Origin: Actinotalea sp. JY-7876
Lineage (GTDB): Bacteria > Actinomycetota > Actinomycetes > Actinomycetales > Cellulomonadaceae
Reading direction: 5' to 3'
Length of the DNA: 64,000 bases
Assembly (NCBI RefSeq): GCF_014042015.1
Contig: NZ_CP059493.1
Location: forward strand, 2,232,001 to 2,296,000
The notes beneath the pieces are model-generated. The model was given only the letters and a program-made list of their open reading frames with translations. It searched no databases and was not told the DNA's origin. Shown here one piece after another: positions 1-64,000 of the stretch (positions are counted from its first letter, which is position 1; every line of letters starts with the position of its first letter). Made by a program: the position numbers and the translations under genes.

Positions 1-2377
1 GCTCCTCCTCCGAGGCGCCCTCGGCCGCCGTGCGCACGATGACGCCCGCGGCGTCCGGCACGATCTCCTTGAGCAGCTTCTTGAGGCGGGCACGCTCGTT
101 CTCGGGGAGCTTGCGGGAGATGCCCGTCATGCCGCCGGCCGGGACGTAGACGAGGTAGCGACCGGCGAGCGTGATCTGCGACGTCAGGCGCGCGCCCTTG
201 TGGCCGATCGGGTCCTTGGTGACCTGGACGAGCACCGAGTCGCCCGACTTCAGCGCCTGCTCGATGCGGCGCGGCTGGCCCTCCAGGCCCGCGGCGTCCC
301 AGTTGACCTCGCCCGCGTAGAGCACGGCGTTGCGGCCCTTGCCGACGTCGACGAACGCCGCCTCCATGCTGGGCAGCACGTTCTGCACGCGACCCAGGTA
401 GACGTTGCCCGCCATCGAGCCGGCGCCCTGCCCACCGGTGCGCGAGACGAAGTGCTCGACGAGCACCCCGTCCTCCAGGACGGCGATCTGCACGCGCCCG
501 TCCGACTCGCGGACGATCATGGCGCGGTCGACGGCCTCGCGCCGGGCGAGGAACTCCGACTCCGTGACGATCGTGCGGCGGCGACCGGCGTCCCGGCCCT
601 CGCGCCGGCGCTGACGCTTGGCCTCCAGGCGGGTCGAGCCCTTGAGCGCGGTGACCTCGTCGGACGGCGTCCGCGCGGCCCGCGTGCGGGTCCGGGCCGG
701 CGCGGCGACGTCGTCGCCCTCGCCGCGGGCCCGACGGCGACGCCGACGGCGACGACTCGACGCCCCGCCCTGCTCGTCGCCCTCGTCCTGGCCCTCGTCG
801 CCGTTCTCGCCGTTCTCGTCGTCCTCGGACGACTCGTCGGCCGCGTCGTCGCCCGTGCCGGGCTCCGCCTGGCCGCGACCGCGACCCGAGCGCCGCCGGC
901 GGCGCCCGCCCTCGCGCGGCTCGTCCTCGCCCTCGGGCTCGGACCCGGCCGTCTCGGCGTCGTCCTCGCCGCTCTCGTCCGCGGTGGCGGCCTCGTCGGC
1001 GTCATCCCCGTCACGCTCCGCACCGGAACGGCTGCGGCGGCCACGGCCACCGCGCCGGCGGCGGCGGCGCGGTGCGCCCGACTCGTCGTCGGCCTCGGGG
1101 CCGTCGTCGTCCGTGCCGTCCTCGTCCGCGCCATCCTGGTCGGCGCCGGCGGCCTCCTCGGTGGCGGCCTCCTCGGCGGGGGCCACCTCGGGCGTGACCA
1201 GCCCGGCCTCGACGGCCAGCTCCTCGGCGTCCTCCTCGGGGGCCTCGTCACCCGGCAGCACCAGGTCCTCGAGCCGCGGCGGTCCCGCCGGCGACTCGAC
1301 ACGCCGGCGCCGCGGGCGGGAGGTCGGCTCGGGCGCCTGGAACAGCAGGGCGGTCGTGGCCAGTCGCGGCGACTCGCGTCGCGGCGCACCGGCACCGGAG
1401 CCACGCCCGGACGCGGCCGCGTCACCCGTCTGGGCCGGCGCGCTCGCCGCGGCGGGCGCCTCGGCCTGCGCCGCGGCGCGGCTCGACGCGCCGCGGCTGC
1501 GGCGGCTGGTGGGCGCGCTCGCGCCGAGCTCGGCGAGCACGTCGAGCTCGGGGGCCGCGTCCGCGGCCTTGGTGCGCCGACGTCCCCGGGCCGGGGCGGT
1601 GGGCTCCTCGACGACCGTCTCGGTCGCGACAGCGGCGGCCTCCTCCGGGCTCGGCCCGTCGGTCGCGGTGGTCTGCGGCGCGGCGTCCGCCGCGGCACCG
1701 GTGTCGGCCCGGCCCGACGCACCCGCGCGGCGCCGTCGCGGCGCCCGGGTCGGCTCGGTCGCGGCGTCGGCGGCCGGCGCGGCGGGCGCCTCCGGCCCGG
1801 TCGCCCGCGGCTCGGCCGACGGTGCGGTGGTCGACGGCTCGGTGGTCGACGACTCGGTGGTCGACGGCTCGGTGGTCGACGACTGCGCGGTCGACGGCTC
1901 GGTGGTCGACGACTGCGCGGTCGGCGGCTCGGTACGAGCCGTGCCGGCGGACGTCGCGCGCCGGCTGCGGCGGGCGCGCGGCGCCGCCGTCGTCTCGGGC
2001 GCCGCGGGCTGCTCGGGCGCGGCCGCGCCCTGGGCCGCCGGGGCGGCAGCCTCCTGGGGTGCCGGGGCGGCGGCAGCCTCCGCGGATGCCTGGGTGCCGC
2101 CGGACGACGCACGGCGCGGAGCGCGGCGGGCGCGGGGCGCGGCCGGGTCGGTCGCGGGCTCGGTCACGGGCGCCTCGGACACGGGCGCCTCGGTCACGGG
2201 CGCAGCGGCCGGCGGCGTCGTCGCAGCGGTCGTGGTGGCACCCAGCGGGGCCGAGCTCGCGCCAGGGGCCGTGCTCGCGGGCGGGGTGACCGCGCCACCC
2301 GTCGCGACGCGCCGACCGCGCGTGCGGCGGACGGGTGCTGCGGCGGAGGTGCTGTCGGTGGTGTTCTCGTCGGTCAC
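1..2377 (-). CDS. rne: Ribonuclease E/G family endoribonuclease, partial (3' end outside window)
   Basis: This is single-strand-specific RNA endonuclease for mRNA turnover and rRNA processing. The 792 visible residues begin at a GTG with GGAG about 7 nt upstream. The first ~575 residues are a low-complexity, probably disordered region rich in Ala, Pro, Thr and Glu, then acidic runs alternating with Arg clusters. The conserved core starts near residue 575 and includes an S1-type stretch (AGNVYLGRVQNVLPSMEAAF, then FVDVGKGRNAVLY). The visible end, GVIVRTAAEGASEEE, is the family's conserved core motif. The DNase I-like catalytic part, Zn-link and C-terminus lie beyond the window edge. A long N-terminal extension ahead of the S1 domain is usual for actinobacterial RNase E. 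A 15-bp tandem repeat lies within the extension. The gene is divergent from cydA. Confidence 0.93.
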   Translation of the reverse strand, partial: MTDENTTDSTSAAAPVRRTRGRRVATGGAVTPPASTAPGASSAPLGATTTAATTPPAAAPVTEAPVSEAPVTEPATDPAAPRARRAPRRASSGGTQASAEAAAAPAPQEAAAPAAQGAAAPEQPAAPETTAAPRARRSRRATSAGTARTEPPTAQSSTTEPSTAQSSTTEPSTTESSTTEPSTTAPSAEPRATGPEAPAAPAADAATEPTRAPRRRRAGASGRADTGAAADAAPQTTATDGPSPEEAAAVATETVVEEPTAPARGRRRTKAADAAPELDVLAELGASAPTSRRSRGASSRAAAQAEAPAAASAPAQTGDAAASGRGSGAGAPRRESPRLATTALLFQAPEPTSRPRRRRVESPAGPPRLEDLVLPGDEAPEEDAEELAVEAGLVTPEVAPAEEAATEEAAGADQDGADEDGTDDDGPEADDESGAPRRRRRRGGRGRRSRSGAERDGDDADEAATADESGEDDAETAGSEPEGEDEPREGGRRRRRSGRGRGQAEPGTGDDAADESSEDDENGENGDEGQDEGDEQGGASSRRRRRRRRARGEGDDVAAPARTRTRAARTPSDEVTALKGSTRLEAKRQRRREGRDAGRRRTIVTESEFLARREAVDRAMIVRESDGRVQIAVLEDGVLVEHFVSRTGGQGAGSMAGNVYLGRVQNVLPSMEAAFVDVGKGRNAVLYAGEVNWDAAGLEGQPRRIEQALKSGDSVLVQVTKDPIGHKGARLTSQITLAGRYLVYVPAGGMTGISRKLPENERARLKKLLKEIVPDAAGVIVRTAAEGASEEE
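1819..1938. repeat. 15-bp tandem repeat inside the RNase E N-terminal region
   Basis: Eight consecutive 15-bp units, the last diverged. They alternate between forms such as ACGGCTCGGTGGTCG and ACGACTCGGTGGTCG or ACGACTGCGCGGTCG. The period is a multiple of three, so the minus-strand reading frame is kept and encodes a Ser/Thr-rich array of STTEP, STTES and STAQS pentapeptides. Copy number could change by slippage without a frameshift. Confidence 0.9.
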
Positions 2378-2795
2378 GAGTGCTCCATGCCCGGTGCGCC
2401 GGCCACACTCGCCGGCCCTCGGGCGGTTCGGTCGTCGCGTGCGCCTCGCGCTCCGCGACGGAAGTCGTCGGGTCGTCACGGCTGGCGGGCGGCTGCACCG
2501 GCGCCTGCTCGTCTGGTGGACGGCGGCGCACGGCGGGCCGCGGACCGGGGTCCAGCGGGACGTCGTGGCGGGAGGGCCGGTGTGGCGACCCTCACTGCCG
2601 CGGTCAGTATCGCATAACGGGCCCGCCGCGCCCGGCACCACGCCGTGCCGTGAGATGACACGGCGTCACGACACGGGACCTACGTCCCACGCTGCGGTCG
2701 CGCCACGTTCCTAGCGTCGGAGATGGGGTGCCAACCCCACCAGGGCAGCGCCCGCAGGACCACCATTCCGCCCGCCGTCGCCGGAGGACCTCATC
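2378..2795. other. Intergenic region between divergent rne and cydA (418 bp)
   Basis: No gene is supported here. On the cydA side it holds the GGGAC-N4-GTCCC site (2675-2688), a weak -10 (TAGCGT, 2712-2717) and a GGAGG ribosome site just before the cydA GTG. A degenerate similar element, GGAC-N4-GTCC, lies at 2542-2553. On the rne side I see no convincing full promoter. A -10-like GATACT near 2600 on the minus strand would give rne a 5' leader of more than 200 nt. Nothing else is recognisable. Confidence 0.6.
2675..2688 (+). promoter_or_regulatory. DosR/DevR-type box upstream of cydA
   Basis: GGGACCTACGTCCC is a perfect GGGAC-N4-GTCCC inverted repeat, the core of the mycobacterial DosR consensus (GGGACTWWAGTCCC). 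Its centre (2681.5) is about 42.5 bp upstream of a start predicted 7 nt after the TAGCGT -10 at 2712-2717. The -35 region (2689-2694) is poor, as expected for an activator-dependent promoter. A DosR-like regulator is encoded at 10595-11269. Binding is inferred. Confidence 0.65.
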
Positions 2796-4286
2796 GTGGA
2801 CGCACTCGACCTCGCCCGGTGGCAGTTCGGCATCACGACGGTCTACCACTTCATCTTCGTGCCGCTGACGATCGGGCTCGCCCCGCTGGTCGCGATCATG
2901 CAGACGCTGTGGGTCCGGACCGGCCAGGAGCGGTGGCTCCGGCTGACCAAGTTCTTCGGCAAGCTGCTGCTCATCAACTTCGCCATCGGCGTCGCGACGG
3001 GCATCGTGCAGGAGTTCCAGTTCGGCATGAACTGGAGCGAGTACTCGCGCTTCGTCGGCGACGTCTTCGGCGCGCCGCTCGCGATGGAGGCCCTCGCGGC
3101 GTTCTTCGTCGAGTCGACGTTCCTCGGCCTGTGGATCTTCGGCTGGGACCGGCTGCCCAAGCGCATCCACCTGGCGTGCATCTGGGCCGTGGCGCTCGCG
3201 ACGAACCTGTCGGCCTACTTCATCCTGGCCGCCAACTCGTGGATGCAGCACCCCGTCGGGGCCGTGTTCAACGAGGAGACCGGCCGCGCCGAGATGGTCG
3301 ACATCGGCGCCGTGCTCACCAACTCGACCCTGCTCGCCGCGTTCCCCCACACGATCGCGGCGGCCTTCCTCACGGCCGGCACCTTCGTCGCGGGCATCGC
3401 CGCCTGGTGGATGGTCCGCACGGTGCGTGCGGGCGACGAGGTGACGGCGCGCACGGTCTACCGGCCCGCGATCGTGCTGGGCGTCATCACCATGCTGGTC
3501 TCCGGGATCGGCGTCGCCGTCTCGGGCGACTGGCAGGCCAAGCTGATGTTCGACCAGCAGCCGATGAAGATGGCGTCCGCGGAGGCGCTGTGCGAGGGCG
3601 AGAACGGCGCCGCCTTCTCGCTCCTGACCATCGGGGACCTGTCCAACTCCTGCGAGGGCGTGCACCACATCCTGACGATCCCGGGCGTGACGTCCTACCT
3701 CGCCTCGGGCGACTTCGACTCCTACCTGCCCGGTGTCGAGGAGCTCCAGGAGCGCTCCGAGCTGCTCTACGGGGAGGGCGTCGACTACCGCCCGAACCTC
3801 GCGGTGACCTACTGGTCCTTCCGCCTCATGATCGGCCTCGGCGTCGGCTCCGCCGCCCTCGCCCTCGCGGTGCTGTGGTTCCTGCGCCGGGGCCGCACCG
3901 TGGCCCACCCCTGGTTCGCCCGGCTCGGCCTGCTCGCCATCCCGACGCCGTTCCTCGCGTCGGCGTTCGGCTGGATCTTCACCGAGATGGGCCGCCAGCC
4001 CTGGGTCGTGGCGCCCAACCCGAACCCGAGCGGGGTCGACGGCGTGTGGATGCTCACCGCCAAGGGCGTCTCGAGCGTCGTCGGTCCCGGGACCGTCCTC
4101 GCGTCGATGATCGCCTTCACCGCGCTCTACGCCGTCCTGGCCGTCCTGTGGTTCCGGCTCATGACCCGGTACGCCGCGCACGGCGTGGCCGACACCGAGC
4201 GCGACGTGAGCCCCGACGGGCGCGACGACGACCCCGACGACCCCGACGCCAGCGCGGCCGACCGCCCCCTGTCGTTCGCCTACTGA
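2796..4286 (+). CDS. cydA: Cytochrome bd ubiquinol/menaquinol oxidase subunit I
   Basis: Membrane subunit of the high-affinity bd terminal oxidase. It oxidises quinol, reduces O2 to water and carries hemes b558, b595 and d. The 496-residue length fits the short-Q-loop actinobacterial type. The first helix has the heme-ligand histidine, H18, in YHFIFVPLTIG. GRQPWVV of the quinol-binding region is present (TEMGRQPWVVAP). Multiple hydrophobic helices are visible. The GTG start is preceded by GGAGG. It heads cydA-cydB-cydD-cydC, with cydB 10 bp downstream. The C-terminal tail is Asp-rich and cytoplasmic-looking. A DosR-type box lies upstream. Confidence 0.97.
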   Translation: MDALDLARWQFGITTVYHFIFVPLTIGLAPLVAIMQTLWVRTGQERWLRLTKFFGKLLLINFAIGVATGIVQEFQFGMNWSEYSRFVGDVFGAPLAMEALAAFFVESTFLGLWIFGWDRLPKRIHLACIWAVALATNLSAYFILAANSWMQHPVGAVFNEETGRAEMVDIGAVLTNSTLLAAFPHTIAAAFLTAGTFVAGIAAWWMVRTVRAGDEVTARTVYRPAIVLGVITMLVSGIGVAVSGDWQAKLMFDQQPMKMASAEALCEGENGAAFSLLTIGDLSNSCEGVHHILTIPGVTSYLASGDFDSYLPGVEELQERSELLYGEGVDYRPNLAVTYWSFRLMIGLGVGSAALALAVLWFLRRGRTVAHPWFARLGLLAIPTPFLASAFGWIFTEMGRQPWVVAPNPNPSGVDGVWMLTAKGVSSVVGPGTVLASMIAFTALYAVLAVLWFRLMTRYAAHGVADTERDVSPDGRDDDPDDPDASAADRPLSFAY

Positions 4287-4296
4287 GGAGGCCGCC

Positions 4297-5316
4297 ATGG
4301 AGCTCTCGACCGTCTGGTTCCTGCTCATCGCCCTCCTGTGGACGGGCTACCTCGTGCTCGAGGGGTTCGACTTCGGCGTCGGCATGCTGCTGCCCGTCCT
4401 GGGCCGCAAGGACCGCGACCGGCGACTGATGATCAACACGATCGGCCCGGTGTGGGACGGCAACGAGGTGTGGCTGCTCACCGCGGGCGGCGCGACCTTC
4501 GCGGCGTTCCCGGAGTGGTACGCCACGATGTTCTCCGGGTTCTACCTCGCCCTCCTGCTCATCCTGCTGGCGCTCATCGTGCGCGTGGTCGCGTTCGAGT
4601 GGCGCGGCAAGTTCCACGACGACCGCTGGCGCGCCTGGTCGGACCGGGCGCTGATCTTCGGCTCGTGGGTCCCGGCGGTCCTGTGGGGCGTCGCGTTCGC
4701 GAACCTCGTGCGCGGCGTGCCGCTCGACGCCGACCACCAGTTCGTCGGGACGTTCTTCGACCTGCTCAACCCGTTCGCCCTCCTCGGCGGCGCGACGACG
4801 GCCCTGCTCTTCCTCACGCACGGCGCCGTCTTCCTGACGCTGAAGACCGACGGCGAGATGCGGCAGCGTGCCGGCGCGCTCGCGGCGCGCCTCGCGGTCG
4901 TCACCCTCGTCGTGGCCGGGGTCTGGGCGGTGTGGGCGCAGGTCGCGTACTCCGTCGCCTGGACCTGGGCGGCGACCGGTCTCGCCGCGGTGATGCTCCT
5001 CGTGCTCGTCGCGGCCACGCGCGCCCGCCGCGAGGGTCTCGCCTTCGTGGCGTCGGCCGTGACCCTCGTCGCGGCGGTCGTGCTGATCTTCGGCTCGATG
5101 TGGCCCGACGTCATGCCGGCCACCGACCCGGCGTTCTCGCTCAGCGTCGCCGAGGCGTCGTCGACCGACTACACCCTGACCGTCATGACGTGGGTCGCCG
5201 TGGTCCTCACGCCGTTCGTGCTGCTCTACCAGGGCTGGACCTACTGGGTGTTCCGCAAGCGGCTCACCGCCGAGCGGATCCCGGACCACGCGGGCCTGCT
5301 CCTGACGCGCAGGTGA
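4297..5316 (+). CDS. cydB: Cytochrome bd oxidase subunit II
   Basis: Second integral membrane subunit of the bd oxidase. It is 339 residues, typical for CydB. The N-terminus, with GYLVLEGFDFGVGMLLP, is the diagnostic CydB signature, and WDGNEVWLLTAGGATFAAFP follows, also highly conserved. About eight transmembrane segments can be read. The ATG follows a GAGGAGG ribosome site. The stop overlaps the cydD GTG start, indicating translational coupling within cydABDC. Confidence 0.97.
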   Translation: MELSTVWFLLIALLWTGYLVLEGFDFGVGMLLPVLGRKDRDRRLMINTIGPVWDGNEVWLLTAGGATFAAFPEWYATMFSGFYLALLLILLALIVRVVAFEWRGKFHDDRWRAWSDRALIFGSWVPAVLWGVAFANLVRGVPLDADHQFVGTFFDLLNPFALLGGATTALLFLTHGAVFLTLKTDGEMRQRAGALAARLAVVTLVVAGVWAVWAQVAYSVAWTWAATGLAAVMLLVLVAATRARREGLAFVASAVTLVAAVVLIFGSMWPDVMPATDPAFSLSVAEASSTDYTLTVMTWVAVVLTPFVLLYQGWTYWVFRKRLTAERIPDHAGLLLTRR

Positions 5317-7007
5317 AGCCGCTCGACCCGCGGCTCCTGCGACGGGCGCGCAGCGCCCGCAGGTACGTCGTCCTCACCGCGGGTCTGGGTGCCCTGACGG
5401 CCGGGCTGGTGGTCGCCCAGGCCCTCCTGCTCGCCGCGATCCTGGCCCCCGTGGTCGGCGGCACGGCCGCCTGGGCCGACGTGGCGCCGCGGGTCGCGGT
5501 CCTCGCGGGGGTCGTGGTGCTCCGCGCGCTGGTGACCGGGGCGCAGGAGCGCTTCGCGCACCGGTCGGCGGTGCGCGCGGTCGCCGAGCTGCGCAGCCAG
5601 GTCGTCGAGCACGCGGTGGCACTCGGCCCGCGCGGGCCCGCGCACGGGCGTCCCGCCGCCGTCGCGACGCTCGCGACGCGCGGGCTCGACGCGCTCGAGC
5701 CCTACTTCGTGCGGTACCTGCCCCAGCTGCTCCTGGCCGCCACCGTGACGCCCGCGACGCTGCTCGTCGTCCTGGACCTCGACTGGGTCGCGGCCGCGAC
5801 GATCGCCGCGACCCTCCCCCTCGTGCCCCTCTTCATGGTCCTCGTCGGACGGCTCACCCAGAGCGCCTCGGAGCGCCGGCTGGCCGGCATGGAGCGCCTC
5901 GGCCACCAGGTGCTCGACCTCCTGGTGGGCCTGCCCACGCTGCGCGCGCTCGGGCGCGAGCGCGGCCCGGCGGCCCGCGTCCAGGAGCTCGGCGACGCGC
6001 ACCGGCGCGCCACGATGGGCACCCTGCGGATCGCGTTCCTCTCGGGCATGGTCCTGGAGCTGCTGACGACGCTCGCGGTCGCGCTCGTCGCCGTCGGGGT
6101 CGGCTTCCGCCTGGTGAGCGGCGGCCTGGACCTGCAGACGGGACTGGCGGTGCTCGTGCTCGCGCCCGAGGTGTACCTGCCGCTGCGCCAGGTCGGGGCC
6201 CACTTCCACGCCTCGGCCGACGGCGTCGCGGCCGCCGACCGCGCCTTCGCCGTCCTGGACACGCCGCTGCCCGACGCCGCCCACGGCGTCCGCGCCCCCG
6301 ACCTCGCCACCACGACGCTGCGCCTGCGCGGCGTCGGCGTCGACCAGCCGGGTCGCGCGACCCTGGCACCCGCGGACCTCACGCTGACCGTGCCGCCGGG
6401 CCGCGTCGTCGCCCTGGCCGGGCCGAACGGCTCGGGCAAGTCCACCGCCGTCGCCGTCCTGCTCGGCCTGGTCGTGCCGGACGAGGGGGACGTGGAGCTC
6501 GACACCCCTGCGGGTGACCGGGTGGCCCTGCGGGACGTGGACCTCGCCTCCTACTGGTCGCAGGTCGCGTGGGTCCCCCAACGGCCCGTGCTCGAGCCCG
6601 GCACGGTGCGTGACGCGGTGCTCCAGGGCCGCGACGTGCCCGCGGCGGCGCTCGACCGGGCCGCCCGACGCTGCGGCCTGGACGAGGTGCTCGCGGCCCT
6701 GCCCGACGGCTGGGACACCGTCCTCGGCCACGGCGGCGTGGGCCTGAGCCTCGGGCAGCGCCAGCGGGTGGCGCTGACCCGCGCCCTGGTCGCGAACGCC
6801 CCGCTCGTGGTCCTGGACGAGCCCACCGCCCACCTCGACGCCGGGACGCAGGGCGTGGTCCTGGAGACGATCGCCGCCCTGCGCGCGCAGGGACGCACGG
6901 TCGTGCTCGTGGCGCACCGGCCGGAGCTCCTGGCGACGGCGGACGACGTCGTGATGGTGGGCCGGCGACCCGTCGCGGTGCCGGACGAGCCGGCGGTGAC
7001 CCGATGA
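5313..7007 (+). CDS. cydD: Thiol reductant/heme ABC exporter subunit CydD
   Basis: Half of the heterodimeric ABC transporter CydDC, needed for assembly of cytochrome bd. The substrate has been reported as Cys/glutathione and more recently as heme. It has 564 residues. The N-terminal ABC-type membrane domain (about six helices, residues 15-310) is followed by an ATPase domain with Walker A GPNGSGKST, signature LSLGQRQR and Walker B LVVLDEPTAHLD. The GTG start overlaps the cydB stop, and its own TGA overlaps the cydC ATG. The signature is LSLGQ rather than LSGGQ. Confidence 0.94.
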   Translation: MKPLDPRLLRRARSARRYVVLTAGLGALTAGLVVAQALLLAAILAPVVGGTAAWADVAPRVAVLAGVVVLRALVTGAQERFAHRSAVRAVAELRSQVVEHAVALGPRGPAHGRPAAVATLATRGLDALEPYFVRYLPQLLLAATVTPATLLVVLDLDWVAAATIAATLPLVPLFMVLVGRLTQSASERRLAGMERLGHQVLDLLVGLPTLRALGRERGPAARVQELGDAHRRATMGTLRIAFLSGMVLELLTTLAVALVAVGVGFRLVSGGLDLQTGLAVLVLAPEVYLPLRQVGAHFHASADGVAAADRAFAVLDTPLPDAAHGVRAPDLATTTLRLRGVGVDQPGRATLAPADLTLTVPPGRVVALAGPNGSGKSTAVAVLLGLVVPDEGDVELDTPAGDRVALRDVDLASYWSQVAWVPQRPVLEPGTVRDAVLQGRDVPAAALDRAARRCGLDEVLAALPDGWDTVLGHGGVGLSLGQRQRVALTRALVANAPLVVLDEPTAHLDAGTQGVVLETIAALRAQGRTVVLVAHRPELLATADDVVMVGRRPVAVPDEPAVTR

Positions 7008-8704
7008 GCGCGCCCCGGCCCGCACGGCAGCGCGACCCGCTGCTGCGCACGCTCGCCATGCTGGACGTCGACCGGGGACGCGTGGTGCGCGCCGTCCTGG
7101 CCGGCGCCGGGAGCCTCGGCAGCGCGGTCGCGCTCGCCGCCGTCTCGGCGTGGCTGATCGCCCGCGCGTCGCAGATGCCGCCCGTGATGTACCTGACGAT
7201 CGCGGCCGTCACCGTGCGGGCGCTGGGCATCTCGCGGGGCCTGCTGCGCTACGTCGAGCGGCTGGTCTCCCACGACGTGGCGCTGCGCGGGATGGCCCGG
7301 CTGCGGGCACGGCTCTACGAGCGCCTGGCGGACTCCCCCGTCGACCGCGTCGTGGGCCTGCGTCGGGGCGACCTGCTCGCACGCGTCGGCGCCGACGTCG
7401 ACGCGGTGGGCGACGCCGTGGTGCGCGGGCTGCTGCCGGCCGCCGTGGCGCTCGTCGTCGGCGTGGGCAGCGTCGTGCTGGTCGGGGCGTTCCTGCCGGG
7501 TGCCGGCGCCGTGCTCGCCGCGTGCCTCGTGCTCGCGGGCGTCGTGGCGCCGTGGTGGGCGGTCCGCGCGGCGCGCGACGCGGAGCTGGGCGCGGCGGAC
7601 GCCCGCGCGCGCGTCGCCGAGGAGACCATGACGCTCCTGCAGGGCGCCGACGAGCTGCGCGTGGCCGGGCGCGTCCCCACGCTCCTGGAGCGCCTGCGGC
7701 GCAGCGACGCCGACCTCGCCGCCGCCACCGACCGCGCGGCGGCGCGGGCCGCGGGAGGGGCCGCCCTCGGGCCGCTCGCCACCGGCCTGGCGGTGCTCGG
7801 CGCCGTCGTCCTGGGCACGGCGGCCACGACGTCCGGCGTCCTGGCGCCGGTCGAGCTCGCCGTCGTCGTGCTGACGCCGCTCGCGGCCTTCGAGGCCACC
7901 GGGCTGCTGCCCGCCGCGGCGGTCCAGCTGCTGCGCTCACGGCGGGCGGCCGCGCGCCTCGTCGCGCTGCTCGACGACGCCGACCCGTCGCCCGAGGAGG
8001 CTCCGCCGGCCGCCGCCGCGGTACCCGACGGCGGTCCGCTGCTCGAGGCACGGGGCCTCGCGTGCGGGTGGCCGGGACGCCCGGTGGCGTGCGCCGGCGT
8101 GGACCTCGTGCTCCACGCCGGGGACCGCGTGGCCGTCGTGGGACCCAGCGGTGCGGGCAAGACCACGCTGCTCCTGACCCTGGCCGGGCTGCTGCCCCCG
8201 CGCGCCGGCAGCGTCCGGACCGGCGGGCGCGACCTGGCGGCGCTCCCCCGCGCGGAGGCGGCCGGGGTCGTCGTCGTCACCACCGAGGACGCCCACGTGT
8301 TCGACACGACGGTCCTGGAGAACCTGCGCGTGGCGCGGGGCGACGTGACTCCCGCGCAGGCCGGGGACGCCCTCGCCGCGGTGGGCCTCGGCGCGTGGCT
8401 CGCGGCCCTGCCGGACGGGCTGGACACGATGCTGGGCTCGGGCGGGGCCCGGGTCTCCGGCGGGGAGCGGCGCCGGCTCCTCGTCGCCCGCGCGCTGCTC
8501 TCCCGCGCGCCCGTCCTGCTGCTGGACGAGCCGGCCGAGCACCTCGACGACGGCGCGGCGGCGCTCCTGACAGGGCTGCTCGACGGCTCGCTCGCCCCGG
8601 GCCGCGCCGTGGTCGTCGTCACGCACCGGTCCGAGGGCCTCGAGGCGGCCGACGCCGTGCTGGAGCTCGCGGGCCGGTCCGCGCCGGCCGCCGGACGCGG
8701 GTAG
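7004..8704 (+). CDS. cydC: Thiol reductant/heme ABC exporter subunit CydC
   Basis: Partner of CydD with the same layout: an N-terminal six-helix membrane domain and a C-terminal ATPase domain, 566 residues. Walker A is GPSGAGKTT, the signature is VSGGERRR, and Walker B is LLLDEPAEHLD. The ATG overlaps the cydD stop, so the two are translationally coupled. It is the last gene of the cyd cluster. The histidine kinase gene follows 72 bp later with its own ribosome site and may be a separate or read-through unit. Confidence 0.94.
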   Translation: MSAPRPARQRDPLLRTLAMLDVDRGRVVRAVLAGAGSLGSAVALAAVSAWLIARASQMPPVMYLTIAAVTVRALGISRGLLRYVERLVSHDVALRGMARLRARLYERLADSPVDRVVGLRRGDLLARVGADVDAVGDAVVRGLLPAAVALVVGVGSVVLVGAFLPGAGAVLAACLVLAGVVAPWWAVRAARDAELGAADARARVAEETMTLLQGADELRVAGRVPTLLERLRRSDADLAAATDRAAARAAGGAALGPLATGLAVLGAVVLGTAATTSGVLAPVELAVVVLTPLAAFEATGLLPAAAVQLLRSRRAAARLVALLDDADPSPEEAPPAAAAVPDGGPLLEARGLACGWPGRPVACAGVDLVLHAGDRVAVVGPSGAGKTTLLLTLAGLLPPRAGSVRTGGRDLAALPRAEAAGVVVVTTEDAHVFDTTVLENLRVARGDVTPAQAGDALAAVGLGAWLAALPDGLDTMLGSGGARVSGGERRRLLVARALLSRAPVLLLDEPAEHLDDGAAALLTGLLDGSLAPGRAVVVVTHRSEGLEAADAVLELAGRSAPAAGRG

Positions 8705-8776
8705 CGTGCAAGGGACCCGCCGGGCCGCGCCCACCGGTGCGCGCGCGAGCGGGACGCAACCACGGAGGACCACCGC

Positions 8777-10534
8777 ATGATGTCTTGGGGCGGCACCACG
8801 AGCACGGGGGCCACCGACGGCGCCCGCCCGGCGGGCACGCCCGAGCCCGCGCGCGGTCACCACGAGGACCGGCTCGCGGCCGCGGACCTGCTCCACGCCG
8901 CCGTGGCGCTCGGCGCGGACCTCGACCTGCCGACGGTCCTGCAGCGGTTCGTCTCGGCGAGCGCCGACCTCACGGGCGCGAGGTACGCGGCGATCAACGT
9001 CCTCGACTCGCAGGGCCGGTCGACCACGTTCGTCCACACCGGCATCGACGAGCGGCTCGCGGCGCTCCTGGGCCGGCCGCCGCACGCGATCGGCGTGCTC
9101 GCCTCCATCCCGTCCCACGGCACGCTGCGGCTCGCCGACCTGACGCAGCACCCGACCTTCCAGGGGTTCCCCCCGGACCACCCGCCCATGGGCTCGTTCC
9201 TCGGTGCGGCGGTGCGGGTCCGCGACCGGGTGTTCGGCTACCTGTACCTGTCCGAGAAGCCCGGCGGCTTCACCGACGAGGACGACGAGGCGGTCGTCAC
9301 GCTCGCGGCCGCCGCGGCGGTGGCGATCCAGAACGCGCAGGTCTACGCCGAGTCGGCGCGGCGCGAGCGCTGGCTCCAGGCGGGCCAGGAGATCACGACG
9401 ATGCTGCTCTCGGGCGCCGAGGAGGAGGACGTCCTCGCCCACATCGCGACCTCGGCCCGCGACGTCGCGGGTGCCGACACGGCCGCCCTGGTCCTGCCGG
9501 GTCTCGGGGACGAGTGGGTCATGGAGATCGTCGACGGCGTCGCCGCGGACGAGCTCGTCGGGACCGTCATGCCCCCGGACGGGCGCGCCCGCACGGTCCT
9601 GGCGGACGGCAACGGCCTCGTCGTCGACTCGCTCTCCCGGGCACGCTCGATGCGGGTCGACGCGCTGCGCCAGTTCGGTCCCGCGCTCTACGCACCGATG
9701 CACGCCCACGGACGCGGCGTCGGGGTGCTCGTGCTGCTGCGGCGCAGCGGCGCCGCCCCCTTCGCCCCGAGCGACCTCACGACCGCCGAGTCCTACGCCG
9801 CCCAGGCGGCGCTGGCGCTCGTGCTCGCCGAGGCCCGGCACGCCCAGGACGTCGAGGCCCTCCTCGACGAGCGGGAGCGCATCGCACGCGACCTGCACGA
9901 CCTCGCCATCCAGCAGCTGTTCGCGACCGGCATGCAGCTGGAGACCGTGCGGCGGCGCGCGGCCCGCGGTGTCGACGCCACGGAGCTGACGGGCATCGTC
10001 GAGGACGCCCTGGACAACGTCGACGCGACGGTGCGGCAGATCCGCTCCATCGTCCACGCACTGCGTGACCCGGACGCGAGCGCGCCTCTGGCCGAGCGCC
10101 TGCGCCGCGAGGCGTCGCTCGCGCGCACAGGGCTGGGCTTCGCCCCCGGGCTGGTCATCACGCTGGACGGCCGCGTCCTGGACTCCGACGCCGCGCTCGA
10201 GTCCGACGCGGCCACGATCGACGACCGCACCGGCGAGGACCTGGCCGACGACGTGGTGGCCGTGGTGCGCGAGGGCCTGGCCAACGCGGCCCGCCACGCG
10301 CGGGCCACCGCGGTCACCGTGCGCGTGGACGTGGACGGCGAGCCCGGCGAGGGGCGCATCCGCGTCGAGGTCCAGGACGACGGCGGGGGCCTGGCGCCGG
10401 AGCGGGACCGTCGTTCGGGGACCGAGAACCTCGCGGCGCGCGCCCGGCGCCACGGCGGCACCTTCGTGCTCGAGCCGGCCCCCGGGCGCGGCACGCTGCT
10501 GTGCTGGGAGACGCCGCTGCCCTCGCACGGCTGA
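8777..10534 (+). CDS. GAF-domain histidine kinase, DosS/DevS-like oxygen or redox sensor
   Basis: Soluble two-component sensor of 585 residues. It has two tandem GAF domains (about 35-195 and 205-360), a HisKA_3 dimerisation domain with phospho-acceptor H374 (RDLHDLAIQQLFA), and a C-terminal HATPase (VVREGLANAARHARAT and the DDGGGLAP loop). GAF-A closely resembles mycobacterial DevS, including GFPPDHPPMGSFLGAAVRVR. H135 in HPPM aligns with the region holding the DevS heme-ligand histidine, so heme binding is inferred. Starts ATG-ATG after GGAGG. Its position directly after cydABDC suggests O2 or redox control of respiration. The likely partner regulator is convergent at 10595-11269. Confidence 0.88.
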   Translation: MMSWGGTTSTGATDGARPAGTPEPARGHHEDRLAAADLLHAAVALGADLDLPTVLQRFVSASADLTGARYAAINVLDSQGRSTTFVHTGIDERLAALLGRPPHAIGVLASIPSHGTLRLADLTQHPTFQGFPPDHPPMGSFLGAAVRVRDRVFGYLYLSEKPGGFTDEDDEAVVTLAAAAAVAIQNAQVYAESARRERWLQAGQEITTMLLSGAEEEDVLAHIATSARDVAGADTAALVLPGLGDEWVMEIVDGVAADELVGTVMPPDGRARTVLADGNGLVVDSLSRARSMRVDALRQFGPALYAPMHAHGRGVGVLVLLRRSGAAPFAPSDLTTAESYAAQAALALVLAEARHAQDVEALLDERERIARDLHDLAIQQLFATGMQLETVRRRAARGVDATELTGIVEDALDNVDATVRQIRSIVHALRDPDASAPLAERLRREASLARTGLGFAPGLVITLDGRVLDSDAALESDAATIDDRTGEDLADDVVAVVREGLANAARHARATAVTVRVDVDGEPGEGRIRVEVQDDGGGLAPERDRRSGTENLAARARRHGGTFVLEPAPGRGTLLCWETPLPSHG

Positions 10535-10594
10535 GCGTCGCGGCGGCGCAGGTGGCGCGCCGCGCCTCGTTCCTGCGCGGTGCCCGCGCCGGCG

Positions 10595-11269
10595 TCAGTC
10601 GTTGTCGCCGCGCCAGGCGCTGCGCTTGTGCCCGGCGACCCACGCGGCCACCTGCGTGCGGCGCTGCAGCCCCATCTTCGCCAGCAGCGAGGTGATGTGG
10701 TTCTTGACCGTCTTCTCCGCGACGCCGAGGCGCTCCGCGATCTCGCGGTTGGACATGCCCTCGCCGATGAGGTCGAGGACCTTGCGCTCGCTGGGCGTCA
10801 GGTCGATCGTCGGGTCGTCGTGGTCGGCCCGGCGCCGGGTCACGGTCCGCTCGTCCAGCAGAGTGCGACCGGCGGCCACCGAGCGGATGACGTCGGCGAT
10901 CTCGGCGCCGCGCACGCTCTTGAGCACGTACGCCGCGGCGCCGGCCTGGAGCGCGGCGGCGAGCGCGTCGTCGTCGTCGAAGGACGTCAGGATGATCGCG
11001 CGGGTGTCGGGCAGCGGGGCCTTGAGCGCGTTGAGCAGGTCGATGCCCGTCCCGTCGGGGAGCTGCAGGTCCACGAGCATGACCTGCGGGCGCACGAGGG
11101 TGGCGCGGCGCACGCCCTCGGCGACGGATCCCGCCTCGGCGACGACCCCCATGCCGTCGGCGCGGTCGACCACCTCCGCGATCCCGCGTCGGACGACCTC
11201 GTGGTCGTCGACGATCATGACGGCGATGTCCGCCGTCCGGTCGGTCTCAGGCGTCAGGTTGGCTGCCAC
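10595..11269 (-). CDS. NarL/LuxR-family response regulator, DosR/DevR-like
   Basis: DNA-binding response regulator of 224 residues. The receiver domain has acidic residues VDDHE (21-24) and phospho-acceptor D67 (MLVDLQLPDG). The C-terminal LuxR-type HTH starts at LTPSERKVLDLIGEGMSN. Its recognition segment, EKTVKNHITSLLAKMGLQRR, matches DosR/DevR, including the Lys/Lys/Asn residues that contact GGGAC half-sites. GTG start. It is convergent with the histidine kinase (60 bp between stops) and lies 10 bp downstream of mutM on the same strand. I infer it recognises the box upstream of cydA. Confidence 0.88.
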   Translation of the reverse strand: MAANLTPETDRTADIAVMIVDDHEVVRRGIAEVVDRADGMGVVAEAGSVAEGVRRATLVRPQVMLVDLQLPDGTGIDLLNALKAPLPDTRAIILTSFDDDDALAAALQAGAAAYVLKSVRGAEIADVIRSVAAGRTLLDERTVTRRRADHDDPTIDLTPSERKVLDLIGEGMSNREIAERLGVAEKTVKNHITSLLAKMGLQRRTQVAAWVAGHKRSAWRGDND

Positions 11270-11278
11270 GGCTCGATC

Positions 11279-12265
11279 CTAGGCCCGGCGACCGGCGCCC
11301 GGTCGAAGGCGCGACGAGGGCGGCGGCGCGGGACGCGCCCCGCGCGGGCGTGGCTGGCACCTCGGGCAGGTGAAGGACGAGCGGTTCGCGAAGGCCTCGC
11401 GCACCACCGGCGTGCCGCAGCGGGGGCACGGTCGGCCGGCCTGGCCGTACACGGCGAGCGAGCGGTCGAAGTAGCCCGAGCTGCCGTTGACGTCGACGTA
11501 GAGGGCGTCGAAGCTCGTGCCGCCGGCCCGCAGCGCCTCGCGCATGACGTCCGCCGCCGCGTCCAGCAGGCGCCGGACCTGGACCGGCCGCAGCATCGCG
11601 GCGCCGCGCGCGCCGTGGAGCCCGGCGCGCCACAGCGCCTCGTCGGCGTAGATGTTCCCGACCCCGGAGACGAGCGTCTGGTCGAGCAGCGCCCGCTTGA
11701 CCTCGGTCCGCCGTCGGCGCAGGGCGCCCACGAGCGCGTCCCGGTCCAGGTGTGGGTCGAGCAGGTCGCGCGCGATGTGCGCGACCTCCCGCGGCAGCGC
11801 GGCGAGGTCGCTCCCCCGACCGGCGGGGGCGCCGTCGGGCACCGGGACCAGGTCGGCGACGAGCAGGTGGCCGAAGGTGCGCTGGTCGACGAAGTCCAGG
11901 ACGTGCGCGCCGTCGTCGGGCCCCTGCGGCCCGCGCAGGTGCAGGCGCGTGCGCAGGTGGGGGTGGGACGCCGCCTCGTGGGCGTCCGGCCCGGACCGGC
12001 GCACGAGGAGCTGCCCGCTCATCCCGAGGTGGGCGAGCATCGCCTCGCCGGACTGCTCGCCGTCGAGCAGGAGCCACAGGAACTTGCCCCGCCGGACCGC
12101 CGCGGTGAAGGTGCGGCCGACCAGGCGCCCGGCGAAGTCGGCGGGGCCGCCCTCGTGCCGGCGCACGCTGGACGCGCGCCGGACCTCGACCTCGGTCACC
12201 GTGCGACCCAGCACGTGCCGCGCCAGACCGTCGCGGACGGTCTCGACCTCGGGCAGCTCAGGCAC
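11279..12265 (-). CDS. mutM: Formamidopyrimidine-DNA glycosylase (bifunctional glycosylase/AP lyase)
   Basis: Base-excision repair enzyme removing 8-oxoguanine and formamidopyrimidines. The N-terminus [11 protein letters not shown] supplies catalytic Pro2 and Glu3. The helix-two-turn-helix region contains [17 protein letters not shown]. The C-terminal zinc finger has CPRCGTP and FTCPRCQ. It is 328 residues, somewhat long because of loop insertions and an Arg/Pro-rich tail after the zinc finger. It follows rnc in a minus-strand cluster, the usual rnc-mutM arrangement. Confidence 0.96.
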
Positions 12266-12274
12266 GAGGCGCGG

Positions 12275-12994
12275 TCAGCGGGTCGCGGCGGGCTGCACCG
12301 CCGCGGGGTCGAGCTCCTGGAGCGCCTCGTAGGCGGCGGCGGCGGCCTCCTGCTCGGCGACCTTCTTCGAGGGCCCGCTGCCCTCCCCGCGCACCTGGCC
12401 GCCGACGAGGATCCGCGCGGTGAACACCCGCGCGTGGTCGGGGCCCTCGCCCTCGACCTGGTACTCCGGGGGGCCGAGCTCGAGCCGCGCGGAGAGCTCC
12501 TGGAGCGAGGTCTTCCAGTCCAGCCCCGCGCCGAGCCCGGCCGCGGCGCTGAGGGTCTCGGCGACCAGGCGCTCGACGAGCCCGCGCGCCGGCTCCAGGC
12601 CGTGCGTGAGGTAGACCGCGCCGATGAGCGCCTCGAGGGTGTCGGAGAGGATCGAGTCCTTCTCCCGGCCGCCGGTGGCGAGCTCGCCCTTGCCGAGGAG
12701 GAGGTACTGGCCGAGGTCGAGCTCGCGCGCGATCGCGGCGAGCGCACGCTGCGAGACGGTCGCGGCGCGCATCTTCGCCAGCGCACCCTCGGACAGGTCG
12801 GGGTGGCGGCGGTACAGGGCCTCGGTCACGACCAGCCCGAGGACGGTGTCACCCAGGAACTCGAGGCGCTCGTTGGTCGGGATGCCGCCCGCCTCGTGGG
12901 CGAAGGACCGGTGCGTCAGTGCCAGCACGAGAAGCTCGGGGTCCAGGTGGACCCCGAGCTTCTCGACGAGCTGGGCGGCAGGCGTGGCCGTCAT
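12275..12994 (-). CDS. rnc: Ribonuclease III
   Basis: Double-strand-specific RNase for rRNA and mRNA processing. 239 residues from an ATG ([15 protein letters not shown]). The frame is open further upstream, but that stretch overlaps rpmF and is not family-like. The RNase III signature [18 protein letters not shown] is present, with the second acidic cluster in [16 protein letters not shown] double-stranded-RNA-binding domain ends the protein ([16 protein letters not shown] to [14 protein letters not shown]). Lies between rpmF and mutM. Confidence 0.95.
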
Positions 12995-13025
12995 CGGGCG
13001 TCGACCTGCGGGTAGGGCACGGGTG

Positions 13026-13223
13026 TCAGCGCGACTCGTGCTCGGTGCGCACGGCCTCGGCGTACTGACGGCCGTTGTAGGTGCCGCAGGACGGGCACGC
13101 CACGTGCGGCAGCTTGTTGGCCTGGCAGCGGGGGCACGTCGTGAGGGTCGCAGCGGTCGTCTTCCACTGCGACCGACGCGCACGGGTGTTGCTGCGCGAC
13201 ATCTTGCGCTTCGGAACAGCCAC
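13026..13223 (-). CDS. rpmF: Large ribosomal subunit protein bL32, zinc-binding form
   Basis: Ribosomal protein of 65 residues starting at GTG ([18 protein letters not shown]). It has the two zinc-binding pairs CPRC and CPSC, so it is the C+ form. Its start follows the DUF177 stop by only 2 bp, so the two are co-transcribed, an arrangement kept in most bacteria. rnc follows. Confidence 0.97.
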
Positions 13224-13225
13224 GG

Positions 13226-13810
13226 CTAGCTCTCTTTCGTGTCGTCGAACATGCTCTTCATCCGGTCGAGCTCAGCCCACCGGGGGTCAATGACCTCGTG
13301 CGTGTGGTCCGCGTTCTCCGGGTCCGCCAGCCGCACCCCGCACTGCGGGCACAGGCCCGGGCAGTCCGGCATGCAGACCGGCAGGAACGGCAGTGCCGGC
13401 ACCACCGTGTCCCGCAGCGCGGGCTCGAGGTCGATCAGGTCGCCCTCGAGCTCACGTACGTCTTCTTCCTCGTCGCCGTCCTCGAGCGCGACCTTGGCCC
13501 GCTCAGGGTAGACGTACAGCTCCTGGACCTCGGTCTCGACGTCCTCGACGACCTCCGTCAGGCAGCGCACGCACTCCCCCACGGCCCGGGCGCCGACGGT
13601 CCCGGAGACCAGGACCCCCTCCATCACGGCCTCGAGCCTCAGGTCGAGGCGCAGGTCGTCACCGGCGGGGATGCCGATCACGGCGGTACCGAGGTCCTGC
13701 GGCGCAGGGACGGTCTTCTGCTCGCGCCGCATGGTCCCGGGTCGCCGACCGAGCTCGTGCGTGTCGAGCACGTACGGCGATCGAGGATCGAGGGTGAGCG
13801 GGCGCTCCAC
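13226..13810 (-). CDS. DUF177 (YceD-like) protein linked to rpmF
   Basis: Small soluble protein of the DUF177/YceD family. Plant and E. coli members are implicated in 23S rRNA accumulation, but the biochemical role is not settled. 194 residues from the chosen GTG ([20 protein letters not shown]), with AGGACG nearby. The frame is open back to 13867. Central GECVRCL and C-terminal [13 protein letters not shown] give cysteines that could bind metal. An acidic linker ([12 protein letters not shown]) is visible. It immediately precedes rpmF. Confidence 0.88.
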
Positions 13811-13928
13811 AGCGTCACGTCCTGTGTCGAGGGGGTCTCGGTCCGCGCCACGAACGGCAAGGACCAACGTGGAATGCTACGCCATGCCGCGGACCGCTCC
13901 CAACCGGGGCCCGCCGCCGGCCCGCGGC

Positions 13929-14498
13929 TCAGACCTCGTCGGCGAGCCGCTCGGCGAGCTTCGCGCGGCCCGCCTGCACCTGCGCGAGCACCTTGCCCAG
14001 GTCGATCTCGAAGTCGGCGAGCCGCCGGTCGCAGTAGTCGTCCGCGTCCCGGCGCAGGCCGTCGGCGACCTCCTGGGCCTCGGCGACGATCTCGTCGGCA
14101 CGCACGCGCGCCGCGACGACGACGTGCTCCTGGTCGACCAGCTCCTCGGCCCGCTCCCGCGCGGCGGTGATGAGCTCCTCGGCCTGGCGTCGGGCCTCCG
14201 CGAGCACCTCATCGGCGCCCGCCAGCACCTGGTCCGCCTCGGTGAGCTGGGACGGCAGGACGGCGTAGGCCTGGTCGACGAGGTCGAGGAGCTCGGCCTT
14301 GTTGACCAGCACCGACGACGACATCGGCATCCCGCGCGCCGAGCTCACGGCGTGCTCCAGCGCCTCGAGGATCCCGGTGAGGCCGGCCTGGTCGCCGTCG
14401 TCGCGCGCCGCGGGCACGCCCGCGGCCTCGCCCCGCTCGCGCTGCGCCGCCTGCCGGTCGAGGGGGTGCTCGTGCTCGTCGGGATGCAGGTGGTTCAT
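13929..14498 (-). CDS. DivIVA-like coiled-coil protein
   Basis: 189-residue protein, mostly Ala/Glu/Arg-rich helix with strong coiled-coil character from about residue 75 to the end (ADEVLAEARRQAEELITAAR and similar heptads). The N-terminus is His/Asp-rich (MNHLHPDEHEHPLDRQ). It resembles the DivIVA/Wag31-related or ATP-synthase-B-like proteins that sit beside coaD in actinobacteria. A role in polar growth or septum organisation is inferred from this position. The ATG overlaps the coaD TGA as ATGA and has an excellent GGAGG ribosome site. Confidence 0.8.
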   Translation of the reverse strand: MNHLHPDEHEHPLDRQAAQRERGEAAGVPAARDDGDQAGLTGILEALEHAVSSARGMPMSSSVLVNKAELLDLVDQAYAVLPSQLTEADQVLAGADEVLAEARRQAEELITAARERAEELVDQEHVVVAARVRADEIVAEAQEVADGLRRDADDYCDRRLADFEIDLGKVLAQVQAGRAKLAERLADEV

Positions 14499-14995
14499 CG
14501 TGCCTCCTTCGTCCGGGCCGCCTCGGCGAGCCGCTCGCGCACGGCGTGCGCGACGCCGGGCGGCACCAGGTCGTCGATCGGGCCGCCGTGCCGCGCGACG
14601 TCCTTGACCAGCGACGACGCGATGTGGGTGACCGAGCGGTCGGCGGGCAGGAAGAGGGTCTCCACGCCCGTCAGGTGGCGGTTCATCAGCGCCATCGGGA
14701 GCTCCGCGTCGTAGTCCGCGCCGTTGCGCAGCCCCTTGAGCAGCACCGTCGCCCCGACGTCGCGGCAGAAGTCGACCAGCAGCCCCGGCACCGCGGCGAC
14801 CCGCACGGTGGGCAGGTCGGCGACGGCCCGCTCCGCCAGCGCCAGGCGCTCGTCGAGCGGCAGCAGCGGCCGCTTGGTCGCGTTCGTCGCGACGGCCACC
14901 ACCACCTCGTCGAAGAGGGCGGCACCCCGGCGCACGACGTCGAGGTGCCCCAGGGTCACGGGGTCGTAGGAGCCCGGGCAGACGGCGACGGTCAT
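14495..14995 (-). CDS. coaD: Pantetheine-phosphate adenylyltransferase
   Basis: Catalyses ATP plus 4'-phosphopantetheine to dephospho-CoA, the penultimate step of coenzyme A synthesis. 166 residues. The nucleotidyltransferase motif is CPGSYDPVTLGHLDVV (T/HxGH type). Conserved KGLRNGADYDAELPMALMNR and the C-terminal ISSLVKDV-type motif (ASSLVKDVARHGG) are visible. The ATG overlaps the rsmD stop, giving an rsmD-coaD pair, the usual arrangement. Confidence 0.97.
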   Translation of the reverse strand: MTVAVCPGSYDPVTLGHLDVVRRGAALFDEVVVAVATNATKRPLLPLDERLALAERAVADLPTVRVAAVPGLLVDFCRDVGATVLLKGLRNGADYDAELPMALMNRHLTGVETLFLPADRSVTHIASSLVKDVARHGGPIDDLVPPGVAHAVRERLAEAARTKEAR

Positions 14996-15591
14996 CGGCC
15001 CACCATAGGCACTGACGGGGCGCGGGGCGCCTGCGGCGCGACACCCGCCGGTTCGGCGAACCACACGACCGTCTCGCCGTAGCGCCGCTGGTCGTCCCGC
15101 CGCAGGCCCGCCGGCCACGTCGGCTCGGGCGAGCGGGAGGACCGCTCCACGACGACGACGCCCCGGGCGTCCAGTCGCGGCACGAGGGCCTCGAGCACCG
15201 CCGTGAGCTCGTCCTCCGGCAGGTCGTACGGCGGGTCGACGAGCACGAGGTCGACCGCCTCGCCGGTGGGCCGCTGGACGTGCGTGAGCACCCGCTCGGC
15301 GGCGACACGCACGCCGGGCAGCCCGAGGGCGGCCGCGTTGCGACGGCACACGTCCGCGGCCTGCCGCGCCGACTCGACGAGCACCACCGCGGCGGCGCCA
15401 CGGCTGGCCGCCTCGAGCCCGAGCGCACCGGAGCCCGCGTACAGGTCCAGGACGCGGGCGCCGTCGACCACGTCGAGGTGCTCGAGGCGCGAGAACAGCG
15501 CCTCGCGCACCCGCTCGCTCGTCGGCCTGGTGCCCTTGCCCGGCACCTGGAGCACCCGGCCTCCCGCCGTCCCCGCCACGATCCGCGTCAC
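14992..15591 (-). CDS. rsmD: 16S rRNA (guanine-966-N2)-methyltransferase
   Basis: SAM-dependent methyltransferase acting on the small ribosomal subunit. 199 residues from GTG (MTRIVAGTAGGRVLQVPGKG). The family signature TRPTSERVREALFS is present, with SAM-binding LDLYAGSGALGLEAASRGA and catalytic DPPYD. Overlaps coaD by 4 bp and follows recG. Confidence 0.95.
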   Translation of the reverse strand: MTRIVAGTAGGRVLQVPGKGTRPTSERVREALFSRLEHLDVVDGARVLDLYAGSGALGLEAASRGAAAVVLVESARQAADVCRRNAAALGLPGVRVAAERVLTHVQRPTGEAVDLVLVDPPYDLPEDELTAVLEALVPRLDARGVVVVERSSRSPEPTWPAGLRRDDQRRYGETVVWFAEPAGVAPQAPRAPSVPMVGR

Positions 15592-15628
15592 GCCCCCAGG
15601 CTAGGGGCCCGGCGAGCGGCGACCCGCG

Positions 15629-17944
15629 TCAGCTCCGGTCGAGGAACTCCTCGCGGGTCGGGTCGAGCCAGCGCTCGATGGCGTCGCGCAGCACCGGCCA
15701 CTCGCTCAGGTCGGGGTCCTCCGCGACCAGGCCGACGGCATCCTCGCGCGCCTGCGCGATGAGGTCCGCGTCGCGCACGACGCGCAGCAGGCGCAGCGAG
15801 CTGAACCCACCGGACTGCGACGCCCCGAGGACGTCGCCCTCGCGGCGCAGCTCGAGGTCGACGCTCGCCAGCCGGAAGCCGTCCGTCGTCTCCGCGAGCG
15901 TCCGCACGCGGGTCGCGGCGTCCGTGCCCTCGGCCGCGTCCGACACCAGCAGGCACAGCCCCGGCGCCGACCCGCGCCCCACGCGCCCGCGCAGCTGGTG
16001 CAGCTGGGAGAGGCCGAAGCGGTCCGCGTCGAGCACGACCATCCCGGTCGCGGCCGGGACGTCCACCCCGACCTCGATCACCGTCGTCGAGACGAGGACC
16101 TGCACCTGACCGGCGGCGAACCGGTTCATCACGTCCTCCTTCTCGCTCGGCGGGAGCCGGCCGTGCAGGACGCCGACCTCGACACCCGCGAGCTCCGGCA
16201 TCGCGCGCAGCTCGGCGGCGACCTCCTCGACGGCGCGCAGCGGCCGCCGCTCGGGCTCGACCCCCGCCAGCGGCAGCGTGCCGTCGTCGTCGGGGTCGCC
16301 GTCGGCGCGGGAGCCGGAGCGGCGGCCGCTGCGCGCCTCGACGAGGTCGGCGTCGTCCGCGCCGGCGTCGTCGTCCGCGCTGATCCGCGGGCAGACGACG
16401 TACACGCGGTGACCCGCGTCGACCTCCTCGCGCACGCGCCGCCACGTCCGCGCCATCCAGGCGGCGTTGCCCGCGGGCACGACGTGCGTCGTGGTCCCCG
16501 CCCGGCCGGCCGGGACCTCGGTCAGCGTGGAGACCTCGAGGTCGCCGAACACCGTCATCGCGACCGTGCGCGGGATCGGCGTCGCCGTCATCACCAGCAG
16601 GTGCGGGGTCGTCCCCGCCTTGGCGCGCAGCGCGTCCCGCTGCTCGACGCCGAAGCGGTGCTGCTCGTCGACGACCACCAGGCCCAGGTCCGCGAACTGG
16701 ACCTGCTCCCCCAGCAGCGCGTGGGTCCCCACGACGATCCCCGCCCGGCCCGACGCGGCGTCGAGGAGCGCCTCGCGCCGGGCGGCGGCCGACTGCGAGC
16801 CCGTGAGCACGGCGACCCGCGTCGCGCGCTCGGCAGCGCCGAGCATGCCCTCCTCCGCGAGCGGCCCCAGCAGCGCGCGCAGCGTCCGCACGTGCTGCGC
16901 CGCGAGCACCTCGGTGGGCGCCAGGAGCGCCGCCTGCCCCCCGGAGTCGACGACCTGCAGCATCGCGCGCAGGGCGACCACCGTCTTGCCGGAGCCGACC
17001 TCGCCCTGCAGGAGCCGCTGCATCGGGCGGTGCGCCGCCAGGTCGTGGCCGATCTGCTCGCCCACCTCGCGCTGGCCGGCCGTCAGCTCGAAGGGCAGCC
17101 GCCGGTCGAACGCGGCCAGCAGGCCGTCCGCCGCTCCCGGGCGGGCGACCGCCTCCTGCGCCGCGACGAGGGCTCGGCGCCGGGCCAGCGCGGCCTGCAG
17201 GACGAAGGCCTCCTCGTACTTCAGGCGGTGCCGACCGCGCCGCCAGTCGTCGTCGGACCACGGCAGGTGCACGTCGTGGAGCGTCTCGTGGACGGTGCGC
17301 AGGCCGCGGCGCTCCCGCACGGGCGCCGGCACGGGGTCGGCGAGGTCCTCCGGTCGCATCGGGTCCAGGACGGTGCGCACCGCGAGCGCGATGCGCCACG
17401 TCGGCAGGCCCGCGGCCGCCGGGTAGATCGGGATCGGCCGGCTGGCCTCGACCAGGGCGGCCGCCTCGTCGTCGGCGTCGCCCCCGATGATCGTGTAGTC
17501 GGGGTGGGTGAGCTGGAGCTCGCCGCGGTACGTGCCGACGGTGCCCGTGAACAGGCCCACCTGCCCCGGGACGAGCCGGCGCTCGTGCGGGTGCAGCGCG
17601 CCGCTGCGCTTGGCGAAGAAGGTGAGGCTCAGGTCCCGGCGTCCGTCGGACACACGGGCCTGGAGCATCGCGCCGCCGCGCGAGCGCATCTGCCGCACGG
17701 TCGCCTGGCGGACCTCGGCCATGACGGTGACGTGCTCGCCCACCACGACCGACGACAGGTCGGTCATCCGGCCGGGCGCGGCGTACCGCCGCGGGTAGTG
17801 CTGCAGCAGGTCGCCGACCGTGTGCACGTCGAGCTTGCCCAGCGCGGCGGCCGTGCGGGGGCCGAGCACGCGGCCGAGCGGGTCGGCGAGCCAATGCGGG
17901 CGCCCGTCGGGCGGCGTCGGCACCTCGTGGTCGTCCAGCGTCAT
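15629..17944 (-). CDS. recG: ATP-dependent DNA helicase RecG
   Basis: Branch-migration helicase acting on stalled forks and Holliday junctions. The start chosen is ATG (MTLDDHEVPTPP), giving 771 residues. The order is wedge/OB domain (about 70-210, HVTVMAEVRQATVRQMRSRG), helicase domain with Walker A LLQGEVGSGKTV and DEQH box (VVDEQHRFGVEQR), then the C-terminal helicase domain with GRVGRG. It is longer than the usual ~700 residues because of an acidic insertion of about 45 residues after YVVCPRISAD, rich in Asp and Gly. Such insertions are common in actinobacteria. Confidence 0.95.
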   Translation of the reverse strand: MTLDDHEVPTPPDGRPHWLADPLGRVLGPRTAAALGKLDVHTVGDLLQHYPRRYAAPGRMTDLSSVVVGEHVTVMAEVRQATVRQMRSRGGAMLQARVSDGRRDLSLTFFAKRSGALHPHERRLVPGQVGLFTGTVGTYRGELQLTHPDYTIIGGDADDEAAALVEASRPIPIYPAAAGLPTWRIALAVRTVLDPMRPEDLADPVPAPVRERRGLRTVHETLHDVHLPWSDDDWRRGRHRLKYEEAFVLQAALARRRALVAAQEAVARPGAADGLLAAFDRRLPFELTAGQREVGEQIGHDLAAHRPMQRLLQGEVGSGKTVVALRAMLQVVDSGGQAALLAPTEVLAAQHVRTLRALLGPLAEEGMLGAAERATRVAVLTGSQSAAARREALLDAASGRAGIVVGTHALLGEQVQFADLGLVVVDEQHRFGVEQRDALRAKAGTTPHLLVMTATPIPRTVAMTVFGDLEVSTLTEVPAGRAGTTTHVVPAGNAAWMARTWRRVREEVDAGHRVYVVCPRISADDDAGADDADLVEARSGRRSGSRADGDPDDDGTLPLAGVEPERRPLRAVEEVAAELRAMPELAGVEVGVLHGRLPPSEKEDVMNRFAAGQVQVLVSTTVIEVGVDVPAATGMVVLDADRFGLSQLHQLRGRVGRGSAPGLCLLVSDAAEGTDAATRVRTLAETTDGFRLASVDLELRREGDVLGASQSGGFSSLRLLRVVRDADLIAQAREDAVGLVAEDPDLSEWPVLRDAIERWLDPTREEFLDRS

Positions 17945-17954
17945 CTCCCCGCTC

Positions 17955-19601
17955 TCACTCCGCACCCAGCACGACGTCGGCGCCCGGCGTCCCGCCCGCG
18001 AGCACGACCACCTCGACCCCGGCACGCCGCTGCGCCAGCCCACCGACCAGACGCTCGCCCACGTCGGGCGACGTGCCGGCACCGAGCACCGCGGTCAGCA
18101 GCGTGCCCTCGGGTCCGAGGAGGTCGAGGGCCGTGTCGAGCACCGCCCCAGCATGCCCGTCGCCGCCGACACCGCGGCGGTCCTCCGGCGCCGGGACGCA
18201 CCCGGGGCGGACGGCGCGCACCGCGTCGACGAGCGCGGCGACGGCGTCCTGCGCCGGTGCCGCGCTCGCGAGGGTGGCGAGGGTCGCGGCGCCGACCACC
18301 ACGCGGACCTCGTCGAGGTCCGCGAGCACGGTCGTGCCCGGCCCGGACACGGGCGGCGCCCCGCCGGGCAGCGCTCCGGCCGGGGCCAGGACCAGGACGT
18401 GGTCCGCACCGGTGTCCTCGACCGCGCGCCCCACCTCGTCGCCCGCGACGCCGCCTGGCGGTACGAGGACGACGACGGCGCCGGCGCGCGCGAGGTCCGG
18501 CAGCAGCCCGGGCGCCCGGGTCACGGCGACGACGCCCACGAGGGGACGGTGCGCCCCGTGGACGCCGGACTGGGCGAGGAGGTGCCGCACCCGGACCTGG
18601 CTCGCGCGGCAGCCGAGGTCGCCGGCGGCGGCCACCGCGGCCGCCGGCCGGTCCGTGTGGACGTGCGCCTGCCAGAGGCCGTCGCCCCCGACCACCACGA
18701 CGGAGTCGCCCAGCCGGCCGAGCGCGGCGCGCAGCCCGTCGGCGACGTCGGCCCGCGGCCCGCCGGTCCCCTCGATGACGTACATCACCTCGAACTCGCC
18801 GCCGTGCTCCGCGTGACCGTGCTCCGCGTCGCCGTGGTCCGCGTCACCGTGCTCGTCGTCACCATGACGCGCGACGCGACCGTGAGAGGCGGCGACCTGC
18901 GGCCCCGCCCCGACCACCGCGCCCCCCGCCCCCAGGCACTCGGCCAACGCGCGCAGCACGACCAGGAGCCCCGCACCGCCGGCGTCGAGCACCCCCGCGT
19001 GGCGGAGCACCGGCAGCTGCTCGGGGGTGACGGCGAGCGCCGCACCGCCCGCGCGCAGCCCGGCGACGAGGACGTCGACCGGTCCGGCACCGGCGCCGGC
19101 CGCCTCGGCCGCGCCGCGGGCCACCGCGCGCGCGACGCTCAGCACGGTGCCCTCGACGGGTGTCCCCACCGCGGTCCAGGCGGCCTCGGCGGCGTCGTGG
19201 AGCGCGCGGGCCAGGGCGTCGGACGTGACGTCCACCGCACCGGTCGTCGCGCGCGCGGCCGGGTCGGGGGCGCGGACCGGCGCGCCCTCGCCGCCCTCCG
19301 GAGCGACCAGGGCGCCCAGCAGCCCGCGCAGGTACTGGCTCACGATGACGCCCGAGCTCCCGCGGGCACCGACGAGGGCGCCGCGCAGCAGCGCGCGTGC
19401 GCAGGCGTGGACCCCGGGGCCGCCGGCGTCGGCGCCGCGGGTCGCCTCGGCGAGGGTCAGCAGGAGGTTCGTCCCCGTGTCGCCGTCGGGCACGGGGAAG
19501 ACGTTGAGGTCGTCGAGCTCCTGGCTCGCGGCCCGCAGCTGCGCCGTGGCGCTCCGGGACCACGCGCGCAGCAGCGCGGCGTCGACGACGACGGTCCTCA
19601 C
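17955..19601 (-). CDS. DAK2/DegV-type kinase-domain protein (FakA-like)
   Basis: 548-residue protein from GTG (MRTVVVDAALLRAWSRS). The N-terminal DhaL/DAK2 domain has the ATP-Mg motif FPVPDGDTGTNLLLTL and RGARGSSGV-like VGARGSSGVIVSQYLRG. The middle and C-terminal portions resemble the FakA regulatory domain (EVMYVIEGTGGP, VVVVGGDGLWQAHVHTD). Staphylococcal FakA phosphorylates FakB-bound fatty acids. The substrate here is unproven. An unusual His/Asp-rich stretch of 15-bp repeats precedes the EVMYVIEG strand. Lies directly upstream of recG, as in most actinobacteria, and divergent from rpmB. Confidence 0.85.
   Translation of the reverse strand: MRTVVVDAALLRAWSRSATAQLRAASQELDDLNVFPVPDGDTGTNLLLTLAEATRGADAGGPGVHACARALLRGALVGARGSSGVIVSQYLRGLLGALVAPEGGEGAPVRAPDPAARATTGAVDVTSDALARALHDAAEAAWTAVGTPVEGTVLSVARAVARGAAEAAGAGAGPVDVLVAGLRAGGAALAVTPEQLPVLRHAGVLDAGGAGLLVVLRALAECLGAGGAVVGAGPQVAASHGRVARHGDDEHGDADHGDAEHGHAEHGGEFEVMYVIEGTGGPRADVADGLRAALGRLGDSVVVVGGDGLWQAHVHTDRPAAAVAAAGDLGCRASQVRVRHLLAQSGVHGAHRPLVGVVAVTRAPGLLPDLARAGAVVVLVPPGGVAGDEVGRAVEDTGADHVLVLAPAGALPGGAPPVSGPGTTVLADLDEVRVVVGAATLATLASAAPAQDAVAALVDAVRAVRPGCVPAPEDRRGVGGDGHAGAVLDTALDLLGPEGTLLTAVLGAGTSPDVGERLVGGLAQRRAGVEVVVLAGGTPGADVVLGAE
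18800..18865. repeat. 15-bp degenerate repeat encoding a His/Asp-rich loop
   Basis: Four to five 15-bp units of the type (G/A)CCGTGCTCCGCGTC or its GGTCC and TCGTC variants. On the minus strand they read as pentapeptides such as EHGDA, DHGDA and EHGHA in the DAK2 protein. Frame is preserved. The His density (about one in four residues) suggests a metal-binding or simply flexible linker. Confidence 0.75.
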
Positions 19602-19660
19602 CGCACCTCCCGCCGCCGACCTGCCTGACGCTGCCCCATCCGCGCACGCGACCCGTCCGT

Positions 19661-19689
19661 TTGGGACGGGCCCCGCGATCGGATACCCT
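19661..19689 (+). promoter_or_regulatory. Predicted vegetative promoter of rpmB
   Basis: TTGGGA (19661-19666) and TACCCT (19684-19689) are separated by exactly 17 bp. This is a good housekeeping-type promoter about 125 bp upstream of the rpmB start. It lies between the divergent DAK2 and rpmB genes. Confidence 0.5.
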
Positions 19690-19814
19690 ATCGAGGTTGC
19701 CCGGCCACGCCCGGGCGCCGAGAGCGTGCCCGAACCGGGCGCCTCGGCCCGGACATCGAACTCGTCGCCCTCCTCGTGAGCGCGCGGCGTGCACTGACGA
19801 TCAGGAGAGAGAAC

Positions 19815-20006
19815 GTGGCTGCCAACTGCGACGTCTGCGGCAAGGGCCCGGGCTTCGGGCACAGCATCTCGCACTCCCACCGCCGCACCAAGCGTCGTTG
19901 GAACCCGAACATCCAGCGCGTGCGCGCTGTCGTGGCGGGTGCCCCCAAGCGGGTGCACGTGTGCACCTCGTGCCTCAAGGCCGGCAAGGTGCAGCGCCCC
20001 GCCTGA
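19815..20006 (+). CDS. rpmB: Large ribosomal subunit protein bL28, zinc-binding form
   Basis: 63 residues from GTG ([20 protein letters not shown]) with AGGAGAGAG upstream. Two cysteine pairs (CDVC, CTSC) mark the zinc-binding C+ form. [17 protein letters not shown] is the conserved core. Monocistronic: its own promoter precedes it and a strong hairpin follows. Confidence 0.97.
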
Positions 20007-20020
20007 CCCCCGACACACCG

Positions 20021-20054
20021 ACGCCCGCGGACGAGACCGTCCGCGGGCGTCGTC
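20021..20054 (+). terminator. Terminator hairpin after rpmB
   Basis: A perfect 15-bp stem (CGACGCCCGCGGACG pairing with its complement at 20040-20054) closes a 4-nt loop (AGAC). It begins 14 bp after the rpmB stop. There is no clear U tract, as is common in high-GC actinomycetes. Confidence 0.75.
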
Positions 20055-20157
20055 GTGTCCGGCACCGGGCGGGCACGCGCGGCACGACACGCCAAGAGGT
20101 GCCCAAGACTCGATCATGGCGTGGCATTGTGCGCGCACAGGTGGCAGGGTGGCGCCC

Positions 20158-20679
20158 ATGGTGGAAGACCTCAACGAAGTCCTCGTCCGACCGGCCACGG
20201 CCCGGGACGCCGACGCCATCGCGGCCGTCCATGTCGCCTCGCTCCGGCAGGCCTACGCGGACGTCGTCCCGGCGGAGTACCTGGCCGGTCTCGACGTCGC
20301 CGCCCGCGCCGCGACGTGGGCCGATCGCCTGACCACGCCCCGGGAGGGCACCAGGACCTGGGTCGCCGAGGAGGAGGGACGCGTCGTCGCGTTCGCCTCC
20401 CTGGGCCCGAGCCTCGACGAGGACGCCGAGCGCACGACGCTCCAGATCCACTACATCTACCTCGAGCCCGGCTCCTGGGGGCAGGGCATCGCGCGCGAGC
20501 TCATGCGGACGCTCCTCGCGGAGGTCCCCGACGGAGCGGCCGTCACGCTGTGGGTGCCGGACGTCAACGAGCGCGCCGCCCACTTCTACCGGCGCAACGG
20601 CTTCGCGCGCGACGGCGTGGAGCGCCTGGAGGACGTCGGTGGCACGCAGCTCACCGAGGTCCGCTACCGCCGCGGCTGA
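20158..20679 (+). CDS. GNAT-family N-acetyltransferase
   Basis: 173 residues from ATG (MVEDLNEVLVRPATARDADAI). Typical GNAT fold: N-terminal VRPATARDADAIAAVH, the acetyl-CoA pyrophosphate loop LEPGSWGQGIARELM (Q/RxxGxG/A), and C-terminal ERAAHFYRRNGFARDG. The acceptor substrate cannot be told from sequence. Lies alone between rpmB and the convergent thiL. The frame is open upstream, but that stretch overlaps rpmB and its terminator. Confidence 0.85.
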   Translation: MVEDLNEVLVRPATARDADAIAAVHVASLRQAYADVVPAEYLAGLDVAARAATWADRLTTPREGTRTWVAEEEGRVVAFASLGPSLDEDAERTTLQIHYIYLEPGSWGQGIARELMRTLLAEVPDGAAVTLWVPDVNERAAHFYRRNGFARDGVERLEDVGGTQLTEVRYRRG

Positions 20680-20715
20680 CGGCCCGACGGAGCACCTGGG
20701 AGGCCATCGACGGAA

Positions 20716-20747
20716 CGCCACCGCGCGCGACGGCGTGCGCGGTGGCG
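20716..20747. terminator. Bidirectional terminator between GNAT gene and thiL
   Basis: An 11-bp perfect inverted repeat, CGCCACCGCGC/GCGCGGTGGCG, with a 10-nt loop. It sits between the convergent GNAT stop (20679) and thiL stop (20755), so it may serve both. Confidence 0.6.
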
Positions 20748-20754
20748 CAGCCGG

Positions 20755-21753
20755 CTAGCCGCCGAAGTGGTCCCAGCCCGTGGGGCCCCGCACGGCGGCA
20801 CCCTCGACGGTCACGCTGCCGGCCGGCGCGCCGGGCGTCGGGGCCGTGACCCGTCCGACCGGACGGAACGGCGCGGGAACCGCCCCACCCGCGGGGAACG
20901 CCGCGAGCAGGCCGTGGTCCTCACCGCCGGCCAGCAGCCAGTCGCGCACGTCGACGCCCAGCTTTCGGGCGGCCGCCGCGAGGGCGACGGCGTCCTCGCC
21001 GAAGGCGACGAGCGGGTCGTCCAGGTCGACCACGACGCCGCTCGCACGCGCGAGCCGGCCCGCGTCACGCACGAGCCCGTCCGAGACGTCGAGCATGGCC
21101 GTCGCGCCGGCCCGGGCGGCCGCCGGCCCGGCCGCGAGCGGCGAGACCGGTCGCAGGTGCGCCTCGACGAGCGCCGGGTGGGCCCTGGCCGCGTCACCCC
21201 CGGCGGTGAGCAGCGCGAGCCCGGCCGCCGAGCGTCCGCGCACCCCGGCGTGCGCGACGACGTCCCCGGGCCGCGCTCCGCTGCGGAGCACGGGCGCGCG
21301 CCCCTCCAGGTCGCCGTGCACGGTCACGGCGACCACGACCTCGGAGCCGCCCGACAGGTCCCCCCCGACGACGCCGACCTCGGGGCCGCACGCGGCGGCG
21401 AGGCCGCGAGCCAGGCCCAGCACCCAGGACACGGGCACGTCGGGCGGCACGACGAGCGCGACCACGAGAGCCGTCGGACGCGCCCCCATCGCGGCGACGT
21501 CGGCCAGGTTCTGGACCGCCGCGCGCCGGCCGACGTCCTCGCCGGACGACCACTCGCGACGGAAGTGGCGGCCCTCCACGAGCACGTCGGTCGAGACGAC
21601 GACACGCGCGTCGGGCGCGGCCACGACGGCGGCGTCGTCGCCCGGGCCGAGCAGCGTCCCCGCCGCGCGCGGCAGGAGGGGGAAGATCTGCGCGAGGAGC
21701 GCGTCCTCACCGAGGTCGGCGACCGTCGGTCCGGCGCTCGCCTCGGGTTCCAC
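20755..21753 (-). CDS. thiL: Thiamine-monophosphate kinase
   Basis: Phosphorylates thiamine monophosphate to thiamine diphosphate, the last step of cofactor synthesis. 332 residues from GTG. AIR-synthase-type fold with GPGDDAAVV (metal/ATP binding), STDVLVEGRHFRREW, and NLADVAAMGARPTAL near residue 80. VGGDLSGGSEVVVAVTVHG and MLDVSDGLVRDAGRLA are further family motifs. Divergent from the DUF3515 lipoprotein gene. No TPP riboswitch is recognisable upstream. Confidence 0.94.
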   Translation of the reverse strand: MEPEASAGPTVADLGEDALLAQIFPLLPRAAGTLLGPGDDAAVVAAPDARVVVSTDVLVEGRHFRREWSSGEDVGRRAAVQNLADVAAMGARPTALVVALVVPPDVPVSWVLGLARGLAAACGPEVGVVGGDLSGGSEVVVAVTVHGDLEGRAPVLRSGARPGDVVAHAGVRGRSAAGLALLTAGGDAARAHPALVEAHLRPVSPLAAGPAAARAGATAMLDVSDGLVRDAGRLARASGVVVDLDDPLVAFGEDAVALAAAARKLGVDVRDWLLAGGEDHGLLAAFPAGGAVPAPFRPVGRVTAPTPGAPAGSVTVEGAAVRGPTGWDHFGG

Positions 21754-21827
21754 GCGCCCAACCTACCCAGCGCCGCCCGGCCCCGGCGCCTCGGCCCGAC
21801 CCCGCCCGCGCCGGTTACGGTGGCCGC

Positions 21828-22322
21828 GTGAACCGCCCGTCCCCCGCTCGCGCCCTCACCCTCTCGACCACGGCCGCCGGGTGCGCCCTGCTCGCCGCCT
21901 GCGGCCAGGCCGTGGCCGTGCCCGCGGCCCCGCACGCCGCGGACCCGGTGTGCGCGGCGGTCGTCCTCGCGATGCCCGAGACGCTCGACGGCATGCCCCG
22001 CCTCGAGACGACGAGCCAGGCGACGACCGCGTGGGGCGACCGCACGGCGCCGGTCGTGGCGCGCTGCGGGGTCGAGCCGCCCGGGCCCACGACGGACCCG
22101 TGCGTGGACGCGGACGACGGCGCGTACCAGGTCGACTGGGTGGCGATCGCCGGCGCCGAGGACGCCGACGGTGCGGCCCCGTGGACCTTCGTCACGTACG
22201 GCCGCGATCCCGCCGTCGAGGTCCGCGTGCCCGCGTCCGTGGCGAGCTCCCGCTCGACGTCGTTCCTGCTCGATCTGGGACCGGCCGTCAGCCTGGTCGA
22301 GCAGACCCGCTCCTGCCTGTGA
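21828..22322 (+). CDS. DUF3515-type lipoprotein
   Basis: 164-residue exported protein from GTG. The signal peptide ends in a lipobox, LLAACG, so Cys24 or so would be lipidated and the protein anchored outside the membrane. The mature part has four further cysteines (PVCAAV, ARCGVEP, DPCVDAD, RSCL) that could pair. Members of this family sit between ddl and thiL in many actinobacteria. Function is unknown. Same strand as, and 85 bp before, the Ddl-like gene. Confidence 0.8.
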   Translation: MNRPSPARALTLSTTAAGCALLAACGQAVAVPAAPHAADPVCAAVVLAMPETLDGMPRLETTSQATTAWGDRTAPVVARCGVEPPGPTTDPCVDADDGAYQVDWVAIAGAEDADGAAPWTFVTYGRDPAVEVRVPASVASSRSTSFLLDLGPAVSLVEQTRSCL

Positions 22323-22407
22323 GGCCCCACCCGGGACCACCGGGCCACGGCGCACGGCCCCGCCTGACTAGGATCGAGGCCCGGAGCTGGACGAAGGGAT
22401 CGATGTC

Positions 22408-23379
22408 GTGACGACGGAGTTCGACCGTGTGGCAGTGATCGCCGGAGGCCTGTCCAACGAGCGCGAGGTCTCCATGCGCTCCGGGCGACGCGCCCTGTAC
22501 GCCCTCGCGGAGGCGGGCATCGACGCGGCCCTCTACGACGCCGACGAGTCGCTCCTCGACCGCCTGGCGACCGACGGCGTCGACGCCGCCTACATCGCGG
22601 TGCACGGCGCCAGCGGCGAGGACGGCTCGCTGCAGTCCGCGCTCGAGCTCGCGGGCGTGCCCTACGTCGGCTCGCCGCCCAGCTCGTGCCACCTGGCCTG
22701 GGACAAGGTCGTCGCGAAGGTCCTCATGTCCCGCGCCGGCCTCGCGACCCCGCCCTGGGTGGCGATCTCGTCCCGCTCGTTCCGCGAGCTCTCGCCCGCG
22801 CAGCTGGTCCGGTCCATCACCGACCAGCTGGGGCTGCCCGTCGTCGTCAAGCCCGCGACCAGCGGCTCGACCCTCGGGATGAGCCTCGTCGAGGTCGCGG
22901 CGGACCTGCCGGCCGCGCTCGTGCGGTGCTTCACCTTCGGTGACGTCGCGCTCATCGAGCGGTACGTGGCGGGCCAGACCATCGAGACCGTCGTCGTCGA
23001 GGACGACGAGCCGCGCGCGCTGCCCCCGGCCGCGTTCCAGAACCCCGACGTGTCGCCGTTCTCCTTCGAGGCGCGCTACAGCGCCGACCTCATCACGGTC
23101 GCGCTGCCGGCGCCGCTGCCCGACGAGGCGCTCGCCGCCGCCGCGCACGCCGCCGAGCTGACGCACCGCGTGCTGGGCCTGCGGGACATCTCGCGGACCG
23201 ACGCGATCGTCGACGACGCCGGGACCCCGTGGTTCCTCGAGGCGGCCATCTCCCCCGGGCTCACCGAGACGTCCGTGCTGCCCCTGGCGGCCGCCGAGGT
23301 CGGTCGCCCGCTCGGCCAGCTGCTGCTGGACCTGCTCGCCAAGGCGCACCGCCGCGCGGCGACCGCCCCGTCGTCCTGA
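22408..23379 (+). CDS. D-alanine-D-alanine ligase-like ATP-grasp protein with altered catalytic residues
   Basis: 323-residue Ddl homologue from GTG. The N-terminal domain has LSNEREVSMRSG and HGASGEDGSLQSALELAGVP. The ATP-grasp has KPATSGSTLGMS. The C-terminal RTDAIVDD and SPGLTETSVLP stretches follow the DdlB pattern. However, the E-x-N metal motif (LEVNTSPGMT in E. coli DdlB) reads LEAAISPGLT, so the Asn is Ala. The omega-loop Lys (YETKY) reads FEARYS. It may be a ligase of changed specificity or a non-catalytic paralogue. It is convergent with a second Ddl-like gene at 23404-24534. Confidence 0.8.
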   Translation: MTTEFDRVAVIAGGLSNEREVSMRSGRRALYALAEAGIDAALYDADESLLDRLATDGVDAAYIAVHGASGEDGSLQSALELAGVPYVGSPPSSCHLAWDKVVAKVLMSRAGLATPPWVAISSRSFRELSPAQLVRSITDQLGLPVVVKPATSGSTLGMSLVEVAADLPAALVRCFTFGDVALIERYVAGQTIETVVVEDDEPRALPPAAFQNPDVSPFSFEARYSADLITVALPAPLPDEALAAAAHAAELTHRVLGLRDISRTDAIVDDAGTPWFLEAAISPGLTETSVLPLAAAEVGRPLGQLLLDLLAKAHRRAATAPSS

Positions 23380-23403
23380 CGGGGCGGCCGGCGCGCGCGG
23401 GCG

Positions 23404-24534
23404 TCAGGCGCGCGGCCCGTCCAGGCCGACGAGCTTGCCGCTGATGCCGCCCGCGGCACGCAGGGCGGCGCCGGAGCCGAAGCCGCTGGCGACCGCGGGC
23501 ACGCCGGCGTCGCGCGCCTCGACGAGCGCGTCGCGCAGCACCTGAGCCGCCGGACGCTTGGAGGCCCACAGGTACAGCGCCATCGCACCGGGCACCGAGT
23601 TGACCTCGTTGACGTACAGCTCGTGCGTCTGCGGCTGGTACAGCAGGTCCACGCGGACCACCCCGGTCAGGCGCGTCGCGACGGCGACCCGGCGCGCGAT
23701 GTCCTGCGCCTGGGCGGTGACCTCGGCCGGCACCTGCGCGGGGATCTCGCGCGGCGCGTTCGTCAGGCCCGCGTCCTCGCCCGCCCCGCCCGCGAGGTAC
23801 TTCTCGGCGTAGGAGTAGACGCCCTCGCTGCCGCGCAGCGGCCGCTCGAGGTCGGAGACCTCGAGCGTGGGCGCCGTGCGGAAGGAGATGTTGAGGTCGA
23901 CCAGGTCGCCGCGGAACGGCTCGAGCACGGCGCCCTGGCGCAGGTGCGTGCTGGTGCGCCCGAGGACGCGGGCGGCCGCGAGGTCGTCGACGATCTCGAT
24001 GCCGATCGACGAGCCGCCGTAGCGCGGCTTGACGATGTACGGGCCCTCGAAGCCCGGGTCGACGTCGGCGTCGAGCGCGGCCCGCGGCAGCGTCGGGACG
24101 CCCGCGGCGACCATGACGCCCCCGAACGCGAGCTTGTCCATGCCGAGCGCCGACGCGTACAGCGACGAGCCGGTCGCCGGCAGCCCCAGGAGCGCGGCCA
24201 GCGACGCGAAGCCGCCACCCTCGCCCAGGCCGCCGTGCAGGCAGCTCAGCGCGGCCTCGGGCTCGAGCCGCTCGGAGCGCAGGCGCCCCTTGACGTACAG
24301 GCCGGGGTCGGCGCCGAGCCGGATCTCGACCGGCTTCGCGCCGGCGGGGGCGCCCTGCAGGTAGTCCTTGGCCTCGGTGCCCGGCGGCACGAGGAACCAC
24401 GCGCCCGTGGGGCCCCAGTAGAGGGAGAGCACCTGCTCACCCGCGCGGGTCAGGACCCGCTCGCTCTGCAGGCCGGTCAGGATCGAGATCTCGTGCTCCG
24501 GGGACGGACCGCCGAACACCACTGCCCAGGACAT
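23404..24534 (-). CDS. D-alanine-D-alanine ligase family ATP-grasp enzyme
   Basis: 376 residues from ATG. GGPSPEHEISILTG gives the substrate-binding Glu. HGGLGEGGGFASLAALLG corresponds to the HGxxGExGxxQ stretch but lacks the usual EDG/Q residues. KPRYGGSSIGIEIV is the ATP-grasp loop. The metal motif is intact (YVNEVNSVPG) but is followed by AMALYLW instead of FT..S.YP. That ending is typical of Ddl-like enzymes paired with membrane Mur ligases, as I recall from the family. It sits 105 bp downstream of the MurF-like gene on the same strand. It may be the cell's Ddl or make another D-dipeptide. Confidence 0.82.
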   Translation of the reverse strand: MSWAVVFGGPSPEHEISILTGLQSERVLTRAGEQVLSLYWGPTGAWFLVPPGTEAKDYLQGAPAGAKPVEIRLGADPGLYVKGRLRSERLEPEAALSCLHGGLGEGGGFASLAALLGLPATGSSLYASALGMDKLAFGGVMVAAGVPTLPRAALDADVDPGFEGPYIVKPRYGGSSIGIEIVDDLAAARVLGRTSTHLRQGAVLEPFRGDLVDLNISFRTAPTLEVSDLERPLRGSEGVYSYAEKYLAGGAGEDAGLTNAPREIPAQVPAEVTAQAQDIARRVAVATRLTGVVRVDLLYQPQTHELYVNEVNSVPGAMALYLWASKRPAAQVLRDALVEARDAGVPAVASGFGSGAALRAAGGISGKLVGLDGPRA

Positions 24535-24639
24535 GCACCCTCATCTCGTCGTCGGGGGATCGTCGCCGGCACCGGCACGCCGGGACCGGCACACCGTCAC
24601 CACCTGCAGCGTGGCACGCGTGCTGCGTACCGACGCAGG

Positions 24640-26184
24640 TCACGGATAGTGGTCCGGCAGGTCGTTCTCGTAGAGTACGACGCCGTTCGAGCCCGCCGCG
24701 GCGGTCGCCAGCGGCACCGCCTCGGGGCGTGTGGCCACGACCTCGACGGCTCCCCCGGCCCGCGCCGCACCCTCGACGAGCGCCGCGCGGTTGGTCCGCC
24801 CGACGACGACGAGGTGCGCCCCGGCGGCCGCGGCGGCCTCCGCGAAGTCCGCGTTGCGCCGGTGCTGCACGGGGCCGAGCTCGACGATGCCGGGCGTCAC
24901 GACGACGAGGCGTGCGCCCCGCTCCCGCGCGAGCCCCGCCGCCTCGTCGAGCGCGGCGCGCGCGCCGATCGGGTTCGCGTTGTAGGTGTCGTCGACCACG
25001 ACCAGGCCCGTGCCGGTGTCCTGCACCTCGGCGCGGTGGGCGGCGCGCGGCAGCGCGCGCAGCCGCGGCCCGGCCGCCGCGACGTCGGCCCCGACGGCGA
25101 TCGCGACGCCGACGGCGACGCCCAGGTTGACGCCGTGCGCGACACCGGGCCCCACGTCGAGCGTCACGGTCCCGTCGGGCGTGCGGGCCACCACGGTGCC
25201 GGCGGGGAGGTCCACGACGACGTCGGCGTCGCGCCCCTCGACCGAGACGGTCACGACCTGCTTGCCCTCGGCCCGGCAGCGCTCGGCGAGCGCCGCCAGG
25301 TCCGGGGAGTCGATCGGCAGCACGACGGCGCGCGCCCGCTCGGTGATCTCCGACTTGGCCGCGAGGATGGTCTGCGTCGTGCGCATGCGCTCGAGGTGCG
25401 CCTCGCCGATCGTGGTGATGACGGCGACGTCGGGCGGGAACAGCTCGCACAGCTCGCGGATCTCGCCGGGTCCGTAGGTGCCCATCTCGGCGACGAAGAC
25501 CTCGGTGCCCTCGACCAGGCCGTCGTTGACCGCGCGCGAGAGGCCCAGGCGGTTGTTGAAGCTCGCGGGCGACGCGACGACGGCCTTCGAGGCGCTCAGC
25601 AGGTGCGCGACGTAGCCCTTGGTCGACGTCTTGCCGTACGAGCCCGTGATGGCGACGACCTGCGGCCGGATGCGGGCGAGGCGGCGCTGCGCCTGCGCGA
25701 CGAACGGCGCCGAGAGGCGGCGCTCGACGCGCTCCATGACCCACATCGCGGCGTCGAGCAGGACGGGTGCGCCCACGACGACGAGGGCGACGGCGCCCGG
25801 GCCGACCAGCAGCACGAGCGCGGCCCCCAGGACGAGCTCGAGGAGGAGCCACGCGATCACGAGCCGGCGCAGCCGCGCGGTCCAGCCGAGCGACGACGTG
25901 CGACCGCGCACGCCCAGACCACGCGGCAGGAACACGGCGAGCGCGAGGGCGGGCACTGCGGCGAGCTCGAGGCCCGGCACGCAGGCCACGACCGCGAGCA
26001 CCCCGGCGAGCACCGCGAGCACGAGGTCGGTGCGCGACCTCGACAGCCACAGCGCGCCGATGCGCGCCGCCCGGCCGGGCAGGTAGTGCTCGCGCTGGCC
26101 GACCCGCAGCCAGCGCAGACCCACCGGCGCGAGCGCCGCAAGGCCGAGGAGCGTGAGGACCAGGGTCAGCGCCGTGCCGCTCAT
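24640..26184 (-). CDS. Membrane-anchored MurF-like Mur ligase
   Basis: 514 residues from ATG (MSGTALTLVLTLLGLA). The first ~150 residues hold about five hydrophobic segments (near 3-20, 53-69, 72-87, 107-128, 130-148), which MurF itself lacks. The Mur ligase part follows: ATP-binding VVAITGSYGKTSTKG (about 176-190), FNNRLGLSRAVN, AEMGTYGPGEI, TTIGEAHLERM, and the MurF signature VVDDTYNANPIGARAALDEA. Mur ligases join an amino acid or dipeptide to an acyl acceptor via acyl phosphate. MurF uses D-Ala-D-Ala. The start overlaps the hydrolase stop by 4 bp. Canonical murF is expected in the dcw cluster elsewhere. Substrate unknown. Confidence 0.82.
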   Translation of the reverse strand: MSGTALTLVLTLLGLAALAPVGLRWLRVGQREHYLPGRAARIGALWLSRSRTDLVLAVLAGVLAVVACVPGLELAAVPALALAVFLPRGLGVRGRTSSLGWTARLRRLVIAWLLLELVLGAALVLLVGPGAVALVVVGAPVLLDAAMWVMERVERRLSAPFVAQAQRRLARIRPQVVAITGSYGKTSTKGYVAHLLSASKAVVASPASFNNRLGLSRAVNDGLVEGTEVFVAEMGTYGPGEIRELCELFPPDVAVITTIGEAHLERMRTTQTILAAKSEITERARAVVLPIDSPDLAALAERCRAEGKQVVTVSVEGRDADVVVDLPAGTVVARTPDGTVTLDVGPGVAHGVNLGVAVGVAIAVGADVAAAGPRLRALPRAAHRAEVQDTGTGLVVVDDTYNANPIGARAALDEAAGLARERGARLVVVTPGIVELGPVQHRRNADFAEAAAAAGAHLVVVGRTNRAALVEGAARAGGAVEVVATRPEAVPLATAAAGSNGVVLYENDLPDHYP

Positions 26185-26954
26185 GCGCCGCCGTCCTGGG
26201 CGCGGCCGTCGGGGGTGAGGTCGCGCTCGAGCCGGGCCTGCAGCGTGTCCCGCACCGCCGCCTCGAGCGGCCCCTCGAGCAGGTGACCGGCACCGGGCAC
26301 GACGTCGAGCGGGGCGCCCGGCAGCAGCTCGGCCGCCAGCCGCGCGCCGGCGAGCGGCGCGGCGTCGTCGGCCTCGCCCCACACCAGGTGCACGGGCAGG
26401 CCGGCGGCGGCGATCCGCGCGAGGTCCTCGCGGTAGTCCTCGCCGACGACGCGGACGAGCACGCCGCGCATGACCCCCTGGGCCGCCTGGTAGTCGGCGG
26501 AGCCGCCGCTGCGGCGAAGCCGGTCGACGACGCCCTGCGGCAGCAGGTGGGCGGCGCGCAGGCGCTTGGCGACCCGCAGCGCGAGGCGCGGTCGCGGCGG
26601 GGGCGTCGCCCGGACGAGGGGCACGCCCGTGAGCACGAGCGAGCGGACGAGCTCCGGGTGCGCGGCCGCCAGCCGGACGGCGACACGGCCGCCGAAGGAG
26701 TGCGCGACGACGGTGTACGGACCGGTGCCCGCGAGCGCGGCGGCGAGGTGCTCGGCGTACTCGACGGAGCCCCAGGCCTGCGGCGGCGGGGCCGTCGGGC
26801 CGAAGCCCGGCAGGTGGACCGCGAGCGCGTCCGTCCCGTCGAGGACGCGCTGGAAGTCGGCGCCGGAGCGGCCCCAGCCGTGGAGGGCGAGCACGCGTGA
26901 GGGAGCCGCGCCGACCCGGTCGGCGAGCACGTCCCCCGCCAAGACCGTCAGCAC
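26181..26954 (-). CDS. Alpha/beta-fold hydrolase
   Basis: 257 residues from GTG. Serine hydrolase fold with oxyanion-region LALHGWGRSGADF, nucleophile elbow AHSFGG (Ser in VVAHSFGGRVAVRLA), acid in VWGEADDAAP and catalytic His in VVPGAGHLLEGP. No signal peptide, so cytoplasmic. First gene of a minus-strand trio, coupled by a 4-bp overlap to the membrane MurF-like gene, which suggests a shared pathway. Substrate unknown. Confidence 0.82.
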   Translation of the reverse strand: MLTVLAGDVLADRVGAAPSRVLALHGWGRSGADFQRVLDGTDALAVHLPGFGPTAPPPQAWGSVEYAEHLAAALAGTGPYTVVAHSFGGRVAVRLAAAHPELVRSLVLTGVPLVRATPPPRPRLALRVAKRLRAAHLLPQGVVDRLRRSGGSADYQAAQGVMRGVLVRVVGEDYREDLARIAAAGLPVHLVWGEADDAAPLAGARLAAELLPGAPLDVVPGAGHLLEGPLEAAVRDTLQARLERDLTPDGRAQDGGA

Positions 26955-27078
26955 GCGGTCGAGGCTAGCACCGACGACGGAGGCTCTCGCGTCGGGCGCG
27001 CGAGGCCCGCCGACGGCGCGTGCCGCGCGTCACCACGGCCTCGGGGAGGGACCGGCGGGGCGGTCTAGGCTCGGCCGC

Positions 27079-28251
27079 GTGAGCGATCGCCGCGACGTGC
27101 CCCGCCTCTCCCCCGCGACCGTCGCGGTGACGGCCGGACGGCCGCCCCGCGTCCAGGGCGGGCCCGTGAACCCGCCCGTCGTGCTGTCCTCCACGTATGT
27201 CTCGGCCGGCGTCCCGGCACCCGGGGAGCTGCTGTACACCCGCGGCGGGACGGAGACCTGGACGGCGTTCGAGGACGCGCTCGCCGCGCTCGAGCGCAGC
27301 GCGCTGCCCGCCCTCGTGCTCGGCTCGGGCATGGCGGCGATCGCCGCCGCGTTCGGCCTGGTCCCGCAGGGCGGGCGCGTGGTGATGCCCCGGCACTCGT
27401 ACCAGATCAGCCTCGCCCTCGGCGAGGAGCTCGGCCGCCGCACCGGCCTGCGCGTCACGACCGTCGACGTGGCGGACACCGAGGCCGTGCTGGCCGCCGT
27501 GCGGGGCGAGGGCGCCGAGGGGCCCGCCGACCTCCTGTGGGTGGAGTCGCCCACCAACCCGATGCTCGAGGTGGCCGACCTGCCGGCGCTGGTCGCGGGG
27601 GCGCACGCCGCGGGCGCGCTGGTGGCGGTCGACAACACCTTCGCGACGCCGCTCGGCCAGCGGCCGCTCGAGCTGGGCGCCGACGTCGTCGTGCACTCGG
27701 TGACGAAGTTCCTCGCCGGGCACTCCGACGTCGTCCTGGGTGCCGTCCTGACGTCCGACCCCGCCCTGCGCGAGCGGCTCGCCGCCTACCGGACGGTCCA
27801 CGGGGCGATCGCCGGGCCGTGGGAGGTCTGGCTGGCCCTGCGCGGGCTGCGCACGCTCGCGCTGCGGGTCGAGCGCTCCCAGCACAACGCCGCCGTGCTG
27901 GCCGCGCGCCTGGCGGAGCACCCCGCGGTCGCCGAGGTCCGCCACCCGAGCCTGCCGGGCGATCCCGGGCACGAGCGCGCCGCGCGCCTGCTCGACGGCT
28001 TCGGGTCGATCCTCGGCGTGCGCCCGCACGGCGGCCCGGAGGCGGCGGACGCCGTCGTCGATGCGGTGCGCCTGTGGGTGCCGGCCACGAGCCTCGGCGG
28101 GGTGGAGTCCAGCCTCGAGAGGCGCCGCCGCTTCGCGACGGAGTCCGCGACGGTCCCGCCGGACCTGCTGCGGCTGTCGGTGGGGGTCGAGGACGTCGAG
28201 GACCTCTGGGCGGACCTGGACCAGGCGCTGCGGGGCACGCCGCGCGACTGA
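27079..28251 (+). CDS. Cys/Met metabolism PLP-dependent transsulfuration enzyme (cystathionine gamma-synthase/lyase type)
   Basis: 390 residues from GTG (VSDRRDVPRLSPATVAVTAG). Fold-type I PLP enzyme of the MetB/MetC/MetZ group: GGPVNPPVVLSSTYV at the N-terminus, YTRGGTETW, phosphate-binding GSGMAAIAAAF, WVESPTNPMLEVADL, and PLP lysine in HSVTKFLAGHSDVVLGA. C-terminal SLGGVESSLE and LSVGVEDVEDL are conserved. The exact reaction (gamma-synthase, gamma-lyase or beta-lyase) cannot be fixed from sequence. Single gene, convergent with gpsA. Confidence 0.88.
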   Translation: MSDRRDVPRLSPATVAVTAGRPPRVQGGPVNPPVVLSSTYVSAGVPAPGELLYTRGGTETWTAFEDALAALERSALPALVLGSGMAAIAAAFGLVPQGGRVVMPRHSYQISLALGEELGRRTGLRVTTVDVADTEAVLAAVRGEGAEGPADLLWVESPTNPMLEVADLPALVAGAHAAGALVAVDNTFATPLGQRPLELGADVVVHSVTKFLAGHSDVVLGAVLTSDPALRERLAAYRTVHGAIAGPWEVWLALRGLRTLALRVERSQHNAAVLAARLAEHPAVAEVRHPSLPGDPGHERAARLLDGFGSILGVRPHGGPEAADAVVDAVRLWVPATSLGGVESSLERRRRFATESATVPPDLLRLSVGVEDVEDLWADLDQALRGTPRD

Positions 28252-28259
28252 CGCGGCGG

Positions 28260-28277
28260 GCGGACGTCACGGTCCGC
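28260..28277. terminator. Weak hairpin between the transsulfuration gene and gpsA
   Basis: GCGGAC-N6-GTCCGC inverted repeat 8 bp after the upstream stop, with further G/C pairing possible outside a bulge. Placed between convergent genes. No U tract. Confidence 0.35.
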
Positions 28278-28298
28278 GGCCCGGCGCGTCCGAGAGAG

Positions 28299-29309
28299 CT
28301 AGAGGCCCTCGGCCTTGTGGGGGCGCGCGAGCAGCGCCTGCGCCATGCGGTCCACGGGAAGCCCGTGGTGCAGGACGTCGACCACCGCGGCCGTGATGGG
28401 CATCTCGACACCGACCGTGCCGGCGAGCTCGAGCACGGACGACGAGGACTTGACGCCCTCCGCCGTCCCGCCCGTGGCGGCCAGCGCCTCGGCCAGCGTC
28501 ATCCCCTGACCGATGTGCACGCCGAGCGTGTGGTTGCGCGAGAGCGGCGAGGCGCACGTCGCCACGAGGTCGCCCATGCCCGCCAGGCCGGAGAACGTCT
28601 CCGCGTCCGCGCCGAGCGCCAGCCCGAGGCGCGTGATCTCCACCAGGCCCCGCGTGATGACCGTGGCCATCGTGTTGTGCCCGAAGCCGCGCCCCTGGGC
28701 GATGCCCACGGCGACCGCGATGACGTTCTTCACGGCGCCGCAGAGCTCGACGCCGACGACGTCGGTGTTCGTGTACGGCCGGAAGTAGGCCGAGGCACAC
28801 GCCTGGGCGACCCGCTGGGCGGTCGCCTCGTCGGTCGACGCGACCACCGTCGCCGTCGGCTGCCGCGCCGCGATCTCCTTGGCGAGGTTGGGCCCCGAGA
28901 CGACGGCGATCCGCGCGTCCGGCACGCCCAGCGCGTGGGCGACGACCTCGCTCATGCGGCGGTCGGAGCTGAGCTCCACGCCCTTCATCAGCGAGACGAC
29001 GAGCGCGTCGGGCTCCAGCAGTGCCGCGAACGGCTCGAGCGTGCGGCCGGCGGTCTGCGCGGGCACCGCGACCGCCACCACCTCGGCGCCGCGCAGGGCG
29101 TCGGCGGCGTCGGTCGTGGCCCGGATGCGCTCGGGCAGGCGGACGCCGGGCAGGTAGGCCTCGTTCGTGCGGTGCGACGTGATCTCGTCGCACACCTCGG
29201 CGCGCCGGCCCCAGAGGGTGACGTCGCAGCCGGCGTCGGCGAGGACCGCCGCGAAGGTGGTGCCCCAGCTCCCGGTCCCCAGGACCGCGGCCCGCGTGCG
29301 GGCCGTCAC
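28299..29309 (-). CDS. gpsA: NAD(P)-dependent glycerol-3-phosphate dehydrogenase
   Basis: Reduces dihydroxyacetone phosphate to sn-glycerol-3-phosphate, the backbone for phospholipids. 336 residues from GTG. Rossmann motif AAVLGTGSWGTTFA, substrate-binding GPNLAKEI, catalytic Lys in GAVKNVIAVAVGIAQGRGFGHNT, and GLAGMGDLVATCASPLSRN. The start overlaps the plsC stop by 4 bp (GTGA), giving a plsC-gpsA unit with murA upstream. Confidence 0.96.
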   Translation of the reverse strand: MTARTRAAVLGTGSWGTTFAAVLADAGCDVTLWGRRAEVCDEITSHRTNEAYLPGVRLPERIRATTDAADALRGAEVVAVAVPAQTAGRTLEPFAALLEPDALVVSLMKGVELSSDRRMSEVVAHALGVPDARIAVVSGPNLAKEIAARQPTATVVASTDEATAQRVAQACASAYFRPYTNTDVVGVELCGAVKNVIAVAVGIAQGRGFGHNTMATVITRGLVEITRLGLALGADAETFSGLAGMGDLVATCASPLSRNHTLGVHIGQGMTLAEALAATGGTAEGVKSSSSVLELAGTVGVEMPITAAVVDVLHHGLPVDRMAQALLARPHKAEGL

Positions 29310-30028
29310 CGCTTCTCACCCGGCGGTCGGCGCCACACGAAGCGCTCGGCCGGGGCCTGCTCGCCGCGGATCTCCTCCAGGAGCCCCGTGATGGCGGCCA
29401 TGACGCGCTCGGTCGCCTCGCGCAGGACGGCGGCGTCCTGCGGGCGGTCGTACAGGTCCGAGAGGTCGACCGGCGGTCCGGCGACCATGGTGACCTTCTT
29501 GCGCGGGAACGGCTTGAGGACCGCGGAGTAGCGGCCCAGCAGGTCCTGCGGCCCCCACTGCGCGACGGGCACGACGGGCGCGCGCGTGGTCAGCGCCAGG
29601 CGTGCGATGCCGGTCTTGCCCTGCATCGGCCACAGGTCCGGCTCTCGCGTGAGCGTGCCCTCGGGGAAGACGACGACGCACTCGCCCTGCGCCAGGGCCT
29701 CGATCGCCGCCGAGAGCGACTGGCCCGCCGCGGCCGTGTCGCGGTGCACCGGGATCTGCCTGGTCGCGTTCAGCAGCCGGCCGAGGACGGGAACGGTGAA
29801 CAGCGAGGACTTCGCCAGGATTCTCGGCGCGATCCCGTTGTCGTACAGGAAGTGCGCGAACGTCAGGGGGTCGATGTTCGACATGTGGTTCGCCGCGGCG
29901 ATGAAGCCGCCCTCCTGACGGAGGTGCTCGGTGCCGCGCCAGTCGCGGACCGTCATCGCCAGGAGGGGCGGGCGCACGACGCGCGCGATGGTGCGGTAGG
30001 CGCGGTTCGCGCGCTGGGGGGCGGGCAC
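29306..30028 (-). CDS. plsC: 1-acylglycerol-3-phosphate O-acyltransferase (PlsC-type)
   Basis: Acylates lysophosphatidate to phosphatidate in membrane lipid synthesis. 240 residues from GTG. The acyltransferase box NHMSNIDPLTF (Hx4D) and the glycerol-phosphate-binding FPEGTLTREP are present. GPQDLLGRYSAVLKPFPRKK and AGPPVDLSDL are further conserved. Coupled to gpsA, which makes the substrate backbone. Confidence 0.93.
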   Translation of the reverse strand: MPAPQRANRAYRTIARVVRPPLLAMTVRDWRGTEHLRQEGGFIAAANHMSNIDPLTFAHFLYDNGIAPRILAKSSLFTVPVLGRLLNATRQIPVHRDTAAAGQSLSAAIEALAQGECVVVFPEGTLTREPDLWPMQGKTGIARLALTTRAPVVPVAQWGPQDLLGRYSAVLKPFPRKKVTMVAGPPVDLSDLYDRPQDAAVLREATERVMAAITGLLEEIRGEQAPAERFVWRRPPGEKR

Positions 30029-30071
30029 GGGAGCCGATGCTACCCGTGCCCCGCCGTCCCCAGCCCGCGCC

Positions 30072-31388
30072 TCAGCTGCGGTCGAACTCGGCGCCGAGCG
30101 CGGTGAGCTTGTCCATGAAGTGCTCGTAGCCGCGGTCGATGAGGTCGATGCCCCGCACCGCGGAGACGCCCTTGGCCGTGAGGGCCGCGATGAGGTGGCT
30201 GAACCCGCCGCGCAGGTCCGGCACCTCGATGTCGGCGGCCGCGAGCGGCGTCGGGCCCGAGACGACGGCCGAGTGGTAGAAGTTCCGCTGGCCGAACCGG
30301 CACGGGTGGCCGCCGAGGCACTCGCGGTACACCTGGATGGTGGCGCCCATGCCGACGAGCGCGTCCGTGAAGCCGAAGCGGTTCTCGTAGACGGTCTCGT
30401 GGACGATCGACAGGCCCTTGGCCTGCGTCAGGGCGACGACGAGCGGCTGCTGCCAGTCCGTCATGAAGCCGGGGTGCACGTCGGTCTCGAGGACGATCGA
30501 GCGCAGGTCGCCGCCGGGGTGGAAGAAGCGGATGCCGTCGTCGAGCACGTCGAACTCCCCGCCGACCTTGCGGAAGGTGTTGAGGAAGGTCGTCATCTCG
30601 GGCTGCGTCGCGCCGCGCACGGTGATGTCGCCGGCCGTGGCGAGCGCCGCCGAGGCCCACGACGCCGCCTCGATGCGGTCCGAGAGCGCGGTGTGGCGGT
30701 AGCCCATCAGGCGGGGCACGCCCTCGATCCGGATGACGCGGTCCGTGTCGACCGAGATGATCGCGCCCATCTTCTGCAGCACGTTGATCAGGTCGAGGAT
30801 CTCCGGCTCGATCGCGGCGTTCGTCAGCTCGGTGAGGCCCTCGGCGCGCACGGCCGTGAGGAGCAGCTGCTCGGTCGCGCCGACGCTCGGGTACGGCAGG
30901 GACACCTTGGTGCCGTGCAGGCCGCGCGGGGCGCGGATGTGGATCCCCTGCTCGCGCTTCTCCACGACGGCGCCGAACTGGCGCAGGATGTCGAGGTGGA
31001 AGTTGATCGGCCGGTCGCCGATCCGGCAGCCGCCGAGGTCGGGGATGAACGCCTCGCCGAGGCGGTGCAGCAGCGGCCCGCAGAACAGGATCGGGATGCG
31101 GCTGGAGCCGGCGTGCGCGTCGATGTCCGCCACGTGGGCCGACTCGACGTTGCTCGGGTCGAGCCGCAGGACCCCGGCGCGGGGGTCGGACGTCACCTGG
31201 ACGCCGTGCAGCTCGAGCAGGCCCGTGACCACGCCGACGTCGCGGATCACGGGGACGTTGCGCAGCTCGCTCGGCCCCTCGCCGAGGAGGGACGCGACCA
31301 TCGCCTTGGAGACGAAGTTCTTCGCGCCGCGGACGGTGATCTCGCCGTTGAGGGGCGTGCCACCGTGGATGTGCAGGACGTCAGGCAT
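30072..31388 (-). CDS. murA: UDP-N-acetylglucosamine 1-carboxyvinyltransferase
   Basis: First committed step of peptidoglycan synthesis: adds enolpyruvate from PEP to UDP-GlcNAc in the cytoplasm. 438 residues from ATG. GAKNFVSKAMVASLL is the substrate-binding KN motif. The catalytic Cys121 is in LGGCRIGDRPINFHLD, so fosfomycin sensitivity is possible. Many mycobacterial enzymes have Asp here instead. Heads the murA-plsC-gpsA run. Confidence 0.96.
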   Translation of the reverse strand: MPDVLHIHGGTPLNGEITVRGAKNFVSKAMVASLLGEGPSELRNVPVIRDVGVVTGLLELHGVQVTSDPRAGVLRLDPSNVESAHVADIDAHAGSSRIPILFCGPLLHRLGEAFIPDLGGCRIGDRPINFHLDILRQFGAVVEKREQGIHIRAPRGLHGTKVSLPYPSVGATEQLLLTAVRAEGLTELTNAAIEPEILDLINVLQKMGAIISVDTDRVIRIEGVPRLMGYRHTALSDRIEAASWASAALATAGDITVRGATQPEMTTFLNTFRKVGGEFDVLDDGIRFFHPGGDLRSIVLETDVHPGFMTDWQQPLVVALTQAKGLSIVHETVYENRFGFTDALVGMGATIQVYRECLGGHPCRFGQRNFYHSAVVSGPTPLAAADIEVPDLRGGFSHLIAALTAKGVSAVRGIDLIDRGYEHFMDKLTALGAEFDRS

Positions 31389-31551
31389 GGGCCCATCGTC
31401 GCCTACGCGAGGTGGTACGTCACGCCGGCGTCCGCGCGGAGGTCACGGGCGTGTCGGACCTCACACGTACCGTGCGACGAGCAGGTCCGGGGACGTCGCG
31501 ACGCGCAGGGGCGTCGTCCGGCCGGGCTCCGGTCGACGCGGGAGGTCCGAG

Positions 31552-32400
31552 ATGCGGTACGGGTTCGTGGGCAGCTACGGCGACGTCGCGCAGGTGCTCG
31601 AGATGGGGCAGGAGGCCCAGGCGCACGGCTGGGACGGGTTCTTCACGTGGGACGGCATCAGCGTCGGCCCCATGGACACGTGGGACCCGTGGGTCGTCCT
31701 CGGGGCGGTCGCGACCCGCACGAGCACCGTCCGCCTCGGCGCGATGATCTTCCCGCTCGCACGCCGCCGGCCGTGGAAGGTCGCGCGCGAGGCGCTGACG
31801 GTGGACCACCTCTCCGGCGGCCGGCTCGTGCTCCCCGTCGGGCTCGGCGTCACGGACGACGGCGGCTTCGGCCGGGTCTCGGGAGAGCCGGCCACCGCGC
31901 GCGAGCGCGCCGAGCGGCTCGACGAGGCGCTGGCCATCCTCGACCTGGCCGCCACGGGAGAGCCGTTCTCGTTCGACGGCGCGCACTACCGCGTCGACGG
32001 CCTGCACATCGCCCCGCCACCGGTGCAGCGTCCGCGCATCCCGGTGTGGCCCGTCGCGGGGTGGCCGTCGCCCCGGTCGATGGCGCGTGCCGCCCGGTGG
32101 GACGGGGCCGTGCTCCAGCGCACCGGCAGCGAGGAGGAGCTCACGGTGGACGACGTCGCCGCCGCGACCCGGTGGCTGCACGAGCGCCGCGCCGCGCTGG
32201 CGGCCGACGGGCACCCGGTGCCGCCCGAGTTCGACGTCGTCACCCAGGGGGTCCTGCCGACGGACCCGCGCGCCGCCCGGGACCACGTGCGACGGCTCGA
32301 GGACGCGGGGGCGACGTGGTGGGTCGAGTCCCGGTGGGACCCGACGACCGCCACGCCGCAGGCTCTCCTCGCGGCGATCCGCCAGGGCCCGCCGCGTTGA
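31552..32400 (+). CDS. LLM-class flavin-dependent oxidoreductase
   Basis: Luciferase-like monooxygenase family enzyme (FMN or F420 dependent), 282 residues from ATG (MRYGFVGSYGDVAQVLEMGQ) with GGAGG upstream. Features include WDGFFTWDGISVGPMDTWDPWVVLGAVA, LEMGQEAQAHGWDG, and VDHLSGGRLVLPVGLG, where GRxxLPxGxG is a typical flavin-binding turn. Substrate cannot be told. Divergent from murA with 163 bp between, where no clear promoter is seen. Confidence 0.85.
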   Translation: MRYGFVGSYGDVAQVLEMGQEAQAHGWDGFFTWDGISVGPMDTWDPWVVLGAVATRTSTVRLGAMIFPLARRRPWKVAREALTVDHLSGGRLVLPVGLGVTDDGGFGRVSGEPATARERAERLDEALAILDLAATGEPFSFDGAHYRVDGLHIAPPPVQRPRIPVWPVAGWPSPRSMARAARWDGAVLQRTGSEEELTVDDVAAATRWLHERRAALAADGHPVPPEFDVVTQGVLPTDPRAARDHVRRLEDAGATWWVESRWDPTTATPQALLAAIRQGPPR

Positions 32401-32420
32401 GCGGGCCCCGGCGGCGGGCC

Positions 32421-32480
32421 GGTCAGGACAGGGCGCGTCGGAACAGGCGCGTCAGGACAGGGCGCCTCAGGACAGGGCGT
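32421..32480. repeat. 15-bp tandem repeat duplicating the leuD 3' end
   Basis: Four units of GTCAGGACAGGGCGC or close variants (second unit 14 bp and diverged). The last unit contains the leuD stop codon. Read on the minus strand each unit carries Ala-Leu-Ser-stop, so the final codons of leuD have been copied downstream. No other function is apparent. Confidence 0.8.
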
Positions 32481-33129
32481 CGTCCCGGTGCAGCGCGACG
32501 GGCCGCGCGGCGACGATCTCGACGGGCGGCAGGTGCTTCGCCGGCAGGGTCAGCGGCCGCCACGCCTCGCGGCGCTCCTCGAACGCGGTGATGTCCGGCT
32601 CGTGCTGGAGCGTCAGGCCGATGTCGTCGAGGCCCTCCATGAGGCGCCAGCGCGTGTAGTCGTCGACCTGGAACGGGACCGTCACGTCGGCGCAGTGGAC
32701 CAGCTTGGCCGCGAGGTCCACCGTGACCTCCGTGCCCGGCTGCGTCTCGAGCACCTTCCAGATGAGCTCGATGTCCTCCTGCGCGAGCTGGGCGGCCAGG
32801 AGCCCCTGCTTGCCGGAGTTGCCGCGGAAGATGTCCGCGAACCGGGTCGAGAGGACGGCCTTGAAGCCGTAGTCCTTGAGCGCCCACACGGCGTGCTCAC
32901 GCGAGGAGCCGGTGCCGAAGTCCGGGCCGGCCACGAGGACGGAACCGGCCTTGTACGCCTCCTGGTTGAGCACGAACCCGGGGTCGCCGCGCCAGGCGGC
33001 GAAGAGCGCGTCCTCGAAGCCCGTGCGGGTCACGCGCTTGAGGTAGACGGCCGGGATGATCTGGTCGGTGTCGACGTTGCTGCGCCGCAGCGGCACGCCG
33101 ACCCCGGTGTGCTGGCTGAACTTCTCCAT
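32467..33129 (-). CDS. leuD: 3-isopropylmalate dehydratase small subunit
   Basis: With LeuC forms the isomerase that converts 2- to 3-isopropylmalate in leucine synthesis. It can also isomerise citramalate. 220 residues from ATG ([26 protein letters not shown]). Conserved [22 protein letters not shown] and [12 protein letters not shown] motifs. Lies 26 bp after leuC. The 3' end lies in a short tandem repeat. Confidence 0.96.
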
Positions 33130-33155
33130 GGGTCTGTCTCCGTTCCGGACGGCCG

Positions 33156-34622
33156 TCAGGCCGGCTGCAGGTCGCTGCGCGTGTCGGTGAGGGGGCTGCC
33201 GTCGGGCGCGACGACGTCGTCGCCCAGGTCGGCGATCGACGAGAGCGTGCCGCGGATGGCGGTCGCCGCGGCGACGAGCGGCGAGACGAGGTGGGTGCGC
33301 CCGCCCTTGCCCTGACGGCCCTCGAAGTTGCGGTTCGACGTCGAGGCGCTCCGCTCCCCCGCCGCGAGCTGGTCCGGGTTCATGCCCAGGCACATCGAGC
33401 AGCCGGCGTTGCGCCACTCCGCACCGAAGTCCAGGAAGATCTGGTCGAGCCCCTCGGCCTCGGCCTGGAGGCGCACGCGGGCCGACGACGGCACCACGAG
33501 GACCCGCACGGAGTCGGCCTTCTTCCGGCCGCGGATCACCTTGGCGACCGAGCGCAGGTCCTCGATCCGCCCGTTCGTGCACGAGCCGATGAAGACCGTG
33601 TCGACCGGGATGTCGCGCAGCGGCGTCCCCGGCTCCAGGCCCATGTACTCGAGCGCGCGCTCGGCCGCGACGCGCTCGTTCTCGTCGGCGATCTCGGCGG
33701 GGACGGGGACCCGGGCCGACAGCGGCAGGCCCTGGCCGGGGTTCGTGCCCCAGGTGACGAACGGCTCCAGGTCGGACGCCTCGAGCACGACCTCGGCGTC
33801 GAAGACGGCGTCGTCGTCCGTGCGCAGCGTGCGCCAGTACTCGACCGCGGCGTCCCAGTCCGCGCCCTGCGGGGCGTGCGGGCGACCCTTGAGGTACTCG
33901 AACGTGGTCTCGTCCGGCGCGATCATGCCGGCGCGCGCGCCGGCCTCGATCGACATGTTGCAGATCGTCATGCGCGCCTCCATGGACAGCGCACGGATGG
34001 CCTCGCCGCGGTACTCGAGCACGTAGCCCTGGCCGCCACCGGTCCCGATCTTGGCGATGATCGCGAGGATGATGTCCTTCGACGTCGTCCCCGGCGGCAG
34101 CGTGCCGTCGACGGTGATCGCCATCGTCTTGAACGGCGCCAGCGGCAGGGTCTGCGTCGCCAGGACGTGCTCGACCTCGCTCGTGCCGATGCCGAACGCC
34201 AGCGCGCCGAACGCGCCGTGCGTCGAGGTGTGCGAGTCGCCGCACACGACGGTCAGGCCCGGCATCGTCAGGCCGAGCTGCGGGCCGACCTGGTGGACGA
34301 TCCCCTGGTCCGCGTCGCCGAGCGAGTGCAGCCGGACGCCGAACTCGGCGGCGTTGTTGCGCAGCGTCTGGATCTGCGTGCGGCTCGTGAGGTCGGCGAT
34401 CGGCCGGTCGATGTCGAGCGTGGGGGTGTTGTGGTCCTCGGTCGCGATCGTGAGGTCCGGGCGACGCACCGGGCGCCCCGCGAGGCGCAGACCCTCGAAC
34501 GCCTGCGGACTGGTCACCTCGTGCACCAGGTGCAGGTCGATGTAGAGGAGGTCGGGGGCCCCGTCGGTTCCGCGGCGCACGATGTGCGCGTCCCAGACCT
34601 TCTCCGCCAGCGTGCCGGCCAT
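33156..34622 (-). CDS. leuC: 3-isopropylmalate dehydratase large subunit
   Basis: Aconitase-family [4Fe-4S] subunit, 488 residues from ATG ([18 protein letters not shown]) with GAGAGGA upstream. Cluster ligands are the Cys in [13 protein letters not shown] and the pair in [32 protein letters not shown] and [11 protein letters not shown] are family motifs. First gene of leuC-leuD, divergent from the IclR-type regulator at 34721, its expected controller. Confidence 0.97.
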
Positions 34623-34685
34623 GTGCGTTCCTCTCGCGCGACTCCCCCGGAAGACGGGTCCGGGACCCCAGTTCGGCCCTCCCAC

Positions 34686-34714
34686 TTGCGTCTCAGTCAT
34701 CGAGACGCCAATAT
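34686..34714 (+). promoter_or_regulatory. ndgR promoter containing an inverted-repeat operator
   Basis: -35 TTGCGT (34686-34691), 17-bp spacer, -10 CAATAT (34709-34714), then 6 bp to the ATG at 34721, so the mRNA is predicted to be leaderless. The spacer holds the inverted repeat CGTCTC-N7-GAGACG (34689-34694 and 34702-34707). Bound protein would block this promoter and could also act on leuCD transcription in the other direction. NdgR/LtbR-type IclR regulators control leuCD in Streptomyces and Corynebacterium. Confidence 0.55.
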
Positions 34715-34720
34715 CGGCCT

Positions 34721-35440
34721 ATGGACAACTCTAGCGGAGTCGGCGTGCTGGACAAGGCCGCCTCGGTCCTCAGCGCTCTCGAGGCGGGACCGGCCACACT
34801 TGCGCAGCTGGTCGCTGCGACCCATCTTGCCCGACCGACCGCCCACCGGCTGGCGGTCGCGCTCGAGCACCACCGCCTGGTCGCCCGCGACATGCAGGGC
34901 CGGTTCGTCCTGGGTCCGCGGCTGTCGGAGCTGAGCACCGCGGCGGGCGAGGACCGGCTGCTCGCGGCGGCGAACCCCGTGCTGGCCGCGCTGCGTGACC
35001 ACTGCGGCGAGAGCGCCCAGCTGTACCGCCGCCAGGGCGACCAGCGCATCTGCGTCGCGGCCGCCGAGCGGCCGATCGGCCTGCGGGACTCGATCCCCGT
35101 CGGCGCGACGCTGACGATGCAGGCGGGCTCCGCCGCGCAGATCCTCCTCGCATGGGAGGAGCCGGACCGCCTGCACCGCGGCCTCCAGGGCGCCAAGTTC
35201 ACCGCGACCATCCTCTCGGGCGTCCGACGCCGGGGCTGGGCGCAGTCGGTCTCCGAGCGCGAGGCCGGCGTCGCGTCGGTGTCGGCGCCGGTCCGCGGCC
35301 CGTCCGGGCGCGTGGTCGCCGCCGTCTCCATCTCCGGTCCGGTCGAGCGGCTGAGCCGCCAGCCCGGCCGCCTGCACGCGGGCGCCGTCTCCGCGGCGGC
35401 CAACCGCCTCACCGAGGTCCTGCGCCGCACGGGCGAGTAG
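34721..35440 (+). CDS. ndgR: IclR-family regulator of leucine biosynthesis (NdgR/LtbR-like)
   Basis: 239 residues from ATG. N-terminal winged HTH (VLDKAASVLSALEAGPATLAQ, ATHLARPTAHRLAVALEHHR) and a C-terminal IclR effector domain (SAQLYRRQGDQRICVAAAE, SIPVGATLTMQAGSAAQIL, GVASVSAPVRGPSGRVVAAVSISGP). Divergent from leuCD with a 98-bp gap, the exact arrangement of Streptomyces ndgR and corynebacterial ltbR, which respond to amino-acid supply. No ribosome site fits before the ATG, in line with a leaderless start. Confidence 0.9.
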   Translation: MDNSSGVGVLDKAASVLSALEAGPATLAQLVAATHLARPTAHRLAVALEHHRLVARDMQGRFVLGPRLSELSTAAGEDRLLAAANPVLAALRDHCGESAQLYRRQGDQRICVAAAERPIGLRDSIPVGATLTMQAGSAAQILLAWEEPDRLHRGLQGAKFTATILSGVRRRGWAQSVSEREAGVASVSAPVRGPSGRVVAAVSISGPVERLSRQPGRLHAGAVSAAANRLTEVLRRTGE

Positions 35441-35444
35441 CCCA

Positions 35445-35491
35445 CCGGCCGGCCCACCCGCAGCCCGACGGACTGCGGGTGGGCCGGCCGG
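35445..35491 (+). terminator. Strong terminator after ndgR
   Basis: A perfect 19-bp stem (CCGGCCGGCCCACCCGCAG with its complement at 35473-35491) and 9-nt loop, 4 bp after the ndgR stop. An A-rich stretch (GACAAAGCAGAA) follows; on the opposite strand this would read as a T-rich approach. Confidence 0.8.
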
Positions 35492-35500
35492 ACAAAGCAG

Positions 35501-35530
35501 AAGGCCCGGTCACCGTGGTGACCGGGCCTT
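35501..35530 (-). terminator. Terminator of tRNA-Glu
   Basis: 14-bp perfect inverted repeat (AAGGCCCGGTCACC with its complement) with only 2 nt between arms, 6 bp downstream of the tRNA-Glu 3' end on the minus strand. It is followed there by TCTGCTTTG, a partial U tract. Confidence 0.7.
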
Positions 35531-35536
35531 CCTCTG

Positions 35537-35609
35537 TACCCCCAAGGGGATTCGAACCCCTGTTACCGCCGTGAGAGGGCGGCGTCCTAGGCCACTAGAC
35601 GATGGGGGC
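35537..35609 (-). tRNA. tRNA-Glu (anticodon CTC)
   Basis: 73-nt tRNA, read 5' to 3' from 35609. The acceptor GCCCCCA pairs with TGGGGGT (one G-U) with A as discriminator. The anticodon stem CCGCC/GGCGG encloses CTCTCAC, giving anticodon CTC. The T arm has GGTTCGAATCC. No encoded CCA. It lies with tRNA-Gln between ndgR and gltX, the usual actinobacterial order. Confidence 0.97.
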
Positions 35610-35707
35610 CTAGTCGTCCTGCACACCCGTCGGGTGCGAGGCCGTCGATACCTTACAGCATCCCGATCTCGGTCCCGGACAGCGTGCGCTGCCGGCCTTC
35701 GATCGGG

Positions 35708-35779
35708 CTGGGGTACCAGGACTCGAACCTAGACTAAGTGAACCAGAATCACTCGTGCTGCCAATTACACCATACCCCA
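35708..35779 (-). tRNA. tRNA-Gln (anticodon CTG)
   Basis: 72-nt tRNA, read from 35779. The acceptor TGGGGTA pairs with TACCCCA, discriminator G. The anticodon stem AGTGA/TCACT encloses TTCTGGT, giving anticodon CTG. D arm TGTAATTGGCAGCA and T arm GGTTCGAGTCC are normal. No encoded CCA. It lies 98 bp upstream of tRNA-Glu on the same strand and may be co-transcribed. Confidence 0.97.
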
Positions 35780-35937
35780 TGGGGGTATCCGGCCCGCTTC
35801 GCCGCCGCCGTGAGGAGGTGGATCGGTGGACCTCGTACCGCCGGGGAACATTACCCGAGCGGACCCGCGCCTCCAAACCCGGGGGCGCGGGACGGCGTCG
35901 GCGAGGCCCCCGTGCGACCGGCGTCACACCGCAGCGC

Positions 35938-37827
35938 ATGAGCGCCCGCCCGCCGCGTGCGACGATCTCGGACGTGATCGCGCCCGACTTCACGACCCGC
36001 CCCGAGCTGACGGGCACCCACGCGATGGTGGCCTCGACCCACTGGCTCGCCACCGCCAGCGGCGCGGCGGTCCTCGAGCGGGGCGGCAACGCCTTCGACG
36101 CCGCGGTCGCGACCGGACTCGTCCTGCACGTCGTGGAGCCGCACCTCAACGGCCTCGGGGGTGACGTCCCGGTCATCGGGTGCGCGGCCGGCGGCTCGCC
36201 CTTCGTCCTCAGCGGGCAGGGCACGTCCCCCGCCGCGGCCACCCCCGACGCGTTCACCGCGCTGGGCCTCGACCACGTCCCCGGCACGGGTCTCCTCGCG
36301 GCGGTGGTGCCGGGCGCGTTCGGGACCTGGATGGACCTCCTCGCGCGGTACGGGACGTGGCGCGCGAGCGACGTCATGGCCTACGCGATCGGCTACGCGC
36401 GCCACGGCCACCCGCTGCTGCGGCAGGCGTCGGCGACGATCGGCGCCGTCCGCGACCTGTTCGCCGCGCACTGGCCGACGTCGGCGGCGGTGTACCTGCC
36501 GGGCGGCGAGGTGCCCGCGCCCGGCACGCTGCTGCGCAACGTCGCGCTGGCCGAGACGCTCGAGCGGCTCGCGGCCGTCGCGGACCGCCACGCCGACCGC
36601 GAGGCCGGGATCGAGGCGGCGCGCGCCGCCTTCTACGAGGGCTTCGTCGCCGAGGAGATCGGGCGCTTCGCCGCGAGCCCCGTCCTGGACTCGACGGGCG
36701 CGGCGCACCGCGGCCTGCTGACCGCGGACGACCTCGCCTCCTGGCGCGTCCGGGAGGAGGCGCCGGCGACGGTCGAGTTCGCGGGCCGGACCATCGCCAA
36801 GACGGGACCCTGGGGCCAGGGACCGGCGCTGCTCCAGCAGCTCACCCTCCTGGACGGCATGGACCTGGCCGACACCCGACCCGGCTCGGCCGAGCTGGTC
36901 CACGCGGTCGTCGAGGGCGCCAAGCTCGCGTTCGCCGACCGCGACGCCTGGTACGGCGACCCCGATCACGCCGACGTCCCGCTCGAGGAGCTCCTCTCCC
37001 CCGAGTACGCGTCGCAGCGACGCGCCCTCGTCGGCGCGACGGCGTCGGACGAGCTGCGGCCCGGCAGCCCCGGCGGTCGCGAGCCGCGCCTCGCCCGCCG
37101 CGCACTCGAGGCGGAGGCGGCGTCGCGCTCCGGTGCGGCGGCGTCCGCCACCCGGCCGACGGGCGTCGGGGAGCCCACCTTCCAGCGGGCCTCCGGCGCG
37201 GTCCCGGACGCGGTCGACCCGCGCACCGGCGCCGACGGCGTCGCGCGCGGCGACACCTGCCACCTGGACGTCGTCGACGCCGCCGGCAACATGGTCTCGG
37301 TCACGCCCAGCGGCGGCTGGCTGCAGAGCTCGCCGGTCATCCCCGGTCTCGGCTTCGCGCTCCCGACCCGCGCGCAGATGTTCTGGGTGGAGCAGGGCCT
37401 GCCCTCGTCGCTCGGTCCGCGCCGCCGGCCGCGGACCACGCTGAGCCCCACCCTCGTGCTGCGCGACGGTCGTCCCGAGATCGCGTGCGGGACGCCGGGC
37501 GGCGACCAGCAGGACCAGTGGCAGGTGCCGTTCCTGCTGAACCACCTCGTCTACGGCATGGGCCTGCAGGAGGCCATCGACGCCCCCACGTGGCACACCA
37601 CGCACCTGGTCTCCTCGTTCGACCCGCGCGAGGTCGAGCTGCGCGGCCTGCACGCCGAGGAGCGGCTCGGACCCGACGTGCTGGCCGGGCTGCGCCGGCG
37701 CGGGCACGACGTGACGGTGACCGGCCCGTGGTCGCTGGGCCGCCTCACGGCCGTGGCGCGGCGCGACGGCGTGCTGCGCGCCGCCGCGACGCCCCGTGGC
37801 ATGCAGGCCTACGCGGCCGGGCGCTGA
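35938..37827 (+). CDS. Gamma-glutamyltransferase family protein
   Basis: Ntn-hydrolase of 629 residues that would self-cleave before a catalytic Thr. The candidate is Thr440 in GDTCHLDVVDAAGN, matching the family TTH..V.D context. Other motifs: LERGGNAFDAAVATGLVLHVVEPHLNGLGGD, WGQGPALLQQL and SPTLVLRDGRPEIACGTPGGDQQDQ. No signal peptide, so cytoplasmic, unlike secreted GGTs. Actinomycetes generally lack glutathione, so the donor may be another gamma-glutamyl compound. The TauE gene starts 2 bp after its stop, a probable operon. ATG start chosen; upstream overlaps tRNA-Gln. Confidence 0.88.
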   Translation: MSARPPRATISDVIAPDFTTRPELTGTHAMVASTHWLATASGAAVLERGGNAFDAAVATGLVLHVVEPHLNGLGGDVPVIGCAAGGSPFVLSGQGTSPAAATPDAFTALGLDHVPGTGLLAAVVPGAFGTWMDLLARYGTWRASDVMAYAIGYARHGHPLLRQASATIGAVRDLFAAHWPTSAAVYLPGGEVPAPGTLLRNVALAETLERLAAVADRHADREAGIEAARAAFYEGFVAEEIGRFAASPVLDSTGAAHRGLLTADDLASWRVREEAPATVEFAGRTIAKTGPWGQGPALLQQLTLLDGMDLADTRPGSAELVHAVVEGAKLAFADRDAWYGDPDHADVPLEELLSPEYASQRRALVGATASDELRPGSPGGREPRLARRALEAEAASRSGAAASATRPTGVGEPTFQRASGAVPDAVDPRTGADGVARGDTCHLDVVDAAGNMVSVTPSGGWLQSSPVIPGLGFALPTRAQMFWVEQGLPSSLGPRRRPRTTLSPTLVLRDGRPEIACGTPGGDQQDQWQVPFLLNHLVYGMGLQEAIDAPTWHTTHLVSSFDPREVELRGLHAEERLGPDVLAGLRRRGHDVTVTGPWSLGRLTAVARRDGVLRAAATPRGMQAYAAGR

Positions 37828-37829
37828 GG

Positions 37830-38642
37830 ATGGACGCGCTCGACCTCGTCCTCGTGCTCGTCGCCGGCGTGCTCGCCGGCACCGTCAACACCGTGGTGGG
37901 TGCCGGCACGCTCCTGACCTTCCCCCTCCTGGTGGGGCTGGGGGTGCCGCCGCTCACGGCGAACGTCTCGAACACCGTGGGCCTGCTGCCCGCATCGGTC
38001 GCGGGCGCGTGGGGGTACCGCCGCGAGCTCGCGGGCGCCTGGGGCGTCGTCGCGCGGATGGCTGTCCTCTCGGCCGTCGGCGGCGTGCTCGGCGCCCTCC
38101 TGCTGCTCGTCGCCCCGGCCGACTCGTTCACCGCCGTCGTGCCGTGGCTGCTCGTCCTGGCGGCGGTGCTCGCGGCCGCGCAGCCGCGCGTCGCCGCCGT
38201 CGTCCGGCGTCGGGCCGCGGCGCGGGCGGCCGCCGACGCACCACCCGGGACGGCGCAGGTCCCCAACGCGACCCACACGACGCTCCCGCTGACGCTCGGG
38301 CTCGCCGTCGGCGTCGGCGCGACCGGGGTCTACGGCGGCTACTTCGGGGCCGCCCAGGGCGTCGTGCTGCTCGCGCTGCTCGGCATCGGCTGGACGACCG
38401 ACCTGCACCGGGCGAACGGCGCCAAGAACGTGCTCGCGGGGGTGGCGAACCTCGTCTCCGCGACCGTGTTCGTCGTCGGCGGTCTGGTCGACTGGCGCAT
38501 CGCGGGACTCGTCGCGGTGGGGTCCGCGATCGGCGGGGTCCTCGGAGCCCGCGTCGGGCGGCGTCTTCCGCCGACGCTGCTGCGCGGGCTCATCGTCGTC
38601 GTCGCGCTGGCGGCCGCCGTCACGCTGTGGGTGCGCGGCTGA
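37830..38642 (+). CDS. TauE/SafE-family sulfite exporter-like permease
   Basis: 270-residue membrane protein with about eight hydrophobic segments. The N-terminal repeat motif GVLAGTVNTVVGAGTLLTFPLLVGLGVPPLTANVSNTVGL and its second copy (GVGATGVYGGYFGAAQGVVLLALL, NGAKNVLAGVANL) are diagnostic of TauE/SafE. Members export sulfite or organosulfonates, or take up other anions. Substrate here is unknown. Coupled to the upstream gamma-glutamyltransferase gene. Confidence 0.9.
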   Translation: MDALDLVLVLVAGVLAGTVNTVVGAGTLLTFPLLVGLGVPPLTANVSNTVGLLPASVAGAWGYRRELAGAWGVVARMAVLSAVGGVLGALLLLVAPADSFTAVVPWLLVLAAVLAAAQPRVAAVVRRRAAARAAADAPPGTAQVPNATHTTLPLTLGLAVGVGATGVYGGYFGAAQGVVLLALLGIGWTTDLHRANGAKNVLAGVANLVSATVFVVGGLVDWRIAGLVAVGSAIGGVLGARVGRRLPPTLLRGLIVVVALAAAVTLWVRG

Positions 38643-38658
38643 CGGAGACCGTCCCGCG

Positions 38659-38675
38659 GAGCCGGCGGACGGCTC
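38659..38675 (+). terminator. Possible terminator after the TauE gene
   Basis: Short hairpin GAGCCG-N5-CGGCTC 17 bp downstream of the TauE stop, between convergent genes. No U tract, so weak. Confidence 0.35.
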
Positions 38676-38709
38676 GGACCGGGGCCGCGAGCAGCGACGT
38701 GACGGCGGC

Positions 38710-39480
38710 TCAGACGCCGAGCAGCGCCGGGACCTCGTCCAGGGACCGCACGACGACCACGCCCGCCTCCCGGGCGGCCGCGACGCCGGCGTCGGGCACC
38801 TCGGTGCGACGCGGTCCCGGCCGGTCCACCCAGACGCCGAGCAGCCCCGCGGCGACCGCGGCGCGCGCGTCGACGTCGAGCTCGTCCCCGACGTACGCCG
38901 TCCGTCCGGGCGCGGTCCCGAGCCGGCGGCACGCCTCGGCGAAGACGCGCGGGTCCGGCTTGCCGAAGCCGAGCGTGTCGACGCCGACCAGCACGGGGAC
39001 GTCGGCGAGCAGCCCGACGCGCTCGAGCTTGCTCGCCTGGTAGGCGACCGCGGCGTTCGACAGCGCGCCGACGGCGACGCCCGCAGACAGCAGTCGGTCG
39101 ACGGTCCCGCGCGCGTCGGGGTGCGCCGCCCAGGCCCCCGTGAAGCCCGCCTCGAACACCGCGGCCCAGGCCGCGTACGCGGCGTCGTCGAGCTCCGGGC
39201 CGCCGAAGCGGCGGTGCAGCTCGTTGGCGCGCACCATCCGCTGCGCGGCGTAGCCGAGCTCCCCGCGCGTGTACCGCGCGTAGTGGCCGCCGGCGTCGGC
39301 GCGCCACGTCGCGAGGAGGTCGGCGTGCTGCTCGGGGCGCACGTGCGGCAGGTAGCGCTCGGCCACGGCGGCCAGCGCGGCGCCGAACGCCGCGCGCGTG
39401 TCGACGAGCGTGTCGTCGATGTCGAAGAGGACGCCGTCGACGCGGCGGCCGGCGTCGGGACGCGGCGCCTCGCCCGTCAC
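38710..39480 (-). CDS. HAD-superfamily hydrolase
   Basis: 256 residues from GTG. Motif I nucleophile in [17 protein letters not shown], motif II in [18 protein letters not shown], and motifs III/IV in [18 protein letters not shown] and [18 protein letters not shown] helical cap domain of about 100 residues follows motif I. Probably a phosphatase on a small metabolite; substrate unknown. Its start overlaps the gltX stop by 4 bp, so it is co-translated with gltX. Confidence 0.9.
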
Positions 39481-41012
39481 AGGGTCGAGCGCAGCGCCGC
39501 GAGGCGGGCGAGGGTGGACGCGCGGCCGAGGATCTCCATGGACTCGAACAGCGGCGGCGAGACGCGGCGGCCGGACACGGCGACGCGCAGCGGTGTGAAC
39601 GCGAAGCGCGGCTTGATGCCGAGGCCCTCGACGAGCGCGGCGGTGAGCGCCTCCTGCGTCGCGGCCGTCGTGAAGCCGTCGTCGGGCAGCGCCTCGAGTG
39701 CGGCGGTGGCCGCGTCGAGCACCTGGGCGGCGTCGTCGCGCAGCGCGGCGCGCGCGTCGTCCTCGACCTCCAGGGCGGCGTCGTCGACGAACAGGAAGCC
39801 CAGCATGCCGACGGCCTCGCCGAGCAGGGTCATGCGCTCCTGCACCAGGGGCGCCGCGACGTCCAGGACCCTGCGCTCGGCGTCGGTGAGCGCGTCGTAC
39901 GACGCCGCGGAGACCCGCCCCGCCGCGTGGAGGTAGGGCACCACGCGCGCGCGGAAGTCCTCGGGCGCGAGCATCCGCAGGTGCGTGGCGTTGATGGCCT
40001 CGGCCTTCTTGAGGTCGAAGCGGGCCGGGTTCGGGTTGACGTCGGCGACGTCGAAGGCCGCGACCATCTCCTCGACCGTGAAGATGTCGTGGTCCGGCGC
40101 GATCGACCAGCCCAGCAGCGCGAGGTAGTTGAGCAGGCCCTCGGGCGTGAAGCCCCGCTCGCGGTGCAGGAAGAGGCTGGACTCGGGGTCCCGCTTGGAG
40201 AGCTTCTTGTTGCCCTCCCCCATGACGTACGGCAGGTGGCCGTAGACCGGCTCCACCTGCGCGACGCCGATCGCCGTGAGCGCGCGGTACAGCACCACCT
40301 GGCGCGGGGTCGAGGACAGCAGGTCCTCGCCGCGCAGGACGTGCGTGATGCCCATGAGCGCGTCGTCGACCGGATTGGTCAGGGTGTAGAGCGGCTGACC
40401 GTTGCCGCGCACGATGACGAAGTCGGGTACGGAGCCGGCCTTGAAGGTCAGCTCGCCACGGATGAGGTCGGTGAACGTGACGTCGTCCTCGGGCATCCGG
40501 ATGCGCAGCACGGCCTCACGGCCCTCCGCGCGGTAGGCCGCCTTCTGCTCCTCGGTGAGGTCGCGGTCGAAGCCGTCGTAGCCGAGCTTGGGGTCGCGCC
40601 CGGCCGCGCGGTGGCGGGCCTCGACCTCCTCGGGCGTCGAGAAGGACTCGTAGGCGTAGCCGGCCTCGAGCAGGCGGCGCGCGACGTCGGCGTAGACGTC
40701 CATCCGCTGCGACTGGCGGTACGGCTCGTGGGGTCCGCCGACCTCGACGCCCTCGTCCCAGTCCATACCGAGCCAGCGCAGCGCGTCGAGCAGCTGCTGG
40801 TAGCTCTCCTCGCTGTCGCGCGCGGCGTCCGTGTCCTCGATCCGGAAGACGAACGTGCCGCCGGTGTGCCGCGCGTACGCCCAGTTGAACAGGGCCGTGC
40901 GGATCAGCCCGACGTGCGGCGTGCCGGTCGGCGACGGGCAGAACCGGACGCGGACGTCCGATCCGGAGGCGGTGGAGGACGGGGCGGACGGCATTGCGAG
41001 GTTCTCAGGCAT
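39477..41012 (-). CDS. gltX: Glutamyl-tRNA synthetase
   Basis: Class I aminoacyl-tRNA synthetase, 511 residues from ATG. HIGH-type motif in [30 protein letters not shown]-type in [17 protein letters not shown], and [33 protein letters not shown]. No separate GlnRS is seen; actinobacteria usually charge tRNA-Gln with Glu and amidate it. tRNA-Glu and tRNA-Gln lie 3.7 kb away on the same strand. An alternative internal ATG (MPSAPSST) would remove 6 residues. Confidence 0.97.
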
Positions 41013-41099
41013 GGTGGTGCCAGCCTAGTCGCGCGGGTCGGCCGGCCCCCGCGCCGCAGGTGCGCAGACCGTGTCGGTGGTCGTCCGTAGTGTGCCGGT

Positions 41100-42608
41100 A
41101 TGTCCAGTCCCCCGCCCTTCCCGGCCGCGCCACCGGCGCCCGCCGCGGTCGACGCGCGCGCCTGGACGGCGCGGCACCCGCTCGCCGCCGCGCTGATGGC
41201 GGCGGCGCCCGGTCCGGAGCTCGCCGCCGACGTCGCCGCGCTCGAGCCCGCCGACCTCGACGACGCCGCGCTCGTCGAGGCCGTCGCGGCGTGGGAACGA
41301 GTGGTGTCGTGGGCGTCGGGTCGCCAGGCTCGCGTGCTGGCGGAGCTCGCGCGCCGCCGCGTCGGCGAGCGGGCCGACCACCTGGGCGACGAGGTCGCCG
41401 CGCGGCTGTGCACGACCCGTGCCGTCGCGCAGGCCACGGTGGGGTTCGCCCTCGGGCTCGAGCGCCTGCCCGCCGTGGCGGACGCGCTGGACCGCGGGGA
41501 CGTCGACGTCCGGCGCGCCGCGCTGCTCGCTGACGAGCTGGGCCGCCTGCCGGACGACGTCGCCCGCGACCTCGCGGAGCACCTGATGCCCACGGCCGTC
41601 ACCTCGACGGTGCCGCGGCTGCGGGCCGCGCTCCGGCGGATGGAGCTGCTGCGCGACCCCGACGCCGCCGTGGTCAGGCACCGCCGCGCGTGCGAGGAAC
41701 GGCGGGTCGAGCTGCTCCCCGCCCCCGACGCGATGGCATGGGTCAGCGCCTTCCTCCCCGCGCCCGACGCAGTGGCCCTCCACACGACCCTGACCGTCCT
41801 GGCAGAGCAGCAGGACCGTGACGAGGACCGGCGGACGCTCGACCAGCGCCGCGCCGACGCGCTCGTCGACCTCGCCACCCGCTGGCTCGACGCCGGCACG
41901 CACCCGGCCGGGACGCCGCTGCGGACGCGGCAGGGCAGGCGGCCTCACCTGACCATCACCGCGACCGCGGAGTCGCTGCTCGGCCTCACGGACGCGCCGG
42001 CGGTCCTCGACGGCTACGGCGTCGTCCCCGGCGGTCTCGCGCGGCGGATCGCGGCGGGCTCGACGTGGGAGCCGCTCCTGGTCCGGGCGGGCAGTGGTGA
42101 ACCGCTCGCCCGGTCGTCCCGCCGGTACCGGCCGACGACGTCGCTGCGCGACGCCGTGGTCGAACGGGACCGGACCTGCACGTTCATCGGCTGCCGCATG
42201 CCCGCGGAGCGGTGCGACGTCGACCACGTCGAGCCCTACGACCCGGCGGGTCCGGACGACCAGACGAGGATCGAGAACCTGCAGGCCCTCTGCCGCCACC
42301 ACCACCGGGCGAAGACCCACGGCGGGTGGCAGGTCCGCCGCGAGGACGCGACGGATCCCGGCGCGGGAGCGAGCGTGCCCGCCGCCACAGGCTCAGCGGC
42401 GAGCGGCACGGTCGCGGCGGGCGGCACCGTCGCGGCCGGCGGCACCGTCGCGGCCGGCGGCACGGTGTGGACGTCGCCGACGGGTCACATGTACCGCCGT
42501 CCGCCGGAGCACCCGCCGCCCGAGGACGGCTGGATCCACCTGCAGGCGGTCCCGGGCGAGTCGGAGGCCTGGGGGCCGGAGGAGCCAGAACCTCCGCCGC
42601 CGTTCTGA
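41100..42608 (+). CDS. DUF222 domain protein with C-terminal HNH endonuclease motif
   Basis: 502 residues from ATG. An N-terminal DUF222 helical region (about 30-300) precedes an HNH motif (RTCTFIGCRMPAERCDVDHVEPY, then NLQALCRHHHRAKTHGGW) with Cys residues for zinc. This is the 13E12-type family, multi-copy in many actinobacteria and with unknown function. The C-terminal tail has a GTVAAG repeat from an 18-bp DNA repeat. It and the next gene interrupt the FAH-gltX pair seen in relatives, on the opposite strand. Confidence 0.85.
   Translation: MSSPPPFPAAPPAPAAVDARAWTARHPLAAALMAAAPGPELAADVAALEPADLDDAALVEAVAAWERVVSWASGRQARVLAELARRRVGERADHLGDEVAARLCTTRAVAQATVGFALGLERLPAVADALDRGDVDVRRAALLADELGRLPDDVARDLAEHLMPTAVTSTVPRLRAALRRMELLRDPDAAVVRHRRACEERRVELLPAPDAMAWVSAFLPAPDAVALHTTLTVLAEQQDRDEDRRTLDQRRADALVDLATRWLDAGTHPAGTPLRTRQGRRPHLTITATAESLLGLTDAPAVLDGYGVVPGGLARRIAAGSTWEPLLVRAGSGEPLARSSRRYRPTTSLRDAVVERDRTCTFIGCRMPAERCDVDHVEPYDPAGPDDQTRIENLQALCRHHHRAKTHGGWQVRREDATDPGAGASVPAATGSAASGTVAAGGTVAAGGTVAAGGTVWTSPTGHMYRRPPEHPPPEDGWIHLQAVPGESEAWGPEEPEPPPPF
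42405..42467. repeat. 18-bp tandem repeat in the DUF222-HNH gene
   Basis: Three and a half units of GGCACCGTCGCGGCCGGC or a close variant, encoding GTVAAG repeats in the tail before the terminal WTSPTGHMYRRPPEHPPP segment. The period keeps frame. Confidence 0.85.
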
Positions 42609-42658
42609 CGCCGTCGCCGGCAGGCCACGAGCCCGCGACGGCTGCCAGACTCCTCGGG

Positions 42659-43369
42659 GTGACACGCGACGTGACGTCCTCCACCGAGGCGGTCGTGCGG
42701 CAGGTGTGGGCCGGGCGGCTGCGGACCACGCCTCGGACACTCGAGACGGCCGGACCGGTGTTCATCGAGCGGCCCGACCTGACCGCAGCGGTGGTGGTCC
42801 GGCTCCGCGGGACGATCGCGGTCGCGGCGCCCGAGGGTGCCCTCTCCCTCCTGCGGCACCTGGAGTCGCCGCAGCTGCTCGACGTCGCCGCCCTGCTCGG
42901 CGCGTTGGAGCCCGCGCGGCCGAGCCTGCTCGGGGCCGCCTCACTGTCCTTCGCCGATCGCGGCACGGTGTCGCGGGGCGGGGAGGGCACCGCTCGGGCA
43001 GCCACCGGGGCCGAGATCGCGGCGGTCCTCTGCCGGTGCTCCGCGGCCGAGGTGGAGGAGAGCGGTCTGGCCCGCATGAGCACGCGGTGCGTGGTTCACG
43101 CTGACACGGGGGCGCCCGCCGCCGCGGCGGGCTACGAGACCTGGGGCAGCGCCCTGGCCCACCTCGGCGTCGCGGTCGCCGACGGCTCCCGCGGCCGAGG
43201 TCTCGGCGCTCAGGCGGCCGCCGCGGCCACGCTGCACGCCCTCGGCGCCGGCCTGGTGCCGCAGTGGCGTTGCCGCGTGGACAACGTCGCGTCGGCGCGC
43301 GTGGCGGAGAGCGTCGGGTTCGTCCGCCTCGGTGACCAGGTCGCGATCGACCTGGCCCCGTCGCCGTAG
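42659..43369 (+). CDS. GNAT-family acetyltransferase-like protein
   Basis: 236 residues from GTG. The C-terminal third has the GNAT signature: VAVADGSRGRGLGAQAAAAATLHAL (acetyl-CoA loop) then WRCRVDNVASARVAESVGFVRLG. The first ~120 residues (TTPRTLETAGPVFIERPDLTAAVVVRL) have no assigned function and may be the acceptor-recognition part. Follows the DUF222-HNH gene by 50 bp on the same strand and is convergent with the FAH hydrolase. Acceptor unknown. Confidence 0.75.
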   Translation: MTRDVTSSTEAVVRQVWAGRLRTTPRTLETAGPVFIERPDLTAAVVVRLRGTIAVAAPEGALSLLRHLESPQLLDVAALLGALEPARPSLLGAASLSFADRGTVSRGGEGTARAATGAEIAAVLCRCSAAEVEESGLARMSTRCVVHADTGAPAAAAGYETWGSALAHLGVAVADGSRGRGLGAQAAAAATLHALGAGLVPQWRCRVDNVASARVAESVGFVRLGDQVAIDLAPSP

Positions 43370-43376
43370 CGGCGGC

Positions 43377-44162
43377 TCAGTCCCGGCGGACGACCGGGTT
43401 GCGCAGGACGCCGATCTCCTCGACCTCGACCTCGACCACGTCGCCGTGCACGACCGGTCCCACACCGGCCGGGGTGCCGGTGAGGATGACGTCGCCGGGC
43501 AGCAGCGTGAACGCCTCGGACACGTACGACACGAGCGTCGCGACGTCGAAGATCAGCTGCGACGTGCGCCCGTCCTGCCGCGTCTCGCCGTTGACCCGCG
43601 CGCGCACGGCGAGGTCGTCGACGTCGAGCCCTGGGACGATCCACGGCCCGAGCGGGCACGAGGAGTCGAAGCCCTTGGCGCGCGCCCACTGCCCGTCGGT
43701 GCGCTGGGCGTCACGCGCGGTGACGTCGTTGGCCACGGTGAAGCCGAAGACCTGGTCCAGCGCGCGCTCGGGCGTGACGTCCTTGGTCACCTTGCCGATC
43801 ACGACGGCCAGCTCGGCCTCGTGGTGGATCTCCTGCGACCACGGCGGCAGCACGATCGGGTCGTCGGGCCCGACCACGCTGGTGTTCGGCTTGAGGAACA
43901 GCAGCGGGGACGTGGGGACGTCGTTGCCCATCTCGGCGGCGTGCTCGGCGTAGTTGCGCCCGACTCCGATGATCTTCGACCTGGGGATGACCGGCGCGAG
44001 CAGCCGCACGTCGTCGCGCGACAGCGGCACGCGCTCGCCGGTGGGCTGCACCGGCATGTAGATGGGGTCGCCGGAGATGACGACGAGCTCCTCGGAGCCC
44101 GCCTCGCCGTCGACCAGGGCGTAGCGGGGATCCCCGCCGGTCGTGAACCTCGCGATGCGCAC
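43377..44162 (-). CDS. Fumarylacetoacetate hydrolase family protein
   Basis: 261 residues from GTG. FAH fold with metal-binding EIHHEAELAVVIGK and the conserved GVGRNYAEHAAEMG, FLKPNTSVVGP, and LTGTPAGVGPVVHGDVVEVEVEEIG. Family members include acylpyruvases, oxaloacetate decarboxylases and 2-hydroxyhepta-diene-dioate isomerases. Usually upstream of gltX in actinobacteria; here two plus-strand genes separate them. Exact substrate unknown. Confidence 0.9.
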   Translation of the reverse strand: MRIARFTTGGDPRYALVDGEAGSEELVVISGDPIYMPVQPTGERVPLSRDDVRLLAPVIPRSKIIGVGRNYAEHAAEMGNDVPTSPLLFLKPNTSVVGPDDPIVLPPWSQEIHHEAELAVVIGKVTKDVTPERALDQVFGFTVANDVTARDAQRTDGQWARAKGFDSSCPLGPWIVPGLDVDDLAVRARVNGETRQDGRTSQLIFDVATLVSYVSEAFTLLPGDVILTGTPAGVGPVVHGDVVEVEVEEIGVLRNPVVRRD

Positions 44163-44197
44163 GGCGCCACCCTAGCCGCGGGGCCTACGCTCTCGCT

Positions 44198-45304
44198 GTG
44201 CAGCGCATCGTCGCGGTCGACCTCCTGCGGGGCCTCGCGGTCCTGGGCATGTTCGCGGCGCACGTGGGCGACGCCGAGGGCCCGTGGTGGTCGGCGTCGG
44301 GCTGGCTGGGCGTCGCCGACGGACGCTCGGCCGCCACCTTCGCGCTCCTGGCGGGCGTCTCGGCAGCGCTCCTGAGCGGCGGCCCGCGCCCGCACGTCGG
44401 CGCGCGCCGACGGCACGCCGTGGTCCGCGTCCTGGCCCGCGCCCTGCTGCTGTGGCCCCTGGGCGCGGTCATGATCGCCCTGGGCACGCCGGTCGCGGTG
44501 ATCCTGCCGACGTACGCGGTGATGTTCGCGCTGGTCTCGCTCGCGCTCGGGTGGCGCCGCCGGACGCTGCTCGCCGTCGCGGGCCTCCTCGTCGTCCTCG
44601 GGCCGGTGGTCTGGGTCTACGCGCGCGCGGCGACCGCGACGTCGTTCGTGCTCGGGACCCCGCAACCGCTCGACGTGCTCGTCGGCGCCCACTACCCCGC
44701 CGTCGTGTGGATGGCGTACCTGCTCGTCGGCGTGGCGCTCGGCCGCACGGACCTCGCCGCCGACGGCGCCGCCCCGCGCCTGGCCCTCACGGGCCTCGCC
44801 GCGGCGGTGGTCGGGTACGGCGTCGGCGCGCTCGGCTCGGCGCGGATCGCGCCGCAGCACACCGTGCGCCGCGCGCTGCTCGCCGTCGAGCCGCACGCCA
44901 ACTCGGCGCCCGAGGTCGTCGGCAACATCGGCGTCTCGCTCCTCCTGCTCGCCGGCTGCCTGGTGGTCTCCCGGTACGGCTCCCGCCTCGCGGCGCCGCT
45001 CGCGGCGACCGGTGCGCTCGCGCTCACCGCGTACTGCGCCCAGCTCGTCGCGATCGCCGTCCTCGGTGACGGCGTGGTGTGGAACGCGAGCAACGTGACT
45101 CTCGCGGCCTTCGTCCTCGTCACGCTCGCGACGACGTGGGCCTGGCGCGCGACGCTCGGCCGCGGCCCGCTCGAACGTCTGCTCCACGAGTGGTCCACCG
45201 TCGTCGCCGACACCCTCGTGCCCGCGGGACGCAGGCTCGTGGGCGTCCCGGCCGGCACGCCGCCCCCGCCCCCACCGCCCGTTGTGACGGGCGCACCCCG
45301 GTGA
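44198..45304 (+). CDS. DUF418/DUF1624-type multi-pass membrane protein
   Basis: 368 residues from GTG. It opens with VAVDLLRGLAVLGMFAAHVGD, the N-terminal signature shared by heparan-alpha-glucosaminide N-acetyltransferase-like and DUF418 proteins. About nine to ten hydrophobic helices are visible, then a Pro-run tail. GDGVVWNASNVTL near the C-terminus lies in the DUF418 region. Possible membrane acyltransferase; substrate unknown. Convergent with the methyltransferase gene. Confidence 0.78.
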   Translation: MQRIVAVDLLRGLAVLGMFAAHVGDAEGPWWSASGWLGVADGRSAATFALLAGVSAALLSGGPRPHVGARRRHAVVRVLARALLLWPLGAVMIALGTPVAVILPTYAVMFALVSLALGWRRRTLLAVAGLLVVLGPVVWVYARAATATSFVLGTPQPLDVLVGAHYPAVVWMAYLLVGVALGRTDLAADGAAPRLALTGLAAAVVGYGVGALGSARIAPQHTVRRALLAVEPHANSAPEVVGNIGVSLLLLAGCLVVSRYGSRLAAPLAATGALALTAYCAQLVAIAVLGDGVVWNASNVTLAAFVLVTLATTWAWRATLGRGPLERLLHEWSTVVADTLVPAGRRLVGVPAGTPPPPPPPVVTGAPR

Positions 45305-45308
45305 GCGC

Positions 45309-46127
45309 CTACGACGGGACGCGCGCCAGGACCCAGCCGTGGAGCACGGCGAACCAGCCGTCCTCGGCCTCACCCCAGGCGCGCCACGCGTCGGCGAGGA
45401 CCTCCAGGGCGACGTCGTCCGCGAGGCCGTAGGCCACCGCCTGCTCGGCGAACGCCGAGGCCGTCACGCGCTCGGCCCAGACGCCGGACCACCACACGCG
45501 CTCCTCCGGGCTCGAGTAGCACCACGCGTCGGCGCCGCTCGTCACCAGCTCGGGGGCGAAGCCGGACGCGTGCGCCCAGGACAGGAGCCGGCGGCCGGCG
45601 TCCGCCTCGGTCCGGTTGGCGTCGGTGACCTCGTGGTAGAGCGCGAGCCACTCGTCGAGGCCGGCGCTCAGCGGGTACCAGGTCATGGCGGAGTAGTCGG
45701 CGTCGCGCACGGCGACCACGCCTCCCGGGCGCGTCACGCGGCGCATCTCGCGCAGGGCGCTGACGGGGTCGGACAGGTGCTGGAGCACCTGGTGCGCGTG
45801 CACGACGTCGAACGCGTCGTCGTCGAACGGGAGGGCCATGGCGTCGCCGGTGCGGAACTCCACGTTGGGCAGGTCCCCCGCCGCCTCGCGCGCGAGCTCG
45901 ATGACGGCGGCCGACGTGTCGACGCCGACGACGCGCCCCGGGGCCACGCGCCGCGCGAGGTCGATCGTCACGGTGCCCGGGCCGCAGCCGACGTCCAGCA
46001 CGCTCTGCCCGGCGCCGAGGGCCGGCACGAGGTAGGCCGCCGAGTTCTCGACGGTCCGCCAGCGGTGCGACCGCAGCACGCTCTCGTGGTGACCATGGGT
46101 GTACACGTCGGCGCTCACGCCGTCCAT
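45309..46127 (-). CDS. Class I SAM-dependent methyltransferase
   Basis: 272 residues from ATG. SAM-binding motif I SVLDVGCGPGTVTIDLAR, motif II-like VGVDTSAAVIELARE, and VVHAHQVLQHLSDPVSALREMRRVTRPGG (UbiE/Coq5-type motif). The C-terminal ~100 residues are rich in Trp. Acceptor is unknown. Monocistronic. Confidence 0.87.
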   Translation of the reverse strand: MDGVSADVYTHGHHESVLRSHRWRTVENSAAYLVPALGAGQSVLDVGCGPGTVTIDLARRVAPGRVVGVDTSAAVIELAREAAGDLPNVEFRTGDAMALPFDDDAFDVVHAHQVLQHLSDPVSALREMRRVTRPGGVVAVRDADYSAMTWYPLSAGLDEWLALYHEVTDANRTEADAGRRLLSWAHASGFAPELVTSGADAWCYSSPEERVWWSGVWAERVTASAFAEQAVAYGLADDVALEVLADAWRAWGEAEDGWFAVLHGWVLARVPS

Positions 46128-46195
46128 TCACCCGCACCCGCGCCGGTGTATCAAGTTTCGGGACGTCCCGTCTCGGATGGCGGCCGTGGGGCCCG

Positions 46196-46666
46196 TCAGC
46201 GCGGGACCGACGCCAGGCCGACGTCGACCCCGCGGTTCGCGAGCGCGTCGGCGCGCTCGTTCCCCGGGTCGCCGGCGTGGCCCTTGACCCAGACCCACGT
46301 CACGTCGTGGCCGCGGACCTCCTCGTCCAGGGCCTGCCACAGGTCCTTGTTCTTCACCGGCGTCCTCGACCCGGTCATCCAGCCGTTGCGCTTCCAGCCC
46401 GGCAGCCAGCGCGTCATGCCGTGCATGACGTAGGTGGAGTCCACGTGCAGCGTCACGGCGCACCGGCGGGTGAGCGCGCGCAGGCCCTCGATGACCGCGG
46501 TGAGCTCCATGCGGTTGTTCGTCGTCTCCGGCTCGCCGCCGCACAGCTCGCGCTCCCGCTCGCCCGAACGCATCCAGGCGCCCCAGCCGCCCGGTCCGGG
46601 GTTGCCCTTGCACGCACCGTCGGTCCACATCTCGACGACGGTCAGGGGCGGCGGCGCGCTGGGCAT
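46196..46666 (-). CDS. rnhA: Ribonuclease H type I
   Basis: Degrades RNA in RNA-DNA hybrids. 156 residues from an ATG chosen because AGGG is 7 nt upstream; a GTG two codons earlier has no such site. Catalytic acids are visible: D in [19 protein letters not shown] in [14 protein letters not shown] in [10 protein letters not shown], and C-terminal D in [10 protein letters not shown]. The DEDD set is complete. Confidence 0.93.
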
Positions 46667-46685
46667 GCGCACACCCTAGGCGCGC

Positions 46686-47408
46686 TCAGGGCCACGGCCG
46701 GAGCTCGGGCAGCGGCACGGCGACGCCGTCCCGCTCGGCCGCGACAGGACCGGCGGGCTCACGCCCGGCGAGCCAGAGCACGAGGTCGTCGGCCGTCCCG
46801 CGGACGGTGACCACCGCGCCGTCGGCAGCGCCGACCGTGCGGCGCTCGGCGGGCCGGTCCGTCGCCGCGAGGTCGAGCCGGACGCCGTCGGGGACGCGGT
46901 CCGCGAGGTAGTCCACCAGGTGCGCGCGCAGGCCCGTGGTCCACGCCGCGGTGGTCAGCCCGGGCAGGTCAAGGTCGACGGCGTGCACCTCGGCCTCGCG
47001 CCACCACATCGTCAGGACGGCGCTGACGGGCCGGTCGCGGTACCCGGTGGTGACGTCCAGCACGTCCGGCCCGACGGCCGCGAGCGCCGTCTCGAGGCGC
47101 TCGAGCGCCGCGCGCAGCTGCTCGCGATGCTCGCCGGCACCGGCCCGCGCGCCGAGCTCGATCGCGGCGTCGCGCCCGGCGCGGCCGCCGTCGTAGAAGT
47201 CGACGCGCTCCGTCCCGGCGACGGCGTGCTCGAGCTGGCGGGCCGCTCCGCCGGCGACGCCGACCAGGTGGGCCAGCACGTGGCCGCGCGTCCAGCCCGG
47301 CAGGCGCGACGGGGCGCGGACGTCGTCGTCGGTGAGCTGGTCCACGGCAGCGAGGAGCCGCTGGTCGGTGCCGCGGATGTCGTCGAGGAGCAGGGCGAGG
47401 TCCGTCAT
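46686..47408 (-). CDS. Mycothiol-dependent maleylpyruvate-isomerase-like (MDMPI/DinB) protein
   Basis: 240 residues from ATG (MTDLALLLDDIRGTDQR). DinB-like four-helix N-terminal domain with LPGWTRGHVLAHLVGVAGG, where the conserved His would bind metal, and WWREAEVHAVDLDLPG, supplying further His/Glu. A C-terminal sterol-carrier-like stretch follows (TVRGTADDLVLWLAGR). Members bind mycothiol, consistent with an actinomycete. Substrate unknown. Confidence 0.82.
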   Translation of the reverse strand: MTDLALLLDDIRGTDQRLLAAVDQLTDDDVRAPSRLPGWTRGHVLAHLVGVAGGAARQLEHAVAGTERVDFYDGGRAGRDAAIELGARAGAGEHREQLRAALERLETALAAVGPDVLDVTTGYRDRPVSAVLTMWWREAEVHAVDLDLPGLTTAAWTTGLRAHLVDYLADRVPDGVRLDLAATDRPAERRTVGAADGAVVTVRGTADDLVLWLAGREPAGPVAAERDGVAVPLPELRPWP

Positions 47409-47485
47409 GGCACCCATCCCAGGCGAGCGTGGACCGGCGCGCAAGGCCGGGGCGCGGCGCCACGGCCGCCACCTACGCTGGAGCC

Positions 47486-48367
47486 GTGCTCACGACCACA
47501 CCGACCGTGCTGGCGCGCGAGGCCTGGGACGGCCTCGCACGAGCCCACGCCGACCGCGCCGACGCGCTGACCGCGGCCCGGCGCGCCCGCCGCGCCGCGG
47601 GCACGAAGGACGCCGTCGAGGACTTCCTCTACGACTACTACGGCGTGACGCCCGCCCGGCTGCGGCGGTGGCACCCGGGCGCCGGCGTGGGCCTCGAGAC
47701 GGCCGGCGAGGCGCCGCCGCACGCGACGTGGCGCTGGTACGCGACCACGGACGGCGTCGTCCGCCTCGACGTGCGCGCCTGGCTCGCCGAGCGCGGGGAC
47801 ACCGTGCGCTACGTCCACCGCCTCCTCGCGGCGACGGCCGGGCGACCGGTCTACACCGGCTGCCTCGGCCTGCACGAGTGGGCGATGGTCTACCGGCAGC
47901 CCGACCAGGAGCGGCGCCACGGGCTGCCCCTGCGCCTCGGCGCGTCCGGCACGGACGCCGTGGTCGAGCAGCACCCGGTGCGCTGCTCGCACATCGACGC
48001 CTTCCGCTTCTTCACGCCCGAGGCGGTCCCCCGCAACGAGCTGCGACCGACGCGCGAGACCCAGGTCGACCTCGACCAGCCCGGCTGCCTGCACGTCAAC
48101 ATGGACTGCCTCAAGTGGGCGCTCAAGCTCGGCCCGGCCGTCCCGGGCGAGCTCCTCCTGGACTGCTTCGGGCTCGCGGCGGAGATCCGGGTCCTGGACA
48201 TGCGCGCGTCGCCGTACGACGTCTCCTCGCTCGGCCACTCGGCCGTCCCCATCGAGACGCCCGAGGGCAAGCGGACCTACGTCGCGGCCCAGCGCGAGCT
48301 CGCCGAGCGGGCCGCCGTCCTGCGGTCCCGGCTCGTGGCCGTGTGCGCGGACGTGCTCGGGCCCTGA
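47486..48367 (+). CDS. Conserved actinobacterial protein, often labelled 3-methyladenine DNA glycosylase
   Basis: 293 residues from GTG (MLTTTPTVLAREAWDGLARAH). Conserved-looking blocks include DFLYDYYGVTPARLRRWHPG, LHEWAMVYRQPDQERR, RCSHIDAFRFFTPEAVPRNEL, CLHVNMDCLKWALKLGP and MRASPYDVSSLG. It has no HhH-GPD or AlkA/TagA signature that I can see, so the common glycosylase label is unsupported by sequence. Function is best called unknown. Sits before the helicase on the same strand. Confidence 0.65.
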   Translation: MLTTTPTVLAREAWDGLARAHADRADALTAARRARRAAGTKDAVEDFLYDYYGVTPARLRRWHPGAGVGLETAGEAPPHATWRWYATTDGVVRLDVRAWLAERGDTVRYVHRLLAATAGRPVYTGCLGLHEWAMVYRQPDQERRHGLPLRLGASGTDAVVEQHPVRCSHIDAFRFFTPEAVPRNELRPTRETQVDLDQPGCLHVNMDCLKWALKLGPAVPGELLLDCFGLAAEIRVLDMRASPYDVSSLGHSAVPIETPEGKRTYVAAQRELAERAAVLRSRLVAVCADVLGP

Positions 48368-48410
48368 GGCCACGCGCACCGGTGCGCCGCGCGCCTGCGA
48401 CGATGGACGG

Positions 48411-51026
48411 GTGAGCCACACCGCGCTTGAGGCGCCCGCCGTCAGCCCGCCGCGCCTGGTGGACCGCCTGCCCGCCGACGCCGACCCGGACGCGCTCTAC
48501 GAGGCGTTCACCGGCTGGGCGGAGGACCACGGCTTCGAGCTCTACCCGGCCCAGCAGGAGGCCGTGCTCGAGCTGGTCACCGGCTCGCACGTGATCCTCG
48601 CGACGCCGACGGGCTCGGGGAAGTCGCTCGTCGCCATGGCGGCGCACTTCGTCGCCCTCGCCCAGGGGCGCCGCACCTTCTACACGGCGCCGCTCAAGGC
48701 CCTGGTGAGCGAGAAGTTCTTCGCGCTCGTGGCGGCCTTCGGCGCCGAGAACGTCGGCATGATGACCGGCGACAGCAGCGTGAACCCCGGCGCGCCGATC
48801 ATCTGCTGCACCGCGGAGATCCTCGCCAACATCGCGCTGCGCACCGGCGGCGAGCGCACCGGCGACCCGCTCGCCGACGCGCTGCCCGACGACGACCCGG
48901 CCGTCCCGGGCGACGACGCCGTCGGGCAGGTCGTCATGGACGAGTTCCACTTCTACGCCGACCCGCAGCGCGGGTGGGCGTGGCAGGTGCCCCTGCTCGA
49001 GCTGCCCCGCACGCAGTTCCTGCTCATGTCCGCCACCCTGGGTGACGTCAGCTTCTTCGTCGACGACCTCGAGCGGCGCACGGGCACGCCGGTGGCCGCC
49101 GTGACGAGCAGCGAGCGGCCGGTGCCGCTGACGTTCTCCTACGTCGTGGAGCCGCTGCACGAGGTCGTGGAGGAGCTCGTCACGACCCGGCGCGCGCCCG
49201 TCTACCTCGTGCACTTCACGCAGGCCGCGGCCGCCGAGCAGGCGCAGGCGCTGCTCTCCACCACCGTGGCGTCCCGCGCGCAGCGCGACGCGATCGCGGC
49301 CGAGCTGGGCGACTTCCGCTTCGGCACGGGCTTCGGCAAGACGCTGTCCCGGCTCCTGCGGCACGGCGTGGGCGTGCACCACGCGGGCATGCTGCCGCGC
49401 TACCGGCGGGTGGTGGAGCGGCTCACGCAGCAGGGCCTGCTTACGGTCGTGTGCGGCACCGACACCCTCGGCGTCGGCATCAACGTCCCGATCCGGACCG
49501 TGGTGCTCACGTCGCTCGTCAAGTACGACGGCACCCGGATGCGGCACCTCAGCGCGCGGGAGTTCCACCAGATCGCGGGCCGCGCCGGCCGCGCCGGGTA
49601 CGACACGCTCGGCGAGGTGCTGGTCATGGCGCCGGAGCACGTCATCGAGAACCGCAAGCTGCTGGCCAAGGCCGGGGACGACCCGAAGAAGCTCAAGAAG
49701 ATCGTGCGGAAGAAGGCGCCCGAGGGCGCCGTCAACTGGACGGACAAGACGTTCGAGCGGCTGCGCGACGCCGACCCCGAGCCGCTGACCTCGAGCTTCA
49801 CCGTGACCCACGCGATGGTGCTCAACGTCCTGGCGCGGCGCGGGGACCCGGTCGCGGCCATGACGCGCCTGCTGCGCGAGAACCACGAGCCCGAGGCGGC
49901 CAAGGGCCGGCACGTGCGCCAGGCGGTCGCCGTCTACCGCTCGCTGCGCGCGGCGGGCGTCGTCGAGCGCGTCACCCTGCCGGACGGGCGCCGCACCGTG
50001 CGGCTCACGGTCGACGTCCCGCCGGACTTCGCGCTCAACCAGGCGCTGTCGCCGTTCGCCTACGCCGCGCTCGACGTCCTGGACCGCGAGTCGCCCACCT
50101 ACGCCCTCGACGTCCTGTCCGTCATCGAGTCCACGCTCGACGACCCCCGCCAGGTGCTCATGGCGCAGGAGCGCAAGGCCCGCGGGGAGGCGATCGGCGC
50201 GATGAAGGCCGAGGGCTACGACTACGACGAGCGCATGGCGGCGCTCGAGGACGTCAGCTACCCCAAGCCGCTCGCCGAGGTGCTCGAGGCGACCTTCGCG
50301 ATCTACCGGCAGACCAACCCGTGGGTCGCGGACCACGAGATCTCCCCCAAGTCGGTGGTGCGGGACATGGCCGAGCGCGCCATGACCTTCACGGAGTACG
50401 TGTCCGTCTACGGGCTCGAGCGCACCGAGGGCGTGCTGCTGCGCTACCTCGCCGACGCCTACCGCGCCGTGCGGCAGACCGTGCCGGCCGAGCGCCGCGA
50501 CGAGCAGCTCGAGGACCTGGTGGAGTGGCTCGGGGCCCTCGTGCGCGGCACGGACTCGAGCCTGCTCGACGAGTGGGAGCGCCTGAGCAACCCCGCCGCG
50601 GTCGAGGCCGAGGGCGCGGCGCCGACCGAGGTCGCTCCCCCGGCCCTGACGGGCAACGTCCGTGCGCTGCGCGTGCTCGTGCGCAACGCCCTGTTCCGGC
50701 GGGTCGAGCTCGTCGCACGGGAGCGCTGGGAGGCGCTCGGCGCGCTGGGCGACGTCGACGCCGACGGCGAGCGGTGGACCGCCGAGCGGTGGCGCGACGC
50801 GCTGGACCCCTACTTCGACGAGCACGACGACGTGGGCACGGGTCCGGCCGCGCGCGGCCCGGCGCTGCTGCTCCTCACCGAGGGGGCGACGCGGTGGGAG
50901 GTCCGCCAGCTGCTGGACGACCCGGCGGGCGACCACGACTGGCGCATCGACGCTGTCGTCGACCTGGCCGCGAGCGACGAGCGCGGCGAGGTCGCGCTCA
51001 CGATCACCGCCGCCGGCCGGCTCTGA
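48411..51026 (+). CDS. DEAD/DEAH-box RNA or DNA helicase with DUF3516
   Basis: 871 residues from GTG. Helicase domain with Q motif-like FELYPAQQEAVLELV, Walker A ATPTGSGKS (64-72), TAPLKALV (Ia), Walker B as DEFH (VVMDEFHFYADPQRGWAW) and SAT (LMSATLGD). A second domain carries GVGVHHAGMLPRYRR, TLGVGINVPIRTVV and QIAGRAGRAGYD. The C-terminal ~400 residues match the actinobacterial DUF3516 extension. Resembles Ski2/Mtr4-like helicases in overall order. Role probably in RNA or DNA metabolism; substrate unknown. Confidence 0.9.
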   Translation: MSHTALEAPAVSPPRLVDRLPADADPDALYEAFTGWAEDHGFELYPAQQEAVLELVTGSHVILATPTGSGKSLVAMAAHFVALAQGRRTFYTAPLKALVSEKFFALVAAFGAENVGMMTGDSSVNPGAPIICCTAEILANIALRTGGERTGDPLADALPDDDPAVPGDDAVGQVVMDEFHFYADPQRGWAWQVPLLELPRTQFLLMSATLGDVSFFVDDLERRTGTPVAAVTSSERPVPLTFSYVVEPLHEVVEELVTTRRAPVYLVHFTQAAAAEQAQALLSTTVASRAQRDAIAAELGDFRFGTGFGKTLSRLLRHGVGVHHAGMLPRYRRVVERLTQQGLLTVVCGTDTLGVGINVPIRTVVLTSLVKYDGTRMRHLSAREFHQIAGRAGRAGYDTLGEVLVMAPEHVIENRKLLAKAGDDPKKLKKIVRKKAPEGAVNWTDKTFERLRDADPEPLTSSFTVTHAMVLNVLARRGDPVAAMTRLLRENHEPEAAKGRHVRQAVAVYRSLRAAGVVERVTLPDGRRTVRLTVDVPPDFALNQALSPFAYAALDVLDRESPTYALDVLSVIESTLDDPRQVLMAQERKARGEAIGAMKAEGYDYDERMAALEDVSYPKPLAEVLEATFAIYRQTNPWVADHEISPKSVVRDMAERAMTFTEYVSVYGLERTEGVLLRYLADAYRAVRQTVPAERRDEQLEDLVEWLGALVRGTDSSLLDEWERLSNPAAVEAEGAAPTEVAPPALTGNVRALRVLVRNALFRRVELVARERWEALGALGDVDADGERWTAERWRDALDPYFDEHDDVGTGPAARGPALLLLTEGATRWEVRQLLDDPAGDHDWRIDAVVDLAASDERGEVALTITAAGRL

Positions 51027-51036
51027 GGGAGGCGTG

Positions 51037-51789
51037 ATGGCGAGGGCGCGGGTCGAGGCCGTGTCCGTGACGCCCCCGCCGCTGCCCGGCCCGGCGCTGA
51101 TGCGCCAGGCATGGCTCGACCTGACGTTCGTGCACTGGCGGGTGGACCCGGCCGACGTCGCACCGCTCCTGCCGCCGGGCACGGTGCCCGACGTCCACGA
51201 CGGCTCGAGCTGGCTCGGCCTGGTGCCCTTCCGCACCTCCGGCGGCGGCCTCGCGCGCGGGCCGGCGGTGCCGTGGCTCGGCGCCTTCGCGGAGACGAAC
51301 GTCCGCCTGTACTGCGTGGACGTGCGCGGGCGGCGCGGCGTGGTGTTCCGGACGATGGAGGCGGCCCGCCTCGGCTTCGTCCTCGGCGCCCGGTGGACGG
51401 CGGGGCTGCCCTACGCCTGGGCCCGGATGCGCGTCGTCGAGCGCGACGGGGTGCTGACCTACACCTCGCGCCGGCGGTGGCCGCGGTCGCCCGCGGCGAG
51501 CGCCCGCGTCGTCGTGCGGCCCGGCGCGCCCCGGCCGGCGGGCGACCCGCTGGACGCCTTCCTCACCGCCCGGTGGGCGCTGCACAGCGAGCGCCTGGGC
51601 CGCACGCTCTACCTGCGCAACCGGCACGAGCCGTGGCCGCTGCAGGACGCGGAGCTGCTCGCCCTCGACGCGTCGCTGGTCGACGCGTGCGCCCTCCCCG
51701 TCGGCCCGCGCCCGCCCGACTCGGTGCTGTTCTCACGCGGGGTCCACGCCGTGTTCGGCCCGCCGTCCACCGCACCGCGGGACCGGTGA
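51037..51789 (+). CDS. DUF2071-family protein (acetoacetate decarboxylase-like fold)
   Basis: 250 residues from ATG (MARARVEAVSVTPPPLP), following a GAGGGAGG ribosome site. MRQAWLDLTFVHWRVDPADVAPLLPPG and GSSWLGLVPFRTSG are typical of DUF2071. NVRLYCVDVRGRRGVVFRTMEA and FLTARWALHSERLG are also conserved. The YqjF/DUF2071 family has no settled function. Probable operon with the upstream helicase (10 bp gap). Confidence 0.85.
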   Translation: MARARVEAVSVTPPPLPGPALMRQAWLDLTFVHWRVDPADVAPLLPPGTVPDVHDGSSWLGLVPFRTSGGGLARGPAVPWLGAFAETNVRLYCVDVRGRRGVVFRTMEAARLGFVLGARWTAGLPYAWARMRVVERDGVLTYTSRRRWPRSPAASARVVVRPGAPRPAGDPLDAFLTARWALHSERLGRTLYLRNRHEPWPLQDAELLALDASLVDACALPVGPRPPDSVLFSRGVHAVFGPPSTAPRDR

Positions 51790-51817
51790 CGTCGGGGCAC
51801 CTCGGTACGCTGCGGAG

Positions 51818-52312
51818 GTGGCCAAGAAGCACGCGCCGACCGGCACGCCCGCGCTCGTCGCGCTGGCGGCGGCGGGCGTGCCGCACACCGCGCACCCGTA
51901 CGAGCACGACCCGGCGTCCGACGTCGGGTACGGCCTCGAGGCCGCGCAGGCGCTCGGCGTCGAGCCCGAGCGCGTCTTCAAGACGCTCATGGCCGAGGTG
52001 GACGGCGAGCTCACCGTCGCCGTCGTCCCCGTGACGGGCCGCCTCGACCTCAAGGCCCTCGCCGCCGCCGTGGGCGGCAAGAAGGCGGTCATGGCCGAGA
52101 AGCCGGCCGCCGAGCGCGCCACGGGCTACGTCGTCGGTGGCATCTCGCCGCTCGGCCAGAGGACGGCCCACCCGACCGTCGTCGACGAGACGGTCGAGCT
52201 GTTCGACACCGTCTTCGTCTCGGGCGGGCGCCGCGGGCTCGACGTCGAGCTCGCGCCCGCCGACCTCGTGCGGCTCACGGACGCCGTCCTCGCGCCGATC
52301 GCGCGCGACTGA
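51818..52312 (+). CDS. ybaK: Cys-tRNA(Pro)/aminoacyl-tRNA deacylase, YbaK/EbsC family
   Basis: Hydrolyses mischarged tRNA to protect translation fidelity. 164 residues from GTG (MAKKHAPTGTPALVALAAAG). EAAQALGVEPERVFKTLMAEVDG, VVPVTGRLDLKALAAAVGGKKAVMA and GYVVGGISPLGQR, where GGISPxG is the family signature, are present. Follows DUF2071 by 28 bp, convergent with yccF. Confidence 0.92.
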   Translation: MAKKHAPTGTPALVALAAAGVPHTAHPYEHDPASDVGYGLEAAQALGVEPERVFKTLMAEVDGELTVAVVPVTGRLDLKALAAAVGGKKAVMAEKPAAERATGYVVGGISPLGQRTAHPTVVDETVELFDTVFVSGGRRGLDVELAPADLVRLTDAVLAPIARD

Positions 52313-52321
52313 CCCGCGCCC

Positions 52322-52714
52322 TCAGCGGGAGCCGAAGGGCCGGTCGGTCTCGACGATCTCCTTGCCCAGCGGCATGAGGGAGACCGGGATCATCTTGAGG
52401 TTCGCGATGCCCATCGGGATGCCGATGATCGACACGAAGAGCGGGATCGCCGTCAGGACGTGGCCGATCGCCAGCCAGATGCCGGCCACGACCACCCAGA
52501 TGACGTTGCCCAGGGCGGACATGACGCCCGCGTCCCGCCGGTCCACGACCGCGCGGCCGAACGGCCACAGCGCGTAGCCGGCGATCCGGAACGAGGCGAT
52601 GCCGAACGGGATCGTCACGATGAGGACGCAGCAGATGACGCCCGCTACGGCGTAGCCGACGGCGAGCCAGAAGCCGGCGAAGACGAGCCAGATGAGGTTC
52701 AGGAGCGTGCGCAC
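52322..52714 (-). CDS. yccF: YccF-family (DUF307) inner-membrane protein
   Basis: 130 residues from the chosen GTG (MRTLLNLIWLVFAGFWLAVGY), where homologues begin. An upstream ATG at 52750 has a better GGGAGG site and would add 12 residues, so the start is uncertain. Four hydrophobic segments are visible in two similar halves (ITIPFGIASFRIAGYALWPFGR and SIIGIPMGIANLKMIPVSLMPLG). Function of the family is unknown. Confidence 0.85.
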   Translation of the reverse strand: MRTLLNLIWLVFAGFWLAVGYAVAGVICCVLIVTIPFGIASFRIAGYALWPFGRAVVDRRDAGVMSALGNVIWVVVAGIWLAIGHVLTAIPLFVSIIGIPMGIANLKMIPVSLMPLGKEIVETDRPFGSR

Positions 52715-52824
52715 GGGTCCACCGTGCCCTATCCGCCGCCGCCATGACATCCGGGACCTCCCTGGTCCCGCCCCTGAGGCTTCCCGTCGCCGGCCGGTCG
52801 TCACGGCCTCGGTAGGGTCACGCT

Positions 52825-53529
52825 GTGCCGCACCCCGTCGCCCAGCGCCTCGCCGTCGTCCGTGATCGCGTGGCGGATGCCGCGCGGGCCGCCGGCCGCG
52901 ACCCCGCCGACGTGCGGGTGCTCCTCGCGACCAAGACTATGCCGGCCGACGTCGTGCGCGAGGCGGTGCTCGCGGGCGCCGACCTGCTCGGCGAGAACAA
53001 GGTCCAGGAGCTCGTCGCGAAGGCACCCGCCCTGGGCGACCTGCGCCCGACGCTGCACGTCATCGGCCGCCTGCAGAGCAACAAGGTCAACCTCGCCCTG
53101 CGCTACGCCGACGGCGTGCAGAGCGTCGACGACCTCGGGCTCGCCGAGCGGCTGTCGCGGCGGTGCGAGGTGCTGGACCGGGACCTGGACGTCATGGTGC
53201 AGGTCAACGTCTCCGCGGAGCCGACCAAGGCCGGCGTCGCGCCCGATCGCGCGCTGGACCTCGCCGTCGCCGTCGCCGCGCTCCCCCGGCTGCGGCTCAC
53301 CGGCCTGATGACGATCGGCGCGCACTCGCGCGACGTCGGCCGGGTCGCGGCGGGCTTCGCGCAGCTGCGGGAGCTGCGCGATGCGCTGGTGGCGTCCAGC
53401 GCCCCGGGCACCGCGGAGGCCGGCGGGCTGTCCATGGGCATGAGCGGCGACCTCGAGGCCGCGGTCGCCCACGGCGCGACCATCGTGCGCCTCGGCACGG
53501 CCGTGTTCGGCGAGCGCCCCCACGCCTGA
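52825..53529 (+). CDS. YggS-family pyridoxal phosphate homeostasis protein
   Basis: 234 residues from GTG. Fold-type III PLP-binding protein with PLP lysine in VLLATKTMPADVV, GENKVQELVAKAP, HVIGRLQSNKVNLAL, MVQVNVSAEPTKAG, LTGLMTIG, and GLSMGMSGDLEAAVAHGATIVRLGTAVFG. Regulates PLP supply rather than catalysing a known reaction. Monocistronic. Confidence 0.94.
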   Translation: MPHPVAQRLAVVRDRVADAARAAGRDPADVRVLLATKTMPADVVREAVLAGADLLGENKVQELVAKAPALGDLRPTLHVIGRLQSNKVNLALRYADGVQSVDDLGLAERLSRRCEVLDRDLDVMVQVNVSAEPTKAGVAPDRALDLAVAVAALPRLRLTGLMTIGAHSRDVGRVAAGFAQLRELRDALVASSAPGTAEAGGLSMGMSGDLEAAVAHGATIVRLGTAVFGERPHA

Positions 53530-53686
53530 GCACGACGCGGCCACGCACCCGGCGCGCGCAGCCGCCCACCCGCGCCCCCGCCCACCCCGGAGCGTCTCCG
53601 ATATCGCTGCGACCGGTGTGGGTGCCCACCGCTAGCGTGGAGGGCCCTCGTGACCGCACGGGTGGCGGGACCAGTGGAGCGTGCAG

Positions 53687-56600
53687 GTGGCAGCGCAGGT
53701 GACGACAGCGGGGCAGACGTCGACCGGGACGGACACCCCCGGCCGGGAGGCGGCCGGGGCGGGTGCGCGCAGCCACGACCGGCCCGGCCCCGCGCCCCTG
53801 ACCTGGCGCCGGCTCGCCGGACCGGCCTCCACCGCCTCCCTCGTGCTGGCGGTCGTGGCCGCCGTCGGGGAGACGCTGGCCTCCGTCGTGGCCGGACGGC
53901 TCGCCGAGTCCCCCACCTCGACGCTCGTCCTGGGGCTCGCGGTCCTGCTGCTCACCGCGACGGTCCTGGACACCTGGGGGCGCACCCTCTTCGCAGCCGT
54001 TGTCGGCCGCGCCGAGGGACGCCTGCGCGCCGACCTGCTGGGGGCCGCCCTCGGCCAGCCGCTGCCGGTGCTCGAGGAGCAGGCCGTGGGCGAGCTCATG
54101 GACCGGGTCGACGACGACCCCCGCCAGCTCGGGGTCACGCTGAGCCGCACCGGCTGGGCGATGGGCCGTTCGCTGCTGCGCTCGGTCCTCGCGTGGGTGG
54201 TCGCCGGGCTCACCTGGTGGCCGGCATGGGTCGCCTTCCCGCTCGTCGCGGCGCTCGTGGTGCTGGTGGCACGCCGGCTCACGCCCGAGCTCGCACGCCG
54301 CAAGCTCGCCGAGGAGGTCGCCTGGTCCGACCACTCGGCCCAGCTCGAGGAGGCCGTGACCGGACGCGACGACGTGCGCTCCTCGCTCGGCCAGGCGCAC
54401 GTCGTGCGGCAGTACGCCGAGCGCGCCAGCGCCGTGCTCTCACGGGTCACCGCCACCTGCCGGGCGTCGGTGGCCGTGACGATGCGCACCGGCCTGCTCC
54501 TGCACGCCCTGCTGGCAGGCCTCGCCGTCGCGGGCGTGGCGCTGGTCTCGGGCGGACGACTCGACGTCGCGGCCCTGGTGACCCTGTGGCTGCTGGTGAC
54601 CACGTTCGTGGGGCAGCTCAACCAGGTCAGCCACCACCTGCCCGAGCTGCAGGCCGGGCTCGGCGCGTTGCAGCGCGTGGGCTCGCTCCTCGAGGCCCCG
54701 GCGGAGCACGCCGAGGGGGCACCCGTCCCCGCCGGCCCGCTCGCGCTCGAGATCCGGGGGCTGACCTTCACCTACCCGGGCGGCTTCGCCCTGCAGGACG
54801 TGGACCTCACCGTGCCCGCGGGCACGACGTGCGCGCTCGTCGGGCGCACCGGGGCGGGCAAGTCCACGCTCGCCAAGCTGCTCTCACGCGCCGTCGAGCC
54901 GCCGCCCGGGACGGTGCTGGTCGGCGGGCAGGACGTCACGACGACCGACCTGGACGGCCTGCGCCGCGCGGTGGGCGTCGTCACCCAGCGCACCGAGATC
55001 CTCGCGGCGACCCTGACCGAGAACGTGACCCTGTTCGAGGACGTCCCGCGCGAGCGCGTGCTCGCTGCCCTCGCGGCGCTCGGGCTCGAGGACTGGGTGG
55101 CCTCCTTGCCCGACGGCGTCGACACGCGCCTGGGCACCGGGGGCACGACGCTCTCGGCCGGCGAGGAGCAGCTCGTGGCCTTCGCCCGGCTCCTGGTCCG
55201 TGACGTCGGCGTCGTGGTGCTCGACGAGGCGACCGCCCGCATGGACCCGCAGACCGAGCACCGCGTCACCCGCGCGTCCGAGCGGCTCCTGGCCGGACGC
55301 ACCGGCGTGGTCATCGCCCACCGGCTCTCGACGACGCGTCGGTGCGACGCCGTCGCCGTGCTCGACGGCGGCCGGGTGGTCCAGCACGGCCCGCGGGAGG
55401 TCGTGGCCGCCGAGCCCGGCCCGTTCCGGGACCTGCTCGCCTCGAGCGGGGAGACCGTCACCGTGACGACCAGCGCCCCGCTGCCCGCGCGGGGTGTGCG
55501 CCGCGACCCACGCCCCGTCCCCCAGGCGCCGACCCCACGGCTCGCGCGCACCGTCCTGCGCCTGGTCGCCGCCTACCCGCGATGGGGTGCGGCCGGTGCG
55601 GTCGCGTTCCTGGTGGGCTCGCTGGTGGGCGCCTACGGCGTGGTCACCGGGTGGCTGTGGGGCCGCCTGGTCGAGGGCCTCACCCAGGGGGGAACGCCGT
55701 GGGCGGAGGCTGCCGGGCTCAGCGCGAGCCTGCTGCTGGCGCCGCTCGTGGTGGCGTTCGCGTTCCGGGTCTACCCGTTGTGGTGGTCGGCGGTGACGCT
55801 GCGGATGCGGCTCGCGGTGCTTGTCGGCCAGACCAGCCAGGAGCGCCTCGCCCGGACCCCGCCCGGGGAGGTCACCGCCCGCGCTCTCGACAGCGAACGG
55901 CTCGTGCTCTACGCCGACCGCTGGGTGGACGTGGTCAACGGCACCCTGCTCGTGGTGGCCACGTGCGTGGCCGGGCGCAGCCTCCTCGCGGGCGCCGTGC
56001 TCGCGGCGGTGCTCGCGGTCTCGGCGCTGGTGTCCGCGCTGGGCGCACCCGTCGCGGGACGCTCGGCACGGGTCGCCGGTGACGAGCGCGCCCGGTTCGG
56101 GCGGACCCTGGTCTCGGCGCTCGACGGGGCCCGCGCCGTCAAGCTCGCGGCCGCGACACCGGCGGTCCGGGCCTACCTGGAGCGGGTCGACGCACGCCGG
56201 GTCACCGCGTCGGTCCGGGAGCTGCGGGTCCGCTCGCTGCTCGAGGGCGTGCCCGCCGTCCTCGTCCAGCTCGGGATCGTCGCCGCATGGGCCGCGTACC
56301 TGACCGGGGTGTGGGACCTGGCGACCGCGCTGCTCGTGAGCACGACGGTCACCGGTTCGGGCTGGTTCGGCACCGTCGCGGGGGCGGCGGTCACCGAGGC
56401 GCCCGTGGCACGGCGCTGGCTCCAGGCCACCGGCGCCCTCGCCGGCCGCTCCGACCTCGTCGCGGTGCCGCCCGGGGTCGACCTGGTCCACGGGGCCGCA
56501 CCCGCGCCGCTGCCCGCGCCGCGGGTCCCGCTGCGCCGGCTCACCCTGGCCGGTCTGGACGCCGTGCACGACGACGGCACCGTCGGTGTGTCAGGGGTCG

Positions 56601-57211
56601 ACCTCACGATCGAGGCGGGTGAGCTGGTGCTCGTCACGGGCCGGGTCGGCGCCGGCAAGTCGAGCCTGCTCGCGGCGCTCGCGGGCCTCGTGGACCACGA
56701 GGGCAGCATCCGCTGGAACGACGCCGAGGTGGACGACCCGCAGCTGTTCCTGCGCCCGGGCCAGGTCGCCTACGTCGGCCAGGTGCCGCGCGTGCTCTCG
56801 GGCACGTTCGCGGACAACATCAGCCTGGACCACGCCCGTGGGGTGGAGGCCTCGGTCGACGACGCCCGGCTGCGCCGCGACGTCGAGGACGCGGGGGGCC
56901 ACGGCGCGCTCGTGGGCCACCGGGGCGTACGCCTCTCCGGCGGGCAGGTGCAGCGCCTCGCCCTGGCGCGGGCGCTGGCCACCGAGGCAGAGCTGCTCGT
57001 CGCCGACGACGTCTCCTCCGCGCTGGACGCCCGCACCGAGCTCGAGGTCTGGGACGCGCTGCACCGCCGAGGCGTCACGGTCGTGGGTGCGAGCTCGAAG
57101 CGCTCGGCGCTCGAGCGCGCGGACCGGGTCGTCGTGCTCGACGAGGGCCGCGTGGCCGCGACCGGCCGCTGGGAGGACCTGGCCGAGGAGTGGGGCCACC
57201 TGGCGGGGTGA
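53687..57211 (+). CDS. Fused heterodimer-type ABC exporter (TMD-NBD-TMD-NBD)
   Basis: One polypeptide of about 1,174 residues. The GTG chosen has GGAG 7 nt upstream; another GTG lies two codons earlier. Two ABC-exporter halves: TMD1 to ~340, NBD1 with Walker A GRTGAGKST (~385), signature LSAGEEQ (~489) and Walker B VVVLDEATARMD; TMD2 ~620-900, NBD2 with GRVGAGKSS (~985), LSGGQVQR (~1083) and LLVADDVSSALD. The first ATP site (NBD1 Walker A/B with NBD2 LSGGQ) looks canonical. The second pairs NBD2 Walker B with Asp for the catalytic Glu and a degenerate LSAGE. No regulator or substrate gene is adjacent; substrate unknown. Confidence 0.9.
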   Translation: MAAQVTTAGQTSTGTDTPGREAAGAGARSHDRPGPAPLTWRRLAGPASTASLVLAVVAAVGETLASVVAGRLAESPTSTLVLGLAVLLLTATVLDTWGRTLFAAVVGRAEGRLRADLLGAALGQPLPVLEEQAVGELMDRVDDDPRQLGVTLSRTGWAMGRSLLRSVLAWVVAGLTWWPAWVAFPLVAALVVLVARRLTPELARRKLAEEVAWSDHSAQLEEAVTGRDDVRSSLGQAHVVRQYAERASAVLSRVTATCRASVAVTMRTGLLLHALLAGLAVAGVALVSGGRLDVAALVTLWLLVTTFVGQLNQVSHHLPELQAGLGALQRVGSLLEAPAEHAEGAPVPAGPLALEIRGLTFTYPGGFALQDVDLTVPAGTTCALVGRTGAGKSTLAKLLSRAVEPPPGTVLVGGQDVTTTDLDGLRRAVGVVTQRTEILAATLTENVTLFEDVPRERVLAALAALGLEDWVASLPDGVDTRLGTGGTTLSAGEEQLVAFARLLVRDVGVVVLDEATARMDPQTEHRVTRASERLLAGRTGVVIAHRLSTTRRCDAVAVLDGGRVVQHGPREVVAAEPGPFRDLLASSGETVTVTTSAPLPARGVRRDPRPVPQAPTPRLARTVLRLVAAYPRWGAAGAVAFLVGSLVGAYGVVTGWLWGRLVEGLTQGGTPWAEAAGLSASLLLAPLVVAFAFRVYPLWWSAVTLRMRLAVLVGQTSQERLARTPPGEVTARALDSERLVLYADRWVDVVNGTLLVVATCVAGRSLLAGAVLAAVLAVSALVSALGAPVAGRSARVAGDERARFGRTLVSALDGARAVKLAAATPAVRAYLERVDARRVTASVRELRVRSLLEGVPAVLVQLGIVAAWAAYLTGVWDLATALLVSTTVTGSGWFGTVAGAAVTEAPVARRWLQATGALAGRSDLVAVPPGVDLVHGAAPAPLPAPRVPLRRLTLAGLDAVHDDGTVGVSGVDLTIEAGELVLVTGRVGAGKSSLLAALAGLVDHEGSIRWNDAEVDDPQLFLRPGQVAYVGQVPRVLSGTFADNISLDHARGVEASVDDARLRRDVEDAGGHGALVGHRGVRLSGGQVQRLALARALATEAELLVADDVSSALDARTELEVWDALHRRGVTVVGASSKRSALERADRVVVLDEGRVAATGRWEDLAEEWGHLAG

Positions 57212-57213
57212 CA

Positions 57214-57237
57214 CGGGCCCGGCAGGTGCCGGGCCCG
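57214..57237. terminator. Terminator hairpin between the ABC transporter and lplA
   Basis: Perfect 11-bp inverted repeat CGGGCCCGGCA/TGCCGGGCCCG separated by 2 nt, beginning 3 bp after the ABC gene stop and ending 5 bp before the convergent lplA stop. May serve both strands. Confidence 0.65.
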
Positions 57238-57241
57238 GGGC

Positions 57242-58291
57242 TCACGGCACGCGCGCCGTCCACTCCTGCGTCGAGAACTTGGTGCGGGCCAGCTCCTCGG
57301 CCCGGGCCCGCTCGGCCGGCGTCACGGCGCCGTCGACCGTCGCGTAGCGGCTGCGGAAGTGCTCCTTGAACGCCTCGATGACGTCGGCGCGGGCCATGCC
57401 GGTCTGCGAGCGCAGCGGGTCCACGCGCTTGTTGGCGCTCTTGGTGCCCTTGTCCGACATCTTCTCCCGGCCGATGCGGAGCACCTCGGTCATCTTCGAG
57501 GCGTCGATGTCGTAGGCCATCGTCACGTGGTGCAGCACGGCGCCGTTGGCCATGCGCTTCTGCGCCGCGCCCGCGATCTTGCCCGCGGGCGACGCGATGT
57601 CGTTGAGCGGCACGTAGGTGGCGTCGATGCCGAGGTCGTGCAGGGCGCCCAGCACCCAGTCGTCCAGGAACGCGTAGGAGCGCTCGAAGCTCAGCCCTTC
57701 GACGAGCGAGCCGGGGACGGTGAGGGAGTAGGTGATCGTGTTGCCCGGCTCGATGAACATCGCGCCGCCGCCCGAGATCCGACGCACGACGGTGATGCCA
57801 TGGCGCTCGGCCCCCTCGGGGTCGACCTCGTTGCGCAGCGACTGGAACGAGCCGATGACGACCGCGGGCGCTCCCCACTCCCAGATCCGCAGGGTCGGCC
57901 GACGTCGACCCTCGCCCACCTCCTCGGCGAGGACCTGGTCGAGCGCCATGTGCATCGCGGGCTGCTCGGGGCCCTCGTGGACGACCTCGAACTCGTGGTC
58001 CTCCCAGCGTGACGCGTGCCCCAGCGCACGGCGCACGGCGACGGCCACGGCGTCCGCGCTGAAGCCGACCATCGTGACGTCGTCGCCCAGGACGCTCTCG
58101 ACCACGTGCGTGAGCTGCGCGACCGAGGCCGTCTCGGGCATCCCGAGCAGCGCGCCGTCGATCGACTCGAGCGCCGAGTCCGGCTCGAGGAAGAAGTCCC
58201 CGCTCACCGCCGCCCGGCTGATCCGGCCGTCGTCGACCTCGACGTCGACGGCCACGAGCTTCCCACCGGGCACCTTGTACTCTCCGCGCAT
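57242..58291 (-). CDS. Lipoate-protein ligase with accessory domain at the N-terminus
   Basis: 349 residues from ATG (MRGEYKVPGGKLVAVDVEVDD) with AAGGTGAT upstream. Residues 1-~90 match the accessory LplA domain (VPGGKLVAVDVEV, ISGDFFLEPDSALESIDGALLG), which lies at the C-terminus in E. coli LplA. The BPL/LplA catalytic domain follows: VVIGSFQSLRNEVD, VVRRISGGGAMFIEPGNT, and SPAGKIAGAAQKRM, the Lys region that contacts lipoyl-AMP. Attaches lipoate to dehydrogenase E2 or GcvH. Divergent from the hydroquinone-reductase gene. Confidence 0.88.
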   Translation of the reverse strand: MRGEYKVPGGKLVAVDVEVDDGRISRAAVSGDFFLEPDSALESIDGALLGMPETASVAQLTHVVESVLGDDVTMVGFSADAVAVAVRRALGHASRWEDHEFEVVHEGPEQPAMHMALDQVLAEEVGEGRRRPTLRIWEWGAPAVVIGSFQSLRNEVDPEGAERHGITVVRRISGGGAMFIEPGNTITYSLTVPGSLVEGLSFERSYAFLDDWVLGALHDLGIDATYVPLNDIASPAGKIAGAAQKRMANGAVLHHVTMAYDIDASKMTEVLRIGREKMSDKGTKSANKRVDPLRSQTGMARADVIEAFKEHFRSRYATVDGAVTPAERARAEELARTKFSTQEWTARVP

Positions 58292-58357
58292 CCGATCACC
58301 TTAGGTCGCGTCCGCGGCGCGTCACGCGCCTGCCGGGCCTCGTTCGCCAGGGGCGGA

Positions 58358-58382
58358 TAGGATCGTTGAAGCCTTAACGATC
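58358..58382 (+). promoter_or_regulatory. Inverted repeat and -10 at the hydroquinone-reductase promoter
   Basis: GATCGTT (58361-58367) and AACGATC (58376-58382) form a perfect 7-bp inverted repeat with an 8-bp spacer. It begins inside a -10-like TAGGAT (58358-58363) and ends 17 bp before the GTG at 58400. Position over the promoter and expected start suggests a repressor operator. No -35 is evident. The regulator is not in the window. Confidence 0.5.
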
Positions 58383-58399
58383 TGGCGGACGGAGCACCC

Positions 58400-59443
<1,044 letters not shown>

Positions 59444-59460
59444 GCGCGACGGCGAGCGGG

Positions 59461-61002
59461 TCAGCCACCGACCAGGCGCAGGCCGCCCCGCTCGTTCGCG
59501 CCGTCGACCTCCATCAGGACGCGGTCCCCCACGATCGTCGGGCTCCACGGGTAGGCCTCCTGCCGCACGCCGGCGAGCAGCGCGCCGGTCCGGGCGTCCA
59601 GCACGTCCACGACGACCCGCGAGCGGTCCTCGCGCGCGAACCACTCGTGGAGCAGCAGCGGCTGCGGGTAGCGGGACAGCACGACGACGTCCGCCGAGGC
59701 CTGGAGCGAGCGCAGGTCCTGCGACCGGATGCCCACGCGCCACCGCTCCTCGCCCTCGGGCGTCCGGCCGATCACGGCGCCGGCCGTGACCTCGAGGACC
59801 ACGCCGTCCGCGAGGACGTTCACCGGGAGGTCGTCGGGGCCGAAGTCGCCGTACGGGAACGTCCCGCTGGTGAACGCGTACGCCTCCGTGCGGACGGCCC
59901 CGTCCTCGAGGTCGACGACGAGCCTGCCCGCGCCGTCGTCCCAGGACTCGAACCAGAACGTGCTCCCCACGAGCGTGCCGGCCGGGAAGGTGAGGTGCTC
60001 GGACGGGCGCCAGAGCTCGCAGTCGAACGGCGTCGTCCAGGCCGTGGCCCCGTCCCGTACGAGCTCGACGGAGCAGTCCCCCTCGGTGGTGACCAGCAGG
60101 GCGGCGTCGCCGACGAGCACGACCTCGCGTCCTGGCGCCAGCTCCCCGAGCGTGCGGCCGGTGGCCCCGTCGAGCAGCGCCACGCCCCCTGCCTCCGTGC
60201 CCGTCGCGACGATGGACGTGGGCGGCAGGCCGGGCGCGGACGAGGCCAGGTCGTCGAACGACGCCACCCACCGGGCGCCCCCGGCGGGAGCGCTCGTCTC
60301 CCACGCGGTCCGCCCGTCGGCGACCCGGAGGCCCGTCCAGCTGCACATGCCCTCCGCGAGGCTCACGTGATCGCACGACTCCACGACCAGGACGCCGTCC
60401 GCGACGGCGACGGGCCGGAACCGGTTTTTCGTCCACGGGACCGACCACACCTCCGCACCCTGCGCGTCCCGCGCACGGAGCTCCTCGCCGGTGCGGACCA
60501 GGACCCGGTCCTCCCCCACGGTCCAGACCAGGCGCCGGTCGGGCTCGTCCGCGACCCAGACGGCGTCGCCGTCGCCGCCGAGCCCGACGAGCTGCGACGA
60601 CTGGGCGAGCACGGCGACGTCCCCCAGGTGGCCGACGTACTCGGCGTACGACTCCACCCCGCTCACCTCGACCCCCGCCCCGGCGTAGGCCAGGCGGATC
60701 CCGAGCCACGGTCCCGCGATGCCCCCGGCCACGACGGCCGCCGCCGCGAGGAGCCCGACGCGCGCGCGGTCCTTCGAGCCGACGACGACCGCCAGGGCCA
60801 GGGCGGTGACGACGAGGCCGCCGAGGTAGAGCCCTGTCACCCCCAGGCGCCACCCGACGACGCCCGCGACCACGCCGGCGAGCAGGGCGACCCAGGGACC
60901 GCGGTCGTCGCGCACGGAGCGCCAGGCCCGGGTGGCCGGCGAGGGACGCGGCGCGTCGTCCGCGCCCCGTGCCAGGACGCGCCCGTCGTCCGTCGTCGTC
61001 AC
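59461..61002 (-). CDS. Membrane protein with PQQ-like beta-propeller domain
   Basis: 513 residues from GTG (VTTTDDGRVLARGADDAP) with GAGGAG upstream. Three hydrophobic segments near residues 36-53, 55-73 and 80-96 precede an extracytoplasmic part of about 400 residues. That part has repeated blade-like W-x-x-x motifs: DEPDRRLVWTVGEDRVLVRT, GAEVWSVPWTKNRFRPVAVADG, DGRTAWETSAP, GEERWRVGIRS. No tryptophan-docking or signal peptide cleavage site is obvious. Function unknown; likely scaffold or sensor. Confidence 0.72.
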   Translation of the reverse strand: MTTTDDGRVLARGADDAPRPSPATRAWRSVRDDRGPWVALLAGVVAGVVGWRLGVTGLYLGGLVVTALALAVVVGSKDRARVGLLAAAAVVAGGIAGPWLGIRLAYAGAGVEVSGVESYAEYVGHLGDVAVLAQSSQLVGLGGDGDAVWVADEPDRRLVWTVGEDRVLVRTGEELRARDAQGAEVWSVPWTKNRFRPVAVADGVLVVESCDHVSLAEGMCSWTGLRVADGRTAWETSAPAGGARWVASFDDLASSAPGLPPTSIVATGTEAGGVALLDGATGRTLGELAPGREVVLVGDAALLVTTEGDCSVELVRDGATAWTTPFDCELWRPSEHLTFPAGTLVGSTFWFESWDDGAGRLVVDLEDGAVRTEAYAFTSGTFPYGDFGPDDLPVNVLADGVVLEVTAGAVIGRTPEGEERWRVGIRSQDLRSLQASADVVVLSRYPQPLLLHEWFAREDRSRVVVDVLDARTGALLAGVRQEAYPWSPTIVGDRVLMEVDGANERGGLRLVGG

Positions 61003-61100
61003 TGTCGCTCCTCGGGTCGGGGCCGGCCGGCGCCGCCCGACCCTAGTGGAGCGCCGAGCGGCGCGCACGCCATGCAGGGGGCGCCGCGGCGCCCCGCGCG

Positions 61101-62696
61101 TCAGCCGCGGTTCTCGACCCCCGCCTGGAGCAGGCCGTAGACGACGGAGTCGACGAGCGCCTCCCACGAGGCCTCGACGAGGTTCGGGCCGACGCCGACC
61201 GTGCGCCAGGTGGTCTCCGCGCCCGAGTCCATGGTCTCGACGAGCACGCGCGTGACCGCGTCGGTGCCGTGCTGGGTGTCCATGATGCGCACCTTGAAGT
61301 CGATCAGCTCGAAGCGGCCGATCTCGGGGTAGGTCCCGGTGAGCGCCTTGCGCAGCGCCTGGTCGAGCGCGTTGACGGGGCCGTTGCCCTCGCCGGTCGC
61401 GATCACCCGCTCGGGGCCGACGTGCAGCTTCACGGTGGCCTCGGCGTTCGCCTCCGACGGGTTGCCGGGCACGGTCTCGACGATGACGCGCCAGCTCTCG
61501 GTGTCGAAGAAGCGCGCGCGCGCACCGTCGATCTCCTCGCGCAGGAGCAGCTCGAAGGACGCGTCGGCCGCGTCGTACGTGTAGCCCTGCGCCTCGGCGT
61601 CCTTGACCCGGTTGGTCACGCGCGAGAGGACCTCACCCTGACCCGCGAGGTCGAAGCCGAGCTCGCGGCCCTTGAGCTCGATCGAGGCGCGTCCCGCCAT
61701 GTCGGAGATGAGCATGCGCATGTCGTTGCCGATCAGCGTCGGCTCGATGTGCTGGTAGAGGTCCGGGTCGACCTTGATGGCGCTCGCGTGCAGGCCGGCC
61801 TTGTGCGCGAAGGCACTCGCGCCGACGTACGGCTGGCGCGCGAAGGGCGCGATGTTGGTGATCTCGCTGATGGCGTGGGCGATGCGCGTGAGGTCGCGCA
61901 GCCCGGCGTCGGCGAGGACGGGCCGGCCGGCCTTGAGCTCGAGGTTCGCGACGACGGTGAGCAGGTCCGCGTTGCCCGTGCGCTCGCCGTAGCCGTTGAC
62001 CGTGCCCTGGACGTGCACGGCGCCGGCCCGGACCGCGGCGAGGGTGTTCGCGACCGCGCACCCCGAGTCGTTGTGCGCGTGCATCCCGAGGCGGCCGTCG
62101 ACCTCGGCGCGGACCGCCGTGACGATCTCGTGGACGCCGTCGGGCAGCATGCCGCCGTTCGTGTCGCACAGGCACACGCACTCGGCGCCCCCCTCGAAGC
62201 CCGCCCGCACCGCGGCGAGCGCGTAGCCGGCGTCGTACCGGTAGCCGTCGAAGAAGTGCTCGGCGTCGACCACGACCCGGCGTCCCTCGCCCACGAGGAA
62301 CGCGACCGTGTCCCCGATCATCGCGAGGTTCTCCTCCGGCGTCGTGCGCAGCGCCCGCTCGACGTGACGGACGTCGTGCTTGGCCACGAGCGTCACGACG
62401 GGCGCCTGCGAGTCGAGCAGCGCGCGCACCTGGGGGTCGTCGGCCGCCCGCGTGCCCGCCTTGCGGGTCGAGCCGAAGGCCGCCAGGACGGCGTTCTTGA
62501 GCTCGAGCTCCGTGGTCGCGCGCCGGAAGAACTCGGTGTCCTTGGGGATGGCCCCCGGCCAGCCGCCCTCGATGTAGCCCACGCCGAGCTCGTCGAGCAG
62601 CGGCGCGATGGCCAGCTTGTCGGCGACGGAGAGGTTCATCCCCTCCTGCTGCGCACCGTCGCGCAGGGTCGTGTCGTAGACGTCGAAGTTCTCCAC
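61101..62696 (-). CDS. cimA: Citramalate synthase
   Basis: Condenses pyruvate and acetyl-CoA to (R)-citramalate, a threonine-independent route to 2-oxobutyrate and isoleucine. 531 residues from GTG (VENFDVYDTTLRDGAQQEGM). TIM-barrel HMGL-like domain with DTTLRDGAQQ, HAHNDSGCAVANTLAAVRAGA (metal His) and GTVNGYGERTGNADLL, and a C-terminal LeuA dimer regulatory domain. The extended family length and GGWPGAIPKDTEFF fit CimA more than LeuA. A leader ORF and terminator lie upstream. LeuCD in the window could process the product. Confidence 0.92.
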   Translation of the reverse strand: MENFDVYDTTLRDGAQQEGMNLSVADKLAIAPLLDELGVGYIEGGWPGAIPKDTEFFRRATTELELKNAVLAAFGSTRKAGTRAADDPQVRALLDSQAPVVTLVAKHDVRHVERALRTTPEENLAMIGDTVAFLVGEGRRVVVDAEHFFDGYRYDAGYALAAVRAGFEGGAECVCLCDTNGGMLPDGVHEIVTAVRAEVDGRLGMHAHNDSGCAVANTLAAVRAGAVHVQGTVNGYGERTGNADLLTVVANLELKAGRPVLADAGLRDLTRIAHAISEITNIAPFARQPYVGASAFAHKAGLHASAIKVDPDLYQHIEPTLIGNDMRMLISDMAGRASIELKGRELGFDLAGQGEVLSRVTNRVKDAEAQGYTYDAADASFELLLREEIDGARARFFDTESWRVIVETVPGNPSEANAEATVKLHVGPERVIATGEGNGPVNALDQALRKALTGTYPEIGRFELIDFKVRIMDTQHGTDAVTRVLVETMDSGAETTWRTVGVGPNLVEASWEALVDSVVYGLLQAGVENRG

Positions 62697-62837
62697 GGTG
62701 GCTCTTCTCGTCGAGCGGTGCTGCGGGCGCAACGGGTGCTGGTGGGCGGCGTGACCGGCGGGCCGCCCTCCCGGCCGTGGATGGTGCCGGGGCTGGGGCG
62801 GTTCGCGGGGCCGGGCGGTGGGTGGTGCCCGGACCAA

Positions 62838-62867
62838 CAAAAAGACCCCCCGGGATACGGGAGGTCT
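62838..62867 (-). terminator. Intrinsic terminator/attenuator upstream of cimA
   Basis: On the minus strand a 10-bp stem (AGACCTCCCG with CGGGGGGTCT; one U-G pair) encloses TATCC and is followed by a run of five U in UCUUUUUG, a classic rho-independent structure rare in this GC-rich window. It lies 27 nt downstream of a small Leu/Ile-rich ORF and 141 bp upstream of cimA. Confidence 0.75.
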
Positions 62868-62894
62868 GCGCGTTCGGCGGGTGGCCGAACGCGC
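62868..62894 (-). promoter_or_regulatory. Pause-type hairpin between leader ORF and attenuator
   Basis: Perfect 11-bp stem GCGCGTTCGGC/GCCGAACGCGC with a 5-nt loop. Its outer edge touches the leader stop codon and its inner edge abuts the terminator stem. A ribosome finishing the leader would cover it. An alternative antiterminator fold is not obvious by eye. Confidence 0.55.
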
Positions 62895-62923
62895 TACGCA
62901 ATGATGAGGGTGAGGCTGGTCAC
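62894..62923 (-). CDS. Leader peptide MTSLTLIIA of the cimA attenuator
   Basis: Nine-codon ORF from GTG to TAG. The residues Leu-Thr-Leu-Ile-Ile would sense leucine, isoleucine and threonine supply, resembling ilv/leu leader peptides. It sits 27 nt before an intrinsic terminator and upstream of cimA. There is no strong ribosome site, so it may be leaderless or poorly initiated. No homologue search was possible. Too short to prove from sequence alone. Confidence 0.6.
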   Translation of the reverse strand: MTSLTLIIA

Positions 62924-62940
62924 GCGCCGATGATGCCATA

Positions 62941-62956
62941 CCTACGGCACCGTAGG
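62941..62956. promoter_or_regulatory. Palindrome CCTACGG-N2-CCGTAGG upstream of the cimA leader
   Basis: Perfect 7-bp inverted repeat with 2-bp spacer, 17 bp upstream of the leader ORF start. It covers or touches a -10-like TAGGTA on the minus strand. Could be an operator or a start-site hairpin. Confidence 0.4.
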
Positions 62957-62987
62957 AAGCGCGTGCCCACGCCGCGGCGCACGACGC

Positions 62988-63010
62988 GCGCGGCCGGGTC
63001 CTGGCCGCGC
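62988..63010 (-). terminator. Possible terminator of ilvE
   Basis: 8-bp inverted repeat GCGCGGCC/GGCCGCGC with 7-nt loop, 16 bp after the ilvE stop on the minus strand. It would separate ilvE from the cimA leader, so the two may have separate promoters. Confidence 0.45.
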
Positions 63011-63026
63011 ACGCCGTCGCCGGCGC

Positions 63027-64000
63027 TCAGATCAGCCGGTGCATCCAGCCGTGGCGGTCCTCGGCGCGGCCGTGCTGGATGTCCGTCAGCTGTGCGCGCA
63101 CCGACGCCGTGACCGGTCCGGTGCCGCCGTCGCCGACGGTGAGGTCGAAGTCGTCGCTCGCCAGCCGTCCGATCGGCGTCACCACCGCGGCGGTGCCACA
63201 CGCGAACACCTCCGCGATGCTGCCGTCCGCGAGCCCGTCCCGGACCTCTGCGAGCGGGAGGGAGCGCTCGGCGACGTCGTGCCCCGCCTCGGCGAGCAGC
63301 GTCAGGACGGACGAGCGCGTGACGCCCTCGAGGATCGAGCCGTTGAGGGGCGGCGTCGCGACCGACCCGTCGGCCTTGACCACGAACACGTTCATGCCGC
63401 CGAGCTCCTCGAGCTCGGTGTTCGTGACGGCGTCGAGGAAGCACACCTGCTCGCAGCCGTGCTCGTAGGCCTCCTGCTGCGGGAGCAGGCTCGCGGCGTA
63501 GTTGCCGCCGCACTTGGCGAAGCCCGTGCCGCCGGGACCGGCGCGGTGGTAGTCCCGGACGACCCAGATCGAGACCGGCTTCACGCCGCTCGAGAAGTAC
63601 GGCCCGACGGGTGACGCGATGACGACGTACTGGACCTCGCGCGAGGGGCGCACGCCGAGGAACGTCTCCGACGCGAACATGAAGGGCCGCAGGTAGAGGC
63701 TGGTCTCGCCGCCTGACGGCACCCACGCCGCGTCGGTGCGCACGAGCGCCTCGATCGAGCCGAGGAAGTCGGCCTCGGACAGCTCGGGCAGCGCCAGGCG
63801 GTGCGCCGACGCCGCCATGCGCGCGGCGTTGGCCCAGGGCCGGAAGGTCCAGACCGAGCCGTCGTCGTGCCGGTAGGCCTTGAGGCCCTCGAAGACCTCC
63901 TGGCCGTAGTGCAGGACGGCGGCCGCGGGGTCGAGCTGGAGCGGCCCGTGCTTCTCCACGCGCCGGTCGTGCCAGCCCTCGTCCACCGACCACGCGATGC
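63027..64000 (-). CDS. ilvE: Branched-chain amino acid aminotransferase, partial (5' end outside window)
   Basis: Final transamination in valine, leucine and isoleucine synthesis. The visible ~323 residues run from IAWSVDEGWHDRRV to GWMHRLI. Fold-type IV PLP enzyme with LHYGQEVFEGLKAYRH, FMFASETFLGVRPS, PLP Lys in GTGFAKCGGNYAASLLPQ, and EELGGMNVFVV. The frame continues off the right edge, so only the N-terminal ~40-50 residues are missing. Lies 330 bp upstream of cimA on the same strand. Confidence 0.95.
   Translation of the reverse strand, partial: IAWSVDEGWHDRRVEKHGPLQLDPAAAVLHYGQEVFEGLKAYRHDDGSVWTFRPWANAARMAASAHRLALPELSEADFLGSIEALVRTDAAWVPSGGETSLYLRPFMFASETFLGVRPSREVQYVVIASPVGPYFSSGVKPVSIWVVRDYHRAGPGGTGFAKCGGNYAASLLPQQEAYEHGCEQVCFLDAVTNTELEELGGMNVFVVKADGSVATPPLNGSILEGVTRSSVLTLLAEAGHDVAERSLPLAEVRDGLADGSIAEVFACGTAAVVTPIGRLASDDFDLTVGDGGTGPVTASVRAQLTDIQHGRAEDRHGWMHRLI

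Follow-up and report, generated by a model that had tools for sequence, protein, structure and literature searches.

The host of the window analysed here (64,000 nucleotides of the genome of Actinotalea sp. JY-7876) most likely uses a three-gene module as its own MurF/Ddl system, the canonical genes having been replaced, and across the genomes compared the two systems are almost completely mutually exclusive. The usual MurF/Ddl pair is soluble and supplies each cell-wall building block with its two terminal amino acids, Ddl joining them and MurF attaching them, and both enzymes are regarded as universal, soluble, pre-membrane steps and as drug targets. The patterns described below suggest that this textbook step has been relocated to the membrane in the host and in its relatives across Actinomycetota.

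The trio is encoded on the minus strand, beginning with HYD, an alpha/beta hydrolase of 257 aa with a GTG start (26181-26954), which overlaps by 4 bp (26181-26184) the gene for MEMF, a membrane MurF-like ligase of 514 aa (24640-26184, ATG start), and ending with DDLX, a Ddl-like ATP-grasp protein of 376 aa (23404-24534, ATG start); the first-pass annotation had the same three proteins, their shared strand and the overlap right. The order gpsA (28299-29309, minus)-[trio]-DUF3515 gene (21828-22322, plus)-thiL (20755-21753, minus), with murA at 30072-31388 (minus) as a further landmark, places the trio where ddl is found in sister genomes of the genus. A second Ddl-like gene, DDLB (22408-23379, plus; 323 aa), faces it. 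Among 80 loci with MEMF from other genomes, HYD lies alongside in 70 and DDLX in 71, and a 4-bp-type HYD/MEMF overlap recurs in 45 of the 70 loci carrying HYD (with start codons picked by nearness to the profile). The arrangement thus goes beyond chance, and the linkage in relatives that had been put forward for checking is strongly confirmed. Searched against plasmids, MEMF gave no match at 1e-20.

Five host proteins contain Mur_ligase_M, namely MurE, MurD, MurC, MEMF and one encoded outside the dcw cluster that is taken for a putative FolC; beyond the trio, searches of the genome turned up neither a canonical murF nor a canonical ddl. Within the genus (n = 19), canonical MurF is present above the cut-off in 9 genomes, MEMF alone in 10 and both in none, while a canonical Ddl (221-234 bits) occurs in 8 of the 9 canonical-MurF genomes and in 0 of the 10 trio genomes. 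That this is a replacement follows from the trio occupying the ddl site of the sister genomes and from the murF of the dcw cluster being reduced to a stub. The same holds farther afield: 40 of 41 genomes reached via MEMF loci lack any MurF match above the cut-off, Nocardioides sp. YR527 (G470) being the sole genome with both kinds of MurF in the wider samples. Trio-bearing species include Actinotalea lenta and Arsenicicoccus cauae. Exactly one Ddl-family match at 1e-10 was found in 19 of 40 such genomes, and in 15 of these 19 it sits on the MEMF contig, beside MEMF. Phylum-wide searches, in which the best 3-4 candidates per genome were scored, showed the trio to be spread over very distant Actinomycetota; in the class of genome G753 (n = 149), canonical MurF is above the cut-off in 84 genomes, both kinds occur in 0, only a below-cut-off MurF match starting at profile position 23 or later is seen in 59, and 6 have no MurF match at 1e-44. 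The first-pass annotation had proposed a second dipeptide pathway at the membrane. The membrane-associated pair is supported, but "second" is not, as neither a canonical murF nor a canonical ddl turned up elsewhere in the genome, an absence that the annotation had itself named as telling against it. MEMF and DDLX are nevertheless not the ordinary enzymes, since in the ligase membrane helices are present and the UDP-binding domain is missing.

Canonical MurF (TIGR01143; PDB 4qf5, 3zl8, 1gg4) is both the best sequence family and the best fold for MEMF, the sole MurF-like protein of the host. Its top NCBIfam match is murF TIGR01143 at 184.7 bits, below the cut-off of 288.6 (across the genus, MEMF of the 10 trio genomes scores 174-190 bits), Pfam reports only Mur_ligase_M and Mur_ligase_C, and a Foldseek search with the predicted model returns MurF 4qf5 as the best match (probability 1.00, 364 columns, E 2.7e-21 and 5.3e-21, TM 0.65-0.66 by target). 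The pseudomurein ligases pMurC/pMurD1 of methanogens are also Mur ligase relatives, but far under their cut-offs (33.2 bits against 560 for NF053645; 22.7 against 610 for NF053646). With canonical MurF, MEMF shares the P-loop, the catalytic Glu and Lys and the DDT(Y/F)N(A/S)NP motif, in a catalytic region (24643-25719, minus) with the P-loop TGSYGKTSTK, E233, K277, DDTYNANP and a C-terminal NDLPD. G181, S182, G184, K185, T186, E233, D398, N402, N404 and P405 are found in 101/101 sequences and K277 in 100/101; the P-loop residues, E233, K277, D398-D399-T400, N402, N404 and P405 are all kept in at least 97% of them, and the motif itself varies between Y (53) and F (48) and between S (51) and A (50). 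Unlike canonical MurF, MEMF has the invariant NDLPD near its C-terminus, where sister-genome MurF differs, and in a single alignment it lacks the GAxQEGSW segment of sister MurF.

The foremost difference lies at the N-terminus. The murF profile aligns to MEMF only from profile position 61 onward and PDB MurF chains match it only from about residue 70-113, so that the N-terminal UDP-binding domain is absent; in its place residues 1-155 (25720-26184, minus) form a membrane domain of about five helices, noted already from the first reading and now seen both in the hydropathy of 101 sequences and in the predicted model (mean pLDDT 95.8). This domain bears the interface motif RWLRVxQREHY (residues 24-34; 26083-26115, minus), and R27, Q30, R31, H33, Y34, W46, T102 and R104 are invariant in 101/101 sequences; all of these would be situated at the cytosolic ends of the helices. 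A parallel is offered by MurT/GatD, the lipid II amidation system, in which MurT is a Mur ligase homologue that likewise lacks the UDP-binding domain and acts on a membrane-held precursor. In MurT a short flexible N-terminus stands in place of that domain (PMC6113224), and the protein makes no use of soluble UDP-linked precursors (PMC6085368). In contrast to MurT, MEMF has helices and Mur_ligase_C and lacks DUF1727 (Pfam), and while MurT requires GatD, Pfam finds no glutaminase within the trio.

The best explanation of the observations as a whole, and one rated slightly above even, is that the trio replaced canonical MurF and Ddl and that the MurF step now comes after MraY, on lipid-linked MurNAc-tripeptide. 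DDLX would make a dipeptide of D-amino acids, D-Ala-D-Ala being the likeliest, which MEMF, working on the cytosolic side of the membrane, would attach to MurNAc-tripeptide. The acceptor would most likely be the lipid-linked form (lipid I or II) provided by MraY (and MurG), because in MEMF helices bearing invariant residues take the place of the UDP-binding domain; if so, the MurF step would follow MraY rather than precede it. From the analogy with MurT, too, we infer that MEMF adds the dipeptide to a membrane-held MurNAc-tripeptide. Several observations are counted against this explanation: MEMF and DDLX both score below their family cut-offs, MraY has no separating site (see below), DDLX has Tyr or His at the place of Ser281, G470 has both systems, and in one canonical-MurF genome of the genus (G012) no canonical Ddl was found.

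A somewhat unlikely but serious alternative is that MEMF is a membrane-tethered MurF still acting on UDP-MurNAc-tripeptide, bound by the helix loops, with the pentapeptide handed to MraY. The evidence for replacement fits it equally well, and the interface residues could hold the UDP diphosphate. It also accords with a comparison of 10 trio with 9 canonical genomes of the genus, in which 0 of the 125 variable columns of MraY separate the groups, thus giving no sign of MraY adapting to a shorter peptide. Among other wall enzymes screened for separating sites, MurD and MurC have 0, MurG has 3 (one in a gapped column) and FtsW 1 (gapped). On the other hand, the domain that holds uridine is absent, as it is in MurT, which does not work on the soluble UDP-linked precursors (PMC6085368), and this favors the lipid-linked acceptor.

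DDLX belongs to the same fold family as canonical Ddl (TIGR01205; PDB 3lwb) and the VanA-type ligases, scoring 145 bits against TIGR01205, under the cut-off of 245.65. K169, S175, K245, Y246, R294, D296, E310 and N312 are present in 105/105 sequences and E13 in 103/105, with 2 gaps; we take these to have the roles of the Ddl catalytic residues, E15, K144, S150, K215, Y216, R255, D257, E270 and N272 of DdlB presumably all being kept, with the two gaps at E15. The stretch EVNSVPGAMALYLW, to which the first-pass annotation had drawn attention, is located at residues 310-323 (23566-23607, minus), where Ddl has its EVN motif. Within it, Tyr321 presumably corresponds to Ser281 of E. coli DdlB, which we take to be the site of the second D-Ala carboxylate. 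DDLX thus differs from canonical Ddl in having Tyr, His or Lys for Ser281 (Y 81, H 23, K 1 and no Ser; n = 105), a PGAMALYLW loop, and a gene that adjoins MEMF and HYD. The Tyr or His at this place could mean a different second amino acid.

Hence it has also to be considered that DDLX and MEMF install another terminal residue (D-Ala-X), e.g., against an antibiotic that binds D-Ala-D-Ala, so that the replacement would have altered the end group of the wall along with the enzyme, a reading that is compatible with the others yet itself improbable. It draws on the Ser281 position, on the MEMF NDLPD that differs in sister MurF and on the retention of both systems in G470, but the other Ddl catalytic residues compared are kept, and Actinotalea subterranea is listed in PMC8878594 as sensitive to penicillin and ampicillin, this being a strain that is not tied to a trio genome. 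A Ddl-type ligase beside a MurF-like gene is also seen in the vanHAX clusters with an extra murF described for Actinobacteria in PMC8698665, where one table gives van-like genes in 0/216 Acidimicrobiales assemblies; however, the vanHAX-associated murF adjoins van genes, whereas the trio occupies the place of the canonical genes.

DDLB matches NCBIfam PRK01372 at 251.1 bits, above the cut-off of 243, and the score implies that it is the host's canonical Ddl. It reads LEAAISPG in place of the EVNxxPG of Ddl and so lacks the Asn, presumably an Mg ligand; that Asn is also replaced in 14/14 further trio-adjacent copies examined (by A, and in one case by S, across DDLB and these copies), while stand-alone paralogues in 7 canonical-MurF genomes retain it. 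Its identity as the canonical Ddl is doubtful because of this replacement, and DDLB is taken as a probable accessory. Score-based annotation would here call DDLB Ddl and nothing MurF, and it would need a new model if a whole group of bacteria finishes the stem at the membrane.

HYD (59.5 bits against Pfam Abhydrolase_6) keeps S86 and H224 in all of 106 sequences, and its predicted model (pLDDT 95.4) comes closest in fold to esterases such as BioH; fold and sequence searches with it returned general esterases and hydrolases only. Co-produced with MEMF, it probably serves in the editing or recycling of a precursor.

Where murF used to stand, a C-terminal MurF stub persists, fused to MurE in 10/10 trio genomes of the genus; in 10/10 loci inspected outside the genus it has a reading frame of its own, flanked by murE and mraY. 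Lacking DDSYNANP and the ATPase domain, it appears catalytically dead, and constraint on the MurE-fused form is visible in close genome pairs. A tentative extension of the preferred explanation, held with distinctly less than even confidence, is that in a sizeable part of Actinomycetota MraY loads the tripeptide and the stem is finished on lipid I/II by the membrane MurF, the dead stub having been selected in some lineages, whether fused to MurE or as a small separate protein, as a structural partner or scaffold supplying the EGSW segment that the membrane MurF lacks. If the stem is indeed finished at the membrane in the whole group, the order of steps given in textbooks is not a fixed one, and inhibitors against the MurF UDP site would miss trio bacteria. 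With the surviving stub, it can also be tested directly whether a Mur ligase domain has a role other than catalysis. That the MurE-stub fusion instead performs both the MurE and MurF steps, leaving the trio to do something else, is very improbable: the fusion throughout the trio genomes of the genus and the constraint on the stub would fit, but its catalytic motifs are lost, a stub match (E <=3e-19, outside MEMF) is found in only 11/40 other trio genomes, and canonical Ddl is gone as well.

Least credible, and largely refuted, is the trio as a second, dispensable pathway for a D-Asp/D-Glu bridge or another polymer, with which the linked genes at the membrane and the two systems of G470 would agree, but trio genomes have, with one exception, no other MurF above the cut-off and 19/40 have no other Ddl-family match. 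The bridge role suggested in the first-pass annotation finds no support, as the trio is present in 10 and missing in 9 genomes of one genus and occurs in very distant Actinomycetota, while a comparison table in an Actinotalea paper (PMC8878594) gives L-Orn-based bridges in all six of its columns; at the genus level the trio does not appear to track bridge type, and a link species by species may exist.

Among the matches listed from the literature (mostly excluding subscription journals and preprints), no membrane MurF or loss of MurF is described. A tree built from murA+plsC+gpsA of the host genomes, with 10 trio, 5 canonical and 3 outside rows, does not keep the first two groups apart: they intermingle close to its base, where branching lacks resolution, and 3 changes fall on the tree. 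The trio may have had a single origin. Some MEMF loci come from metagenome-assembled genomes titled 'Acidobacteria', an assignment given by the title only.

All three genes of the module described in the first-pass annotation (a hydrolase, a MurF-like ligase and a Ddl-like protein on one strand, with a 4-bp overlap) could be located on the minus strand: HYD, an alpha/beta hydrolase (26181-26954); MEMF, a membrane MurF-like ligase of 514 residues (24640-26184), whose ATG falls within the overlap with HYD; and DDLX, a Ddl-like ATP-grasp protein of 376 residues (23404-24534). A second Ddl-like gene, DDLB (22408-23379, plus strand), lies head-on to this trio. The neighbourhood runs murA, a plsC-like gene, gpsA, a Cys/Met PLP enzyme gene on the opposite strand, the trio, DDLB, DUF3515 and thiL; the plsC-like gene, without a match in an NCBIfam search at 1e-30, is putative and named from its position.

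The trio had been proposed as a second pathway; it is instead the only such pathway found in this genome, which is the more surprising outcome. The five Mur_ligase_M matches are MurE, MurD and MurC, all within the dcw cluster, one at 1231264 taken for a putative FolC, and MEMF itself; the murE frame of that cluster leads directly into mraY. A Ddl family search returned DDLB at 123 bits, DDLX at 64 bits and four weak matches at 22-37 bits.

The same division runs through the genus, in which nine of 19 genomes have a MurF above the cut-off (324-421 bits), ten have MEMF alone (174-190 bits), and none has both. Canonical Ddl (221-234 bits) is present in eight of the nine canonical genomes, the ninth, G012, showing just a 142-bit paralogue; the ten trio genomes have DDLB at 121-129 bits and DDLX at 55-70 bits, and no Ddl match scoring above these two was found in them. 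The order murA-plsC-gpsA-HYD-MEMF-DDLX-DDLB-DUF3515-thiL is shared by the window and the nine other trio genomes, with the locus of G013 on two contigs that show murA to MEMF and DDLX-DDLB. In canonical genomes the Ddl gene lies between gpsA and DUF3515 (loci L112-L115; L116 covers its DUF3515 side alone and L124 its gpsA side alone), and thus the trio occupies the place of the sisters' ddl. Its presence in just 10 of the 19 genomes, Actinotalea lenta among them, speaks against the suggestion that it serves the peptidoglycan bridge, although a link in individual species may exist.

The old murF site retains a remnant of the canonical gene. Measured from the match start, MurE is 655-683 residues long in the ten trio genomes of the genus and 517-543 residues in the seven canonical genomes with a readable end. 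The extension, in frame with MurE, aligns with the C-terminal portion of MurF from the sister species, at 46-64% identity and with E-values of 2e-17 to 2e-42 (at its widest residues 282-427 of that query). This fused stub (with MurE at L012:7483-9492 in the window's genome; other genus copies at L239-L247) has lost DDSYNANP and kept the stretch GAxQEGS(W/F)xxE, which in a single alignment is missing in MEMF; the window genome's stub matches Pfam Mur_ligase_C at 39.1 bits. Among trio genomes of other lineages, 11 of 40 have a stub match outside MEMF at E <=3e-19, a count that sets aside the whole MurF of G470 (Nocardioides sp. YR527). At ten loci (L257-L266), with Microbacteriaceae and a Frankiales MAG among the hosts and six of the ten in MAGs of 0.9-1.4 Mb that are possibly incomplete, the stub always lies between murE and mraY, outside the murE frame, as 153-346 codons between stops with no internal stop (10/10 read); the frames of L264 and L266 were not recognised by Pfam. 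In the seven closest genus pairs (MurE pN <0.1) pN/pS is 0.21-0.34 for the stub and 0.18-0.25 for MurE, reaching 0.83 and 0.44, respectively, in more distant pairs. The values for the close pairs indicate that the stub is under constraint, on the whole less than MurE. Since different lineages keep the same piece of MurF, in two arrangements, some role for it is suggested.

Linkage of the trio in relatives is borne out. When named genomes were searched with an alignment of MEMF, at least 570 stretches encoding a relative emerged, canonical MurF possibly included; among the best 80, retained as loci, HYD is present in 70 and DDLX in 71, and the 4-bp HYD-MEMF overlap recurs in 45 of the 70. Nine of the ten loci without HYD have <=685 bases upstream, L187 alone having room; of the nine without DDLX two are cut off, and seven have 2.7-10 kb downstream in which it was not found. 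The hosts comprise Microbacteriaceae (Pontimonas, Gulosibacter, Yonghaparkia), Arsenicicoccus, Nocardioides, Aciditerrimonas and many Acidimicrobiia MAGs. Of the genomes behind these loci, 41 were covered (A. lenta included, that of L150 left out), some of which may be incomplete; no MurF match above the cut-off was found in 40 of them. Exactly one Ddl-family match at 1e-10 was found in 19 of 40 of these genomes, adjoining MEMF in 15 of the 19.

Of 396 genomes sampled across the phylum, 348 show a match above the murF cut-off, and 39, from 29 of the 246 genera, carry MEMF at 1e-55; if the two sets are disjoint, nine genomes belong to neither. The two kinds are compared here by E-values, as the cut-off count may sum neighbours within a frame: the best murF-model match among the 39 is 1.6e-73, two having none at 1e-44, and the canonical genomes listed have E <=1.9e-114. 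Ten of the 39 are genomes of one family (f60) with a distant version, matching from profile position 90 or later; at two loci of that family (L237, L238) the protein starts with hydrophobic stretches, has VFQLEGYK in place of VxQREHY of MEMF and adjoins relatives of HYD and DDLX, and this version is probably a deeper branch of the trio system. G753 and L209 ('uncultured actinobacterium') encode identical MEMF proteins. Among 149 genomes in the class of G753, canonical MurF is present in 84; a further 59 have a below-cut-off match alone, starting at profile position >=23 (seven of these being 1.0-1.1 Mb genomes of one genus), six have no murF-model match at 1e-44, and none has both kinds. The system is rare in the window's own class, where among 394 sampled genomes MEMF occurs in the window's genome and in two others, both from a single genus of a different family; two additional matches at 1e-45 are, judged by sequence, canonical MurF.

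The proposal that MEMF works like MurF and DDLX like Ddl rests on this gene-replacement evidence and on kept motifs. Against it stand scores below the curated cut-offs, for which reason MEMF is not filed under the murF model TIGR01143, its best family (184.7 bits, cut-off 288.6), nor DDLX under the Ddl model TIGR01205 (145 bits, cut-off 245.65). The presence of both systems in one genome also counts against it: G470 (locus L161) is the sole genome seen with canonical MurF/Ddl and the trio. It offers a natural case for studying exchange of the two systems.

MEMF has about five helices in residues 1-155, after which come the middle and C-terminal domains of a Mur ligase. It lacks the UDP-binding domain found at the N-terminus of MurF: the match to the murF profile begins at position 61, and PDB MurF chains align only from about residue 70-113. 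Foldseek places the predicted model (80 sequences, mean pLDDT 95.8) nearest to MurF 4qf5, with probability 1.00 over 364 columns and a TM of 0.65 by target. R27, Q30, R31, H33, Y34, W46, P87, T102 and R104 are invariant in 101 aligned MEMF sequences and, judging by charge and hydropathy, would lie at cytosolic helix ends. According to papers on MurT (PMC6113224, also PMC6085368), the N-terminal domain of Mur ligases binds UDP and is absent from MurT, the pyrophosphate site is at the boundary of the N-terminal and middle domains, and with lipid II as the substrate a UDP-binding domain would probably collide with the membrane. Both MurT and MEMF lack that domain, but MEMF carries a membrane domain at exactly that place, from which, by analogy with MurT, we infer that its acceptor is probably lipid-linked. 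Counting against a lipid-linked acceptor, none of 125 variable MraY columns separates trio from canonical genomes. In MurG, eight canonical genomes all have E at position 190 and R at position 265, and eight trio genomes differ from them at both, possibly by chance or shared descent. MurT itself is not evident among the five Mur_ligase_M matches of the window's genome, and thus MurT/GatD lipid II amidation may be absent there.

Across 106 HYD sequences Ser86 and His224 never vary, and Asp196 is present in 103; the HYD model is good, with BioH and other esterases as the nearest folds. That HYD is so tightly coupled to MEMF indicates that both serve one step, in which one might guess that HYD edits wrong ends or recycles peptides.

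The DDLX equivalents of E15, K144, S150, K215, Y216, R255, D257, E270 and N272 of E. coli DdlB are kept in 105 of 105 sequences, except for two gaps at E15, and the Ser281 position holds Tyr in 81, His in 23 and Lys in one. DDLX looks ordinary in its chemistry and at the site for the first D-Ala, and the second site may differ. In DDLB the Asn of EVN is replaced by Ala (once Ser) in all 15 trio-adjacent copies examined (the window, L101, L103-L110, L137, L150, L154, L161 and L170) and kept in seven paralogues from canonical genomes, which is why DDLB is taken as accessory and may be inactive. The window's DDLB nevertheless passes the NCBIfam D-alanine--D-alanine ligase cut-off despite the missing Asn, and annotation pipelines would therefore probably label it as Ddl.
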